This document shows, piece after piece, positions 1 to 64,000 of a DNA stretch of 64,000 bases; the stretch's first letter is position 1, and the number at the start of each line of letters is the position of its first letter. The notes beneath the pieces were generated by a model. That model searched no databases. It had not been told where the DNA came from and saw nothing but the letters and a program-made list of their open reading frames with translations. The position numbers and the translations under genes are program-made. The stretch comes from Molossus alvarezi (Eukaryota; Chordata; Mammalia; Chiroptera; Molossidae), in the NCBI GenBank assembly GCA_037176705.1, contig CM073889.1, positions 58,521,596 to 58,585,595 on the forward strand, in the 5' to 3' direction.

Positions 1-341
1 ATGAACAAAAAAAGGACTTCTTGGAGTAATGGAAAAGGTCCAGATCTTGGTTGTGGTGGTAGCTATGTGATTGTACAAATTTGTCAGTTCATCAATCAGT
101 CATAAGTCAAAATGAATACTTAAATGAGTACATTTTACTGTATTTAGATTACACTTCAAAATTGATTTTTGTTAATGCCTCAATATTTAATGAGCATGTA
201 CTAAATAGTAGACACTGGTTGGGTGAGAAGAATGTGTGTAACAAAAGGAACTAAGGATGTCTCAAATGTTTCTAACTAAAGTGACTGAGAGGAGGATGAA
301 TCAAGGAAGATAAAGATTGAGGTAGAGGGGCAGGTCTGGAG

Positions 342-385
<44 letters not shown>

Positions 386-1008
386 CCTGAGTTTGCATCT
401 GTGATACAGTTCTCAGAATTTGCCAATTAGTAGACTGGTAATTTGATTTTATGAATTCCCCTGATTAATCAATAATGTGTGCCACTAGCACTGACAGATT
501 GTCCTGGGGTTTAATTTTTCAATCACAGTGTGATAATCCCCTGTGTGAACAGCATCTGGGAAGGGACATGTGGGATTAACACCCAGCTGTAGTGGCAACT
601 TTATTTTTGCTATTTGTACCACCTGCTGTGAGCTCCTATGAATTGAACCAGGTGACCCAGATTTCTTCTTTCCTTCCATTTTCCCCTCAAATTTAAAGAA
701 GACGTGATTGTCACAATTTGGGGAGTGATGAACTTGGTTTCAACACTTCTTTTTTTCAGGCCATCTGCTAATTAAGTGGGGGAAAAAAATTAAATTTGTC
801 TTGGATTTTCCAGGAAGAAGTTCTACCTCAGGGACAAATGCAGGATGGCATTTTTGTACTTGTTTGTTCAGTGATGTAAACCTGGTGAAATCACTGCTGG
901 GTGTTCGTGATGCTGTACAGTTCAAGTGGGCTGTATAAGAAAACACACTCAGTGTACTCACCCATGGCAAACATTTTGTAACTTTATTATTCAAAATTGC
1001 CTATAAAA
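1..1008. other. Non-coding DNA with a (GT)n array
   Basis: No gene or repeat family is recognised here apart from the (GT)n array listed separately. Open frames at 485-679 and 740-994 on the minus strand show no recognisable domain. They read as chance frames. Confidence 0.5.
345..384. repeat. (GT)20 microsatellite
   Basis: About 20 uninterrupted GT units. It is a simple sequence array, likely polymorphic in length, and not linked to any visible gene. Confidence 0.95.
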
Positions 1009-1220
1009 ATTTTTTTTTCTTTTATTGATTTTAGAGAGAGAGAAAGTGAAAGGGAGAGAGACATAGAAACATCCATAAGAGAACATTGATTGGCTACCTC
1101 CTACATGCCACTAACTGGGGATTGGGCCCACAACCAGGGCATGTGTCCTGACCAGGAATTGAACCAGTGACCTCTTGGTGCATGGGTCAATGCCCAACCA
1201 TTGAGCCACACCGGCTGGAC
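1009..1220 (-). mobile_element. VES-type tRNA-derived SINE
   Basis: Read on the minus strand, the element starts with a tRNA-like head ('ccggtgtggctcaatggttg'). It carries a decayed B-box near 'ggttcaattcc', then a CT-rich segment, and ends in an A-rich tail, seen as the T/A run at 1009-1020 on the plus strand. This arrangement is typical of bat VES SINEs. CpG sites are mostly decayed, so the copy is not recent. Confidence 0.88.
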
Positions 1221-1999
1221 CAAACTTGCCTTCTTAAAACACAACAGTTTTCTCAGTCTGTTTCCTTTGTGTAATATTAATAACCACAGACTATAGAATC
1301 AGCTCTTTGTTGGAGGTGGTCTCATTATACTGGTGGAGAAAGTTTTCTGTACTAACTTGCCTTTATCCCCTTCTAAGGCAGAAGCCCACCAAAAGCCTGT
1401 GCCTTTGTAAGGTAGTGTGTAAATGACTCCTTTGACTTAAACTAAAAGCTAGTGAATTTATTCACCATTATTGACAACCATTAGCTAGTCCTGTGAACTT
1501 GTGAAGTTAAGTGACCTGTGTAACTGCTACATTGTTGTTAAATCACTGTTGTTTATTCAGCCTTTGATGGGACACACTGTGGCATCAGACTCAGTGGTGC
1601 ATGGACGTCTGTGTCCTCAGAGTTTATAATCAAATGGAAATGCCAGACAGATAGTCAACTATAAAATTATTTATCTACAGGAAAGGGAATGAATATTGAA
1701 TTCTGTAATAAGCCAGAGCTATGCTTGGCTTATATATTTATCTAACCTAATAATCTCAATAACAGTAAAAAGTACAGGTGAGAAAACTATGTCCACAGGG
1801 AGCCAGGTTTTACCCCTAAGCCTGCTGACTTTAAATACTACTTTTTTCCACTTCATCAAAGCAGCAGGAAAGAATGTTAATAAATTCATAGATTAGGGCT
1901 CTATTTATGTTCAGTATAATCAGGATGTTTTACTTTTTTGAGAGAAGAGAACATAAGTTGTCTGATCTCTTTCATTTATTAAAAGTGACATAAAAATAA
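1221..1999. other. Unassigned non-coding DNA
   Basis: No conserved reading frame or recognised repeat is seen. The frame at 1696-1896 (plus) is short and low in complexity and has no domain. Confidence 0.4.
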
Positions 2000-2240
2000 C
2001 ACTGGCCAGTTTTGCTCAGTGGTTAGAGCATCATCCTGGGAACCAAAGAGTTGTGGGTTCAATTCCAGTCAAGGGCGTGTACCCTGATTACAGTTTGTTC
2101 CCAGCCTGGTTGGGGTCATGTGAAAGGCAACCAGTCAATGTGTGTCTCACATTGATGTTTCTCTCTTTCTCCCTCTCTGCCTCTCTCCCTCTTTATCTGA
2201 AGATAAATGGAAAAATATCCTCTGGTGAGGATTTTTAAAA
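2000..2240 (+). mobile_element. VES-type SINE, long subtype
   Basis: A tRNA-like head ('ctggccagttttgctcagtg') is followed by 'ggttcaattccagtcaaggg', a CT-rich stretch and the end motif 'aaatatcctctggtgaggat'. The end motif marks the same subtype as the younger copies near 22.0, 39.7, 44.9 and 45.7 kb. Confidence 0.88.
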
Positions 2241-2245
2241 AATGC

Positions 2246-2739
2246 CATAAAAATAAACACTTATGTTTGAAAGATGTACACATTTAAAGGCAAAGACCCA
2301 TATTCACTTAGAATTTCCCTTCCAGTGGGTGATCAGAGAACATGTTAGAATTTTTAAAGCAGTTCAGGCAAAGCCCTCAACTGCAGTCCCTTGTGTGGTC
2401 ATCAACATAAATACCCAAGACTCAGGCTTTTACCCAGCTAATTTTAATATGGTTTATTTGGGAACGTAAGGCTTTGTCTCATCTGCTCTTGAGACACTTC
2501 ATGCTGCAAGTAGCTGTTTGACTCTATCTGCCTTTTTTTTGGAAATGCCTGGGCCTCAGATTGCTCCCCTGCTATTCTCTGCCTGTTTCTGTGGGTCACC
2601 TCTCTAATTTCTTCCTAGGGAAAGCTACATGTCTCCAAACTAGGCTCTGGAACTCACATAATATATTTTGATTTCTAGAAATTTAAGCCATTTTCCATTT
2701 GTGTTGCAAATGACAGAAAATCCAACTCAGTTTTATCTG
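2246..2739. other. Unassigned non-coding DNA
   Basis: I see no gene or recognisable repeat in this stretch. Confidence 0.4.
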
Positions 2740-3480
2740 TTTTGAGAATGTCTTTAGCATTTCTCACAGTTCTAATAGAGACTAGTTTTCTCACCTTTGT
2801 CTACCCATAAATGCCTTTATTTCAATTTCATTTTTGAGGGGTATTTTTGCTGGATAGAGAAGTCTACTTTGACATTGTTTCCTCCTTTTAGCAGTTTAAG
2901 AAATTTCCACTACCTTGTTTCCATTGTTACTGATAGACCTTAATTGTCACCCTCATTGGTTGCCCCTGTATACAATGTACCCTTTGTTCCTCTCACTGAT
3001 TGCTTTCAAGATTTTTTCTTTATCTTGAATTTTCAACATTTTTGGTCTTACATGCCTACCTATGTTTCTCTTTGTACTATTCTGCTCAGGCTTTGCTTTG
3101 CTAAACTTCTTGGATCTGTGGATTGATATCTTAAACCAATTTTGGAAACTTCTCAGCTATTATCTCCTCAAATATTTCTTCTATCCATTCTGTTTCCTCT
3201 CTTTCTGGAATTCCAATTATAGGTGTATTAGACTTTTCATTGTTATACAGATATGAGATCCCCAGTATTTTTCCTCCCTCTATTCTGTTTGAATCATTGT
3301 AATTCAGTTTGGATAGACTTGTCTTCAGGTTCACTGATTCTTTACTCTGCTGTACCCAAACTGCTGTTAAACTCATTAAGTAGATTCTTAGTTTATGGTT
3401 GTATTTTTTAGATTTTCACACATAACATCCACATTTTCCTTTAGACCATTTAACATATTTACCATAGTTTTAGGCCTCTG
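2740..3480 (-). mobile_element. Ancient L1/HAL1 ORF1 fragment
   Basis: The minus-strand frame at 3131-3376 contains 'IIGIPEREE...IEEIFEEIIAEKFPKL'. This matches the RNA-recognition segment of L1 ORF1 protein, also seen in the younger L1 copies of this window at 15.1 and 27.6 kb. Surrounding T-rich sequence continues the homology on both sides. The copy has many stops and no ORF2 part, so it is either an old L1 fragment or a HAL1 (ORF1-only) element. Confidence 0.75.
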
Positions 3481-3929
3481 TCTATTTCTAACACCTGAGC
3501 CATTTCTATGTCTGAATAAGCTTAGTCTACCCTACCTTAAATGTGCCCAAATGTAAGCTAATATAAGTGTTTCAAGCATGTTTAAGGTAGACTAGATTAA
3601 GCAATGACATTTGGTGGTTTAGGTGTATTAAATGCATTTTCAAATTACAATATTTTCAACTTATGATGGGAGAACTGAATCCTTTCCTGCAACAGACACT
3701 AATAAATGGTAAATGAAATAGAATTGATGGATAGCACTATTTGCATAGCAACATTTTGATGCAGAAATGCTGAAGAAACAGATAAACCAAACAAGAGACA
3801 CTGCTCTGAGAAGGGGCCTTGGGGAAAGGGCAAAGCTCTGCAGAGAACTGTGGTATTTTGTGTAAACCTCTGAGGGCTATGATTCTTTAAAATGCATGCT
3901 TACATTACTTGTGAAAAATAATGTACCAA

Positions 3930-4135
3930 GTCCAACCAGTGTGACTCAGTACTTGAGCATCAACACATGCACCAAGGTCACCAGTTCAATTACTGGTCAG
4001 GGCACATGCCTGGGTTGTGGGCCAAATCCCCAGTGAGAGGCACACAGGAGGCAGCCAATCAATGTTCTTTCTCATTGATATTTTCATTTCTCTCACTCTC
4101 CCTCCCTCTCTCTCTAAAATAAATTAAAATTTTTT
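3930..4135 (+). mobile_element. VES-type SINE
   Basis: Head 'ccaaccagtgtgactcagta', then 'gtcaccagttcaattactgg', 'gggcacatgcctgggttgtg', a CT-rich run and an A/T-rich tail. It ends where an L1 3' fragment begins. It is moderately decayed. Confidence 0.88.
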
Positions 4136-4370
4136 TAATAATAATATTACTTATTTGTGGACTATAATGAACAAAATAAGCTGAGGAACAAAGTAGACCC
4201 AGAGACACAGAAGTAGGGTACAGACTGACAAACCTCAGAAGAGGGGAGTGGGGGGAGGGAGATAAACTTATATGCATGTATGTGTAACCATGGACATAGA
4301 CAATAATGCTGGGGGGTAGGGGAATCAGGACAAGAAACATCTATAACAAAAATAAATTAATAAAATAAAA
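4136..4370 (+). mobile_element. L1 3' end fragment
   Basis: The sequence matches the last 230 bases of the full-length L1 at 19.5-19.8 kb: 'cttatttgtggactataatg', 'gacccagagacacagaagta', the GGGGGA run, and 'acaaaaataaattaataaaa' at the tail. It is a strongly 5'-truncated insertion with no coding content. Confidence 0.85.
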
Positions 4371-7144
4371 ATAATGTTCCAAGTACCAACAGTAACATAC
4401 AAGTACTATGTATAAGATTCACAAACATGTTTAGTTGAAAATAATTTTCTTAGAGAGAAGGATGAAAGTGCCTCCTTTAACCAGTGAGAGAGGGGCATTT
4501 GACAGGGCATTGCCTGAGATGGTCAAGGAAGACCTTTAACTCAGGTCTGGCCTTTAGTTTTCAGTTGACCAGCAGGGAGAACCCAGCCTCATGTGTCTAA
4601 TGGAATGTGTGGAACATACCTTCCTTTCTGCTGAGGTTGAGTCCAACAAAGTAAGTCCCAAAGCAAAATAATGGTGTGTCTCTGTTTACCCTAGAGATGT
4701 CCCTGATCCTTCACCTGCTCTATGTCCCATCACTAGGACTCAAGCCATGGTTTCCTGCTTCGTCCAACCCATGGTGGGTGCCAGCAGGAGGTCAGAGGGA
4801 GTGGGCCTCCTGTGGGGTTTCCCAGACCCAATGGAGTCTACAGTCCTCAGATAGCCCCTCTTTCACAGCTGCAGTTACCCCCTGCCCTCCAACTCCAGGT
4901 GCTATTAGTGCCCCATTATGACTTTTCCCATTGTGACCTTCCATCCCTTCAGCATGCCTTGCCTTCATGAGGGGTCTCCTCCTGGCACCTGGAGTGGGTG
5001 CCTTGTGATTTCTGCCAGAGCCTGACTGATAGAGGGTGAGTGCCCTTGGCTCCATGGTGCTCCCTGTCAGGAAGCCCTCTACTGTGAGCTCTGGCCTCTG
5101 CTCTTTCACACGTGAAGTTGTTCGGTATTATTCACAATGTGGAGGAGAGGGATTCCTTAATCCATTGACGCTGCAGAGCAGTTTAAGAGGAGTCTGAGGA
5201 GGACCTGTCAGCCAGCTTCCCAGTACCTCTCTCAGTGTTTAGGCCCCCCAAGGTTCCTGAGGGCAACCTCAGACAATGGAGAGGTCTTTGATGTTTGAAA
5301 TACTAGGCTCTTTACACCAATCACCCTTGCTACTTGCATAAAATAATGCAGTAGCAAACCCTGAAATGCAAATTGCGTCTCCTAGATCTGCAAACACAGA
5401 TGGGATGAAATGTGCTGACTATTACCAGACCCACAGCTGGGCCCTGCATCTGTAACCTCACCTACTCTTCAGATGACCCTAGCAAGCAGGTGCTGCTAGA
5501 GTTCCCAGTTTACAGCTGGAAACAATGAGGACCCCTCAGAGAGGGCCAGGAGGTGCCTAGGGGGTAGCAAGAGTTTTGGGCACTCACCAACTCTCGGTGG
5601 CTGAGCCCCTTTGCCTCTGTGAACCAAGTCTGAACTGGTGGCCACAGCTGTGCCTCCATCACCCCAGACTGCTTTCACAACACCTGCCTTGGCTGCCATC
5701 GTCTGTTCAGACATTCCTGGCTCCTCCCCACACCCACTCCTGCTAGCTTCTTGAATCACCACCATGCAAGGATAGAGCAGCCAAGTGCAAAGATGACCCA
5801 CCTGTTTCTTCTTACCTCAGAAAACACGTGCGGCATATTTCAACCCTTTCAAGTGCCATCTAACTCTAGTGTGTTGGAAAAAGAGATGTAACTCCTCCCT
5901 TCTCACACAGTTGGCTGTCTCTGCAGCTGGGACACTGGTCTCATCACCACCCTTTTGAGGAGGCAAGGTCTCGGGACCACCATACTCCCCACAGAGGATA
6001 CAACCTGTGGCCCAGGGCCTCACCAAGCACTGTGAACATAGACCCGAGTTTTGAGTCCATAAGAGGACTTCACACAAGGAAAATGTCAATAATATCAAAT
6101 GTCCCTGCTTCTGCAGTCACAACCAGACTGCAGGTTAGGAGGAGTTCTCTCACTGGCTCCAGCTTGCTGCCTGTGTGGTCTCCTTCACTGCAAATACAGT
6201 CCTACCTTCAAAGTTGAACTTGGATTTCTGGTTTAACAATATGAAGTTTGAGCTGTCTCTTTAATGGACTCTCAGGCCCCAGATTAGAATTTTGGGCAGG
6301 AGTCTAAGTGTGACTACATTTCTGGCAGCTTTTTAGGTGGGGGGCGGACAGGAGGGTTGAATTCTCTCTTGGTCTTCTCAAAACAAACCTCATAACCCAG
6401 GCAAAGTCTTGGCTCACAATCGTAATGTCAGGGGAAAATATTGAAAGGAAAAATTACTGAACAGGACAAAGAGGGTTTTGACCACACTAGAAATGTAAAT
6501 TCTGGAAACTCTTTGCATCTGTATGGGATATGAAGCTTCAGAAACTCTGAGGGCACATGTGGTTTCAGCTCCTACAAACCCAGTTCATCCTGCCAGTCAA
6601 AATGCACCTTACCAGAAAGCATGGGCTTCCTGAGCCATTGGGATGCCCATCTCTGGACGTTCAAAATCTCAAAGGGCTGTGAAGTCCCAAAAGGAAATTA
6701 TTAACTCTCCTGGGAGTACACTGATGCTCTTCCCTCTAACTACCACACAATGGCACCAGGGAGCCAGCTCCACCACTGTAGAAAAGGGCTAGCTAGGTAA
6801 GGCTTTGGCTGTCACAGGAGCTCCAAGTAAGAGCTGTGACTCACACAGTTGGCTGGCATTAGCCTTAGGGAAGGACACTACTCAGTCCCAGCACTGCTTC
6901 ACTTTTTTTGTCCTTGAATCCATTTGGGAGTCAGGTAAAATTCTTTATAAATCAAGGGTCTCAAACTTGGATGCCTTTGGGACCAGGTGCTAACACAGAC
7001 TCAGAAAAACCTAGCCTATGCAAAGGGCACCCAGGCAAGGAGGCAGGCTCTACTCACCGTCCACTGTTGCCACCTGGTAATGTGGGCACTTTGGGGGCCA
7101 GACATTCCAAATAGTTTAGAGAAAAGGAATTCATGTTTCTATGT
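4371..7144. other. 2.8 kb of unassigned non-coding DNA
   Basis: This is the longest repeat-poor stretch in the first third of the window, with a rather even base composition. Frames at 4676-4921 (+), 4792-5109 (-), 5496-5801 (-) and 5817-6098 (-) overlap one another, lack recognisable domains and lack clear splice context. I see no gene here but cannot exclude a regulatory or lncRNA function. Confidence 0.45.
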
Positions 7145-9295
7145 GACTCTCAAACACATCATTTTTTCATCAGCTTTATTGAGGTAGCCACTACCCTAAT
7201 CATTTTACAGAACAATTCCATAATCCGCCAAAAGTTACCTAGTGCCCACTTGAAGCCAATTCATTCACCTTAAGTACTGACTCCTGGCAATAACTGCTCT
7301 TTTTCTGTCAACATAATTTTGCAAATGGAATCATGAGGTACCTAGTCTTTAGTGGCTCATTTGTTCATTTAGCATGATGCATTAGAGACTTATTGTTATG
7401 GATCATTCCTTTCTATGACTGAGTAATATTCCATTGGACTAACAAAACACATATTGTCCTCAGTTTAACCACTTCAAGCTAATTTTATGGCATTTTGATA
7501 TGTCCTCATCATTCTTTGATCACTTCCTTGCTTTCTGGCAACCAAGATGTTCTAGTCTCGTGTGTGTGTGTGTGTGTGTGTAAATTCACATAACAAAAAG
7601 TAACCATTTTGAAGCATACACTTCAATGCCATTTAGTACATTCACAATATTGTGCAACCACCACTCTATCTAGTTCTAAAATATTTCATCACACCAAAGA
7701 AAAACCCTATATCCATTAAACAATAACTCCCAACTTTGCACCCCCTCCCCAGTGACTGATAACCTCTATTCTACTTTTGTTTCTATAAATTTGTCTTTTC
7801 TAGATATTTATATAAATGGAATCACACAATATTTATCTTCTTGTATCTGTTTTATTTCACTTAACCCCGACGTTTTGAAGTTCACTCATGTTGTAGCATG
7901 CATCAAAACTTTACTTCTTTTTATTGATGAATAATATTTTATTGCATGGATATACCACATTGTGTTTATCCACTCATCTATTTATGTACTGTTGGACATT
8001 TGAGTTGTTTCCATCTTTTGGCTACTGTAAATAATGCTACAATAAATATTGATGTATAAGTATCTTTTTGAGTTCTCAATTCTTTGGGGTATATACTTAG
8101 GAGTAGAATTACTGGATTATATGGTAATTCTATGTTCAACTTTTTGAGGAGCCACCAAACAGTTTTCCAGAGTAGCTGTACCGTATTATGTTCCCATCAG
8201 CAGTACAGGGGTTCTGATTTTTCCACATCCTCACCAGCATTTATTTTTCTTTTATTGATAATAGCCATCCTAATGGGTGTAAAGTGGTATCTTATTGTGG
8301 TTTAAATTTGCATTTCCCAAATATCTAATGATGTTGAGTATCTTTTTATTTGCTTATTGACCATTGTATATCTGCTTTGGTGAAATATATATTCAAGTTC
8401 TTTGCCCATTTTTAAATTGATATTGTCTCTTTTTTAATGTTGACTTATAAAAGTTCTTTGTGGATATTAAACCCTTATTAGACATGTTTTGAAATATTTT
8501 CTCTCATTTTGTGGGTTTTTTTTTTTTTTTTTACTTTCTTGATAGTGTCCTTTGAAGTATAAAATGTTTTAATTTTATTATTTTTTATTTATTAATTTGT
8601 TTTTGTTACAGATATTTCTCATTTTACCCCCATTGACACCCTCCCCCCCCACGCCATCCCCAGCTTTGTTCATTGGTCATGCTAAAAGGTTTTAATTTTA
8701 ATGTGGTCCAAATTATCTTTTTATTTGGTTGCTTGGGCCGTTAGTGTCACATTTAAGAAGTTTTACCTAATTCAAGGTCACAAAGATTTAAACCTATGTT
8801 TCCTTTTAAGAGTTTCATAATTTATAAGCCTTTTTATAAGAGTCTTATATTCAGATTTGGAACCTGTTTTGAGTTAATTATTGTGTATCATGTGAGGTAA
8901 GGGTCCAGTTTCATTCTTTTGCATGTAGCTATTCAGCTGTGCCAGCACTCTCTGTTAAAGAGACTATTCTATTTCTGTTGAATGGTCTTGGCACCCTTGT
9001 CAAAAAATCAATTGACTATAAATTATGGATATAGTTCTGGATTCTCAATTCTATCTCATTGAGCTCTGTTTGTTTGGTACCACACTATTTTTATTATTGT
9101 AATATGTAACAGTTTTAGAATCAGGAAGTGTGAGTCCTTTAACCTTGTTTTACTATTTCAAGATTATTTTGACTAGCTATTTTTCCATTTCTGCACCAGA
9201 CCAGTGGGATTTCAACAGGGATTGTATTGAATCTGTAGAACAATTTAGGTATATTAAATTTTCCAATCCATAAACATAATTGTCCTCTCCCCCCA
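7145..9295 (-). mobile_element. Ancient L1, antisense, interrupted
   Basis: From the 3' end inward it shows 'cagctttattgaggta', then the reverse complement of the L1 ORF2 C-terminal region ('gttttccagagtagctgtac', 'cccatcagcagtac', 'gtatcttattgtggtttaaa'), and further ORF2 sequence up to about 9.29 kb. It is much more diverged from the young L1 consensus than the copies at 14-29 kb. Two breaks are visible: a (TG)n at 7561-7580 and a short younger L1 tail at 8578-8683. It contains no open frame of note. Confidence 0.78.
8578..8683 (-). mobile_element. 106-bp L1 3' tail inserted in an older L1
   Basis: The segment is the antisense of a young-type L1 3' end ('gttacagatatttctcattt', 'cattgacaccctccc'). 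It is flanked by 'aaaatgttttaatttta' at 8561-8577 and 'aaaaggttttaatttta' at 8684-8700, a 17-bp target-site duplication with one mismatch. The host element is the ancient antisense L1. Confidence 0.85.
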
Positions 9296-9999
9296 TTTAT
9301 TTAGGTATTATTTAATTTCTTTCAGGATAGCAGAGGAAACAACAGAGAAATTATATAAAGAAAAGCAGAAATAACTTAGCAGATAAAAAAATTTTTTTTT
9401 CTAAGTAGATACAGGGAATGTCAAGAAACCAACCTGACTTTACATCAAAGTCATAAAAGCTCAAAAATTAGTGACACTATGTACTTAATTTAAGTGAATT
9501 TCCATGTTTCACAGGGATAATGTAAATGGTTGGGGGGGTGGGGCAGCTAACATAAAAAGTAGACTCTCTGAAAGTCCATGTAAGAAACAGCAAGAGTCTC
9601 ACCTCCCACAACTTTTTCTGCACTTTGGCACTTTTTACACACTAGCAAGCATCTGTGAAGCTGTTTGCTGGAGAGGGTTAAAACCAAAGGTCTTTTGTCT
9701 AAGGGGCACTAGATTCAAATAAAGGTGTGGGTGCTGTCCCAGTACAGTACTTAAGTGAACAAATATATAATGACTCCTGAGACCTCTTCTCTCACTCAGC
9801 TCCAAGAACTCTGGCAAACAGCCTTTCTCCCTTCTCTGGCCAGAGATGGGTAGAGTCTTATTTCTGAGGGGACTCTGACAAGCCCATAAGGCATGGCCTA
9901 AAGTTACTAAATAAGCATCCCCCAATAAATACCCCAGTTAGACAACTGGACAGAAATTCAATAAGCCCCAAACCCCAGTTCAGAGCTTTCAAACTTAAA
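9296..9999. other. Unassigned non-coding DNA
   Basis: There is no recognised gene. The frames at 9504-9722 (+) and 9635-9925 (-) overlap each other and have no domain. An old LTR is possible but I found no flanking terminal dinucleotides or duplications to support one. Confidence 0.35.
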
Positions 10000-10150
10000 A
10001 ATATATATTTTTTAAATTAAGACATCATTTACTTACAATAACATTGGTTGATTGGTGTATAATTCTATGAGTATAGACAAACACAGTTAAAAACCACAAT
10101 TATAATAAAAATGTAGAACAGTTTTTTTTATTCACCCCTAAAATGAGTCA
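10000..10150 (-). mobile_element. Ancient L1 3' UTR-like fragment
   Basis: Text such as 'acttacaataacattggttg', 'ttctatgagtatagacaaac' and 'aatgtagaacagtt' resembles the AT-rich 3' region of old mammalian L1 elements read antisense. The assignment rests on general resemblance only. Confidence 0.45.
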
Positions 10151-10199
10151 CCTTTTTCATTCTTAACATTTAATATGAGTAGACAATCAAATATTAGCA

Positions 10200-10585
10200 G
10201 ACTTGAAAGAAACAAGGATAATGCAGACATCCTCAGAGATAATGCTTTAAAATCATAAGCAGATAATAGGATATACTATCAGAAGTAACATTCAAAGACT
10301 CAAAAGACAACTATTAGAAATACAGAATATGATAGCAAAAATTAAAATCCATTGTAAATACAAAATATGATAGCAGAAGTTAAAATCCAATTAACAGACA
10401 TTTATTCCAAAGAAATGAAGACTTATGTTTATTTCAGTGTATACATGAATATTTATAGCAGCTTTTAAAATAACAAACCCAAACTGAAAACAACTGAAAT
10501 GTCCTTCAACACGTGGATGGTTAAACAAATGGTGGTATACATCTATACCATGGGATATTACTCAGCAATAAAGATGGATGAACAG
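10200..10585 (+). mobile_element. Ancient L1 fragments with an internal short duplication
   Basis: Part one (10,200-10,400) resembles L1/HAL1 ORF1. It contains a near-repeated unit, 'tacagaatatgatagcaaaa' then 'tacaaaatatgatagcagaa', about 41 bases apart. Part two (10,400-10,585) matches the C-terminal ORF2 region ('gaatatttatagcagc', 'atggtggtatacatctatac', 'ggatattactcagcaataaa'). Both are decayed. Confidence 0.65.
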
Positions 10586-11295
10586 GAGTATGGAAGAGTA
10601 GGCAGCTCCAGGAACCCATATTTCCACTGAAACAATAATTGAGCTGGCAAGAACATTTGAAGGAACTATTTTGGAACTCTAAAATCTAGTTGAACACTTG
10701 CAACATCCAGTGGAGAACTTGAGGAGGAGTACACTAAGTAAATTCCATGTTTCTTGCAGAGTATAACATCCCTCATCCCCCAGCACTCAGATAGGCAGCC
10801 ATGGGGACAGTGGCCTGTGTTCATGGTGTGGCTTACTGGTTCCAGGGTGGTCACTTGGACCTTGTCCTTTCAAACTCATGATTTTGTATTTTGACTGTTG
10901 CTTACTGCTTTTGATTATGAAGAACTGGCACAAAGTCTGATCATTCTTTCAATCCCCCAAAGTTTGAAGCAGCTTTCCTGCCACAGGAGATTTAAAGAGA
11001 CAGTCATTTTTGCAGATTTACTTTATTTTTATGTTTTCTTCTTTGAGAGCCATACATTAAAGAAAATATTTGTCCAATCACTAGCTAACAACAGAGAATA
11101 GAAATCTCAGTGACTATACTCAATAAAGAATACATACTTTTCAAAATAGTTTGGAAAAGTCACAAACAGATGTCTCCAGCTTTCAACAATAAAAATCAGA
11201 AATCCCCAAGGAGTGGGAATATGGAATTTCCAGAATTATTACATTATATAAAACTTAGAATGTTCAGTTATCAACAAAAATAACAAAGTATATGT
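10586..11295 (+). mobile_element. Ancient L1 5' region
   Basis: The segment starts with 'agagtaggcagctccaggaa' and reaches 'ttcagttatcaacaaaaata', which resembles the 5' UTR of old mammalian L1s. ORF1-like sequence resumes at 11.70 kb after an unrelated repeat. I infer that these two pieces are one interrupted element. Confidence 0.55.
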
Positions 11296-11299
11296 ACTA

Positions 11300-11695
11300 T
11301 TTTGGTATAGTTACTGTACCAAAGCACCACAAAGTGGGTGGCTTGAACAATATAAATTTATTGACCCATACTTCTGGAGGTTAGAAGTCTGAAATCAAGG
11401 TATTTGAAGGATTGGTTTATTCTGAAAGTTGTGACAGAAAATCTGTTCCATCTCTCTCTGCTAGTGTTTGGTGGTTTGCTGACAAGCTTTAACATGCTTT
11501 GGCTTGTAGATCTCCCTATTTGTGTGTCTGTATTCAAAATTTCTTCTTTTTATAAGGACACAATTAATATTGAATTGGGGACCACTCTACTCCAGTATGA
11601 GCTCATCTTAACTAATTACATTTGCAATGACCCCCCTATATACAAATAAATTTACATTCTGGGATTTTGGACTTTAACATATGAATTTTAGAGTG
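11300..11695. repeat. Old interspersed repeat, class uncertain
   Basis: The motif 'accacaaagtgggtggcttg ... ttctggaggttagaagtctg' belongs to a widespread mammalian repeat whose name I cannot give safely. It separates the two parts of an old L1. It carries no coding capacity. Confidence 0.5.
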
Positions 11696-11699
11696 ACAC

Positions 11700-12000
11700 A
11701 TTTTAACTCATGGCTTGAAGATAAGGCAATCAAAACTGTCCAGTTTGAGAAATAGGTAAGAGAATGAAGAAAATTAACAGAGCCTGTGAAACCTGTAGGA
11801 CACCATTAATAACACCAACATACACATCATAAGAGTCCCAGTAGAAAAGAAGGAGAAAGGGAAATAAAAATATTTGAAGAAATAACTGATAATGCACATC
11901 CAAGAAGCTAAATGAACTCCACATAGGAAAACTCAAAGTGATCCAAAGCAACACACATTATATAGTATAATGGTAAAAAATCAAACTCAGATATTTTCTG
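11700..12000 (+). mobile_element. Ancient L1 ORF1 fragment
   Basis: The DNA resembles L1 ORF1 on the plus strand ('catcataagagtcccagtag', 'aagaaggagaaaggg', 'gaagaaataactgataatgc'). This is the same region as the RRM segment of intact ORF1 at 15.17 kb, but with many stops. Confidence 0.65.
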
Positions 12001-13645
12001 AAAGAACTTCTGGCAGAGAGTAGGAGAAGGAGCAGACAGAGTGCCCCAGAAGAAAAGATCAATCTTTCATATCTTGAGCACAGGGAAAGGGCCCTTTCTC
12101 CTACATGTGAAATGGCTCTGGGTTGGAAACCTGTGCCCGTGTGGCTGAGCCAGGTGGTATGAAGGACTTAGGCATTTGGCCTGGTAGGAGTTTGGGTGGT
12201 GGCCCCACCCAGTGAGGGCTAGGCACACTGAAGGATTGAAATGCCATGTAGGATTGTTTTTGTCTTGTTTTTTTTTTATGTTTTTTATTTTTTAAATATC
12301 CCATCCTGCATGGGGTGACACAAAGGGGGTTCCAGTGACCCAGGCAGAGCTGAAGCATTGGAAGGAGAGGACATGCCCACACTCATATCCTACATGCTAC
12401 AGGCATCATTACCAGTGCAAGTCTGTTTAAAACATCCTGGGCAGGACCTGGATACCCTCACAGAGCCCAATTCTATGGGGGAAAGGAGAGCAGCTCATAA
12501 ACGTGACATTCAATGTGCAAGACACAAGGCAGGCCAAGCTTCTGGGCTATGCAGGTGTTTCTCACTGTACTACTTGGGGCTCCACCCTGATGTGCTTCAG
12601 GGGCCATGCAGGGATAGTGACACACATTAACGTTCACCAGAGAACCTCCCAGGAGGCCCAGGTTAACCACCAAGGGGCCAGATTCAACATCAGAGAAAAA
12701 TCCATTGAACTCCACAAATAGCAGATCCAAAAGTTGTTTTCTTTCTTCTCTTTTATATTTTTATTTCTCTCTTTCCTTTAATATTATTCTTTGCTCCTCT
12801 TTCTGAATTTTTTTAATTTAATTTTTTATTTCTTTTCCCTTTCTCTGTAGTTCTTTTTCTGGTGTATAATTTTATTCATTATAAATACTATGAAAAACTG
12901 ACAGTGGAAAATGAAGAATGACATAACTGAAATAAAGAACACAATGGAAAGAATTAATTGTAGATTTGAAGAAGAAGATAATTGAATCAATGAGTGAGAA
13001 TACATAGTAGGAAAAATAATCACTCAATTAGATAAACACACACAAAAATACCTAAAACACATGAAGACAGTTTAAAGAAACTGGAACAATATGAAACAGA
13101 ACAACATCTGCATCATAGGGGTACCAGAGAGAGAAGAAAGTGAGCAAGGGACAGAGAACGTGTTTGAAGAAGTAATGATGGAAAACTTCCCTAAAGGGAA
13201 AAGTCACACAAGTTCAGGAAGCACAGAGAGTCCCAATCAAGATAATGCCAAAGAGATCCACAGAAAGACACATCATAATTAAAAAGACAAATGTTAAAGA
13301 AAAAGAGAGACTCTGAAGAATAGCAAGACAGAGACAGGCAGTTGCCTATAATGGAGCTCCCATCAGAATGTCAGCTGATTTCTCATCAGAAACACTACAG
13401 TCCAGAAGGGAATGTCATGAATTATTCAAAGTAATAAAAAGCAAGAATCTGAAACCAAGACTACTCTATCCAGCAAGGCTATCATTCAAAATGAAATGAA
13501 GAGCTTCCCAGACAAAAAAAAAAAAAAAAAAAAAAGGCTAAAGAAAAGTATTACTACCAAACCAGCAATGCAAGAAATACTAAAGGAACTGTTATAAGAA
13601 AAAAGAAAAAGAGAGAGAGGAACATAAGTATAAGGAATAAAAACC
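12001..13645 (+). mobile_element. L1-like element with 5' UTR and ORF1 but no ORF2
   Basis: The first part (to about 12.72 kb) aligns with the L1 5' UTR at 59.0-60.2 kb; shared words are 'gcattggaaggagagga', 'gtctgtttaaa' and 'accagagaac'. An AT-rich stretch follows. Then comes ORF1 sequence: the frame at 13,091-13,282 carries 'NNICIIGVPEREESEQGTEN', and the C-terminal part reaches about 13.60 kb with an internal A23 run. No ORF2 is present before the next element. It could be a HAL1-type ORF1-only element or an L1 that lost ORF2. Confidence 0.65.
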
Positions 13646-13945
13646 TGGAAAGTATCATCCTAAGTGAAACAAGCCAAACAGAGAAAGACAAGTATCATAT
13701 GATCTCACTTATTTGTGGAATATAACAATCTGAGGAATGGGGTAGTCCCAGAGATGTGGAAGTGGGGTACAGACTGACAATCTCCAGGAGAAAGGGTGGT
13801 GGGGGAGAGATAAACCACAGAACTTATATGCATGTATGCATGAACAATGGACATGGACAACAAGCTGGGACAGGGCTGGGAGGGAGGGGGAGGGGGGAAT
13901 CAGTGGGGGGAAAAGGAGAAACATCTGTAACAAAAATTAATTAAT
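13646..13945 (+). mobile_element. L1 3' end fragment
   Basis: The segment runs from 'cctggaaagtatcatcctaa' (end of ORF2) through 'tcacttatttgtggaatata' to the tail 'taacaaaaattaattaata'. Its tail served as the insertion site of the following full-length L1. It may instead be the native 3' end of the ORF1-only element just upstream. Confidence 0.8.
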
Positions 13946-13946
13946 A
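13932..13946. repeat. Left target-site duplication of the full-length L1
   Basis: The 15-bp word 'aaaaattaattaata' here is repeated exactly at 19,801-19,815. The two copies bracket the full-length L1 and mark its borders. Confidence 0.9.
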
Positions 13947-14770
13947 GGAGGAAAAAAAAAATGGCGGCGGAGTGAACGGAGCTACACAGACCGTCTCCCA
14001 GAACCAAACTGGAATTACAACTATAACACAGACAAATCGACGGGAAAAAGCAACAGAAAAGCAGCTTGCGAGGACCATACAACGAGGGACACGGACTCCA
14101 TCCCGGTAGGCTTGCGAAGGCGCGAGACGGGGGCTGGGAGCCCACGGTCGGCAGCTCGGCAGCGACCTTAGCTGGGAGCGGCGCCCGCGGGTTACACTCC
14201 CAGGCGGCCCCACAGCGCAGCCGGGACAGAGGCTGAAACAGCCACAGCCACTCACCTTGGGCTCCGGCAGAGGGAGGGCGGACTGGACTGGAACTGTGTC
14301 GGGACACTCGGGGTTTGGAGGGCGCTCAGAGCTTTGGCTGAGTACAGCCACACAGGACTGTGGCCACATTGCTCCTTCCCAGGGCTCTGAGGAGAGGCAG
14401 CAGCCCCTCCCTCGGAGATCCAACCCCACCCTGTGGGCCATTGAAGTGCTAATTGAGGCTCACTAACAACCAGCATCTGCCCCACCCTCGTGAAAGCCCC
14501 TTGGCTGAGCACCAGAGGGAGTTTTTCAATCAACTGACAACCCAAAACTCATCAATTAACCTAGACTGCTAGCATCCAGGCAAAAAGCTAGAGGATAACA
14601 GTACCTTTCCTGGACTGGCAACTTTAACCAGGAAAGTAAGACTTGACAGAGGTGTTCAACGTGGGTCTTCCCTCGCTCATCTAAACACAGGAGAGGGAGC
14701 CACAAATAGCAGAACACCAACACCCACAGGGAGAACTTGACAGGCTCCAAAGCCCACAGTGATAGCCAAA
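13947..14770 (+). promoter_or_regulatory. L1 5' UTR with internal promoter region
   Basis: About 820 bases precede ORF1. The segment starts with an A-run and 'atggcggcgg', where an internal promoter drives transcription from the first base in other mammalian L1s. It is CpG-rich ('ggcgcccgcgggttac' near 14,180). The promoter role is inferred from the family and was not tested. Confidence 0.7.
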
Positions 14771-15652
14771 ATGGTGAAACACAGAAACAGAAGCCAAATG
14801 AAAGAGCAAGACACCTCCACCGAAGATGAGATCAATGTGGAGCAATTAGGCATGTTAACAGAGCTAGAATTCAGAGCCATGATCTTGAGGAAGCTGAACA
14901 GCATGAGTAAGGACATAGAGACACTGAAAATAAGCCAAATGGAAATTAAAAACCAACAAGAAGAGATAAAAAATGACATATCCGAAATGAAAAACACATT
15001 GGAAGGTTTAAAAAGCAGAGTAGGGGAAGCTGAGGACCGGATCAGTGAATTAGAAGACAGGGTAGAAAAAATCAACCAATCAGAAAAACAAAAGGAAAAA
15101 ACTATTAAAAAACAGGAAGACAGCTTAAGAGAATTGTGGGACAACTGGAAACGTAATAATATTCGCATCATAGGAGTCCCCGAAGAAGAAGAAAAGGAGC
15201 AAGGGATAGAGAATATATTCAAAAAAATAGTGAGAGAAAACTTCCCTAATTTGGTGAAGGAAGAAGGCATTCAAGTTCAAGAAGCACAGAGAGTCCCAAG
15301 TAAGAAGAACCCAAACAGGCCCACACCAAGACACATAGTAATTAAAATGCCACAAATTAAAGACAAAGAGAGAATCCTAAAAGCAGCAAGAGATAAGCAA
15401 CAGGTTACCTACAAAGGGAACCCCATAAGGCTCTCAGCTGACTTCTCACAAGAAACACTACAGGCCAGAAGAGAATGGCATGAAGTAATCAAAGTCATGA
15501 AAAACAAGAATCTGAATCCAAGACTACTCTACCCAGCAAGGCTATCATTCAAAATAGAAGATCAAATAAAGAGCTTCCCAGACAAAAAAAAGCTAAGGGA
15601 ATACATTAGCACCAAACCAGCACTGCAAGAAATGTTAAAAGGACTGCTGTAA
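14771..15652 (+). CDS. L1 ORF1 protein, intact
   Basis: The frame encodes 293 residues from ATG at 14,771. An upstream in-frame GTG at 14,759 is not the likely start. L1 ORF1p is a trimeric RNA-binding chaperone that coats L1 RNA in the cytoplasm. The N-terminal half is a charged coiled coil rich in E, K and Q (about residues 40-125, for example 'LKSRVGEAEDRISELEDRVE'). The RNA-recognition part follows with 'NNIRIIGVPEEEEKEQGIEN' (about 130-150), and the C-terminal domain ends with 'PALQEMLKGLL'. The length is slightly shorter than human ORF1p. No stop or frameshift is present, so this copy could still make protein. It ends 45 bases before ORF2. Confidence 0.93.
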   Translation: MVKHRNRSQMKEQDTSTEDEINVEQLGMLTELEFRAMILRKLNSMSKDIETLKISQMEIKNQQEEIKNDISEMKNTLEGLKSRVGEAEDRISELEDRVEKINQSEKQKEKTIKKQEDSLRELWDNWKRNNIRIIGVPEEEEKEQGIENIFKKIVRENFPNLVKEEGIQVQEAQRVPSKKNPNRPTPRHIVIKMPQIKDKERILKAARDKQQVTYKGNPIRLSADFSQETLQARREWHEVIKVMKNKNLNPRLLYPARLSFKIEDQIKSFPDKKKLREYISTKPALQEMLKGLL

Positions 15653-15697
15653 TTAGCAGGAGAAGTGGGAAGAAAAATAGAACCACACTAAACAAAA

Positions 15698-18600
15698 ATG
15701 GCAATAAATAAGTACATATCAATAATCACCTTAAACGTAAATGGATTGAATGCTCCCATAAAGAGACACAGAGTAGCTGATTGGATAAGAAAGCATGACT
15801 CATCTATATGTTGTTTACAAGAGACCCACCTCTCAACAAAAGACTCACATAGGTTGAAAGTGAAGGGATGGAAAAAAATTTTCCAAGCAAATGGAAAGCA
15901 AAAAAAAGCTGGGGTAGCAATTCTCATATCTGATAAAATAGATTTCAAAATGAAGACCATAACTAGAGACAAAGAAGGCCACTACATAATATTGAAAGGA
16001 TCTATCCAACAGGAAGATATAACCTTGATAAACATATATGCACCCAATATAGGAGCACCAAAATATATTAAAAATCTTCTGGAGGACTTCCAAGGAGAAA
16101 TCGACAACAATACAATCATAGCAGGGGACTTCAACACCCCGTTGACAGCACTAGATAGATCCTCTAGGCAAAAAATTAGCAAGGAAACAGAGACTCTAAA
16201 TGAAGCACTAGACCAAATGGATTTCATAGATATCTACAGAGAATTACACCCCAAAACTACAGAATACACATTCTTCTCAAGTGCACATGGGACATTCTCA
16301 AAGATAGACCACATGATAGGACACAAACTAAATCTCTACAAGTTCAAGAAGATTGAAATCATATCAAGCATCTTCTCAGATCACAGTGGCATGAAACTAG
16401 AAATCAATTGCAACAAGAACATGCAAAGACATTTCAACACATGGAGGCTAAATAGCATGTTATTAAACAATGAATGGGTCACCGAGGAGATCAAGGAAGA
16501 AATTAAAAACTTCCTGGAAACCAATGAAAATGAACACACAACAACACAAAATCTATGGGATGCAGCGAAAGCAGTTCTGAGAGGGAAGTTCATAGCACTA
16601 CAGGCCTACCTCAAAAAACAAGAAAAATTTCTAATTGACTGTCTAACCTCACAACTTAAAGAATTAGAAAGCAAACAAAAAGAAATCCCCAGAGCAAGTA
16701 GAAGGAAGGAAATAGTAAAGATCAGAGCAGAAATAAATGACATAGAGACCAAAAAACAATTCAAAGGATCAATGAAACAAAGAGCTGGTTTTTCGAAAAG
16801 ATAAACAAGATTGATGGACCCTTAGCTAGACTCACCAAGAAACAAAGAGAGAGAACCCAAATACACAAAATCAGAAATGAAAGAGGAGAAGTAACAACCA
16901 ACACCACGGAAATACAAAAGATCGTTAACAACTACTATGAACAACTATATGGCAACAAATTCGACAATCTAAGCGAAATGGACAAATTTCTAGAAACACA
17001 CAGTCTCCCAAAACTATTCCCAGAAGAGATAGAAAACTTGAACAGACCAATAACAACTAAGGAAATAGAAGAGGTAATCAAGACTCTCCCAGCAAACAAA
17101 AGCCCAGGCCCAGATGGTTTCACGGGGGAGTTTTACCAAACATTCAAAAAAAAACTAACACCCATTCTCCTCAAACTATTTCAAAAAGTTCAAGAAGAAG
17201 GAAGACTTCCAAACACGTTCTATGAGGCCAGCATAATTCTAATTCCAAAACCAGAAAAAGACACTACGAAGAAAGAAAACTACAGGCCAATATCCCTGAT
17301 GAACATAGACGCCAAAATCCTGAACAAAATATTAGCAAATCGGATCCAGAAATACATCAAAAAAATTATTCACCATGACCAAGTGGGATTCATTCCAGGG
17401 ATGCAAGGCTGGTACAATATTCGCAAATCAATAAATGTGATACACCACATAAACAAAATGAAGAATAAAAACCACATGATCATATCAATAGATGCTGAAA
17501 AAGCATTTGACAAAATCCAGCATCCATTTCTGATAAAAACGCTCAGCAATGTGGGAATAGAGGGATCATATCTCGACATAATAAAGGCCATATATGAAAG
17601 ACCTACAGCCAACATCATACTCAATGGACAGAAACTAAAAACATTTCCATTAAGAACAGGAACAAGACAGGGATGTCCACTTTCGCCACTCTTATTTAAC
17701 ATTGTACTGGAAGTCTTAGCCACAGCAATCAGACATGAAAAAAAAATAAAAGGGATCCAAATTGGAAAGGAGGAAGTGAAACTGTCATTATTTGCAGATG
17801 ACATGATATTGTACATAGAAAACCCTAAAGAATCCATCAAAAATATATTAGACTTAATAAATGAATTTGGCAAAGTAGCAGGATACAAAATTAACGTCAA
17901 GAAATCGACGGCATTCTTGTACATCAATGATGAACTCACAGAAAGAGAAACTGAAAAAACAATCCCATTTACCATCGCTCCAAAAAAATTACGATACCTA
18001 GGAATAAACTTAACCAAAGAAGTAAAGGACCTATTTGCAGAAAACTACAGGTCATTGAAAAAAGAAATAGAGGAAGATATAAAAAAGTGGAAGCACATAC
18101 CCTGTTCATGGATTGGAAGAATTAACATAATTAAAATGTCCATACTACCCAAAGCAATCTATAGATTCAATGCAATCCCCATCAAAGTACCAACGACATA
18201 TTTCATAGAACTAGAACAAATACTTCAAAAGTTCATATGGAACCAAAAAAGACCCTGAATAGCCACAGCAATCTTGAAAAAGAAGAACAAAGTAGGTGGG
18301 ATCACAATACCAGATTTCAGGTTATACTACAAAGCGACTGTAACCAAAACAGCCTGGTACTGGCACAAGAACAGGCATATAGACCAGTGGAACAGAACTG
18401 AAAACCCAGAAATGGACCCAAGGCAATACGCTCAATTAATATTTGACAAAGGTGGCAAGAGCATACAGTGGAGTAAAGACAGCCTCTTTAATAAATGGTG
18501 TTGGGAAAATTGGACAGCTACATGCAAAAAAATGAAACTAGACCATCAACTTACACCATACACAAAAATAAACTCAAAATGGATAAAAGACTTAAATGTG

Positions 18601-19521
18601 ACCCGTGAATCCATAAAAATTCTAGAAGAAAATGTAGGCAACAAAATTTCGGACATCATACGGAGCAGAATTTTCACTGATACATCACCCAAGGCAACAG
18701 AAATAAAGGAGAAAATGAACACATGGGACTACATCAAACTAAAAAGCTTCTGCACAGCAAAAGAAACAATCATCAAAATGGAAAGGCAACCCACTGTATG
18801 GGAGAACATCATTGCCAATGATGTATCAGATAAGGGGTTAATTTCCAGTATATATAGAGTGCTCATACAACTCCACAAAAGGAAGGCAAAGAACCCAATT
18901 AAAAAATGGGCAGAGGAGCTGAATAGACACCTCTCCAAACAGGACATACAAATGGCCAAAAGACACATGAAGAAATGCTCAATATCACTAATCATCAGAG
19001 AGATGCAAATTAAAACAACAATGAGGTATCACCTCACACCTGTCAGAATGGCCGCCATCAACAAATCATCAAACAACAAGTGTTGGCGAGGGTGTGGAGA
19101 AAAGGGGACTCTAATACACTGCTGGTGGGAATGCAGACTGGTGCAGCCGCTATGGAAAACAATATGGTGCTACCTCAAGAAATTAAAAATTGAACTTCCA
19201 TTTGACCCAGTGATCCCACTGCTGGGAATATACCCTAAGAAGCCTGAAACACCAATCAGGAAGAATATATGTACCCCCATGTTCATAGCAGCACTATTTA
19301 CAATAGCTAAGATCTGGAAACAGCCCAAGTGTCCACCAGTAGACGAATGGATAAAAAAGCTGTGGTACATATACACAATGGAGTACTATGCAGCGGTAAG
19401 AAAGAAAGATCTCTTATCCTTTGAGACGACATGGAGGGACCTGGAAAGTATTATCCTAAGTGAAAGAAGCCAAGCAGAAAAAGACAAATACCACATGATC
19501 TCACTTATATACGGAATATAA
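15698..19521 (+). pseudogene. L1 ORF2 (endonuclease and reverse transcriptase), two lesions
   Basis: ORF2 protein nicks target DNA and reverse transcribes L1 RNA. The endonuclease lies at the N-terminus, with '[15 protein letters not shown]', 'QETHL' and 'AGDFNTPL' visible. Reverse transcriptase follows, with the catalytic 'FADD' at 17,791-17,802. A C-terminal cysteine-rich segment, '[18 protein letters not shown]', lies near 19,080. Two breaks are seen. The first is a one-base loss in an A-run near 16,751-16,756, after which the frame moves from frame 2 to frame 1. The second is TGA at 18,256-18,258, at a position consistent with CpG decay of an arginine codon. Otherwise the region is open to the stop at 19,521. 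The span fits a protein of about 1,274 residues, the usual L1 length. Confidence 0.92.
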
Positions 19522-19800
19522 TGAACATAACAGTCTGAGGAATACAGTAGACCCAGACACATGGAAGTAGGGCACAGACTGACATCCCTCAGAAGAGGGG
19601 ATGGGGGGTGGGGGGTGGGAAGATAAACCACAGAACTTATATGCATGTATGCATGACCAATGGACATGGACAACTAAGCCGGGGAAAGGGTGGAGGGGGG
19701 GTAGGGTGGGGGTGCCAATGGGGTAAAAAGGTAAAATATCTGTAGCAAAAATAAAAAATAAAAAATAAATAAATAAAAAAAAAAAAAAAAAAAAGAAAAA
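19522..19800 (+). other. L1 3' UTR and A-rich tail
   Basis: The segment holds a G-rich tract (runs of G between 19,598 and 19,710), then 'gtagcaaaaataaaaaataa' and a long A run. The right target-site duplication (19,801-19,815) follows directly. Confidence 0.9.
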
Positions 19801-20049
19801 AAAAATTAATTAATAAAAAAAAGAATGAAAATGGCAATAAGTACCTATCAATAATAACCTTAAATGCAAATGGATTAAATGCTTCAACCAAAAGATATAA
19901 AGTAGCTGAATGTATAAGAAAACATGTCCATATGTATGTTGTCTATAAGAGACCCACCTCAGAAGAAAAGACTCACACAGGATAAAAATGAAGGAATATA
20001 AAACATGTTTCCATGTAAGTGGAAACAAAGAAAAAGCTGGGGTAGTGAT

Positions 20050-20140
20050 TATACATACATATACATATATATATATACACACACACATATACATATACAT
20101 TTATATATATATATGTATATATATATATTTATACTTCTAG
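20050..20140. repeat. (TA/CA)n low-complexity array
   Basis: Alternating 'atacatatac', 'acacacac' and 'tatatata' blocks lie inside the older L1 ORF2. It probably grew from a short AT/CA seed after insertion. Confidence 0.9.
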
Positions 20141-21349
20141 ACAAAGTCCATAAGAAGAGACAAAAAAGTCACTACATAATACTAAAGGAATCAATCAGAC
20201 AAGAGGCTATAACCATGGTATACATATATTCACCTAATATAGGAGCACCAAAATATATTTAAAAACTTCTAGAGAACTTTAAGTCATAGTAGGGGACTTT
20301 AACACCCCACTAACATCACTAGATAGATCTTTTAGACACAAAATGAACCAGGAAACAGTGACCTTAAATGACACACTGTATCAGATGGATTTAATTGATA
20401 TATACAGAACATTTAATCCCCAAACTACAGAATATAAATTCTTCTCAAGTGCACATGGGACATTCTCAAAGATAGACCACATGTTAGGACAAAAAGACAA
20501 GTCTCTACAAGTTCAAGAAGATGAAATAATATCAAGCATTTTCTTGGATCACAATAGCTTGAAACTAGAAATAAACTACAATAAACACTCAAAAAATTCA
20601 AACACATGGAGGCTAAATAGCATGTTATTAAACAATAAATGGGTTACCAATGAGATCAAAGAATAAATTGAAAACTTTCTGGAGACAAATGAAAATGAAC
20701 ACATACCACCTCAAAATCTATGGGACACAGAGAAAGCAGTCCTGATAAAAACTCTCGCCAAAGTGGGAATAGAGGAATCATACCTAAACATGATAAAAGC
20801 TGTATATAACACACCCACAATCAACATCATTCTCAGTGGGAAAAAAAATTTAGTGTTTCCCTTAAGAACAGAAACAAAACTGGGATGTCTCCATTCTTAT
20901 TTAACATAGTACTGGAAGTCATAGCCACAGTGATAATATAAGAAGAAAAAAAATAAAAGGCATTCAAATTGTAAAAAAGGAAGTAAAACAGTAATTATTC
21001 ACAGATGAAATGATATTTTACATAGAATACCCTAAAGACTCCACTTAAAAACTAATAGATTTAATAAATGAATTTAACAAAGTAGCACAATACAAAATTA
21101 TCATCCAGAAATTGATGGCATATTTATACATCAATAATTAACTCTGAAAAAGAGAAACTAAAAAGGAAAAAGGAATTTTTAATTGCAACAACAAAAAAAT
21201 AATAATGTAAACTCAACCAAGGAGGTAAAAGACCTATACTCTGAAAGCTATAGGACATTGAAAAAATAAATAAAGATACAAACATGTAGAAGCATATACC
21301 GTGTTCATAGATTGGAAGAATTGGCATAATTAAAATGTCCATACTGCCC

Positions 21350-21556
21350 AGCCAGTGTGGCCCAGTGGTTGAATGTTGCCTAGTGAATGAAGAGGTTTCC
21401 AGTTTGATTCCCAGTCAGGGCACATGCTCAGGTTGTGGGCCCAATCCCCAGTGGGGGGCATGCAGGAGGCGGCTAGTCAATTTTCTCTCTCATCAATATT
21501 TCTCTCTCTCCCTTTCCCTTTCTCTCTCTCTAAAAATCAATAAAGAAAAAAATTTT
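21350..21556 (+). mobile_element. VES-type SINE with 17-bp target-site duplication
   Basis: Head 'agccagtgtggcccagtggt', 'gtttgattcccagtcagggc', 'caggaggcggctagtcaatt', CT-rich run and A-rich tail. The flanks 'aaatgtccatactgccc' (21,333-21,349) and 'aaatgtccatactaccc' (21,557-21,573) are a duplication with one mismatch. It lies inside the older L1. Confidence 0.95.
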
Positions 21557-22004
21557 AAATGTCCATACTACCCAAAGTAATTTATAGATTCAGTGCAATC
21601 CCTATTTAAATGCCAGTGGCATATTTCATAAATCTAAAACAAATATTCTAAAATATTTATATGGAACAAAAAAGCTGCATCAATCTTGAGAAAGAAGAAC
21701 AAAGTTGAAAGAATCGAATACCAGATATCAAAGTATACTACAGAGTCATTGTAATAAAAAATAGCCTGGTACAGGCACAAAAACCAGCATATAGATCAAT
21801 ATAATAGAATACAGATCCCAGAAATTGACCAACAACATCATGGAAAATTAATATTTGACAAAGGAGGCAAGAGCATAGAATGAAGTAAAGAGAGTCTCTT
21901 CAATAAATGGTGTTGGGAAAATTGGACAGGTACTTGCAAAAAATAAAACTAGACCACCAACTTATCTCATAGAGAGGAGTAAACTCAAAATGGATAAAAG
22001 ACTT

Positions 22005-22251
22005 GCCCTGGCCGGTTTGGCTCAGCGGTTGGAGCGTCCGCCTGCGGTCCGGAGAGACCCGGGTTCGGTTCCCGGTAAGGGCACGTACCTCGGTTGCAGT
22101 TTGTCCCCGGCCCTGGTTGGTCGTGCGGGTGGCAGCCACTCGATGTGTCCCTTTCACATCGATGTTTCCCTCTCTCTCTCTTCCTCTCTCTCCCTCCCAC
22201 TCTGTCTGTACAAAAAATGGAAAAATGTCCTCGAATGAGGATAAAAAAAAA
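22005..22251 (+). mobile_element. Young VES SINE with perfect 18-bp target-site duplication
   Basis: It starts 'gccctggccggtttggctca', includes 'gagacccgggttcggttccc' (a well-kept B-box), a CT-rich run and 'aaatgtcctcgaatgaggat', and ends in an A run. 'aaaatggataaaagactt' is repeated exactly at 21,987-22,004 and 22,252-22,269. CpG sites are largely intact. This is the freshest SINE in the window, and it sits in the older L1. Confidence 0.97.
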
Positions 22252-23517
22252 AAAATGGATAAAAGACTTAAATGTAAGTCACAAACCCATACAAATCCTA
22301 GAAGAAACCAGAAGCAGTAGAATCCAGACATCACACATAGCATAATTTTTACTGATACATCTCCTAGGGCAAGAGAAAAAAATTAATAAATTGAACTACA
22401 TCAAGCTAAAAAGCTTCTGCACAGCAAATGAAACCACCAACAAAATGAAAAGGGAACCCACTGTAAAAGAGAAGATAATCACCAATGATATATCTGATAA
22501 GGGGTTAATTTTCAAAATATATAAAGAACTCATACAACTCAACAAAAGGAAGATAATCCAATTTTAAATGGGCAAAACCCTGAATAGACACTTCTTTAAG
22601 GAAGACATACAGATGGTCAATAGATATATAAAAAAATTCTCAACATCACTAATCATCAGAGAGATTCAAAATAAAACTACATCTAGGTATCTCCTCAATC
22701 CTGCCAAAATAGCTACCATCAATAAATCAACAAACTTCAAGTGCTGGTGAGGATGTGGAGCAAAGAGAATTCTAATACACTGTTTGTGGAATTGCAGACT
22801 GGTGCAACCACTATGAAAAACAGTATGGAGTTTACTCAAAAAATTAAAAATGGGACTGCTGTTTGACCGAGCAATCCCACTTTTAGGACTATATTTTAAG
22901 AATCCCGAAACACCAGTCAGAAAGACTATATGCACCCCTATGTTCATAGCAGCACTATTCAAAATAGCTAAGATTTGGAAACAGCCCAAGGGCCCAAAAG
23001 TAGATGAGAAGATAAAAGAGCTTTGGTACATTTACACAATGGAATACTATGCAGCTATAAAAAAGAAAGATCTCTTAACCTTTCTTTTTTTTCTTATTTT
23101 TTTTATTAATTAATTTTTGTTAGAGATGTTTCTCATTTTCACCCCACTGTTCCCCACTCCACCTCCCTGCCTGCTCTTTCCCCAGATTTTTGATCATGTC
23201 CATCCACTGTTCATGCATACATGCATATAAGTTCTGTGGTTTATCTCTCCCCCACCACCCCCCTCTTTAGGGGATTATCAGTCTTTACCCCGCTTCCGCG
23301 TCTCTAGGACTACCCCATTCCTCAGACTGTTATGTTCATTATATTCCACAAATAAGTGAGATCATATGAAACTTGTCTTTCTCTGTTTGGCTTGTTTCAC
23401 TTAGGATGATACTTTCCAGGTCCCTCCATGTAGTCTCAAAGGGTAAAAGATCTTTCTTTCTTACAGCTGCATAGTACTCCATTGTGTATATGTACCACTG
23501 CTTTTTTATCCATTCGT

Positions 23518-26500
23518 CTACTGATGGACACTGGGCTGTTTCCAGATCTTAGCGATTGTAAATAGTGCTGCTACAACCATGGGGGTACATATATTCTTTC
23601 TGATTGGTGTTTTAGGCTTCTTAGGGTATATTCCTAGAAGTGGGATCACTGGGTCAAATGGAAGTTCAATTTTTAATTTTTTGAGGTAACACCAAATTGT
23701 TTTCCATAGTGGCTGCACCATTCTGCATTCCCACCAGCAGTGTACTAGAGTCCCCTTTTCTCCACACCCTCGCCAATACTTGTTGTGTGATGATTTGTTG
23801 ATGGCGACCATTCTGACAGGTGTGAGGTGATACCTCATTGTTGTTTTAATTTGCATCTCTCTGATAATTAGTGATGATGAGCATTTCTTCATATGTTTCT
23901 TAGCCATTTGTATGTCCTGTTTGGAGAGGTGTCTATTTAGTTCCTCTGCCCATTTTTTAATTGGATTCTTTGTCTTCCTTTTCTGGAGTTGTGTGAGCAC
24001 TCTACATGTATTGGAAATTAACCCCTTATCTGATATATCATTGGAAATTATGCTCTCCCATAAAGGGGGTAGCCTTTTCGTTTTGATGATTGTATCTTTC
24101 GCTGTGCAGAAGCTTTTGAGTTTGATGTAGTCCCATGTGTTCATTTTCTCCTTTGTTTCTATTGCCTTAGGTGATGTGTCAGTAAAAATTATTCTGCGTA
24201 TGATGTCTGAAATTTTGTTGCCTACAGTCTCTTCTAGGATTTTTATGGCTTCATGAGTTACATTTAAGTCTTTTATCCATTTTGAGTTTATTCTCGTGTA
24301 GGGTGTAAGTTGCTGGTCTAGTTTCATTTTTCTGCAAGTAGCTGTCCAATTTTCCCAGCACCATTTATTAAAGAGGCTGTCCTTACTCCACTGTATGCTT
24401 TTGCCACCTTTGTCAAACATTAATTGAGCATATTACCTTGGGTCCGTTTCTGGGTTCTCTGTTCTGTTCCACTGGTCTATATACCTGTTCTTGTGCCAGT
24501 ACCAGGCTGTTTTGATTATAGTGGCTTTGTAGTATAACCTGAAATCTGGTATTGTGATCCCTCCAACTTAGTTCTTCCTTTTCAAGTTTGCTGTGGCTAT
24601 TCGAGGCCTTTTTTGGTTCCATATGACCTTTTGAAGTAATTGTTCTAATTCTTTGAAGTATGCCATTGGTATTTTGATACGGATTGTGTTGAATCTATAG
24701 ATTGCTTTGGGTAATGTGGACATTTTAATGATGTTAATTCTCCCAATCAATGAACAAAGTATGTGCTTCCACTTTTTTATATCTTCCTCTATTTCTTTTT
24801 TCAATGACCTGTAGTTTTCTGTGAATAGGTCCTTTATTTCTTTGGTTAAGTTTATTCCTAGGTATCTTAATTTTTTTGCTGCAATGGTAAATGGGATTTT
24901 TTTTAAGTTTCTCTTTCTGTGAGTTCATCATTGGTGTATAAGAATGCCATCAATTTCTGACGTTAATTTTGTATCCTGCTACTCTGCCAAATTCATTTAT
25001 TAAGTCTAGTAAACTTTTGATGCAGTCTTTGGGGTTTTCTATGTATAATACCATGTCATCTGCAAATAATGACAATTTCACTTCCTCCTTTCCAATTTGG
25101 ATCCCTTTTATTGTTTTCTTCCTGTCTGATTGCTGTGGCTTAGACTTCCAGTACTATGTTAAATAGGAGTGGCAAAAGTGGGCATCCTTGCCTTGTTTCT
25201 CTTCTTAAGAGAAATCTTTTAGTTTTTGCCCATTGAGTATGATGTTGACTGTAGGTCTTTCATATATGGCCTTTATTATGTCTAGATATAATCCCTCTAT
25301 TCCCATACTGCTGAGCGTTTTTATCAGAAGTGGATGCTGGATTTTGTCGAAGGCTTTTTCAGCATCTATTGATATTATCATGTGGTTTTATTCTTCATCT
25401 TATTTATGTGGTGTATCACATTTATGGATTTGCAAATATTGTACCAGCCTTGCATCCCTGGGATGAATCCCACTTGGTCATGGTGGATAACTTTTTTGGT
25501 GTATTGCTGGACCCAATTTGCTAGTATTTTGTTCATGATTTTGGCATCTATGTTCATCAGGGATATTGGCCTGTAGTTTTCTTTCTTTGTTGTGTCTTTT
25601 TCTGGTTTTGGAATTAGAATTATGCTGACTTCATAAAGCGAGTTTGGAAGTCTTCCTTCTTCTTGAATTTTTTGAAATAGTTTGTGGAGAATGGGTGTTA
25701 GTTATTGTTTGAATGTTCGGTAAAACTCCCCCGTGAGGTCATCCGGGCCTGGGCTTTTGTTTGCTGGGAGATTCTTGATTACATCTTCAATTTCTTCTGT
25801 TTTTATTGGTCTGTTCAAGTTTTCTATCTTTTCCTGGTCCAGTTTTGGGAGATGGTGTGTTTCTAGAAATTTGTCCTTTTCGCTTAGATTGTCGAATTTG
25901 TTGCCATATAATTGTTCGTAGTAGTTGTTAACGATCTTTTGTATTTCTGTGGTGTCAGTTGTTATCTCTCCTCTTTCATTTCTGATTTTGTGTATTTGGA
26001 TTCTCTCTCTTTGTTTCTTGGTGATCTAGCTAAGGGTCCATCAATCTGGTGTATCTTTTCAAAAAACCAGCTCTTTATTTTATTGATCCTTTGAATTGTT
26101 TTTTTGGTCTCTATGTCATTTATTTCTGCTCTGATCTTTACTATTTCCTTCCTTCTACTTGCTCTGCGGTTTTCTTTTTGTTTGCTCTCTACTTCTTTAA
26201 GTTGTGAGGTTAGATAGTCTGTTAGAGATTTTTCTTCTTTTTTGAGGTAGGCCTGTAGTGCTATGAACTTCCCTCTCAGAATTGCTTTCGCTGCATCCCA
26301 TAGATTTTGTGTTGTTGTTCCTTCATTTTCATTGATTTCCAGGAAGTTTTTTATTTCTTCCTTGATCTCCTTGGTGATCCATTCATTGTTTAATAACATG
26401 CTATTTAGCTTCCATGTATTCAAATGTCTTTGTATCTTCTTCTTGCAATTGATTTCTAGTTTCACGCCATTGTGATCTGAGAAGATGCTTGATATAATTT

Positions 26501-26573
26501 CAATCTTCTTGAACTTGTAGAGACTTAGTTTGTGCCCTAACATGTGGTCTCTTTGAGAATGTCCCATGTGCAC
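23518..26573 (-). pseudogene. L1 ORF2 remnant (antisense L1)
   Basis: The longest open piece is 23,518-24,420, covering the C-terminal region with '[18 protein letters not shown]'. Other pieces follow upstream on the same strand: 24,568-24,804 (thumb region) and 25,962-26,573 (end of endonuclease and linker). Stops and frameshifts separate them. It is the same protein family as ORF2 of the plus-strand copy at 15.7 kb, but beyond use as a coding sequence. Confidence 0.88.
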
Positions 26574-27219
26574 TTGAGAAGAATGTGAATTCTATAGTTT
26601 TGGGGTGTAGTTCTCTGTAGATATCTATTAAATCCATTTGATCTAGTGCTTCATTTAGAGTCTCTGTTTCCTTGCTAATTTTTTGTCTAGAGCGTCTATC
26701 CAGTGATGTCAGTGGGGTGTTGAAGTCCCCTGCTATGATTGTATTGCTGTCGATTTCTCCTTTGAAGTCATCCAGAAGTTTTTAAATATATTTTGGTTCT
26801 CCTATATTGGGTGCATATATGTTTATCAAGGTTATATCTTTCTGTTGGATAGATCCTTTCAGTATTACGTAGTGGCCTTCTTTGTCTCTAATTATGCCTT
26901 CATTCTGAAATCTATTTTATCAGATATACGTATTGCTACCTCAGCTTTTTTTTCTTTTCCATTTGCTTGGAAGGTTTTTTTCCATCCCTTCACTTTCAAT
27001 CTATGTGAGTCTTTTGTTGTGAGGTGGGTCTCCTGTAAACAGCATATTGATGAGTCATGCTTTCTTATCCAATCAGCTACTCTGTGTCTTTTTATGGGAG
27101 CATTCAGTCCATTTACATTTAAGGTGATTATTGATATGTATTTATTTATTGCCTTTTTTGTTTAGTGTGGTTTTATTTTCCTTCATATTTCTCCTGGTAA
27201 TTACAGCAGTCCTTTTAAC

Positions 27220-28103
27220 ATTTCTTGCAGTGTTGGTTTGGTGCTAATGTTTTCCCTTAGCCTTTTTTTGTCTGGGAAGCTCTTTATTTGACCTTCTATT
27301 TTGAATGATAGCCTTGCTCGGTAGAGTAGTCTTGGATTCAGATCCTTGTTTTTCATTACCTTGATTACTTCATGCCATTCCCTTCTAGCCTGTAGTGTTT
27401 CCTGTGAGGAGTCAGCTCAGAGCCTTATGCAGTTCGCTTTGTAGGTAACCTGTTGCTTATCTCTTGCTGCTTTTAGGATTCTCTCTTTGTCTTTAATTTT
27501 TGGCAGTTTGATTACTATGTGTCTTGGTGTGGGCCTGTTTGGGTTCTTCTTACTTGGGGCTCTCTGTGCTTCTTGAACTTGAATGCCTTCTTCCTTCACC
27601 AAATTAGGGAAGTTTTCTGTCACTATTTCTTTGAATATATTCTCTAACCCTTGCTTATTTTCTTCTTCTTCAGGGACTCCTATGATGCAAATATTATTCC
27701 GTTTCCAGTTGTCCCACAGTTCTCTTAAGCGTTCTTCCTATTTTTTAATCATTTTTTCCTTTTGGTTTTCTGATTTGTGATTTCTTCTAGTTTGTCTTCG
27801 AATTCACTGATCTGGTCCTCAGCTTCCCCTACTGTGCTTTTCAGACCTTCCAATGTGTTTTTCATTTCTGATATGTCATTCTTCATTTTTTCCTGTTGGT
27901 TTTTAATTTCCAACTGGTTGATTTTCAACATTTCTATGTCTTTACTCATGGTGCTCATGTCCTTACACATGCTGTTGAGCTTCCTCAACATCGTGGCTCT
28001 AAATTCTAGTTCTGTTAACTTGCTTAACTGCACCTCATTTATCTCATCTTCCATAGAGGTCTCTTGTTCTTTCATTTGGCTTTTGTTTCTGTTTTTCACC
28101 ATT
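27220..28103 (-). pseudogene. L1 ORF1 remnant (antisense L1)
   Basis: The N-terminal half is open (frame 27,749-28,114): 'MVKNRNKSQMKEQETSMEDE', then a coiled coil. A shift near 27.75 kb separates it from the C-terminal half, with a further open piece at 27,417-27,623 containing 'MTENFPNLVKEEGIQVQEAQ'. An insertion of one repeat unit is visible in the coiled coil ('MSTMSKDIEMLK'), not seen in the intact copy at 14.8 kb. Confidence 0.85.
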
Positions 28104-29347
28104 TTGGCTATCACAGTGGGCTTTGGAGTCTGCCAAATTTTCCCTGTGGGTGTTGGTGTTCTGCTGTTTGTGGCTCCCTCTCCTGGGTTTGGATGTGCCA
28201 GGGAGGACCCACTTTAAACACCACCTTCAAGTCTTAGCTTCTCTGGTTAGTGTTGCTAGCCCAGGGAATGCTAGTTATCCTCTAGCTTTTCTTTTTTTTT
28301 GCCTGGAGGCTATTAGTAGATGTCACCTGAAGACCCTTGGTTTTTGAGTTGCCTGAGAAACTCCCTCAGGTGCTCAGTGTAAGAGGATTTTCTGAGAGTG
28401 AGGCAGCTGTTGGTTGTTAATGGGCCTCAATTAGCATTTCAATGGTCACCAGGTGGGGTTGAATCTCTGAGGGAGGGCCCTGGGAAGGAGTAAAATGACC
28501 ACAGTCCTGCGTGGCTGCACTCAGCGAAAGCTTTTAGCACCCTCCAAAACCCAAGTGTCCCCACACAGTTTTAGTCCAGTCTGCCTTCCCTCTGCTGGAG
28601 CCCAAGGTGAGTGTCTGCTGCCAATTTAGCCTCTGTTCGGACTCTGCATTGTGGAGCTGCCTGGGACTTTTAACCTAAGGGTGTTTCTTCCAGCCAAGGG
28701 AGGCCCGGCTGGGGCTCCAGCCAAGGGCGTTGCACTCAGCAGAAACCCCAGGACTGAGCCGCGGTAGCGGGACACTGCAGAGGTCACAGTAGCTTCCAGC
28801 ACAGTCCCCTGGTCCCTGCGAGTCCGTGCGGCACCAGCCAAGGGCTTAGTACGCAGAGTTCGTGGGACTCAGCCTTGGTAGCAGTGTCCCACCGAGTCCC
28901 CTGGTCCCCACTTGTCTGTGTGGCACCGACCAAGGGCTTAGCAGGCAACAGAGTTCCCAGGATCCATGCAGGGTCGCAAGGGAGGTGGTAGCAGCAACTT
29001 CCCGCCCACTACCCTGGTCCCAGCGAGTCCGTGGGGCACGAGCCAAGGGCTTAGCAGGCAACAGTGTTCGCAGGAATCAGGCGGGGTCACAAGGGAGGCG
29101 GTAGCAGTAACTTCCTGCCGAGTTCCCTGGTCCCTGCCCAGGCCGCTGCGGACCATGGGCTCCCGGCCCCCTCTTGCGTCCTCGCAAGCCTACCAGGGTT
29201 GAGTCAGTGTTTTTGGTTATGTGTTCCTCCAAGGTGTCTTTCGGTTGCCCCATCCTGATGATTTGCCTTTATTTTCATTGTAAATCCAGTTTGGTCCTTG
29301 GAGATGGTCTGTGTGGCTCCATTCACTTCGCCGCCATTTCGGTTCTC

Positions 29348-29704
29348 CTCTTACCCTTTCTGACAGCATGGATGGACCTGAAGATTATTATGCTAAGTAA
29401 AATAAGACAGGCAAATAAAGATAAGTATTACATGATCTCACTTATATGTGGAATATAACAAACAAAATAAAGTTACAAACAATGTAGGTCCAGAGAAATG
29501 GAACAGACTTGCAGATCTCAGAGGGGAGGTGGGGACAGGAAGAGATTAACCAAAGTAAATATATGCATATATGCATAGTCCAATGACACAGACAATAGTA
29601 TGAAGGCCTGGAATGGGGCATGGGCTGGATGAAGGGGCACAAAATGGGGGGTGGGGTGGAGGACATCTGCAATACTGTAAAAATAATAAAACAATTTTTT
29701 TAAA
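29348..29704 (+). mobile_element. Older L1, right part (3' end)
   Basis: After the antisense L1 the host element resumes with 'gcatggatggacctgaagat', which continues the ORF2 end reached at 23,085. A 3' UTR with 'tatatgcatatatgcatagt' and the tail 'gtaaaaataataaaacaatt' follow. Confidence 0.88.
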
Positions 29705-30490
29705 GTATGGCAGAAGGAATTAAAAATGTTAAATGCAGAGAGGGAATATTTGAAAGCATCAAGAGAGAAGCTACTCATCATGTACAAGAAATTCTTAATA
29801 AGATTAACAGCTGATTTATCACTACAAACCATGGAGCCCAGAAATCAGTGGGATGGCATGTTTACAGTTTTGAAATTAAAAAATCTCTCAACCAACATTT
29901 CTATATCTGGCAAAACTAGTCTTTGAGAATGAAGGGGAAATAATACATTTCCAAATAAACAAAAGCTGAGGGAGTTTGTTATCAGTAGATATACCCTAAA
30001 AGGGTGCTAAAGTTAGTTCTTCAGACAGAAATGGAAGGACACTGGATAGTGATTTAAAGCTATAAGATGAAATAAGAACACTGGTCATGGTAATAACATG
30101 GGTAAATATCAAAATCAATATGATTATATTTTTGGTTTCTAACTCCTGTTGTGTTTTTCTATATGAATTAAAAGACAAATATATAAAGCAGTAATTACAA
30201 ATTTATGTTAATGGGAACATAATGTATAAAGATGTAATGTGTGAAAAAAACAATATAAAGAAAGATGAACAAAGATACATAGAAGCAGAGCACTTGTACA
30301 CAGGTTTAGCTAAGTTGCTATTATTCATACCAGGTTGTTACAGGTATGTAAGGTTTTAATTGCAACCCCCAACATAACCACTAAGTTTGTAACTAAAAAG
30401 TATGCAGAAAAGGACAAAAGAAGAGAATCAGAATTGTAACATACAATAAAATCAACTAAACACAAAACTAGGAATAGAGAAACTGAGAAA
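29705..30490 (+). mobile_element. Ancient L1 or HAL1, ORF1 end and following region
   Basis: 'gaaagcatcaagagagaagc' and 'ttgagaatgaaggggaaata' match the C-terminal ORF1 region of old L1s. The AT-rich DNA after it ('caatataaagaaagatgaac', 'gtatgcagaaaaggac') is typical of the HAL1 3' part. ORF2-linker sequence in the same orientation appears beyond the palindrome at 33,841. Confidence 0.65.
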
Positions 30491-30499
30491 CAGAACATA

Positions 30500-33400
30500 A
30501 GACAGTTTGGTCAAGATGGCAGCATAGGTAAATGCAGTATTGCCTCCTCCCACAACCACATCAAAACTACAACACAACCATCATTCAGAACCACCTGAAA
30601 TCAAGCTGAATGGAGGTCCTACAACTACAAAATTAAAGAAGCTGCCACATCGAGACTGGTAGGAGAGGCAGAGGCATGGATGGGCTGGTCCCACACCCAC
30701 ATGTAGTGGATAAAAATCAGGAGGACACCTAAGCTGGGAAGGTCCCTCCCTGAGGAGTGAGGGGTCCCTATCCCACACCAGGCACCCAGCTCAGGGTCCC
30801 AGTGCCAGAAAGAAAAGTCCCCATAAAATTTTGGCTGAAAAAACCAGCAGGAACTGAAGTAGAGAGAGGCTGTGAGTCCAGAAACCCCAGCAGTTCCTCT
30901 TAAAGGGCCCAGGCACACAATTACTAAGGCCCACTCCCTCTGATCTCTGATCTCTGAGGCCACTCCCTCTGAGCTCTGAGGCCACTCCCTCTGAGCTCTG
31001 AGGGGAGGCAGCTTGAAGAGCACCAGAGAACAGGAAAGAACTGAGCTGTTAGGTCCCTGAACAAGGGCTGGAGGGGCAGCTTTGTCCTGGACAGACGTGC
31101 TGGTGGAGGCCATTGTTCCTTTAGGGAGCCCTTCCCGCACAGGGCAGGCAGACTGCCACCATATCTGGAAACTCAGCAACCTGGCTCACACTGTGGGCCC
31201 TACCCTGGTGATTGCCTGAAGTTCCATCCCACCCAACTTCTGGGCCCACCCAAGTTGTTTCCAGTTGCTTTACCATAGGATTGTCCTGTCTTGGATCCTG
31301 CTTCAGAGTTTCCTAAAATCTCTCAAACAAGCAGCATCTGGCACCTGAGCCCACCAGTGTACCTGGGACCATCAGACCAGTGGACACCATGTGACAACAC
31401 AGACCAGTGCACAGTAGTGGAGCTGTCAAGGTGCCTATTGCAGAAACCACAAATGGCTGGGAGCCCAGCACCGTCCCCCGCAGTAGCAGCCTAATCAGAG
31501 TCGAGATATACCCCCAGCAATAGAGGCTGGGAAACAGACATCTATTCCCAGGCAACAGAAGCACAGAACAGTAACAGAGAACCATCCCCCAAAACTACAG
31601 CAAAGGCTGAGCAGGAGCTGAGCTCCACTGGGCAGCAGCTCTCCCCAGCCACCAGCAGTGGGACCTGGGGCTCCACGGGGGCCTGTGCAACACAGTGGTA
31701 GGAAGCAAGAGTGGTAGGAAGTTGGGGATCCAGAGGGACCTGTGTGACCCAGTGGCCCACAAGAGTAGTGGGAAGCAGGTGATCCACAGGGGCTTTTGAA
31801 ACACAGCAGCCCACAAGAGCGGTGGGAAGCTGGGGATCCAGTGGGACCTCTGTGACCCAGTGGCCCACAAGAGCAATGCAGAGCAGGGGCTCAAGATAAA
31901 CCAGTCTCAGCGAGCCCCATACCTCTCATTAAGTGGCCCCAGGCCTGGCACTAGAAGCAGCCAGTCTTGGTTCAAAACTTGGCTTTTTTTGGACACTTGC
32001 AAGTCCAGCACAAGAAGCAACCATCTGTAATTCACTCTGTAGCTTATGCCAGGTGGCCCTGAATAGAGCACAGGCAATGGCTGACCTTGCCCCAGAGCCA
32101 GCACATTTGGTGGACAGCTTCAGACCACATCAAAACACCACCACCCAACCACCTCTACAAGTGACACACTCCATGAGGACTCAGTGGGTACCACTAGTGT
32201 GGACTGTATACCCTTCTGTTGTAATTGAGTCTTGATTGCTGTTGGCATGTCAATGGGAGGGGTTTACTCAGGCTGGTCAGCAGCAAGGACTGGCTGTGCC
32301 CACTAGCCACTATCTTGGAGAATCAGCTGCGTAGGGGCCCACCACACAGAGCAAGACTTACTTCAGCAGGGCTCTGGTACCCACTGAGTCCACTCATGGA
32401 GTGTGTCACTTGTAGAGGTGGTTGGGTGGTGGTGTTTTGATGTGGTCTGAAGCTGTCCACCAGGTGTGCTAGTTCTGGGGCAAGGTCAGCCACTGCCTGT
32501 GCTCTATCCAGGGCTACCCAATATAAGCTACAAATTGAACTGTAGATGGCTACTTTTTGTGCTGGGCTTGGAGGTTTCCAGAAAAAGTCAAGTTTTAACC
32601 AAGACTGGCTGCTTCTAGTGCCAGGCCTGGGGACACTTAATGAGAGGTATGGGCTCACTGAGACTGGTTTCTCTTGACCCCTAGCTCCACACTGCTCTTG
32701 TGGGCCAATGGGTTGCACAGGGCCCTATGGAGCCTCCACTCCCACTGCTGGTGGCTGGGGAGAGCTGCTGTCCAGTGGAGCTCAGCTTTTTCTATAATTT
32801 TTTTTGTGGGGGTGGGGGGGATAGTTCTCTGCTGCTGATCTATGCTTTTGTTCCCTGGGGATAGATGTCTACCTCCCAGCCTTTCTTGCTGGGGGTATAT
32901 CTGTACTCTGATCAAGTTACTACTGTGGGGGATGGTGCTGTGCTCCTGACTGTTTGTGGTTGCTGAAACTGGCCCTTTGACAGCTCCTCTACTGTGCACT
33001 GGTCTGTGTTGACACAGGGTGTCCACTGGCCCCATGGTGCCAGGTGCACTGGTGGGTTCAGGTACCAGATGCTGCTTGTTTGAGAGATTTTAGGAAACTC
33101 TGAAGCAGGATCCAAGACAGGACAATCCTATGGTAATGCCTCTGAAAACAGCTTGGGTGGGCCTAAAAGTTGGGGGGTAGGGGGCTCAGGGAATCACCAA
33201 GGTGGTACCAACAGTGTGAGTGAGGTTGCTGGAGTCCCAGATATGGTGGCAGTCTGCCTGCCCTGTGGGGGAAGAGCTGACCAAAAGAACAATGGCCTCC
33301 ACCAGCATGCCTGTCCAGGAGAAAGCTGCACTTCCCACCCTCATCGAAGGCCAAGCAGCTCAGTTCTTTTGTGTTCTCTGTTGTCCCTCAAGCTGCCTCC

Positions 33401-33840
33401 CCTCAGAGCTCAGAGGGAGCAGGTCTGAGTAAGTCTGTGCAAGGGGCCTTCAAGAGGAACTGCTGGGGCTTCCACAGCTACAGCCTCCCTCTGCCTTGGT
33501 TCCCACAGTTTTTAAAGCCAGAAGTTATGAGGACATTTCTTTCTGGCACTGGGACCCTGAGCTGAGCACCTGGTGTGGGACGGGGACCCCTCACTCCTCA
33601 GGGAGGACCTTCCCAGTTGAGGTGTTCTTCCTGAATTTTCTCCACCACACGTGGGTGTGGGACCAGCCCATCTGCGCCTTCACCCCTCCTACCATTCTTG
33701 ATGTGGTGGCTTTTTAAATTTTGTAGTTTAGGACTTCCATTTAGCTTGATTTCAGGTGGTTCTGAATGATGGTTGTGTTGTAGTTTGGATGTGGTTGTGG
33801 GAGGAGGCGATACTGTATTTACCTACTTTTGCCATCTTTA
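30500..33840. repeat. 3.3-kb near-palindrome of L1 5' regions
   Basis: The left arm (30,500 to about 32,191) starts like an L1 5' UTR on the plus strand ('gtcaagatggcagcatagg'). The right arm (about 32,371 to 33,840) is its reverse complement and ends with 'ttttgccatcttta'. Matching words across the arms include 'cccacatgtagtggataaa' against the antisense near 33,645, and 'ccccagagccagcacatttg' against 32,465-32,485. A spacer of about 180 bases separates the arms. Arms differ by scattered substitutions and small indels. Frames inside have no recognised domain. Confidence 0.85.
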
Positions 33841-34140
33841 GAACTCCTAAATAACATTTTTAAATAACCACTGGGTCAAAGAACAAATCACAAGAAAATT
33901 TAGAAAATGCCTTTTGATCAATTAGAACCAAACACAACATATCAAAGTTAAAGGATTCATTAAAAGGAAGACCAAGAGCAAAAATTGCCTACTATCAAAA
34001 TAAGAAAACATCACAAATTAATAATCTAACTATACAACTCAAAGAAATAGAACATGCAGAACAAACTAAATACAAAGCTAGCAGAAGAAAAGAAATAATA
34101 AAGAATAGAACACAGATAGATAGAGAATAGAAAAGAGTAT
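33841..34140 (+). mobile_element. Ancient L1 ORF2 linker fragment
   Basis: 'actgggtcaaagaacaaatc', 'ccaagagcaaaaattgcc' and 'caactcaaagaaatagaaca' match the region between endonuclease and reverse transcriptase of old L1s. It may continue the element seen at 29.7-30.5 kb. Confidence 0.65.
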
Positions 34141-34144
34141 AGAA

Positions 34145-36150
34145 CATTGTGGGGCAGTCCAAGATAACAGTGGTGTAGAAAGATGCTGAACTTGCTCCCT
34201 CCCATGAGCAAACTCAAATGTACAGGTATATATGAAGAAATTACTCCTGTGAGACAACCAAGGGCTGAATGAACAGCTTATAAACAGCAAACAAGAGAAA
34301 GTGATGGAATAGAGAAAGCTGGGAAATCATCGAAGTCCTCTGGCAGCTGCAGGAACTCTCTGAGCAGGAGTAACCAAGGAACATCATTGTTTATGTTACC
34401 ATCCACTTTGAAACAGTGAGCAAGAGCTCTATTCAAGTGCTTTGGCCTATATGCAAGATCACTGTGATGTGTTCTCAGCTACATTGCCTGGAGCATTTTG
34501 TCTCTGGCAAAAGGGAGCAAGCAGGAACAACAGGGCACTAGCACATGCATCTAGCCTCCCTGTCCAGAGCTGCTCCAAACTTAGAAGCTAGTGGCCGAGG
34601 CACCTTTCTGGTTCCAACAAACTTTTCAACACTAACCGGCACATAAAGCCTACACAGAAGTGCTTCATCACAAGACCACTGTCTTTACAACAAACAAGAG
34701 AGAGACTGCATAAGGAAAGCTGGGGAGCTGCAGGAGCTCTCCAGAGACTGCAGTAATTCTCCAGGGCCAGAGGTGCCAGTGAGCATCATTGTTTAAATTC
34801 CCCTTCACCTTCATAGGTTGGGTATAGGCTTGATCCAGGTATTACGTTCTACCTGTAAAGTCACTACAGTGACTTCCTGGACACATAAACAAAGGGAGCA
34901 GCCAAGATCAACAGGGAATTATTACACACACCTGGACTTCCCATCAGGAGCCACTCTTTCTCAGAAAGCCAGTGTCCTGAATGCCTTAAGGACCTGCTTG
35001 GCTCCTACCAACCTGCCAAAACCACCAAGCATGCACAGCCTACACAGAGGCCACTTCTACATAATTCACTTTTTAAAAAACTGGATGAGATAGCTAATTT
35101 ACCTAATTCATATTAATAATATAGACATTCAAAGACAATAAAAAGACAGAAGAATAGCTTTCAAATAGCAATCTCCAGGGGAAAATAAAACCCTAAAAAA
35201 ATGAAGATAAGTAAGTAATTTGCTTGATAAAAATGCAAATAAGTGGTCATAAGAATGCTCACCAAACCTGAGAGTGAAATAGAAAAACTTAGATAGTACT
35301 TCAACAAAGAGTTAGAAAGTATAATAAAGAACCAGGATACCCAAGAAATACAATAAGTGTAATAAAAAATACATTAGAGGTTTCCTTGGCCAGTGTGGCT
35401 CAGTTGGTTGAGCATTGTCTAGTGCACTGAGAGGTCACAAGTTTGATTCCAGGTTGGGATACATGTCTCAGTTGTGGGTTTGATCCCCAGTAGGGGGCAT
35501 GAGGAAGCAGCCAATCAGTGCTTCTTACTCATTGATGTTTTTATCTCACTTTCGCACTTCCTCTCTCTCTAAAACAAAAACAAAACAAAAAACAAAACTA
35601 TATATATATATATATATATATAACATTAGAAGGAATCAAAAACAGATTATCTAATATAAAAGAAGAGATTTAGCAACCTAGAGGACAGACTAGTGAAAAT
35701 AAACCAATCAGAACAACAAAAGAAATGAATAAACAAACAAATAAATAAATTCAAACACCATGAATAATTTAAGAGACAAGGGACCTCCGGGATAACATCA
35801 AGTGCTCAGTCACTTTATAAGAATCCCAGAAGGAGAAAAGAAAAGAAAAAAAAAAAAAAGAACGCTTTAAAGAATTAATAGCTGAAAACTTTCTTAACCT
35901 GAAAAAGGAAACAGATATTCAGCTCCAGAAAGCCCAGAAAGTTCCAAACAAGATTAACCCAAAGAAATCCACACAATGACATATTGTAATCAAAATGGCA
36001 AAAGTTAAAAATAAAAAGGAAATTTTGAAGGCAGCAGGAGGAAAACAACAAGTTACATGCCAAAAAAAGTCCACAAAACTATCAGCTAATTTCTCAGCAG
36101 GAACTTTACAAGCCAGGAGAGAGTGGCAGAACATCTTTAAAATGCTAAAA
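34145..36150 (+). mobile_element. Old L1, 5' UTR and ORF1
   Basis: A 5' UTR begins near 'gtccaagataacagtggtgt'. ORF1 sequence follows from about 35.1 kb, with 'tagaggacagactagtgaaa', 'cagaaggagaaaagaaaaga' and 'acaagccaggagagagtggc' (36.11 kb). A VES SINE interrupts it at 35.39 kb. The next L1 starts before any ORF2, so this copy is 3'-truncated or lost its end. Confidence 0.7.
35386..35625 (+). mobile_element. VES-type SINE with (TA)n tail
   Basis: Head 'ggccagtgtggctcagttgg', 'aagtttgattccaggttggg', then a CT-rich run, 'caaaacaaaaacaaaacaaa' repeats and a (TA)n stretch at 35,599-35,622. 'acattagagg' before and 'acattagaag' after suggest the target-site duplication. Confidence 0.88.
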
Positions 36151-37021
36151 GAGAAGATTCCAAAATGGTGATGAAGTGAATGGAAGCTACATAGACCATC
36201 TCCAAGAACCAAACTGGAATTACAACTAAAATACAGACAAATAATCAGGAAAAACAACAACAAACAAACAAACAAACAACAGAAAAGCAGCTTGTGAGGT
36301 CCATATGACCAGGGACACTGAATTGATCCTGGTAAGATTACAGAGGTGTGAGAGGTGGGCTGGAAGCCCATGGACAGCAGTGATCTTAGCTGTGAGCAGT
36401 GCCCTCAGGATTAAATTTTTACACCTGCTCCACAGCACAGAGCACTAAAATAGCCACAGCCACTCACCTTGGGCTTTGGCAGAGGGAGGGCAGACAATAC
36501 TGGATCTGTGTGGTGACACTTGGGATTTGGAGGGTGCTTAGAGCTCTCATTGAGTTGTGGCCATGCAGGACAGTGGCCATCTTACTCCTTCACAGGGTCC
36601 TGGGAAGAAGTGTCTGCCCCTAGTGCACTGAGAGGTCACCAGTTTAATTCCAGGCCAGGACATCCTCCCTTGGTGATTTAACCCCACCCAGATGAACCAT
36701 TAAAATGCAAATTGAGGCTCATTAACAATGAGCATCTGCCCATTCTTGGACAATCTTCTTATAGAGAACACCTCAGGAGTTTTTTATTTAACTGAGAAAA
36801 CAAGGCTCTTCAAGTAACTGAGATTAATAGCCTCCAGGCAAAAAGCTAGGGGATAACTGAACAGTTCCTGGGCTTACAGATCAACCCCAAAAAAGTAAGA
36901 CTTGACACTAGTGTTTAACATGGGTCCTCCCACACTCATTAGAGGAAGACACACACACAGCAGAACACCAACACCCACAAGATAAATTTGGCAGGCTCCA
37001 AAATCCACTAAGATAGCCAAA

Positions 37022-37918
37022 ATGGTGAAACAAAAATACAAATCCCAAATAAAAGAACAGGAAACCTCTACCAAGGATGAGATAAATGAAATGCAGATAA
37101 GCAAGTTATCAGAGGTAGAATTCAGAGCCATGATCTTGAGGAGGCTCAACAGCATGAGAAAAGACATAGAAACATTTAAAATTAACCAACTGCAAATAAA
37201 AAACAACCAAGAAGAAATAAAGAATGACATAGCACATATAAAGAACACATTGGATAGACTAAACAGCAGAGTAGAAGAAGCTGAGGACAGGATCAGTGAA
37301 TTAGAACACAGGGTAAAAAAAAAAATCAACCAAACAGAAATACGAAAAACAAAACAAAACAAAAAAATTAAAAAACAGGAAGACAGCTAAAGAGAACTGT
37401 GGGATAACTGGAAACATAATAATATTTGCATCATAGGAGTCCCCAAAGAGGTAGAAATTGAGCAAGAGTTAGAGAATATATTTGAAATAATAGTGACAGA
37501 AAACTTCCCTAATTTGGTGAAGAAAGAAGGCATTCAAGGTTAAAAAGCACAGAAAGCCCTAAGTAAGAAGAACCCAAACAGGCCCACACCAAGATACATA
37601 ATAATTAAGATGCCAAAAATTGAAGACAAAGGGAGAATCCTAAAGGCAGCAAGAGATAAGTATCAGGTAATCTACAAATGAACCCCCATAAGGCTCTCAG
37701 CTGACTTCTCTACAGAAACACTATCGGCCAGAAGGGAATGGTAAGAAGTAATCAAGGTAATGAAAAACAAGGATCTGAATCCAAGACTACTCTATCCAGA
37801 AAGGCTATCACTCAAAATAGAAAATCAAATAAAGAACTTCTCAGACAAAAAAGGCTAAGGGAATACATTAGCACCAACCCAGCCCTGCAAGAAGTGTTAA
37901 AAGCACTGCTGTGGTTAG
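37022..37918 (+). pseudogene. L1 ORF1 remnant
   Basis: The first part is open from ATG at 37,022: 'MVKQKYKSQIKEQETSTKDE', then the coiled coil ('VEEAEDRISELEHRVK'). It stops at 37,388 in an A-rich stretch. The C-terminal half continues with frame changes, and 'ISTNPALQEVLKALL' is read near 37,870-37,912. Confidence 0.85.
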
Positions 37919-37960
37919 TAGAAGAAATGGGAAAAAAAATATAACTACACTAAACAAAAA

Positions 37961-40900
37961 TGGCAATAAATAAGTACATATCAATAATCGCCTTAAATAT
38001 AAATGGATTAAATAATCTGATAAAAATACAGAGTAGCTGATTGGATAAGAAAGCATGACTCATCTATATGTTGTTTACAAAAGACCCACCTCACAACAAA
38101 AGACTCACATAGGTTGAAAGTAAAGGGATGGAAAAAATCTTCCAAGAAAACAAGAAAGAAAAAAAAGCAAGGTAGAAATATTCATATCTGATAACACAGA
38201 GTTCAAAATGAAGGCCATAACTAGAGACAAAGAAGGCCACTATATAACCTTGGTAAACATATATGTACCCAATATAGGAGCATCAAAATATATTTAAAAT
38301 CTTCTGAAGAACTTCAATGGAAAAATCGACAGCAATACAATCATAGCAGAGGACTTCAGCACTCCACTGACATCACTGGATAGATCCTCTAGACAAAAAA
38401 TTAACAAAGAAACAGAAACTCCAAATGAAGCACTAGACCAAATGAATTTAATAGATATCTACAGAGACTTACACCCCAAATCTGCAGAATTCATTCTCCT
38501 CAAATGCACATGGGACATTCTCAAAGATAGAGCACAAGTTAAAACACAAATATATACAAGTTCAAGAAGATTGAAATCATATCAAGCATCTTCTCAGATT
38601 ACAATAGCATGCAACTAGAAATCAATTTCAACAAGAACATGCAAAGACATTTGGACACATGGATGCTAAATAGCATGTTATCAAACAATAAATGGGTTAC
38701 CAAGGAGATCAAGGACGAGATTAAAAACTTTCTGCAAATTAATGAAAATGAACATACAACAACACAAAATTTATGGGATGCAGCGAAAGCAGTTCTGAGA
38801 GGGAAGTTCATAGCACTACAGGCCTACCTCAAAAAAAACAAGAAAATTTTCTAATAGACTATCTAACTTTACAACTTAAAGAACTAAAAAGCAGACAAAA
38901 AGAAAACCCCAGAGCAAGTAGAAGGAAGGAAATAGTAAAGATCAAAGCAGAAATAAATGACATAGAAACCAAAAAACAATGGAAAGGGTCAATGAAACAA
39001 AGAGCTGCTTCTTTGAAAAGATAAACAAGATTGATGGACCCTTAGCTAGACTCACCAAGCAATAAAAAGAGAGAAACCAAATGCACCAAATCAGAAACGA
39101 AAGAGGAAAAGTAACAACTGACACCACAAAAGTACAAAAAATTGTTAACAAATACTATGAACAACTATATGGCAACAAATATGACAATTTATGCAAAATG
39201 GTCCAAATTTTAGAAACACATAGTCTCCCAAAACTGAACCGGGAAGAGATAGTAAACTTGAACAGACCAATAACAACTAAGGAAATTGAAGATGTACTCA
39301 AGACTCTCCCAGCAAACAAAAGTCCAGGCACAAACAGCTTTACTGAAGAGTATTACAGAGCATTCAAAGAACTAAAACCCATTTTCCTCAAACTATTTCA
39401 AAAAAAATCAAGAAGAAGGAAGACTAACAGACTTGTTTTATGAAGCCAGCATAATTCTAATTCCAATACCAGAAAAAGACACTACAAAGAAAGAAAGGTA
39501 CAGGTCAATATTTCTAATGAATATAAATGCCAAAATTCTCAATAAAATACTAGCAAATCAAATCCAGCAATACATCTAAAAATTATTCACCATGACCAAG
39601 TGGAATTCATTCTAGGGATTCAAGGATAGTACAATATTTGCAAATCAGTAAATGTAATACATCACATAAATAAAATGAAAGATAAAAACCACATGATCCG
39701 CCCTGGCCGGTTTGGCTCAGCGGTTAGAGCATCGGCCTGTGGTCCGGAGAGACCCGGGTTCGGTTCCCGCTAAGGGCATGTACTTCGGTTGCAGTTTGTC
39801 CCCGGCCCTGGTTGGTCGTGCAGTGGCAGCCACTTGATGTGTCCCTTCACGTCGATGTTTCTCTCTCTCTGTCTCTTCCTCTCTCTCCCTCCCACTCTAT
39901 CTGTACAAAAAATGGAAAAATGTCCTCGGGTGAGGATAAAAAAACAAAAAACAAAAAAAAACCAACACATGATCTTATCAGTAGATGCTGAAAAAGCATT
40001 CAATAAGATCCAGCACCCATTTCTGATAAAAACACTCAACAATGTGGAAATAAAGGAGTCATATCTCAGTATAATAAAGGCCATATATGAAAAACCTACA
40101 GACAACATCATATTCAATGGGCAAAAACTAAAAGCATTTCTCTTAAGAAGAGGAATAAGGCAGGGATGCCCACTTTTACCACTCTTATTTGACATAGTAC
40201 TGGAAGTTTTAGCCACAGCAATCAGACATGAAGAAAAAATAAAAGGGATCTATATTGGAAAGGAGGAAGTGAAATTGTCATTATTTGCAGATGACATGAT
40301 ATTGTACATAGAAAATTCTAAACACTCCATCAAAAATCTACTAGACTTAATAAACAAATTTGGTAAAGTAGCAGGATACAAAATTAATGTCAAGAAATCA
40401 ATAGCATTCTTATACACCAACGATGAACTCAGAGAAAGAGAAACCAAAAAATATCCCATTTACCATTGCAGCAAAAAAATGAAGATACCTAGAAATAAAC
40501 TTAACCAAAAAAGTAAAGGACCTTTTCACAAAAAAAAAAAATTACAGGTCATTGAGTAAAGAAATAGAGGAAGATATAAAAAAGTGGAAGCATATACCAT
40601 GTTCATGGATTGGAAGAATCAACATCATCAAAATGTCCATACTACCCAAAACAATCTATAAATTCAATGCAATCTCCATCAAAATACTAATGACATATTT
40701 CACAGAACTAGACAAATACTCTAAAAGTTTATATGTAACCAAAAATGATCCCGAATAGACATAGCAATCTTGAAAAAGAGGAACAAAGTATGAGGGATCA
40801 CAATACCATATATTAGGGTATTCTATAAAGCCAGTTTAGTCAAAACAGCCTGGTACTGGCACAAGAACAGGCATATAGATCAATGGAACAAAATAAAGAA

Positions 40901-42020
40901 TGCAGAAATTGACCCAAGACAATACGCTCAATTAATATTTGACAAAGGTGGCAAGAGCATACAGTGGAGTAAAGAGAGCCTCTTTAATAAATGGTGTTGG
41001 GAAAATTGGACAGCTACACACAAAAAAATAAAACTAGACCATCAACTTACACCATACACAAAAATAAACTCAAAGTGGATAAAAGACTTAAATGTGACTT
41101 GTGAATCCATAAAAATTCTAGAAGAAAATGTAGGCAACAAAATTTCGGATATCATATGCAGCAGAATTTTCACTGATACATCACATAAGGCAACAGAATC
41201 AAAGGAAGAAATGAACACCTGGGACTACGTGAAACTAAAAAGCTTCTGCACAGCAAAAGAATCAACCATCAAAATGGAAAGGCAACCCACTGTATGGGAG
41301 AACATCATTGCCAATAAACATCAGATAAGGTGTTAATTTTCAATGTATATAGAGTACTCATACAACTCAACAGAAGGAAGACAAAGATCTCAATTAAAAA
41401 ATGGGCAGAGGACCCAAAGAAACACTTCTCCAAACAGGACATAAAAATAGCCATGAAACATATGGAAAAATGCTCAACATCACTAATCATCAGAGAGATG
41501 CAAATTAAAACAACAATGAGGTTTGACAAACCTCACACTTGTCCGAATGGCTGCCATTAACAAATCATCAAACAACATGTGCTGGCAGGGGTGTTGAGAA
41601 AAGTGCACTCTAGTATACTGCTGGTGGGAATGCAGGCTAGTACAGCCACTATGAAAAACACTAGGGTGTTACCTTAAAAAACTAAAAATTGAACTGTCAT
41701 TTGACCCAGTGATTTCACTTCTAGGAATATATACTAAGAAGCCTGAAACACCAATCAGAAAAAATATATGTATCCCATGTTCATAGCACCACTATTTACA
41801 GTCACTAAGATCTGGAAACAGCCCAAGTGTCCATCAGTAAATGAGTGAATAAAACAGCAGTGGTACATATACACAATAGAATACTATGCAGCTCTAAGAA
41901 AGAAGAATCTCTTATCTATTGAGATGACATAGAGGGACCTAGAGAGTATTATGCTAAGTGAAACAAGCCAAGCAGAGAAAGATAAATATTACATGATCTC
42001 ACTTATTTGTGGAATATAAT
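37961..42020 (+). pseudogene. L1 ORF2 remnant with an inserted VES SINE
   Basis: Pieces of the endonuclease, linker (38,609-38,854), reverse transcriptase (39,789-40,559, including '[13 protein letters not shown]') and C-terminal region (41,094-41,336) are found in order on the plus strand. Stops and shifts separate them. The SINE at 39,698-39,960 interrupts the reverse transcriptase. Not functional. Confidence 0.88.
39698..39960 (+). mobile_element. VES-type SINE in L1 ORF2
   Basis: It starts 'gccctggccggtttggctca', has 'gagacccgggttcggttccc', a CT-rich run and 'aaatgtcctcgggtgaggat', and ends in an A-rich tail. 'aaccacatgat' before and 'accaacacatgat' after fit an imperfect target-site duplication. 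CpG sites are well kept, so it is fairly young. Confidence 0.93.
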
Positions 42021-42274
42021 GAACTAAACAAACTGATGAACAAAATAGACCCAGAGACATAGAAGTAGGGTACAGACTGACAAACCTCACAAGAGGGGGT
42101 AGTGTGTGTGGGGGAGATAAAGCACAGAAGTTATATGCAGGTATGCATAATCATTGGATATAGACAACAAAGCTGGGGATGAGGCGGCGGGGGATGGGAA
42201 GGAGGGTATCAGTGGGAGACAAAAGAGAAACATCTGTAACAAAAATAAATTAATAAAAATAATTTTTAAAAAAT

Positions 42275-42455
42275 TATCTCCAATCCTTCTCAAACTCTCC
42301 TAAAAATCTGAAGAGGAGGAAACACTTCTAACTTATTTTATGAGGCCAATATTACCCTGATACCAAAGCCAGACTAAGATACTACAAGAAAGAAAAACTA
42401 CAGGTCAATATCTCTTATTAATATAAATGCAAAAATCTTCAACAAAAGAATCCAC
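42275..42455 (+). mobile_element. Old L1 reverse transcriptase fragment
   Basis: 'ttctcaaactctcctaaaaa', 'ttatgaggccaatattaccc' and 'aaactacaggtcaatatctc' match the finger region of L1 ORF2. It is a short piece, unrelated in age to the L1 that ends just before it. Confidence 0.75.
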
Positions 42456-42649
42456 CAAAAAACTGTTAGTGCTAATACACTCATTCATCAAAGTTGCAGG
42501 GTACAACAGAATCTCAGGGACACAGGTAAAACGGCCACACCACCTCAGGTTCAGCTTCTTCACCTCCTTTTCATTCCTCAACTCCCTGAAATCTGGCATC
42601 TATTCCTCCATAGAAACAGCTCTGCATAAAACTAAACAGCTCTAAAACC
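42456..42649. other. Unassigned non-coding DNA
   Basis: Nothing recognised between the L1 fragment and the L2 fragment. Confidence 0.4.
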
Positions 42650-43475
42650 AGCAATTATTTCTTAGTCCTCACTTTGTTGCATTCGTTAACAGCACTAACA
42701 CCATGGACTACCCTGTGCCTCATGAGATGTGGCCATCCCCTGGCTTTGGGGACATCACTCACTCTGTCTTCTCTGTCCAAGCCTCTGTCTGGTTCTCAGA
42801 CTCATTCTCCTTTATTTGATCATTAAATACTGGAGTATCTTAACACAGCCTGATGCTCTCTTATATTCCCCTACATTGTCTTTCATTCAGATGACTATCT
42901 TCAATTACCGTTAATACACCAATGATACCCAAACTACTATCTAAAGATCAGACTTCACCTATCTGAATTTCAAGCTAAGATGTATAATTGCCCAAGTGGA
43001 GAGACATCTCCACTAGGATGTCTCAAACACATCTCAAACTCAACCTCACCAACACTGAACTAACTCATGGTTTCCTTCTAAGGTTTTACCCAGCCTCATT
43101 TAGGAGCAATGAAAGAAGCCCAACATCATTTTTGACCCTCCATAGCCTCTAATCACCATGATGTGTTGATTTTATTACCTAAACATCTCTCAAATCCACC
43201 TCCTTCCCTCCATTGTCTATCACCACCTCATTCCAAGGCATCACTATCTCAGCTGAGTTATTGCTTGGTCTACCTGCACATACTCTTGGTCCCATTCACT
43301 TTGTTCTCCACACCACCTCCAGAGCAATATTTTTCAAAATGCATATATAGTTTGGTCATTTCTCTCGTTGGGCCCTTCATTGCCTTCTATAACAGCCAGT
43401 AAGACCCCACTTATTAGACCTTGGGACCAACCATACTGGCTTCACCTTGACCCCCTGTGCTCTTGTCACCAAGGC
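42650..43475 (+). mobile_element. L2 LINE fragment
   Basis: The pyrimidine-rich coding-like text follows the 3' part of the L2 element ORF: 'tctgtctggttctcagactc', 'ggagagacatctccactagg', 'tctcaaactcaacctcacca' and 'ctccagagcaatatttttca'. L2 died early in mammalian history, so this is an old fossil. No open frame survives. Confidence 0.75.
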
Positions 43476-44926
43476 TTCCCTTTAGCTCTTTAGTTTTTGA
43501 TATTCAGGCTAAAAAAGAGGGGGAAAGATGTATGCAAAACAAAAATCATTGAGCTCCCCACAGGCTTGCCACTCCTTGGAGCAACTTGTCAGCATCTGTG
43601 ACACAGTGACAATGTGATAGAAGGACCTTTAGAAAGTCCTCATCTCTATTCCACACGGCCACCTGGCTGAGGGACCATTTTCCTTTTAGACACGTGGAAC
43701 TCAAGACTGCTCAGTGCCACACATCACATGGGGCTGAGATGGTGTTCTCACCTGCCTCTCCCCATTGCAGGTCTAGACTTTCTACAGTCCCAAGCATTTA
43801 AGAACTCAGAGGAAACCCATCATGTGGTAACCTCTCCATATCCTTGGCTACAGCAGTGTTGATAGCATCAGACACCCGCCCTTCGCTGTTTGTTCATTTT
43901 AAACCATTGTCCAAGAAGCTGGCAAGATGCTCTGGCCCAGAGGTGTTAGGGAAAATCTACATTTAGGCTTAAGGATTTGGGCAGCCTGCTTGGAACTCTG
44001 GTTCCTGTATAGCCCTGGGTAGGCCACCTGTCACATCCCTTGTTGCTTCCCTTTAAAACCTACTGAGAGTCTTCTGACAACACTGGCCATTTCCAGGCCT
44101 TTTCCTCCATCTTGCTCACTATCTCCCCTTCTAGCTATTTCTACTTTATATTAATAGCATACTTGGTGCTTTTTCCAGACCACCTGTACCAGCCTGGAGA
44201 ACCCAGCCCAGCTAACGTGAGAGATGCTGAGAGCTCACCATGCACTAAGGAAGGGACTTCTGCAGGCCACACACTCCTGTGGTTTAAAGGGAACTACCAT
44301 GGGGCATGTAAGGCCAGCCCTGCCTCGGGGTATGAACAGCTCTGGGGGCAATCTCACTGCAGAATTCCTCTGAGACCAGTCTCCAGCTGAGACCATGTCC
44401 TCACCCAATTCTGCCCTGCCCTGTCCCATGTCCCTCCTTGCCCTTCTGCTGAGGATCCGTCCTCCCTCAGCAAATCACTTAACTAGAATCCCTATTTTAG
44501 TCTTGCTTCTAGGGACCCAAATCTATCACAGGTTTCCTATGTTTGCACTAGTGAATAAAGTTTTTCAACATCAGGGCATAAAGAGGTTTTGCTTTTTACA
44601 TCACTTCCTCTTCTCTATATTTCCCACTTCTGAGGCAGGGGTCCTGACCTAGGGAGGTTCTCTATCACCTGTCCAGACTACCTTCTGTGTGGTACAGAGG
44701 TCGGCAGGCCAGCTGTGACCTGGCTGGTTCTTAGCCTCATGAGGCTTTCATAGGCATCAAGATTGTTCTGAGTATCAACATGCAGTACTCATGGTGTCCC
44801 CTTTCAGATGGGACATGAGGTACATAGAGGCTCAGCCACTAGCCAGAGGTGACAAAAAGAGACTTGATTTGGGCTGGTGAACACACAAACAATATTCAGA
44901 TGATATGTTATAGAACTGTATATCTT
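43476..44926. other. Unassigned non-coding DNA
   Basis: 1.4 kb without recognised repeats or genes. Frames at 44,112-44,390 and 44,395-44,652 (plus) are short, lack domains and have no splice support. Confidence 0.4.
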
Positions 44927-45168
44927 TTTTTTTTTTTTATCTTCACCCGATGACATTTTTTTCCATTGTTTGTTCAGATAGAGTGGGAGGAAGAGAGAGA
45001 GAGAGAAACATCGACGTGAAAGGGACACATTGAGTGGCTGCCACCCGCATGACCAACCAGGGCTGGGGACAAACTGCAACCGAGATATGTGCCCTTAGTG
45101 GGAACCGAACCCGGGTCTCTCAGAACCACAGGCCGACGCTCTAACCACTGAGCCAAACCAGCCAGGGC
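44927..45168 (-). mobile_element. VES-type SINE with target-site duplication
   Basis: Antisense copy of the long subtype, with 'gggaaccgaacccgggtctc' (B-box side) and 'gagccaaaccagccagggc' at the head end. The T-run at 44,926-44,938 is its A-tail. 'agaactgtatatctt' on the left and 'agagctgtatatctt' on the right are the duplication, with one mismatch. Confidence 0.95.
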
Positions 45169-45700
45169 AGAGCTGTATATCTTAAACCTATATACTTTTA
45201 TTAGCCAATGGCACTCAATAAATTTGATAAAAATAATAGAAACCACTTAAATATCCATCAATAGTGGACTGTTAAATGATACCACAGCTGTACCCAGAAA
45301 GACTAGGCCTAAATTAAAATGAAGAAACAGCTCTTTAAATACTGACTTGGAACAATTTATGAAGTATATTAATAGATTTTAATAAGCACAGCAGAAGAGT
45401 GTGTCCCATGGTGTGTATATTAGAAAAAACGTGTGTGTGAATGTGTATGTGTTCTATGTTTATGCACACATATGTTTAGGTATTTGTGTGTGTGTATGTA
45501 TATGGATGCATATGTGTGGATGTGAATGTATGTGTAGATGTGTGTGGATGTGTGTGCACATATGTGTGGAAAGTTAACAATCTTTACCTTTGGGTAGAAG
45601 ACCGGGGGAGCTTGGGGACAGGCCTGAGGGAGGCATACCACTTTCTAAATTTTTAATACATGAACCTAATACCATATTGTTGGTGTATTACAAATCTTCA
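45169..45700. other. Non-coding DNA with a TG-rich tract
   Basis: The tract at 45,430-45,570 is an irregular TG/TATG repeat ('gtgtgtgtgtatgtatatgg'). Nothing else is recognised. Confidence 0.6.
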
Positions 45701-45945
45701 TGCCCTGGCAGGTTTGTCTCAGCAGTCAGAGCATCAGCCTGTGGTCCAGAGAGACCCAGGTTCAATTCCCACTAAGGGCACGTATCTTGGTTGCAGTTTG
45801 TCCCCGGCCCTGGTTAGGTCATGCGGGTGGCAACCACTTGATGTGTTCCTTTCACATCATTGTTTCTTTCTCTTTCTCCCTCCCACTCTATCTGAACACA
45901 ATATAGAAAAATGTCCTCGGGTGAGGATTAAAACAATAACAAAAA
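45701..45945 (+). mobile_element. VES-type SINE with target-site duplication
   Basis: Head 'gccctggcaggtttgtctca', then 'cccaggttcaattcccacta', CT-rich run and 'aaatgtcctcgggtgaggat'. 'acaaatcttc' (45,690-45,699) and 'acaaatcctc' (45,946-45,955) form the duplication. Confidence 0.93.
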
Positions 45946-45955
45946 ACAAATCCTC

Positions 45956-47219
45956 AAAAGAAAAGTAGCATGTAATAAAGCAGGCATACTCATGGCCTAT
46001 TGAAAATTCAAGACTGGTATAATCCTTTTGGAATGTAGAATAGCAGCACTACATAGGAGGATGCCTGCTGAAGATGTAGGGTTTTCCTCTCTGTTCTATA
46101 AGATGAGCTAGAAACTGATATTGGCGCCCCAGGGAGGGTAAATAAAACTGAGGACACTAACTGGCTTTTTTGCTAGAGGAGCAATGACCAGGGTGGTCAC
46201 ACTTAGCAAAGTGGGCAAGAAGCCCTATTGTTCTAGAAGGGAGGTGGAATGAGGTTCCTTGTGGAATCAGGGTTAATGGGAGGCTCTCCCCATGCCCTGG
46301 GGTGGACCTAGATTGTATATTCCAGTCTGCAGGAGGCAGAAGTCAATTCTGCTAGGTGCTCTTGGGGTATCTGGGGCCTGGGGAAAGAGCACAGAGGACG
46401 GCCCAGCAAAGGGCTCCAGGTTCCCTCCCTCCAGGCTCATAGAGCCCAGGTGGAGAGCAGCCCTAGGGTATGGTGCAAGTCTGTCTTGGGGTGGAGTCCA
46501 GCTTCCAGCAATAGTCCCTCAGGCCTGCAGGAAGCATATACCTCCAGGGTCCCCTCCTCTTGGTGTTGGAGCAAACCTGATCTCCATTTAGACTATGGAA
46601 GTCTCAAGAAGTTTTCCTCCAATGTTTAAAACTATGCCATGTTTAATATATGCAAAATACAGTAGCATGTCTCTATAATACAGCATAATGATGAAGAAAT
46701 CTATCTTTATACCTGCCTGGGAGAGATCCTTCTCCACCTGTTCCCTTCCTCTTTCCTACCCCTAGGTGACCATATCTCTCTCCTATCCTTTTAAAAATAG
46801 GATCTCAAAACAACGCATTGGTTTTTTGTTTGTTTGTTTTCAGTGATATAGGATTATATCATACTACATGCAGTTGTTGTTCACTTAATCATCTAGTTTT
46901 CACTGTATAATACTTAATTCTTTGTCCATTCTCTTTCCACTAGTTGTTTGGTTGTTTCCAAATTTTGCTATTGTGGATGATACTGCTCTGAGCATTCCTG
47001 ACTCCTTCCCTGGGCATGTTGTCCCTGGAGAGGAGTTCTGGCCAGAAGGATTCTGAGCATTCACTTTATCCATCGGCATCACACGATTTTTCTGACTGGT
47101 CTCACTGCACATGGCCATGAGCAGCTTACAGAAAGAAGCTCCTTTAGCCCCACATCTGGGCTACACTTTAGCCTAGTGTTTAGTAATAGAGCAGGAGGGC
47201 ATGCAGGACTCCTCCAGCA
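45956..47219. other. Unassigned non-coding DNA with an old repeat
   Basis: No gene is recognised. At 46,800-46,990 the text 'ttggttgtttccaaattttg' and 'gatactgctctgagcattcc' looks like an old antisense LINE remnant. The frame at 46,292-46,591 has no domain. Confidence 0.4.
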
Positions 47220-47417
47220 GGTGTGGCAAAGTCAGCTGTTCTGTTGGTAAAAAAAAAGTTTCAATTTGTCCCAGAATCCAGAGTCATAAAATGTACATAA
47301 TCTTCAGTAGTTCCACCCCTGTGAGTTTCACTATAGGTTCAGCATTGAATTACATTACAAAAGCCAAATGCAGGGTTGCTGCATTGCCTAAGGGGCTGCA
47401 CCTGGCTTGCCTTCTCA
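47220..47417 (-). repeat. 3' LTR of the provirus, diverged
   Basis: The first 60 to 70 bases ('tgagaaggcaagccaggtgc', 'ggcttttgtaat') match the 5' LTR well. Further on the match is weaker. I align 'cagaatccagagtcataaaa' and 'gtgtggcaaagtcagc' with the 5' LTR on the plus strand, with a deletion of roughly 90 bases. The left border is approximate. Confidence 0.6.
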
Positions 47418-47429
47418 TTCCCCCTCTTG
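47418..47429 (-). other. Polypurine tract of the provirus
   Basis: 'caagagggggaa' directly precedes the 3' LTR start 'tgagaaggc'. A purine run at this exact place primes plus-strand DNA synthesis in retroviruses. It confirms the LTR border. Confidence 0.82.
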
Positions 47430-47599
47430 ATTCTCAAGCTGCTCCTATCGGACTTAGGAAACATCTTGGACAGGGAGTTCCCTTAGTGTTGGGTGAGAAA
47501 GGGAAATGATAATCGCTCTGACTGCTTTCTGATGAAATAGGGGCATTGGAGGGGAGGGAACTGGAGTTCTTCACTGTCCAGAGGAGAGTAGTAGGGGGT

Positions 47600-47960
47600 C
47601 CTTATTTGAAGCATCATTTGGAACTTTATTGTTTCTAAGCAAGAGGAAATAAAATAGGTTAGCATGTTGAAAATACAAGAGCCAAACAGGAGTGACATAA
47701 AAATCATTGAGAGGACCAGCTAATGGGAGTACCCAAGATGTCCAGTACTCATTTCTTTAACTGCTGGGCCATGTCTCTATTTCTGACTGATTAACATAAA
47801 AGCAACATTGCTGGCTCAAGAAAAGGCATATTCCTCCCTTTTCAGCAATTAGTAGGTCTAACCCTCTTCTATTTTGTAATACTACTGCTACTAAGGAGTC
47901 TCTTGATTCTGTAAGGCTATAAGGATAGAGAGTCTAGTGCTGGGATCAGTCCAGCAGGTG
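47600..47960 (-). pseudogene. Retroviral env transmembrane-subunit remnant
   Basis: The minus strand at 47,784-47,879 reads '[10 protein letters not shown]' followed by a CX6CC motif ('CLFLSQQCC'). These two features mark the transmembrane subunit of gammaretrovirus-type envelopes, where the second binds the surface subunit. A hydrophobic anchor and tail follow ('LLFGSCIFNMLTYFISS', about 47,690). The surface subunit is absent; the sequence passes from the pol end to this piece within a few hundred bases. It is broken and cannot make an envelope. Confidence 0.8.
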
Positions 47961-48117
47961 ATGACCCTCGATTCTACTGCTGAAGTCCTTAGGTGCTTTC
48001 TGTAGATCGATCAGCAGGTTTCACTGTCCTGTTAAGGGTGACCTGCAGAGGATTGTTCTGGCTGTTGGTCACTCTCCAGGAAGGATGCTTGTTGTGTAGG
48101 TGAGCTGCCTTCACCTA

Positions 48118-49503
48118 TTAGTGGTGGATCCAGGTATTCAGACCTGAAACTTTGAGAGCTGTAGGAGTGGTTAGCATTACTAAATAGCGCTCTTTCCAGG
48201 TTGGTTGGAGGGGTTCCCTTTTCCAATCCTTTATCCAGACTTTGTCCCCTGGTCTGTGGGGGTGTATAATTATTCCCAGGGAAATGGGTATTCTATCAGT
48301 TACCCACTTATGTACCTCAAGAATGGTTTTACTTAGTCCTTGTAGTTGGTTTTGGATTTCCAAATTTCCCAGTTCTTCTATGTCCTCATTGAATCTGATT
48401 AGTGTGGGAGGTCTTCTGTATAAGATTTCAAAACAGGAGAACCCTATCTTTGCCCAAGGGATACCACAGACTTGCAGAAAAGCTAGGGGAAGTATATCAG
48501 TACAGGGCAGGTTGGTTTAAGGGTCCAATTCATGCACTCTACTTTCCCTGAGCTCTGGGGCCAGTGGGCTGTGTGCAAATTCCATTCGACACCTAGAGTT
48601 TTAGCTACCTGCTGCACTATTTCTGCTACAAAGGCTGGGCCATTGTCTGATCCTATAGTCAATGACATTCCATATCTCGGGATGATGTCTCTCAGTAGAG
48701 GTTTGGTTACTTCTCTTACCTTTTTTGTACATGTGGGGTAAGCTTCAACCCAGCCTGAGAAAGTACAGATAAAAACCAGGAGATATTTACTTCCTCTGGA
48801 TCCTATTTTTGAGAACTCTACCTCTAGATCTTCAAAGGGTGCTTGGCCACAGTGCTGGATTCCAGCGGGCCCAGTGGGGCCTTGTCTGGTGTTATTAGGA
48901 GCACAGAGGAGACAGCATTGGGAGACTGAGGCACAGAGAGATGGAAGTCAAACAATCAAGTAGTACCAGCTTAATAAAGCTCCTAGGGCAGTTTTTCTCA
49001 GATGAGTGAGTTCATGTTTTTGGAGGACTACCTGATGGGCTAATTGTTCTGGCACATAGATTCTGTGGTTTGGGAGGATCCACAATCCTTCCTTCCTTAT
49101 ATTCCCTTCATCCTGTTGTGCCCATTCTTCTTCCTGGGCCATGTATTTTGGGGTTGCAGGTAGTTCTGGAGCCAGCATGATTTTTGATGGAGCCATCTGT
49201 TCTCTTGCAGCTTGTTTAGCTACAGTATCTGCTCAACGGTTTTCTTCTGACACTGAGTCTCTTCCCTTTTGGTGTCCCTCATAGTGGATGGCTGCTATCT
49301 CTCTTGGTGCCCAGACCACCTCCAACAATTTTAAGATTTCACCTTGGTTTTTTATTTCTTCCCCCCTGCAATAAGGAGCCCTCTTTTCTTGTATATAGCC
49401 CTATTTATATGTAGGGTGGTAAAGGCATAGTGAGAGTCAGTACATACGTTGGCCCCTTATCCTTGCTGAGTTCTAATGCCCTCACCAGGGCCCATAGTTC
49501 TGT
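48118..49503 (-). pseudogene. Retroviral pol remnant (RNase H and integrase)
   Basis: RNase H begins right after ADAMTS4 with 'TELWALVRALELSKDKG' and keeps the same reading frame across the joint (49,501-49,506). The integrase zinc-binding part follows (49,196-48,948, 'HELTHLRKTALG'), then the core (48,483-48,900) with 'GSDNGPAFVAE' and 'SGKVECMNWTL' carrying the second and third acidic residues. The first acidic position reads 'ICTFSGW' and is not Asp. The C-terminal domain ends near 48,118 with 'GDKVWIKDWKREPLQPTW'. Many stops and shifts interrupt it. Integrase would join viral DNA to the host chromosome. Confidence 0.87.
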
Positions 49504-50521
49504 GTCATAGTCTTTGCCAGGGAAAATCACAGGCAGGTGCAAGGGAACCTCTGGCTTGCCTAAAAGACAGTGCCCATAGCCATTGTCCAGGAAGTCCTTG
49601 ATGAAGCAGGCACTTCAGGGGGACCAGGGCTCCTTGGAATCCATGTGAGCCATTATAGGAGCCATGTCATGACGAGGTTCATCCCAGGCCTGTTCAGACC
49701 AGGCACAGCTCTGAGCTGGGTCACACATAGTGCCCATGTCGGCCATGCCCAGGGTGTCACAGGTAGAGACCCCACACAGGTCCTGATGGGTAAACAGCAA
49801 AGTGATCTGAGTCCGAGTCCTCAGAGGTGTTGAGTCCCCGCTGCCAAGCACATAAGCTGTGCAGGGTCTGGGCAGCACTGAGTCCCACCTGGGGCCCTTC
49901 CTCTCCAGGTCCTAGCACCACTAGCCATGTCACCACCAAGCTGACAGGGTTGGGAATGCTCAGATGCTTGAGGCCTTGGCTGCAGCCACCATGAGTGTGA
50001 GCAAGTAGCGCTTCAGCCTTGCACTGTGAAATGCTATCATCTTGTCATCTGCCACCAACAGGGGCTCCACGAATCTACTAAGGGAAGCAAAGCACTTGGC
50101 TCTTTGTGGGCTGGGCATGGGGTTCCCAGGAGGAGTCTTGATGCTACACATGCGGCCCTGGCCACTGGTGGGGCTCTTCTGGCACAGGATTGAGCCCCAG
50201 GTCCCCATGCAGAGTTAGGAGTTCCTCCCTCATCCCAGGGCAGAGATGCCACCAACTCTGGATCTCCATTGAGGTAGATGGTTCCAGTGAGGTAGATGCC
50301 CAGCTCCACCCCACTCAGCAGCTCAGGTGCCTGGCCCAGGTACTGCACTATCAGCCCCTCAACCCGCACACTTGAGTCTTGCTCCAGCTCTTGCAGCAGT
50401 GTCTCTCCAAAGGCCAACAGTACCACAGCCTAGCAGGATTGTCCAAACCAGACAGGATGCTGCCTCTGAGTTTCTCGGGAAACACCATCTCCTCCTCCTG
50501 GGGGGAGGGGGCTGGCCAGCC
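49504..50521 (-). pseudogene. ADAMTS4: ADAMTS4 fragment: prodomain and part of the catalytic domain
   Basis: In order on the minus strand: '[18 protein letters not shown]', '[19 protein letters not shown]', 'VQYLGQAPELLSGVELGIY' (prodomain), 'RAKCFASLSRFVEPLLVADD' (the furin site would end RAKR but reads RAKC), 'CAWQRGLNTSEDSDSDHF', 'LCGVSTCDTLGMADMGTMCD', and 'FLDNGYGHCLLGKPEVPLHL'. The sequence ends at 'FPGKDYD', near the boundary with the disintegrin-like domain, and joins retroviral RNase H. No introns are present, so it came from mRNA. Two deletions are seen: about 19 residues of prodomain near 50.22 kb and about 35 residues near 49.70 kb, which removes the HExxH zinc-binding site. Frameshifts and stops are present. 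Not functional. Confidence 0.92.
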
Positions 50522-50950
50522 TGCCACAATCAGGTCAATTTGCTTTGAAAGGTGAGCTACCGGTCTCTGCCAAGGTCCAAATTCCTTGGTTAGGACTCCC
50601 AGTAACATCCAGGAGTCCCAAGGCTGGTGTCTCTATGAGCTTGGTAAATGCTTTCTTAATCACGGTCCCAGACAATGGGCACCTATTCTTCTCCTTTCAG
50701 GGCCTTATATAAGGGTTTTGCCAGTTCTGAAAATCTGGGCATCCATATTCGACAGAACCCTGCTGCTCCCAGGAATTCTCGACTTTGTCGATGGAAGAGG
50801 GAACTGGAATAGCACAGACTACCTGTTTCCTTTCGGCCCCTAACACTTGTTTGCCTTGGGTGATCTTGAAACCTAAGTCTGGCTGGTAGCGGCTTGGTGA
50901 AGCAGAAGTTCCCAGTTTTCCTTCTGGCAGTTAGGGCACTCATTTTTCCA
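50511..50950 (-). pseudogene. Retroviral pol remnant (reverse transcriptase C-terminal part)
   Basis: The minus strand begins with '[10 protein letters not shown]', which resembles a nucleocapsid zinc-knuckle piece. It then gives reverse transcriptase connection-domain sequence: '[11 protein letters not shown]' (about 50.70 kb), and '[20 protein letters not shown]' (50,599-50,540). Reverse transcriptase copies viral RNA to DNA. The catalytic core is not present. The end 'IVAGWP' joins ADAMTS4 sequence in one open frame (50,351-50,608). A GGCTGGCCAGCC stretch at 50,510-50,521 is compatible with both partners, so the exact joint cannot be placed within it. Confidence 0.8.
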
Positions 50951-51072
50951 CCTCTTGCATGCCCCCCACTGAGGACTGGGACCACAGCCTAGGCATGTGC
51001 CCTGAATGGGAATCAAACATGGACCTGCAGTCCATGGGGAGATGCTCAATCCATTGAGCCACACCAGTCAGG
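50951..51072 (-). mobile_element. 3'-truncated VES SINE between ADAMTS4 and reverse transcriptase
   Basis: The minus strand reads 'tgactggtgtggctcaatgg', then 'gtttgattcccattcagggc', and breaks off after 'gggggcatgcaagagg'. It lacks the CT-rich part and A tail. SINEs normally keep their 3' end, so this loss marks a later breakpoint or deletion. Confidence 0.85.
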
Positions 51073-51610
51073 CTGAGCGGAGGAAGAAGGCCAGCAGCAG
51101 CAGGGGCAGCCACAGCAACCCAGGAAAAGTCATAGTGGGGAGCAGCGGGTGGGGTTAGGCTCTCCTCAGCCAGCTGCCCATTCAGCCCCTCCTGGGATGT
51201 GGGTCTGGCTGGGACATGCAGGGTGCTAAGGCTGGGAGGAACTGAGGCTGTCTGGGCATCGCATCCTTCACACGCTGGCTTTGTGGAAAGCTCCCCTCTG
51301 CAGCCTGGTGCTCAGACTAGCTCCAGGGTCAGAGGCAGAGTTTTAGAGGGGCTGGGGACCTTCCAACAAGATGGAGAAAACTTGACCCTTGGCTTGGGAG
51401 AGGTGCCTAGTGGCCCAGCTCCTGCAAACCCTCCTCTTCTGTGTCTTTTGTCTCTCCCTGCCTCTGTCTCCTGCAGCTTCTCTGGCCTCTCTCTGTCCAC
51501 ACTAAACTCTGGCTTCACCTCTTTGCCTTTGCCTGTCTCTCTTCTGCCCTCTCCCATCTCTGTGTCTGCGGGTCTCGCTGAGGGTTCCTCATCAAGTAAG
51601 GCCTCTCATG
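51071..51610 (-). pseudogene. ADAMTS4: ADAMTS4 fragment: 5' leader, start codon and signal peptide
   Basis: ADAMTS4 is aggrecanase-1, a secreted zinc metalloprotease that cuts aggrecan. Here the start ATG lies at 51,217 on the minus strand ('gcatgtcccagccagaccca'). The next 146 bases match the ADAMTS4 signal peptide region, with the leucine-rich run 'LLWLPLLLLAFFLRSA'. GA-rich sequence upstream (to about 51.6 kb) looks like its 5' leader. The block stops at 'cgctcagcc' where a truncated SINE begins. The coding continuation appears 550 bases further on. Stops interrupt the frame. The upstream limit with gag is not exact. Confidence 0.78.
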
Positions 51611-52567
51611 CCCAGGCTTCTATGTCTAGATGTCCAGTTGGTCCCTGGGTCTGGAGCCACTTTCTGGCTTCCGTGACAATCTGCTACAGTCAACCCAGGT
51701 AGGGTGATGAGTCTAGAAGACTGCTCCCCCCTCTTGTAGGGTCCCATCAAGAACCATTATCTGTGGACCCCTTGTCTCCTGCAGTGGTAATTGCATTGCT
51801 GCTGGGGGTTTTGGTTCCTGGGTCACTGACCTGACACATCTTTCCACTGGATTCAGTGACCCTGGCTTTGGCGACACGTTGGCCAGTTGTGGGGGTGAGA
51901 CAGATGGAGGTGGGCTGTCAGGCAGGTGAGGTTCCCTATCCTTAGGTAATGGGGCATATGGTGGTGACAGTGGAGGGGTCTCTTCTGAATCCTCTTGTAA
52001 TAGGAGGCCGCTTAATTTGCCATGAAGTCTTTCTTTTACCTTGTGCCACAAGGACCTTGCACTGTCCCTGACTAGTAGCACAGAATCAGACCCAAGCAGA
52101 CCTGATTGGGCTATCTCCAACCACTGGTCTATGTAGGGAAATTGGTGGGATGGCCGAAGTCTCCAGTGACTGCCCTATACATGGCCAGGACTGTGGGGGC
52201 ATCAATGGTGACTTCAGAGGGCTATTCCACACCAAAGGTGGGCCATTCTAATTCACAGAGGGTGTGCAATTTTTCGGGGGTCAATTTGACCCCATAATCT
52301 CCTGAGAACTGCTTTATAAAATTCTTTTTTTTTTTTATTCCTCACCCAAGGATACTTTTCTATTTATCATCAGACTTGTTGCCTCCCACACCACCTGACC
52401 AGGGCTGGGGATGAACCACAACGGAGCTACGTGTTCTTGGCTGGAATTGAAACTGTGACTCATTGGTCTGCAGGCCAACGCTTTAACCACTGAGCAAAAC
52501 TGACCAGGGATATAAAATTATTTATTACAGATTCCAGAACAGTGGGTTTAGAGGAACTTTCCCCCAT
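51610..52567 (-). pseudogene. Retroviral gag remnant
   Basis: Gag is the structural polyprotein of the virion. The start is set by 'MGESSS' at 52,567, which carries the N-terminal glycine expected for myristoylation of the matrix protein. Matrix-like text continues beyond an inserted SINE ('LTPEKLHTLCELEWPTFGV'). A proline-rich part follows (51,713-52,120) with 'PPYAPLP', a PPxY-type late-budding motif. A short capsid-like stretch reaches about 51.61 kb. Most of capsid and nucleocapsid is absent; ADAMTS4 5' leader sequence takes their place. Stops and shifts break the frame. Confidence 0.78.
52325..52510 (-). mobile_element. VES-type SINE inserted in gag
   Basis: An antisense SINE: the T-run at 52,325-52,338 is its tail, 'ggaattgaaactgtgactca' its B-box side and 'gagcaaaactgaccaggg' its head. 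'tataaaattc' and 'tataaaatta' on the two sides are the duplication. It splits the matrix region and came after the provirus. Confidence 0.88.
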
Positions 52568-53189
52568 AATGATATCTAAGATGGTCAAGCAAACCTCCCA
52601 GTAAATGAGACAAGCAGGAGGAATACTCTTCTTTCATCTACCGGGCTGCTCCTCTCATGGGGATTTAGGCACCTCTTGGCATGGCAGGTCAGTATGAGCC
52701 CCTGATTCAGATCAGGTTTGCAGGTGGAGACAAATGCCCCCAAGAACCTGTACTGCCCTTAGCCCTATGGGGTCACCATGGATGTGCAGGTTGGAACTCA
52801 TGCAGGCTCCATAATAGGCATTGTGGAGCATGGTCACTCACACACACAATCACACAGAATTTAAACTTCCACTCAGGAATTCCTATTCTGTGCAGCATCT
52901 TTGCTGCTTGGGAGGTGATCAAGCTCCCCTTCCACCTTAGAGGTAGGCCTGAATTTGGTCCTGGGTCTCCGAAGACACTTACCAATCTGACGTACTAGCA
53001 GACTTTTCTATCCTCCCTGGAATCTGTTGGAGCACAGCAGTGGCTGACTACAGTCAGACCCAGTTAGGGTCAGAGTCTAGTAAAATCACCAGTGGCACAC
53101 TTTTCTTTCCATTGTAGGGGCCCAAAATTAGTGGCTCCTTCCCACTGGCATCCAACAATGGTGACTCAAGGGGCCAGCACAGCTGTCAG

Positions 53190-53211
53190 CTTCCCAGCCA
53201 ACACACCAAAA
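53190..53211 (-). other. Probable primer-binding site
   Basis: Directly after the LTR end the minus strand reads 'ttttggtgtgttggctggga'. The start TGGTG at the expected place fits a tRNA primer site. The tRNA cannot be assigned safely because several positions have decayed; a histidine-type site is one option. Confidence 0.5.
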
Positions 53212-53496
53212 TGTTGTGGCAGAAATTTGGTCAGCAGGAAGAGACAGGCTACATGCACTCGGAGGATTAGAAAAGGACTGTTTAATATGCATTGGTGCTG
53301 TCCCAGCGAAGTCATCTCCAAAGGCTGAGCCCTGACCCCAGGTTCCAGTTGCATTTTATACATGATAAGCCTCCAGGTATTTGGGGGCCTTCTAATTCTA
53401 CTGTAGTTTAGGTGGTTGGTGGATGTACCAAAATTACAAAAGCCAAGGGTGGGGTCTCTGCACTGCCTAAAGGGCTGCACTTGGCTTGCCTTCTCA
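53212..53496 (-). repeat. 5' LTR of the provirus
   Basis: On the minus strand it starts 'tgagaaggcaagccaag' and ends 'ctgccacaaca', so it has the expected TG...CA ends. It contains a TATA-like 'gtataaaatgc' (about 53,352-53,362) and an ATTAAA polyadenylation-like hexamer (53,281-53,286). Length is about 285 bases. Confidence 0.75.
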
Positions 53497-53620
53497 GAAC
53501 TACCTGTTTTGGCCCTGCTGTGTTTTGAGTGTTTGTGTGTACACAATGTCCTCAAAAAAAATAAATAAATAAAAAGGCAATAATGTCAAAATTTGACAAC
53601 AAAGGATTGGCTTAACAGTA
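53497..53620. other. Provirus flank with an A-rich run
   Basis: Host DNA between the LTR and the mariner-type element, with 'aaaaaaaataaataaataaa' at 53,554-53,573. No gene seen. Confidence 0.5.
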
Positions 53621-53932
53621 CAGTGATACCTCGGTTCTCGAACGCCTCGGTTTTCGACCAAATCGGTATTCGACCAGGAGATTCGAGAAAATTTGTCTCG
53701 GAATCCGAACAAATATTTGGAACTCGAACTTCCGAGATGAGCCGAGTTGAGCCGAATGGCGTTCATTCGGCCCAGCGCGCCTTGCTGGCGTCATCAGTGT
53801 GCGTGCAGAGAGAGAGTCACGCTTTGTGGAGTCACGCTTTCCTATTGGGTTTCATTGCTTCGGTTCTCGAACAAATTCGGTTCTCGACCGTCCTCCTGGA
53901 ACGAATTATGTTCGAGAACCGAGGTATCACTG
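53621..53932. mobile_element. Mariner-type non-autonomous DNA transposon (MITE)
   Basis: This 312-bp element has perfect 23-bp terminal inverted repeats (53,621-53,643 and 53,910-53,932; first bases 'cagtgatacctcggttctcg') and is flanked by TA on both sides (53,619-53,620 and 53,933-53,934). TA duplication and CAGT ends fit Tc1/mariner. Variants of 'cggttctcgaac' recur inside near both ends ('cggttttcgaccaaatcgg', 'ttcggttctcgaacaaattc'). CpG sites are well kept, so it is young. There is no transposase gene; frames across it are chance. Confidence 0.92.
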
Positions 53933-54112
53933 TATTATTTATGCAAAATTATTTTATAAACATCAGAAATAATCCTGGGGCCTATGTAGCAACATGGGTG
54001 TGTTGACCAGGTGTTTAAGAGTGGCCAACCTGACCCTCAACTGACCTCATGCCATGAGTACAGTTACAGCAAAACATGAATCAGCGCATGGTTGAAGCCT
54101 CCTAAAGAACAA

Positions 54113-54353
54113 TTCTGGCTGGGTAGCTCAGTTGATTGGAGTGTCATCCCATACACCAAAAAGTTGCAGATTAGATTTCTGGTTAGGGCACCTACCTAGG
54201 TTGCCAGTTTGATCCATGGTCGGGCATGTATGGGAGGCAACCAATCAATGTTTCTCACATCAATGCTTCTCTCTCTCTCTCCATTACTTTACTCTCTCTC
54301 TAAAAATTAATAAACTTATCCTCAGGTGAGTATTTAAAAATTTTTAAAAAAAG
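54113..54353 (+). mobile_element. VES-type SINE
   Basis: Head 'ctggctgggtagctcagttg', 'gcagattagatttctggtta', 'ggttgccagtttgatccatg', CT-rich run, then 'cttatcctcaggtgagtatt' and an A-rich tail. It is strongly decayed. Confidence 0.85.
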
Positions 54354-56540
54354 AAGAACAGGTGGTTAGGGGTCAACCAGCCTTCTACAAAAGTGAATTG
54401 CTCACTCTCCTGGATGGCAAGGAAGAGGGCTATGTCCTAGGGGTAGGGAAGCAATAGGAGAGAAAGGGCTTACCCCCCCCCCCCCGCAGTGGCTCCATGG
54501 AACAACCTTTCTACCAGTTCTGACCATCTTTCTCTGGACAAGAGAAACCACCTGGTTGAAGTTGCCATTATTGAGCCTTTGCTACAGGCAGTTACATCTT
54601 TATCCTAGTAAAACAGCTATAGCATCACTGAAAAAGGCAGCACCCTGAGACCTGAGCCTACTGACCTGTCAGAGTGTTTTGGTGACACAATCTGAGCAGC
54701 CTTGAGCCTTGCCTTTATTCTGTGGTCATCCAGCCAGTTGCAGAAACCAGTAGATGCAATTGGCTGCAATTCTGAAACTGAATAAGGCATGAAGTAGTGT
54801 TGTTACAAAGAACCAGGGAATTTATTTTAGCAAAATTTTAAACCATGGAACTATGCCTCCCAGGAAGTTGCCTGGATGACAAAACCGCAAAATAAAATGG
54901 AAAAACAAAACAAAATAAATGAAAACCAATGAACACCATACCTACAAAAATCTGACATTTTCCTGACCAAAAAAAAAAAAAAAAAAAAAAGCCATAAAAA
55001 GAAAAAATCACTGAAAGTTGTCTTAAACAAGTCTTTGTAACCCAATCCACCAGTGTCATTTCCATCTTGGGAAGGGTGCTGACCAGTACTACCCAGTTCT
55101 GAGAGACTGAAACATTGGAAAATATAAGACAATTAAGTGCTACCTTCAGTACATGCTCTTAATCTCTTTAGGAACTGGTTTTAATAGAAAAATAACCGGT
55201 CTGAAGGGGGTGCCAGATTATGAGTCCACCTGGGTGCCCTCATGTCTTGTTCAGCTCTTTTTGTGAGACTCTATCTTTTTCAAGTCATCCCATGACCTAA
55301 CCAGACCACAGTCAATCTGTGATCTGTGATGACAGACACATTCTGGTGCCAGCCAGAGAGGAAACAAGTCAGAGGAGGGCCAGAGCAGAAGTAATGCCCC
55401 AAGACTAGTGAGATGAGCAGCAAGAAGTGCTTCCAGTATGCACAGGCCTGGGCTGCAGGCCATGCACTCACAGCAGAGGTGAGGGCTGTGTGGTGGGAGT
55501 ACAGCTAAATGTGTGGCATTGAGTGCATGCAAACTCAGAGAGCACAGGAGATTTCCAGTGGGGGTATGGGAGCATTGAAGGGCCTGCCCTCAATAACAGA
55601 GTGCGAGTGTGTGTGACAAGCAACAGCATGCAGGAGTCTCTAAGAGGATGACAGCTGACGGTATGATGGCAAAGGATGACTTCTAATTGCGATGCACCTG
55701 GGGATGTGACATCTGGATAGGGGTTAACTTTAGCAAACAAGACACAGCAGAGGCCGTGTGGGTGCTGAGTGAACTTGGAACAAAGATGCGTCATTGAAGC
55801 AGATGCACAACAACCAACCATAAAGAGGCATGTAACAGTCATTGTGTGTGCACAGCATCTGAAGGAGTACATGAGTAACAGGGGCTTGTAAGAAAGATGG
55901 CAGCCCCTGGGTGCGTCGACAGCCCCAGCCTCTCCCTCTTTAAGCCTAGCTCAGCATGGTAGAGCTATGGTCCATGTTGTCCTGGTAACTGTCCAGACCT
56001 TTATACATCCCTCCACTTGGGCGAGGCTTCCCAGGTCCACAGGAGTTGGCTGCTGCTGACCCACACTGGGAGGACCTATGGACAAAGCATGAGGGAGCTT
56101 CTGATGGCCTCGGGCAGGCTCCTGAGGAAAGAACCAAGGACCAGTATGGGGAAGAAGATCATGGTAAGTAGGGAAACAGCATTAGCAAGGTCTGGGGCAT
56201 GAATGTGGCTAAGCTGCTGGTCCCTGGCCAGTCTAGTCCCCAGAGGCCCACATGGCACTCACGGGTGTGGAGGGACCACAGCTGGTTTGGCCTCATCCCT
56301 CCCAAGCTGCCCTTCCTCGGTTGTGTTCTAATTCCTGTTTTTCATAACCTTAAGCATACCCTGACCTATTCTTCCCAAAGTTCTGAAATTTTTATCACTC
56401 AAGGACACTGAGAAAGGACACCATGTAGTCAACCATTCACTAAGGAGACTTTCAGTCTTTCATAAGGGACCCCCCATGGCAGGCTGTCTCCCCAAAGCTG
56501 AAAAGGTGGGTCCTCATTGCCATGTGCCCAACTCATGCTG
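54354..56540. other. 2.2 kb of unassigned non-coding DNA
   Basis: Contains C and A homopolymers (54,474-54,485 and 54,969-54,991). Frames at 55,251-55,532, 55,468-55,872 and 55,946-56,137 (minus) have no recognised domain. It lies downstream of CHST13 and could contain regulatory DNA, but nothing can be shown. Confidence 0.4.
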
Positions 56541-56544
56541 TAAA

Positions 56545-56559
56545 ACACACACACACACA

Positions 56560-56596
<37 letters not shown>
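56545..56596. repeat. (CA)n microsatellite
   Basis: A CA array of about 26 units with a single TA interruption, about 0.4 kb beyond the probable CHST13 polyadenylation site. Confidence 0.95.
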
Positions 56597-56598
<2 letters not shown>

Positions 56599-56977
56599 GG
56601 GAAAGAGTGCAAGACAGAGGGCTTCTCTGAGATAGTTTGGGCTTTAATCTTCGGCCCAGGCAAAGATTAGATTTCTCCCAAGTTGTTACTGTTTCCCCCA
56701 ACCTACAATTTAGCAATCCCCTCACATGATGCACTCCCTTCTTATCCCACTCCACATATACACCCTCACACTTGTGTGCTGCTATGAAGGTAATCCAGGC
56801 TCTCCATCTCTCTTATCTGATTCTCATAACCACCTGGCATTCTTAGGCCATTTGGCAGCTGTGGAAACTGAGGCTCAGAGACTTAGTGAGATGCCAAAAT
56901 CAGATAGCCCCATGCCCCAGAACAACTGGCAAAATGAAGTGGAGACACTCTAAACTGTCAGAAAATACCAAAATGCA

Positions 56978-56983
56978 TTTATT
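56978..56983 (-). terminator. CHST13: Probable CHST13 polyadenylation signal
   Basis: AATAAA on the minus strand within 'ttgaaataaatgcattttgg', about 700 bases after the stop codon, followed by T/G-rich DNA. It is the best candidate signal for the terminal exon. Confidence 0.55.
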
Positions 56984-57683
56984 TCAATAACATGAGCTCC
57001 CAGATCACCAAGGTCCTATAAAACCTGTCCTCATATTGCACCCTGGGCTCTATGGACATACAGAGGCAACCTAAGCAGCCTAACTTCCGGACAGACTAAG
57101 ACCAAGGGTAGGGCCAAGGCCAGGTCAGCAACAGGAAGTGGCCCTACTCTGTAATGGGCAGAGTGAAGGCAGCTCAAAGCTGGTTCCTGTGCCATGCCCA
57201 TGGACAAGGATGTCCCAAGATTGAGTCCTGCAGTGGAGGACATCTCTCTTTGTCCAGGGCTGTCCTTACCAGAGCAGGTGGGGTGGGGAGGGTACTGGGA
57301 TGAGCACAGGCCATCTTGAGCCAGCATTCTGCTCTGTTGCACTATGGACAGGTTCAGAGACGGAGCTGACAAAAAATGGCCTCTTTGCAATTTAAAATGC
57401 TGTTATCCAATCCTCATCCACTCCAGGATCCTGGGTAAGTACCTGCCAGCCAGAGCAGTTAGAAGAAGCAAGTATCAAGAGACAGGCAGGACAGGTGGTA
57501 GGCATACAGTTGTATAGCACCTGAGATGAGCTGCACCCAAACCCAGCCAGGTGTAATGTCGGCCCAATGCAGTGGTTGTCAGGGTGAGGTCCCCTGGGCC
57601 CGTCAGAAACTCCCATTCTCTGGGGCCCCACCTCTGGTCTTGGAGCCTTTGCAGTGTACCAGGCCCTTTAGGGGCACAGCAAG

Positions 57684-58529
57684 CTAGTGCAGTCGCAGGT
57701 AGGAAGGGGTGGAGTAGTTGAAGAGCAAGAAGTCCATCTTGTAGAGGTCGAAGAGGCGCCGCTGATAGAAGGGGCTGATGTCCTGAAAGAGGCGCATGGC
57801 CTGGTGGTGGGTTGTGGCTGCCTTGGCCCGGGGCGGTGGCGCAGGGAAGTGCAAGCCAGGTACACCCACCAGGCCCAGCACGAAGGCCGCATCCTCCGCC
57901 AGGGTCTCGAACTTGCCCACTACATCATAGCGCAGGCGGCACGGGTGGCAGAGTGCATGGGCGCGCTCCCAGTGCTCATTGAAAGGTTCGTTGCGGCGCG
58001 TACGGGGATCCAGCAGGTAAGCCAGGAACTCAGCAAAGCGTACGTCGTGGCCACGGGCCAGCGCATCTGGGTGTGGGTGCGGCCTCAGGCGCCGCACAAT
58101 GCGCGTGCCATAATGCCGCTGGAAGGCTGCGCTGTAGGGCCTCGTGAACTTGTTTTGGTAGGCCGAGGCCAGGCGCTCAAAGGGCTCACGCACGAAGAGG
58201 AAAGCCAGGTAGTCGCGTAGGCGCCAGTTGATCTCCGTGGGGCTGAAGTCAGCCAGAGAGGGCAGGCGGCCTGGCGCATGCGCCTCATGCGCAGGGATGG
58301 CTTGGGGGTCTTGGCTGGTGAGGCTGCTCATTGCCAGCAGCACCCGCTTCCAGTTGGTGCAGGCCACCTTAGGTATATAGCAATAGAGCAGGCCGTGTGT
58401 ATCATCCACCAGCACATGCCGCAGGTCCTCAGGCTGCAGCAGGCGCTGTCTGCGTGTGTGGTGGCTGCAGGCATGTCGCAGTAGATTGCGCCGCTGCCGG
58501 TGCACCTCAGCTAGGGCCAAGCTGGGACC
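57684..58529 (-). CDS. CHST13: Carbohydrate sulfotransferase 13 (chondroitin 4-O-sulfotransferase 3), terminal-exon part
   Basis: The product is a Golgi type II membrane enzyme that moves sulfate from PAPS to the 4-position of N-acetylgalactosamine in chondroitin. This exon encodes about 281 residues, most of the luminal catalytic domain; human CHST13 has 341. Counting from the codon at 58,520, the 5'-phosphosulfate-binding motif '[10 protein letters not shown]' is at 50-59. The 3'-phosphate-binding segment '[18 protein letters not shown]' is at 107-124, and '[14 protein letters not shown]' at 181-194. An N-glycosylation sequon NYS lies near the C-terminus (268-270). No stop or shift is present. 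The N-terminal anchor and stem lie in earlier exons that are not in this window. Close resemblance to human CHST13, rather than CHST11 or CHST12, is my recognition of the sequence. Confidence 0.93.
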
Positions 58530-58540
58530 CTGTGGACAAC
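58530..58540 (-). other. CHST13: Splice acceptor of the CHST13 terminal exon
   Basis: The minus strand reads 'gttgtccacag' before the exon. It ends in AG after a pyrimidine-leaning stretch, and coding similarity starts right after it. The upstream donor is not in the window. Confidence 0.75.
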
Positions 58541-58693
58541 AGGAATCAGGTCAGGGCTGCTGCCTGGCATGGCCGCTCAGTGACACATGTGAACCAGGTC
58601 CCTGCAGCAGGTAGGGTACCTGGACTGGAATCCCAGTGCTGCCACAGATCAATGTATGATTTGGGGCCCAGGCATTTGTCCTGGATCTGATTG

Positions 58694-58739
<46 letters not shown>

Positions 58740-58959
58740 TGGGGGAGGGTGAATCTAACTTTGCAGAGGCATGTAGAACAATGTGACTAGTCACTTGTTG
58801 GACACTCAGGACTGAGGAGGTTTTGATAACAAATATGACAGGGTTAGAGTAAGACTGATAAAGAAGTATGACTTCAGAGTACTCACCATGGGAGAAAATT
58901 GAGTATCTGCTGCTTACTAGAAGTACTATAGTGTATAAGAATGGTAGCTTTTTGCAGGG
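58541..58959 (-). other. CHST13: CHST13 intron, exon-proximal part
   Basis: Intron DNA before the terminal exon. It contains a (TG)n array at 58,696-58,738. The intron continues through the L1 cluster to the end of the window, as no further exon is recognised; it is therefore at least 5.4 kb long. Confidence 0.6.
58696..58738. repeat. (TG)n microsatellite in the CHST13 intron
   Basis: About 21 TG units, roughly 170 bases upstream of the terminal-exon acceptor in gene orientation. Confidence 0.95.
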
Positions 58960-60540
58960 AGACAATATGGCTGAAGCCTAAAGAAGTTCCATCTGCTTGC
59001 TCCAAACACAGGACCAGACTTGAGGCTAAAATGCAGAGCAATCAACTTGAAAAATCATCTAAAAATAGCTGATTGGAAATACTGCAAGTGGGGAACATGG
59101 AGAGGAGACAGAAGAAGACACGAAGTGAGTGAGCAAACTTGCACAGCTGTGCGGAGTGGCTGGGAAGATGGAGGGAAGGTGCAGTCGTGCAGCTCCTGCC
59201 CACTGGGTGTGGGGGGACTCAGCCCACACAGAGATTCACAAACAGAGCAACAGAGAAGGGAAAGGGAACCCACTTATCATCGGATGGTGGGAATCTGAAG
59301 TGATTTCAGCCCACCAGGGAGACTCAGTACTACCTCAGGGAAAAAGCTAGTGCATGGTTGCCCCACCAACCTGGAAAGCTTGCCCTGACTGTGGGAGCTG
59401 AAGAGGCCACAAAATAGAAAGGCACACCTGAGGAGGGATCTGAGCATATCACACAGTAGTAAGTCTGAGGGGCTGGGCATTCACTGAAAAAACTTTGGGG
59501 GCTAGCCAGAGTGCCGGTGGAAAGAGGCACAGTTCCTCCCCATCTCAAGTGAAGAGGCGCCCCTTTCCCCACCCATGGCACAGCTCTAGGCTAGAAGCAC
59601 CAAGAAGCAGTGCCTAGCAACACTGGAGGTTCTGATGTCTGGTGGGGAGGGAGCCTGGGCAGAAACCCCATCCAGCTAGAGAAGGCCATGCTGAAATATT
59701 AAAGAGCCAAGCAGGGCATTCTTTTTCTTTTTCTTTCTTTCTCCTTTTTTTCTATTCTCCCCTACTTGGGGTGGTGACCAAAAGATACCAGCAAACTAGG
59801 CAGAGCTAAGGCATTGGAAGGAGAGGAAGAGACTGCCTGCCCCTCCTACAGCTACAGGTACCACCCCTAACACAAATCTGTTTAAACCACCCTGACAGGA
59901 CCTGGTACCCCCTGGAGCCCAGTGCCATAGCAGAAGGAAAAGCAGCCCAGAACAAATACAAGTGGTGAACCTCAAAAGTGACCCGGCCTCTGGGCTAGGG
60001 AAGTCTTGCCCATAGGACTATCTGGGATCCTGCCCTGCAGAGCTTCAGCCAGAAGGCCGGCCCAGGGCCAGACAGGGACAGCAGTTCACATTGGCCTGCA
60101 CCAGAGAACTTCCCAAGAGGACAGGGACCCACACCCAAGGGGTCAGATCCAACAACATCAGAGCAAAATCCAGTGAGCTACATAAAGAGCACATCCAAGG
60201 TTTTTGTTGTTGCTATAGTTGTTTTGGTGTGTGTGTTTTTAATTTTTAATTCAATATTTTTCTTGTTTTCTTGTCCCATTTTTTACTTTACTATTTTATA
60301 TTTTATTCAATTTAGCATTATTACTTTCTAAAATAATAATTATTATTTCAGACATTATTTTCTACCTTTTATTTTTTATACTTACCCTATTTCTGGTCTC
60401 TGCCTTCTTTGCTTTCATATTCTACCTTTTTCCCCTCTCTCCTAACCCAGTTGGTCTCACAATGTTCTAGTATTTATGTGTGTGTATGTTTTTTCTTTTT
60501 GTTTGTTTGTCTTTTAATGTTTTTGTTGAGGCTGGTGCTT
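58960..60540 (+). mobile_element. L1 5' region only
   Basis: Starts with 'gacaatatggctgaagccta' and shares its middle with the L1 5' UTR at 12.3-12.7 kb ('gcattggaaggagagga', 'gtctgtttaaaccaccctg', 'ccagagaacttcccaagagg'). An AT-rich stretch follows to about 60.54 kb. No ORF1 is recognised, so it is a 5' fragment. Confidence 0.72.
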
Positions 60541-60559
60541 TTATCATCATTAATACTGA

Positions 60560-61352
60560 TTTTGGGGGGGGTCAATTTTTATGAATTTATTTTCATTATA
60601 GCTGTTTCTCCTTTTTCCCCACTAGACACCTTCCTCCCAATCCCTCCCCTCCCCAGCACTGTTGTCTATGTCCATGATTTACGCATATGTGTATATAAGT
60701 TCTTTGGTTTATCTCATTCTTCCCTCCTGCCCCCCTCCTCTGAGGTTTTGTCTATCTGAACTATACTCCTTTTTAAAAAAATATTTTTTCCCTTTATCGA
60801 TTTGAGAGAGAGAGGAAGTGAGAGAAAGCAAGAGATAGAAACATCAATGAGAAACAACATTGATTGGCAGCCTCCTGCATGCCCCCACTGGGGCTTGCGG
60901 CCACAACTTGGGCATGTGTTCTGACAAGGAATCAAACCCGCGACCTCTTGGTGCATGGGTCGATGCTCAACCACTGAGCCACACCGGCCAGACTGAACTA
61001 TATTCCTTTCCATGTCCCCAGGTCTATTTTGTTCATAATATTCCACAATTAAGTGAGATCATGTGGTATTTTTCTCTGCTTGGCTTATTTTGCTTATATT
61101 CTCCAAGTGCCTTCATGTCATCTCAAAGGTTAAGAGATCTCTCTTACAGCTGCACAGTGTTCCATTGTGTATATGTACCACAGCTTTTTTATCCACTCAT
61201 TTATTGATGGACATTTGGGCTCTTTCCAGATCTTAGCAATTGTAAATAATGCTGCTATGAAGATAGAGTATATATATTCTTTCTGATTGGTATTTTAGGC
61301 TTCTTAGGATATGTTCCTAGAAGTGGGATCACTGGGTCAAATGGCAGTTCAA
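60560..61352 (-). mobile_element. Antisense L1 3' end, first of three
   Basis: Runs from the L1 tail region ('attttcattatagctgtttc') to the ORF2 C-terminal part ('ggcagttcaatt', 61,352). A VES SINE lies inside. It is cut by the next L1. Confidence 0.85.
60773..60992 (-). mobile_element. VES-type SINE with 17-bp target-site duplication
   Basis: Antisense copy with 'ggaatcaaacccgcgacctc' and 'gagccacaccggccaga' at the head. 'ctgaactatactccttt' (60,756-60,772) and 'ctgaactatattccttt' (60,993-61,009) are the duplication, with one mismatch. It is inside the first antisense L1. Confidence 0.95.
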
Positions 61353-62247
61353 TTATTTTTTATGATAACTTTTTATTTATTTTTTAAAATGTATGTATTT
61401 ATTTTCGTTACAGATGTTTCTCTTTTATCCCCCCATTAATACCCTCTTCCAAATCCCACATCTCCCACCCCAGCTTTATTGTCTATGTTCTTGTTTACAC
61501 GTACATGCATAAAAGTTCCGCAGTTTATCTCTTCCCTTCCCCCACATCCACCTCTTCTGAGGTTTGTCAGTCTGCACCACACTTGCATGACTCTGGGTCT
61601 ATTTTGTTCCTCAGCTTATTTTGTTCATTATATTCCACAGATAAGCGAGATAATGTGATATCTGTCTCTCTCTGATTGGCTTGTTTCGCTTAGGATAATA
61701 CTCTCCAGGTCTTTCCATATCGTCTCAAAGGATAAGAGAATTTCTTTCTTACAGCTGCATAGTACTCCATTGTGTATATGTACCATGGCTTTTTTTATCC
61801 ACTCATTTACTGAGGGACTCTTGGGCTGTTTCCAGATCTTAGCTATTGTAAATAGTGCTGCTATGAACATGGGGGTACATATATTCTTTCTGATTGGTGT
61901 TTCTGGCTTCTTAGGGTATATTCCTAGAACTGGGTCACTGGGTTAAATGGCAAATCAATTTTTAATGTTTTGAGGAAATACCATATTGTTTTCCATAGTG
62001 GCTGCACCAGTCTGCATTCCCATCAGCAGTATCCTCGAGTCCCCTTTTCTCCACACCATCATCAGCACTTGGTGTCTGATGATTTGTTGCTGGTGGTCAT
62101 TCAGACAGGTGTGAGGTGATAACTCATAGTTGTTTAAATTTGCATCTCTCTGTTGATTAGTGACGTTAAGCAATTTTGTATATGTCTCTTGGCCATTTGT
62201 ATGTCCTTTTTGGAGCGATGTCTATTTAGATCCTCTGCCCATTTTTT
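61353..62247 (-). mobile_element. Antisense L1 3' end, second of three
   Basis: A new L1 3' UTR begins at 'ttttatgataactttttatt' and 'gttacagatgtttctctttt', then goes through the ORF2 C-terminus to 'cctctgcccatttttt' at 62,247. It inserted into the first copy. The frame 61,628-61,870 (minus) shows the ORF2 end. Confidence 0.87.
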
Positions 62248-64000
62248 TAAAAATTTTTTTTATTTATTAGTTTGTTTTTGTTACAGATCTTTCTCATTTT
62301 TCCCCCATTGACACCCTCCTCCCCTTCCCCCATGCCCTATTCCCAGTTTTGTTGTCTATATTCATTGGTCATGCATACATGCAAGTTCTGTGGTTTATCT
62401 CTTCCCCCCACAAATCCCCCTCCTCTGAGGCTTGTCAGGCTGTACCCCACCTCCAAGTCTCTAGGTTAATTTTGTTCAGCAGTTTGTTTGGTTTATTATA
62501 TTCCACAAATAAGTGAGATCATATGATATTTGTCTTACTCTGCTTGGCTTGTTTCACTTAGCATAATATTCTCCAGGTCTTTCCATGCCATCTCAAAGGA
62601 TAAGAGATCTTTCTTTCTTATAGCTGCATAGTATTCCAGTGTGTACATGTACCACATCTTTTTAATCCACTCATCCACTGATAGACACTTGGGTTGTTTC
62701 CAGCACTTAGCTGTAAATAGTGTTGCTACAAACATAGAAGTATATATATTTTGGTGTTTCAGGCTTCCTAGGGTATATACCTAGAAGTGGGATCACTGGG
62801 GTCAAATGGCAGTTCAATTTTTAATTTTTTGAGGTAACACATTAGTGTTTTCCACAGTGGCTGCACCAGTCTGCATTCCCATTAGCAGTGTACTAGAGTC
62901 CCCTTTTCTCCACACCCTCACCAACACTTGTGTGATGATTTGTTGATGGCGGCCATTCTGACAGGTGTGAGGTGATATCTCAATGTTGTTTTAATTTGCA
63001 TCTCTCTGATTATTAGTAATGTTGAGCATTTCTTCATATGTCTCTTGGCCATTTGTATGTCCTGTTTGGAGAGGTGTCTATTCAGCTCCTCTGCCCATTT
63101 TTTAATTGGGTTCTTTGTCTTCCTTTTGTGGAGTTGTATGAGCACTCTGTATATTTTGGGAATTAACCCCTTATCTGGTGAATCATTGGCGACTATGGTC
63201 TCTCATAGTAGGATTTATTTCTGTTCTCATGGTTGTTTCTTTTGCTGTGCAAAAGCTTTTTAGTTTGATGTAGTCCCATGTGTTCATTTTCTCCTTTGTT
63301 TCTGTTGCCTTTGGTGTTGTATCAGTGAAAATTCTGCTGCATATGATGTCTGAGATTTTGTTGCCTACATTTTCTTCTAGAATTTTTATGGATTCACGAA
63401 TTACATTTAAGTCTTTTATCCATTTTGAGTTTATTCTCGTGTATGGTATAAATTGGTGTTCTAGCTACATTTTTTTGAGGTAGCTGTCTAATTTTCCCAA
63501 CACCATTTATTGAAGAGACTATCTAGACTCTACTGTATGCTCTTGCCAACTTTGTCAAATATTAATTGAGCATATTTCCATGGTTCAATTTTTGTGTTCT
63601 CTCTTTTGTTCTATTGATCTATCTGCCTGTTCTTGTGCCATTACCAGGCTGTTTTGATTACAGTGGCTTTGTAGTATAACCTGAAATCTGGTAATGTGAT
63701 CCCTCTCCTACTTTGTTCTTCTTTTTCAAGATTTCTGTGGTATTTGGGGTCTTTTTTGGTTCCATATAAACTTTTGAAGTTTTTTTTTCTAGTTCTGTGA
63801 ACTATGTTGTTGGTATTTTGATGGGGATTGCATTGCATTTATAGATTGTTTTGGGTAGTATGGACATTTTAATGATGTTAATTCTTCCAATCCATGAACA
63901 AGGTATATACTTATACTTTTTTATATCTTCCTATATTTCTTTTTTCAATGACTTGTAGTTTTCTGTGAAGAGGTCTTTTACTTCTTTGGTTAAGTTTATT
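62248..64000 (-). mobile_element. Antisense L1 3' part, third of three, runs off the window
   Basis: A third L1 3' UTR begins near 62,250 ('gttacagatctttctcattt') and continues through ORF2 to the thumb region at the window edge. Open pieces include 62,918-63,145 ('[20 protein letters not shown]') and 63,641-63,838. Stops and shifts are present. It inserted into the second copy and probably continues beyond 64,000. Confidence 0.88.

Follow-up and report, generated by a model that had tools for sequence, protein, structure and literature searches.

A gammaretrovirus-like provirus family carrying spliced ADAMTS4 sequence in the genome of Molossus alvarezi

Introduction

Retroviral gene capture is best known from laboratory isolates. 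A human ERV is said to have transduced FAM8A1, so that the host gene was amplified inside an ERV family, as is the case here. Among crocodilian ERVs, according to PMC4299795, KIT-ligand was captured by CrocERV29 and nectin3 by CrocERV31; in the nectin3 lineage the host mRNA replaces env, and the authors think that it spread by retrotransposition. ERV-Hako carries 3'-UTR pieces of SUSD6 or SPHKAP, as described in PMC11905727.

In the present work we analyzed a 64,000-nucleotide stretch of the bat Molossus alvarezi genome, hereafter the window, in which a provirus contains sequence of the host metalloprotease gene ADAMTS4. The study covered this one genome and 26 loci, window included; since these loci were picked by hand, the shares of the different forms among them do not represent a census.

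Results

Structure of the window provirus

The whole element lies on the minus strand. The 5' LTR (TGAGA...CAACA, 53212..53496), whose sequence also occurs at the ends of sister loci, is followed by the primer-binding-site region (53190..53211), read as TTTTGGTGTGTTGGCTGGGAA, which we take to resemble tRNA-Gly. The leader and the 5' portion of gag, as far as the capsid (p30) region (51590..53189), matched the ADAMTS4-free loci L041 and L050, compared with which the window shows a loss near 51684-51714; a Pfam search of L050 returned Gag_p30 (PF02093, 1.6e-11) around the join site. A SINE is located within gag (52327..52513), with further partial matches at other loci, and was present in 12 of the 19 scorable loci.

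ADAMTS4 block 1 (51064..51589), which includes the 5' UTR, start codon and signal peptide, meets a SINE-like repeat at its junction with reverse transcriptase (RT) (50880..51066, the far end placed by eye); the part from 51066 to 50951 also matched repeats elsewhere in L010, L018, L028 and L038. The RT thumb/connection piece (50510..50878), matching the ADAMTS4-free loci L037-L039, precedes ADAMTS4 block 2 (49499..50521), which extends from the prodomain to the start of the disintegrin domain and is joined at a shared GCAGA to the RNase H piece (49145..49502). The RNase_H domain itself was returned by Pfam in L030 (PF00075, 9.1e-19). The segment comprising integrase and a little beyond (48034..49144) matched PF00665 (integrase core, 3.3e-12) and PF18697 (MLV-type integrase C-terminus, 2.5e-18), both downstream of the RNase H joint, and position 49144 is also the point of exit from ADAMTS4 in long-form copies. 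An env remnant, by eye a putative TM-like tail, and the polypurine tract (47418..48033) aligned in sister loci. The 3' LTR is cut, its match to the 5' LTR (86%) being confined to the remaining start at 47354..47417.

An earlier note, made from the letters of the window alone, had described a provirus with LTRs, gag and pol on this strand, and the LTRs, gag matches and integrase domains bear this out. To its account have to be added the SINE-like repeat (51066-50951) that stands between block 1 and RT and the second SINE, in gag.

ADAMTS4 sequence inside the provirus

Spliced coordinates (m) were counted from the start of the host ADAMTS4 gene, L040. Block 1 aligned to the spliced host gene at m134-655 with 87% identity, and block 2 at m650-943, m997-1539 and m1617-1838 with 84-85%. 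Each of the five host introns (1032, 187, 519, 693 and 97 bp) is of the GT-AG type, and none is retained in the proviruses. The identity of the host gene was assessed on exon 2 (7.5e-64 against ADAMTS-4 and 4e-37 against ADAMTS-1) and exon 5 (1.5e-64 and 1.1e-31, respectively). The joint between ADAMTS4 and RNase H near 49502 was visible in a 69-residue piece, whose residues 1-39 matched the ADAMTS-4 chain 2rjp_A (E 4.7e-17), while no ADAMTS match covered the part past residue 39. Pfam searches with the broken ADAMTS4 pieces and host exon 1 returned nothing at the thresholds used, a PDB search with one broken block-2 piece gave no match, and neither scanning the host start for bacterial-type promoters nor a composition profile was informative.

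Blocks 1 and 2 adjoin in the ADAMTS4 mRNA, ending at m655 and starting at m650 with an overlap of 6 nt. At three loci (L033, L034 and L035) ADAMTS4 lies unsplit between gag and pol, with neither RT nor SINE between the blocks, and L034 aligned to spliced ADAMTS4 m134-2145 in a single alignment. In the window and most of the studied loci ADAMTS4 is split by a SINE plus an RT piece. Since ADAMTS4 is uninterrupted in three loci and split by SINE and RT in others, the two blocks of the window represent one captured piece that was later broken. Three losses mark block 2 of the window: one of 60 bp, one of 11 bp that shifts the frame, and one of 87 bp or a little more that removed the zinc motif; exon skipping was rejected as the origin of the zinc-motif loss, because the 87-bp loss spans the exon 3/4 border.

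The family across the genome

A search of this genome for loci with the same joins, as proposed in the earlier note, found dozens of them. ADAMTS4-derived DNA occurs at at least 89 places besides the host gene, and at every one of the 26 studied loci it adjoins gag, pol or both. Among the best 40 of 87 candidates, all 39 non-host matches, window included, begin at host 134-137 and none extends upstream of host 134. Similarly, among the best 40 of 43 candidates, all 39 non-host exon-6 matches share a common end and none continues past exon-6 position 102, nor was a 3' end with poly(A) found; this agrees with the missing poly(A) and ADAMTS4 3' end reported for the window, whose own form stops earlier, at m1838. 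The gag join was crossed by 38 of the best 40 of 153 matches.

An 11-bp frameshifting loss is shared by 23/23 copies covering the site, drawn from forms I, II and III (one further base is missing in L025), and a GAG-to-stop change by all six copies that keep the codon (TAA in L035, TAG in the others). As the 5' start, the exon-6 end and the 11-bp loss are common to the copies, the sequences point to a single ADAMTS4 capture from which the dozens of loci would descend; the repetition of the same joins at dozens of loci excludes chance.

In sister loci the LTRs are about 285 bp long, paired and bounded by TG...CA. Target duplications of 4 bp were exact in seven of the 15 loci with both outer ends readable (L010, L011, L014, L015, L017, L027 and L034), agreed in three of four letters in six (L009, L012, L023, L025, L026 and L033) and in two of four letters in the other two (L022 and L028). 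Paired LTRs and short target duplications, together with gag p30, RNase H and integrase, identify the element as a gammaretrovirus-like (class I) ERV. The intron-free cargo lies inside the LTRs and was propagated as a unit, as in defective retroviruses that transduce host mRNA, and cargo-free relatives occur in the same genome: L037 with L041, L038 with L050, and L039. A viral connection/RNase H query gave 42 matches, its own locus included, among the best 40 of 107 candidates; of these, L037-L039 were examined and were free of ADAMTS4 in the stretch read. The candidate cargo-free gag loci L042, L051 and L052 did not cover the join.

Joins and template switching

The earlier note had described two intron-free ADAMTS4 blocks, and the spliced-host alignment sustains that description except at one edge: block 1 starts at 51589 and not at 51610, as the 20 nt between these positions match gag of the ADAMTS4-free locus L050. 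Just inside 51589, over about the first 24 nt of block 1, gag resembles the ADAMTS4 5' UTR. The similarity is imperfect; 44 of 20,000 random pairs scored as high, for a stretch which, as in all these similarity tests, was selected with the sequences already in view. Of 8 letters compared at the exon-6 join, 7 are identical (14 of 20,000 random pairs), but a comparison of 24 letters gives only 8 identities (5,157 of 20,000). Short words common to both partners occur at the other joins.

Capture from mRNA is supported by the five missing introns and by the lack of anything beyond host 134 or exon-6 position 102 in those matches, and capture within a replicating retrovirus by the many LTR-bounded copies that have the same joins and 4-bp target duplications outside them. 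The similarity at the 5' join and the words shared at the other joins favour copy-choice, as the earlier note had proposed; judged from the ends of the insert, this reading is supported.

Age, decay and recombinant forms

LTR divergence (median K 0.173) suggests, at an assumed rate, an age of roughly 30-40 My. The trees are star-like, without well-supported forks, and presumably reflect a burst. Off-majority changes by codon position were 0.100, 0.084 and 0.098, which is best explained by neutral decay of the copies. Third-position K was 0.194 between host and copies vs 0.186 between copies, best explained by a capture soon before the burst. Fixed differences from the host were found at 26 of 408 third positions and 12 of 821 others; as changes that arose along the host lineage are among these, they do not allow pre-burst selection on the captured frame to be told apart. 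Four forms occur side by side, three of them recombinant and the fourth having ADAMTS4 in one uninterrupted block; L033, L012, L015 and L027 are among the loci whose marks are mixed.

Discussion

We consider it highly probable that a gammaretrovirus-like virus acquired spliced ADAMTS4 mRNA on a single occasion, through template switching, spread as a defective element and recombined with its relatives. A single spliced mRNA would have been captured in a virion. The captured piece, which begins near the 5' end of the mRNA and stops in exon 6, stands in place of the viral stretch between mid-capsid and the start of integrase, as shown by the anatomy, the missing introns and the common ends. The product lacked most viral enzymes and would therefore have spread as a defective, helper-dependent element, its own LTRs, primer site and packaging signal serving in cis and, judging from the missing genes, proteins provided in trans by ADAMTS4-free relatives. 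Recombination with relatives during the spread would have restored an RT piece, tagged by a SINE and placed inside ADAMTS4, and, in the lineage of the window, RNase H; the forms are seen and we infer their order. The earlier note had correctly seen block 2 flanked by RT and RNase H; this arrangement is most simply read as a later recombinant and not as the original captured form. The copies would afterwards have decayed neutrally. Because the common ancestor of the copies read already had a disrupted ADAMTS4 frame, an active protease is unlikely to have driven the burst.

A LINE might instead have made a full-length ADAMTS4 retrocopy that entered gag of a germline provirus, with later deletion of the 3' end, the poly(A) and the virus down to integrase, before the chimaera was amplified. 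Such a retrocopy would likewise start near the cap site, where the common 5' end lies with a TTAAAA box about 30 nt upstream, and the shared SINEs show the lineage to have been in the germline at some stage. The two ends of the insert lie in gag and in integrase, regions that do not adjoin in the viral genome, and a 3' target duplication could have been deleted. However, this route requires two events, its 5' join falls in a patch of gag/ADAMTS4 similarity for which an L1 insertion has no need, and neither a donor nor a remnant with exon-6 sequence past the common end was seen among the 39 non-host matches (best 40 of 43 candidates); we regard it as unlikely. Read-through from a provirus beside ADAMTS4, giving a chimeric RNA that underwent splicing and packaging so that template switching made the 3' join only, is the route of retroviral gene capture described in PMC4299795. 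The read-through RNA should bring promoter sequence from above exon 1, but none of the 39 non-host matches (best 40 of 87) extends there, and gag and ADAMTS4 are alike at the 5' join, so that this origin appears quite improbable. An assembly artefact or a segmental duplication of one odd locus is hardly conceivable: although two C19 loci 27 kb apart resemble a duplicated pair, the 89 or more places lie on many contigs at 72-95% identity to the queries, with their own target duplications where readable, and for the family as a whole the many contigs and separate duplications refute it.

Within the favoured capture by template switching, we tentatively propose that a free capped mRNA was captured without read-through: RT may have reached or neared its 5' end and switched to gag at a chance similarity, and stepwise 'healing' may then have added RT and later RNase H from helpers. 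If this is true, the successive steps of retroviral gene capture and recombination are all preserved in this genome. On this proposal the RT piece arrived headed by the SINE, and its source may have been an RNA that started there.

The family offers a natural capture fossilised in dozens of copies, together with cargo-free relatives, an unsplit form and three recombinant forms; as these stand side by side, they give direct access to the switch points and partly to the order of events. The family further indicates that wide retroviral amplification of a host gene is possible despite an already broken reading frame.

The kind of event is already known from crocodilian ERVs and ERV-Hako, while our literature searches found no report of ADAMTS4 capture, as the earlier note had supposed, or of such recombinant intermediates. 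As in acute transforming retroviruses (reviewed in PMC13297096), viral genes have given way to part of a host mRNA, and those viruses are usually defective and helper-dependent; in contrast to the v-onc carriers, the cargo here comes from the gene of a secreted protease, with its frame broken in every copy covering the 11-bp site. ERV-Hako similarly has one host-gene insert common to several copies, with insert-free relatives alongside, but, according to PMC11905727, it is a Group II element with a 3' UTR insert only, whereas 5' UTR and coding sequence are found here in a gammaretrovirus-like element. Crocodilian ERVs are alike in being multi-copy lineages with spliced host mRNA inside. In PMC4299795 their host-derived ORFs are under purifying selection per the authors and KIT-ligand came without loss of a viral domain, whereas the ADAMTS4 frame was already disrupted when the burst began and the cargo replaced the virus from capsid to RNase H. 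The ADAMTS4 family further differs from the crocodilian ERVs, as described there, in having recombinants with regained RT and RNase H.

Structure of the window provirus and origin of its ADAMTS4 sequence

The minus-strand provirus of the window, which lies on contig C12 (58521596-58585595) of the surveyed 2.5-Gb genome (G000), showed a 5' LTR at 53212-53496 and a remnant at 47417-47354, the sole recognisable part of the 3' LTR. Its integrase was verified by Pfam PF00665 and PF18697. The LTR-flanked provirus claimed in the earlier note is confirmed. At 49408-49614, residues 1-39 were ADAMTS-4 (2rjp_A, 4.7e-17) and were followed by non-ADAMTS protein sequence.

The host ADAMTS4 gene (L040) was located via exon-like matches on contig C47. 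Its six exons are separated by introns of 1032, 187, 519, 693 and 97 bp, all GT-AG. After splicing, the reading frame stays open as far as the stretch extends and has HELGH at residue 360, and exons 2 and 5 matched ADAMTS-4 (7.5e-64 and 1.5e-64 respectively). In spliced coordinates counted from the start of L040 (m), block 1 of the window corresponds to m134-655 and block 2 to m650-943, m997-1539 and m1617-1838, so that both pieces proposed as intron-free were recovered as such; another copy, L034, gave a single alignment over m134-2145 (84%). Because the blocks and L034 align to the intron-less host sequence, the captured source is a spliced ADAMTS4 mRNA.

A multi-copy family with common outer ends

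Searches of the genome returned 75 matches for block 2 (best 40 of 75 candidates scored), 40 for block 1 (best 40 of 95), 41 for the disintegrin/TSP1 piece (best 40 of 44), 40 for host exon 6 (best 40 of 43) and 40 for the host 5' end (best 40 of 87). Their union, excluding the host gene and merging neighbours within 5.5 kb, comprises at least 89 ADAMTS4-carrying places; 84 were obtained when the gag-join list (38 of 40 matches) replaced the exon-6 and host 5'-end lists. Among these best-scoring matches, contig C63 (150.9 Mb), which may be a sex chromosome, holds 27 of the 89 places vs 5.4 expected on length. Two copies on one strand of C19, 27 kb apart (98420301-98421885 and 98447679-98449263), look like a local duplication.

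The 26 loci studied, window included, comprised 20 top block-2 loci chosen by hand (about 10 kb each), three 7-kb loci added because two ADAMTS4 blocks stood side by side there, and two 3.5-kb pieces from a search (L030 and L032). All 20 loci of the first set aligned with the window on both the RT and the pol side of block 2, and each had at least one LTR match.

Every scored non-host match to the host 5' end (39/39, window included; best 40 of 87 candidates) began at host 134-137, and every scored non-host match to exon 6 (39/39; best 40 of 43 candidates) stopped at exon-6 position 94-102; the join between gag and ADAMTS4 was spanned by 38 of 40 matches (best 40 of 153 candidates). The sister loci sought after the earlier note were found in this genome, with outer ends in common, and its proposal of retroviral capture of a host mRNA is supported by the spliced source, these ends and the multi-copy, LTR-bearing family. 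The capture is real and well supported: ADAMTS4 mRNA was apparently captured once by a retrovirus, then amplified and reshuffled. Judging from a TTAAAA box at host 104, the ADAMTS4 cap would be expected near host 134.

Short similarities, each in a stretch chosen post hoc, were present at the joins. The gag join has an imperfect 24-nt gag/ADAMTS4 similarity whose score was reached by 44 of 20,000 random pairs; at the exon-6 join of ADAMTS4 to integrase, host ACACAGCC and virus ACACGGCC differ by one mismatch (14 of 20,000), a similarity that ceases to stand out when 24 letters are compared. At the join to RNase H, the five letters GCAGA are common to both sides (39 of 20,000).

Forms of the provirus and ADAMTS4-free relatives

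Form I consists of gag, unsplit ADAMTS4 and integrase, with ADAMTS4 reaching m2145 in L034 and m2150 in L035 and stopping at m1388 in L033. Form II (L012, L015, L018, L025, L026 and L028) has block 1, a SINE, RT, a long block 2 and integrase. Form III (15 loci including the window) is similar to form II, with ADAMTS4 ending at m1828-1838 and followed by RNase H; one member, L019, is without block 1. Form IV (L030 and L032) carries block 1, SINE, RT, connection and RNase H without block 2. In L034 the ADAMTS4 codons run through the split point as an open reading frame. Form I would have given rise to II and II to III, and form IV would derive from II and a helper; mixed marks in L033, L012, L015 and L027 are as recombination would give.

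ADAMTS4-free relatives were also present. L037, L038 and L039 run from RT through integrase, L038 having a SINE and another insert within RNase H; directly upstream of L038, L050 retains gag across the join position, inside p30 (PF02093, 1.6e-11). The connection/RNase H piece of L030 gave 42 matches, L037-L039 among them, at 82-94% identity apart from its own (best 40 of 107 candidates scored).

Coding capacity of the captured sequence

An 11-bp loss at m1433 occurs in 23/23 copies spanning the site (L033 has no coverage, and L025 misses one base more), and the frame breaks near residue 310. Twelve codons before HELGH, GAG is changed to a stop in all six copies retaining the codon (L034, L035, L044, L045, L046 and L049), which is gone in L043; L043-L049 were chosen for extra sequence at that stretch in the block-2 search. 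Since frameshift and stop are common to the copies that cover them, the cargo very likely could not encode an active protease before the burst. Of 23 scorable loci, 20 (all except L025, L034 and L035) have lost the zinc motif through a deletion of about 87 bp; a 60-bp loss is found in 14/20 loci and a gag SINE in 12/19. L025 and L034 have other deletions at the zinc-motif stretch, distinct from the common one, perhaps by chance or because the site is deletion-prone. In L028 (sense 5436-5879), a stretch of exon 4 (m1673-1727) forms about ten tandem repeats within the provirus; L047 and L048 show repeats of a comparable kind.

Integration and age

LTRs of the family have the ends TGAGA...CAACA, with a polypurine tract preceding the 3' LTR. 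Both outer ends were readable in 15 of 23 long loci, where 4-bp target duplications were exact in seven, agreed in three of four letters in six and in two of four in two; the other eight have a missing LTR end or a longer LTR variant. In L013, L020, L021 and L024 the 5' part of the LTR is apparently extended or duplicated, with GCCCCTGGCTTTTG or a near-identical sequence before the LTR, and their outer ends were therefore left unread. Window 53617-53936 holds a terminal-inverted-repeat element (TACAGTGATACCTCGG...) with TA at both ends, apparently a young Tc1/mariner-type DNA transposon; L018 carries a copy (99% identity over 316 bp).

K2P divergence between paired LTRs was 0.099-0.244 (median 0.173; 19 loci, excluding the window's 64-nt remnant at 0.160), and the median would place the family at 32-39 My under an assumed rate of 2.2-2.7e-9 substitutions per site per year. 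Trees for integrase and block 1 are star-like, and changes in the copies are even across codon positions. The third-position distance between host and copies (0.194) is close to that among copies (0.186), suggesting little time from capture to burst.

Comparison with known captures

No report of ADAMTS4 within a retrovirus was found in the titles and abstract openings of the mainly open-access literature searched. The one paper found with frequent mention of both ADAMTS4 and retrovirus terms, PMC12772286, deals with rectal cancer and an enhancer of HERV origin. PMC3187697 gives homologous recombination as at least 1000-fold more frequent than nonhomologous. Close precedents for host-gene capture by endogenous retroviruses are the crocodilian elements with captured KIT-ligand and nectin3 (PMC4299795) and ERV-Hako with host 3'-UTR pieces (PMC11905727). 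Capture of host mRNA by a retrovirus is already known as a kind, of which the ADAMTS4 family is an unusually complete case.
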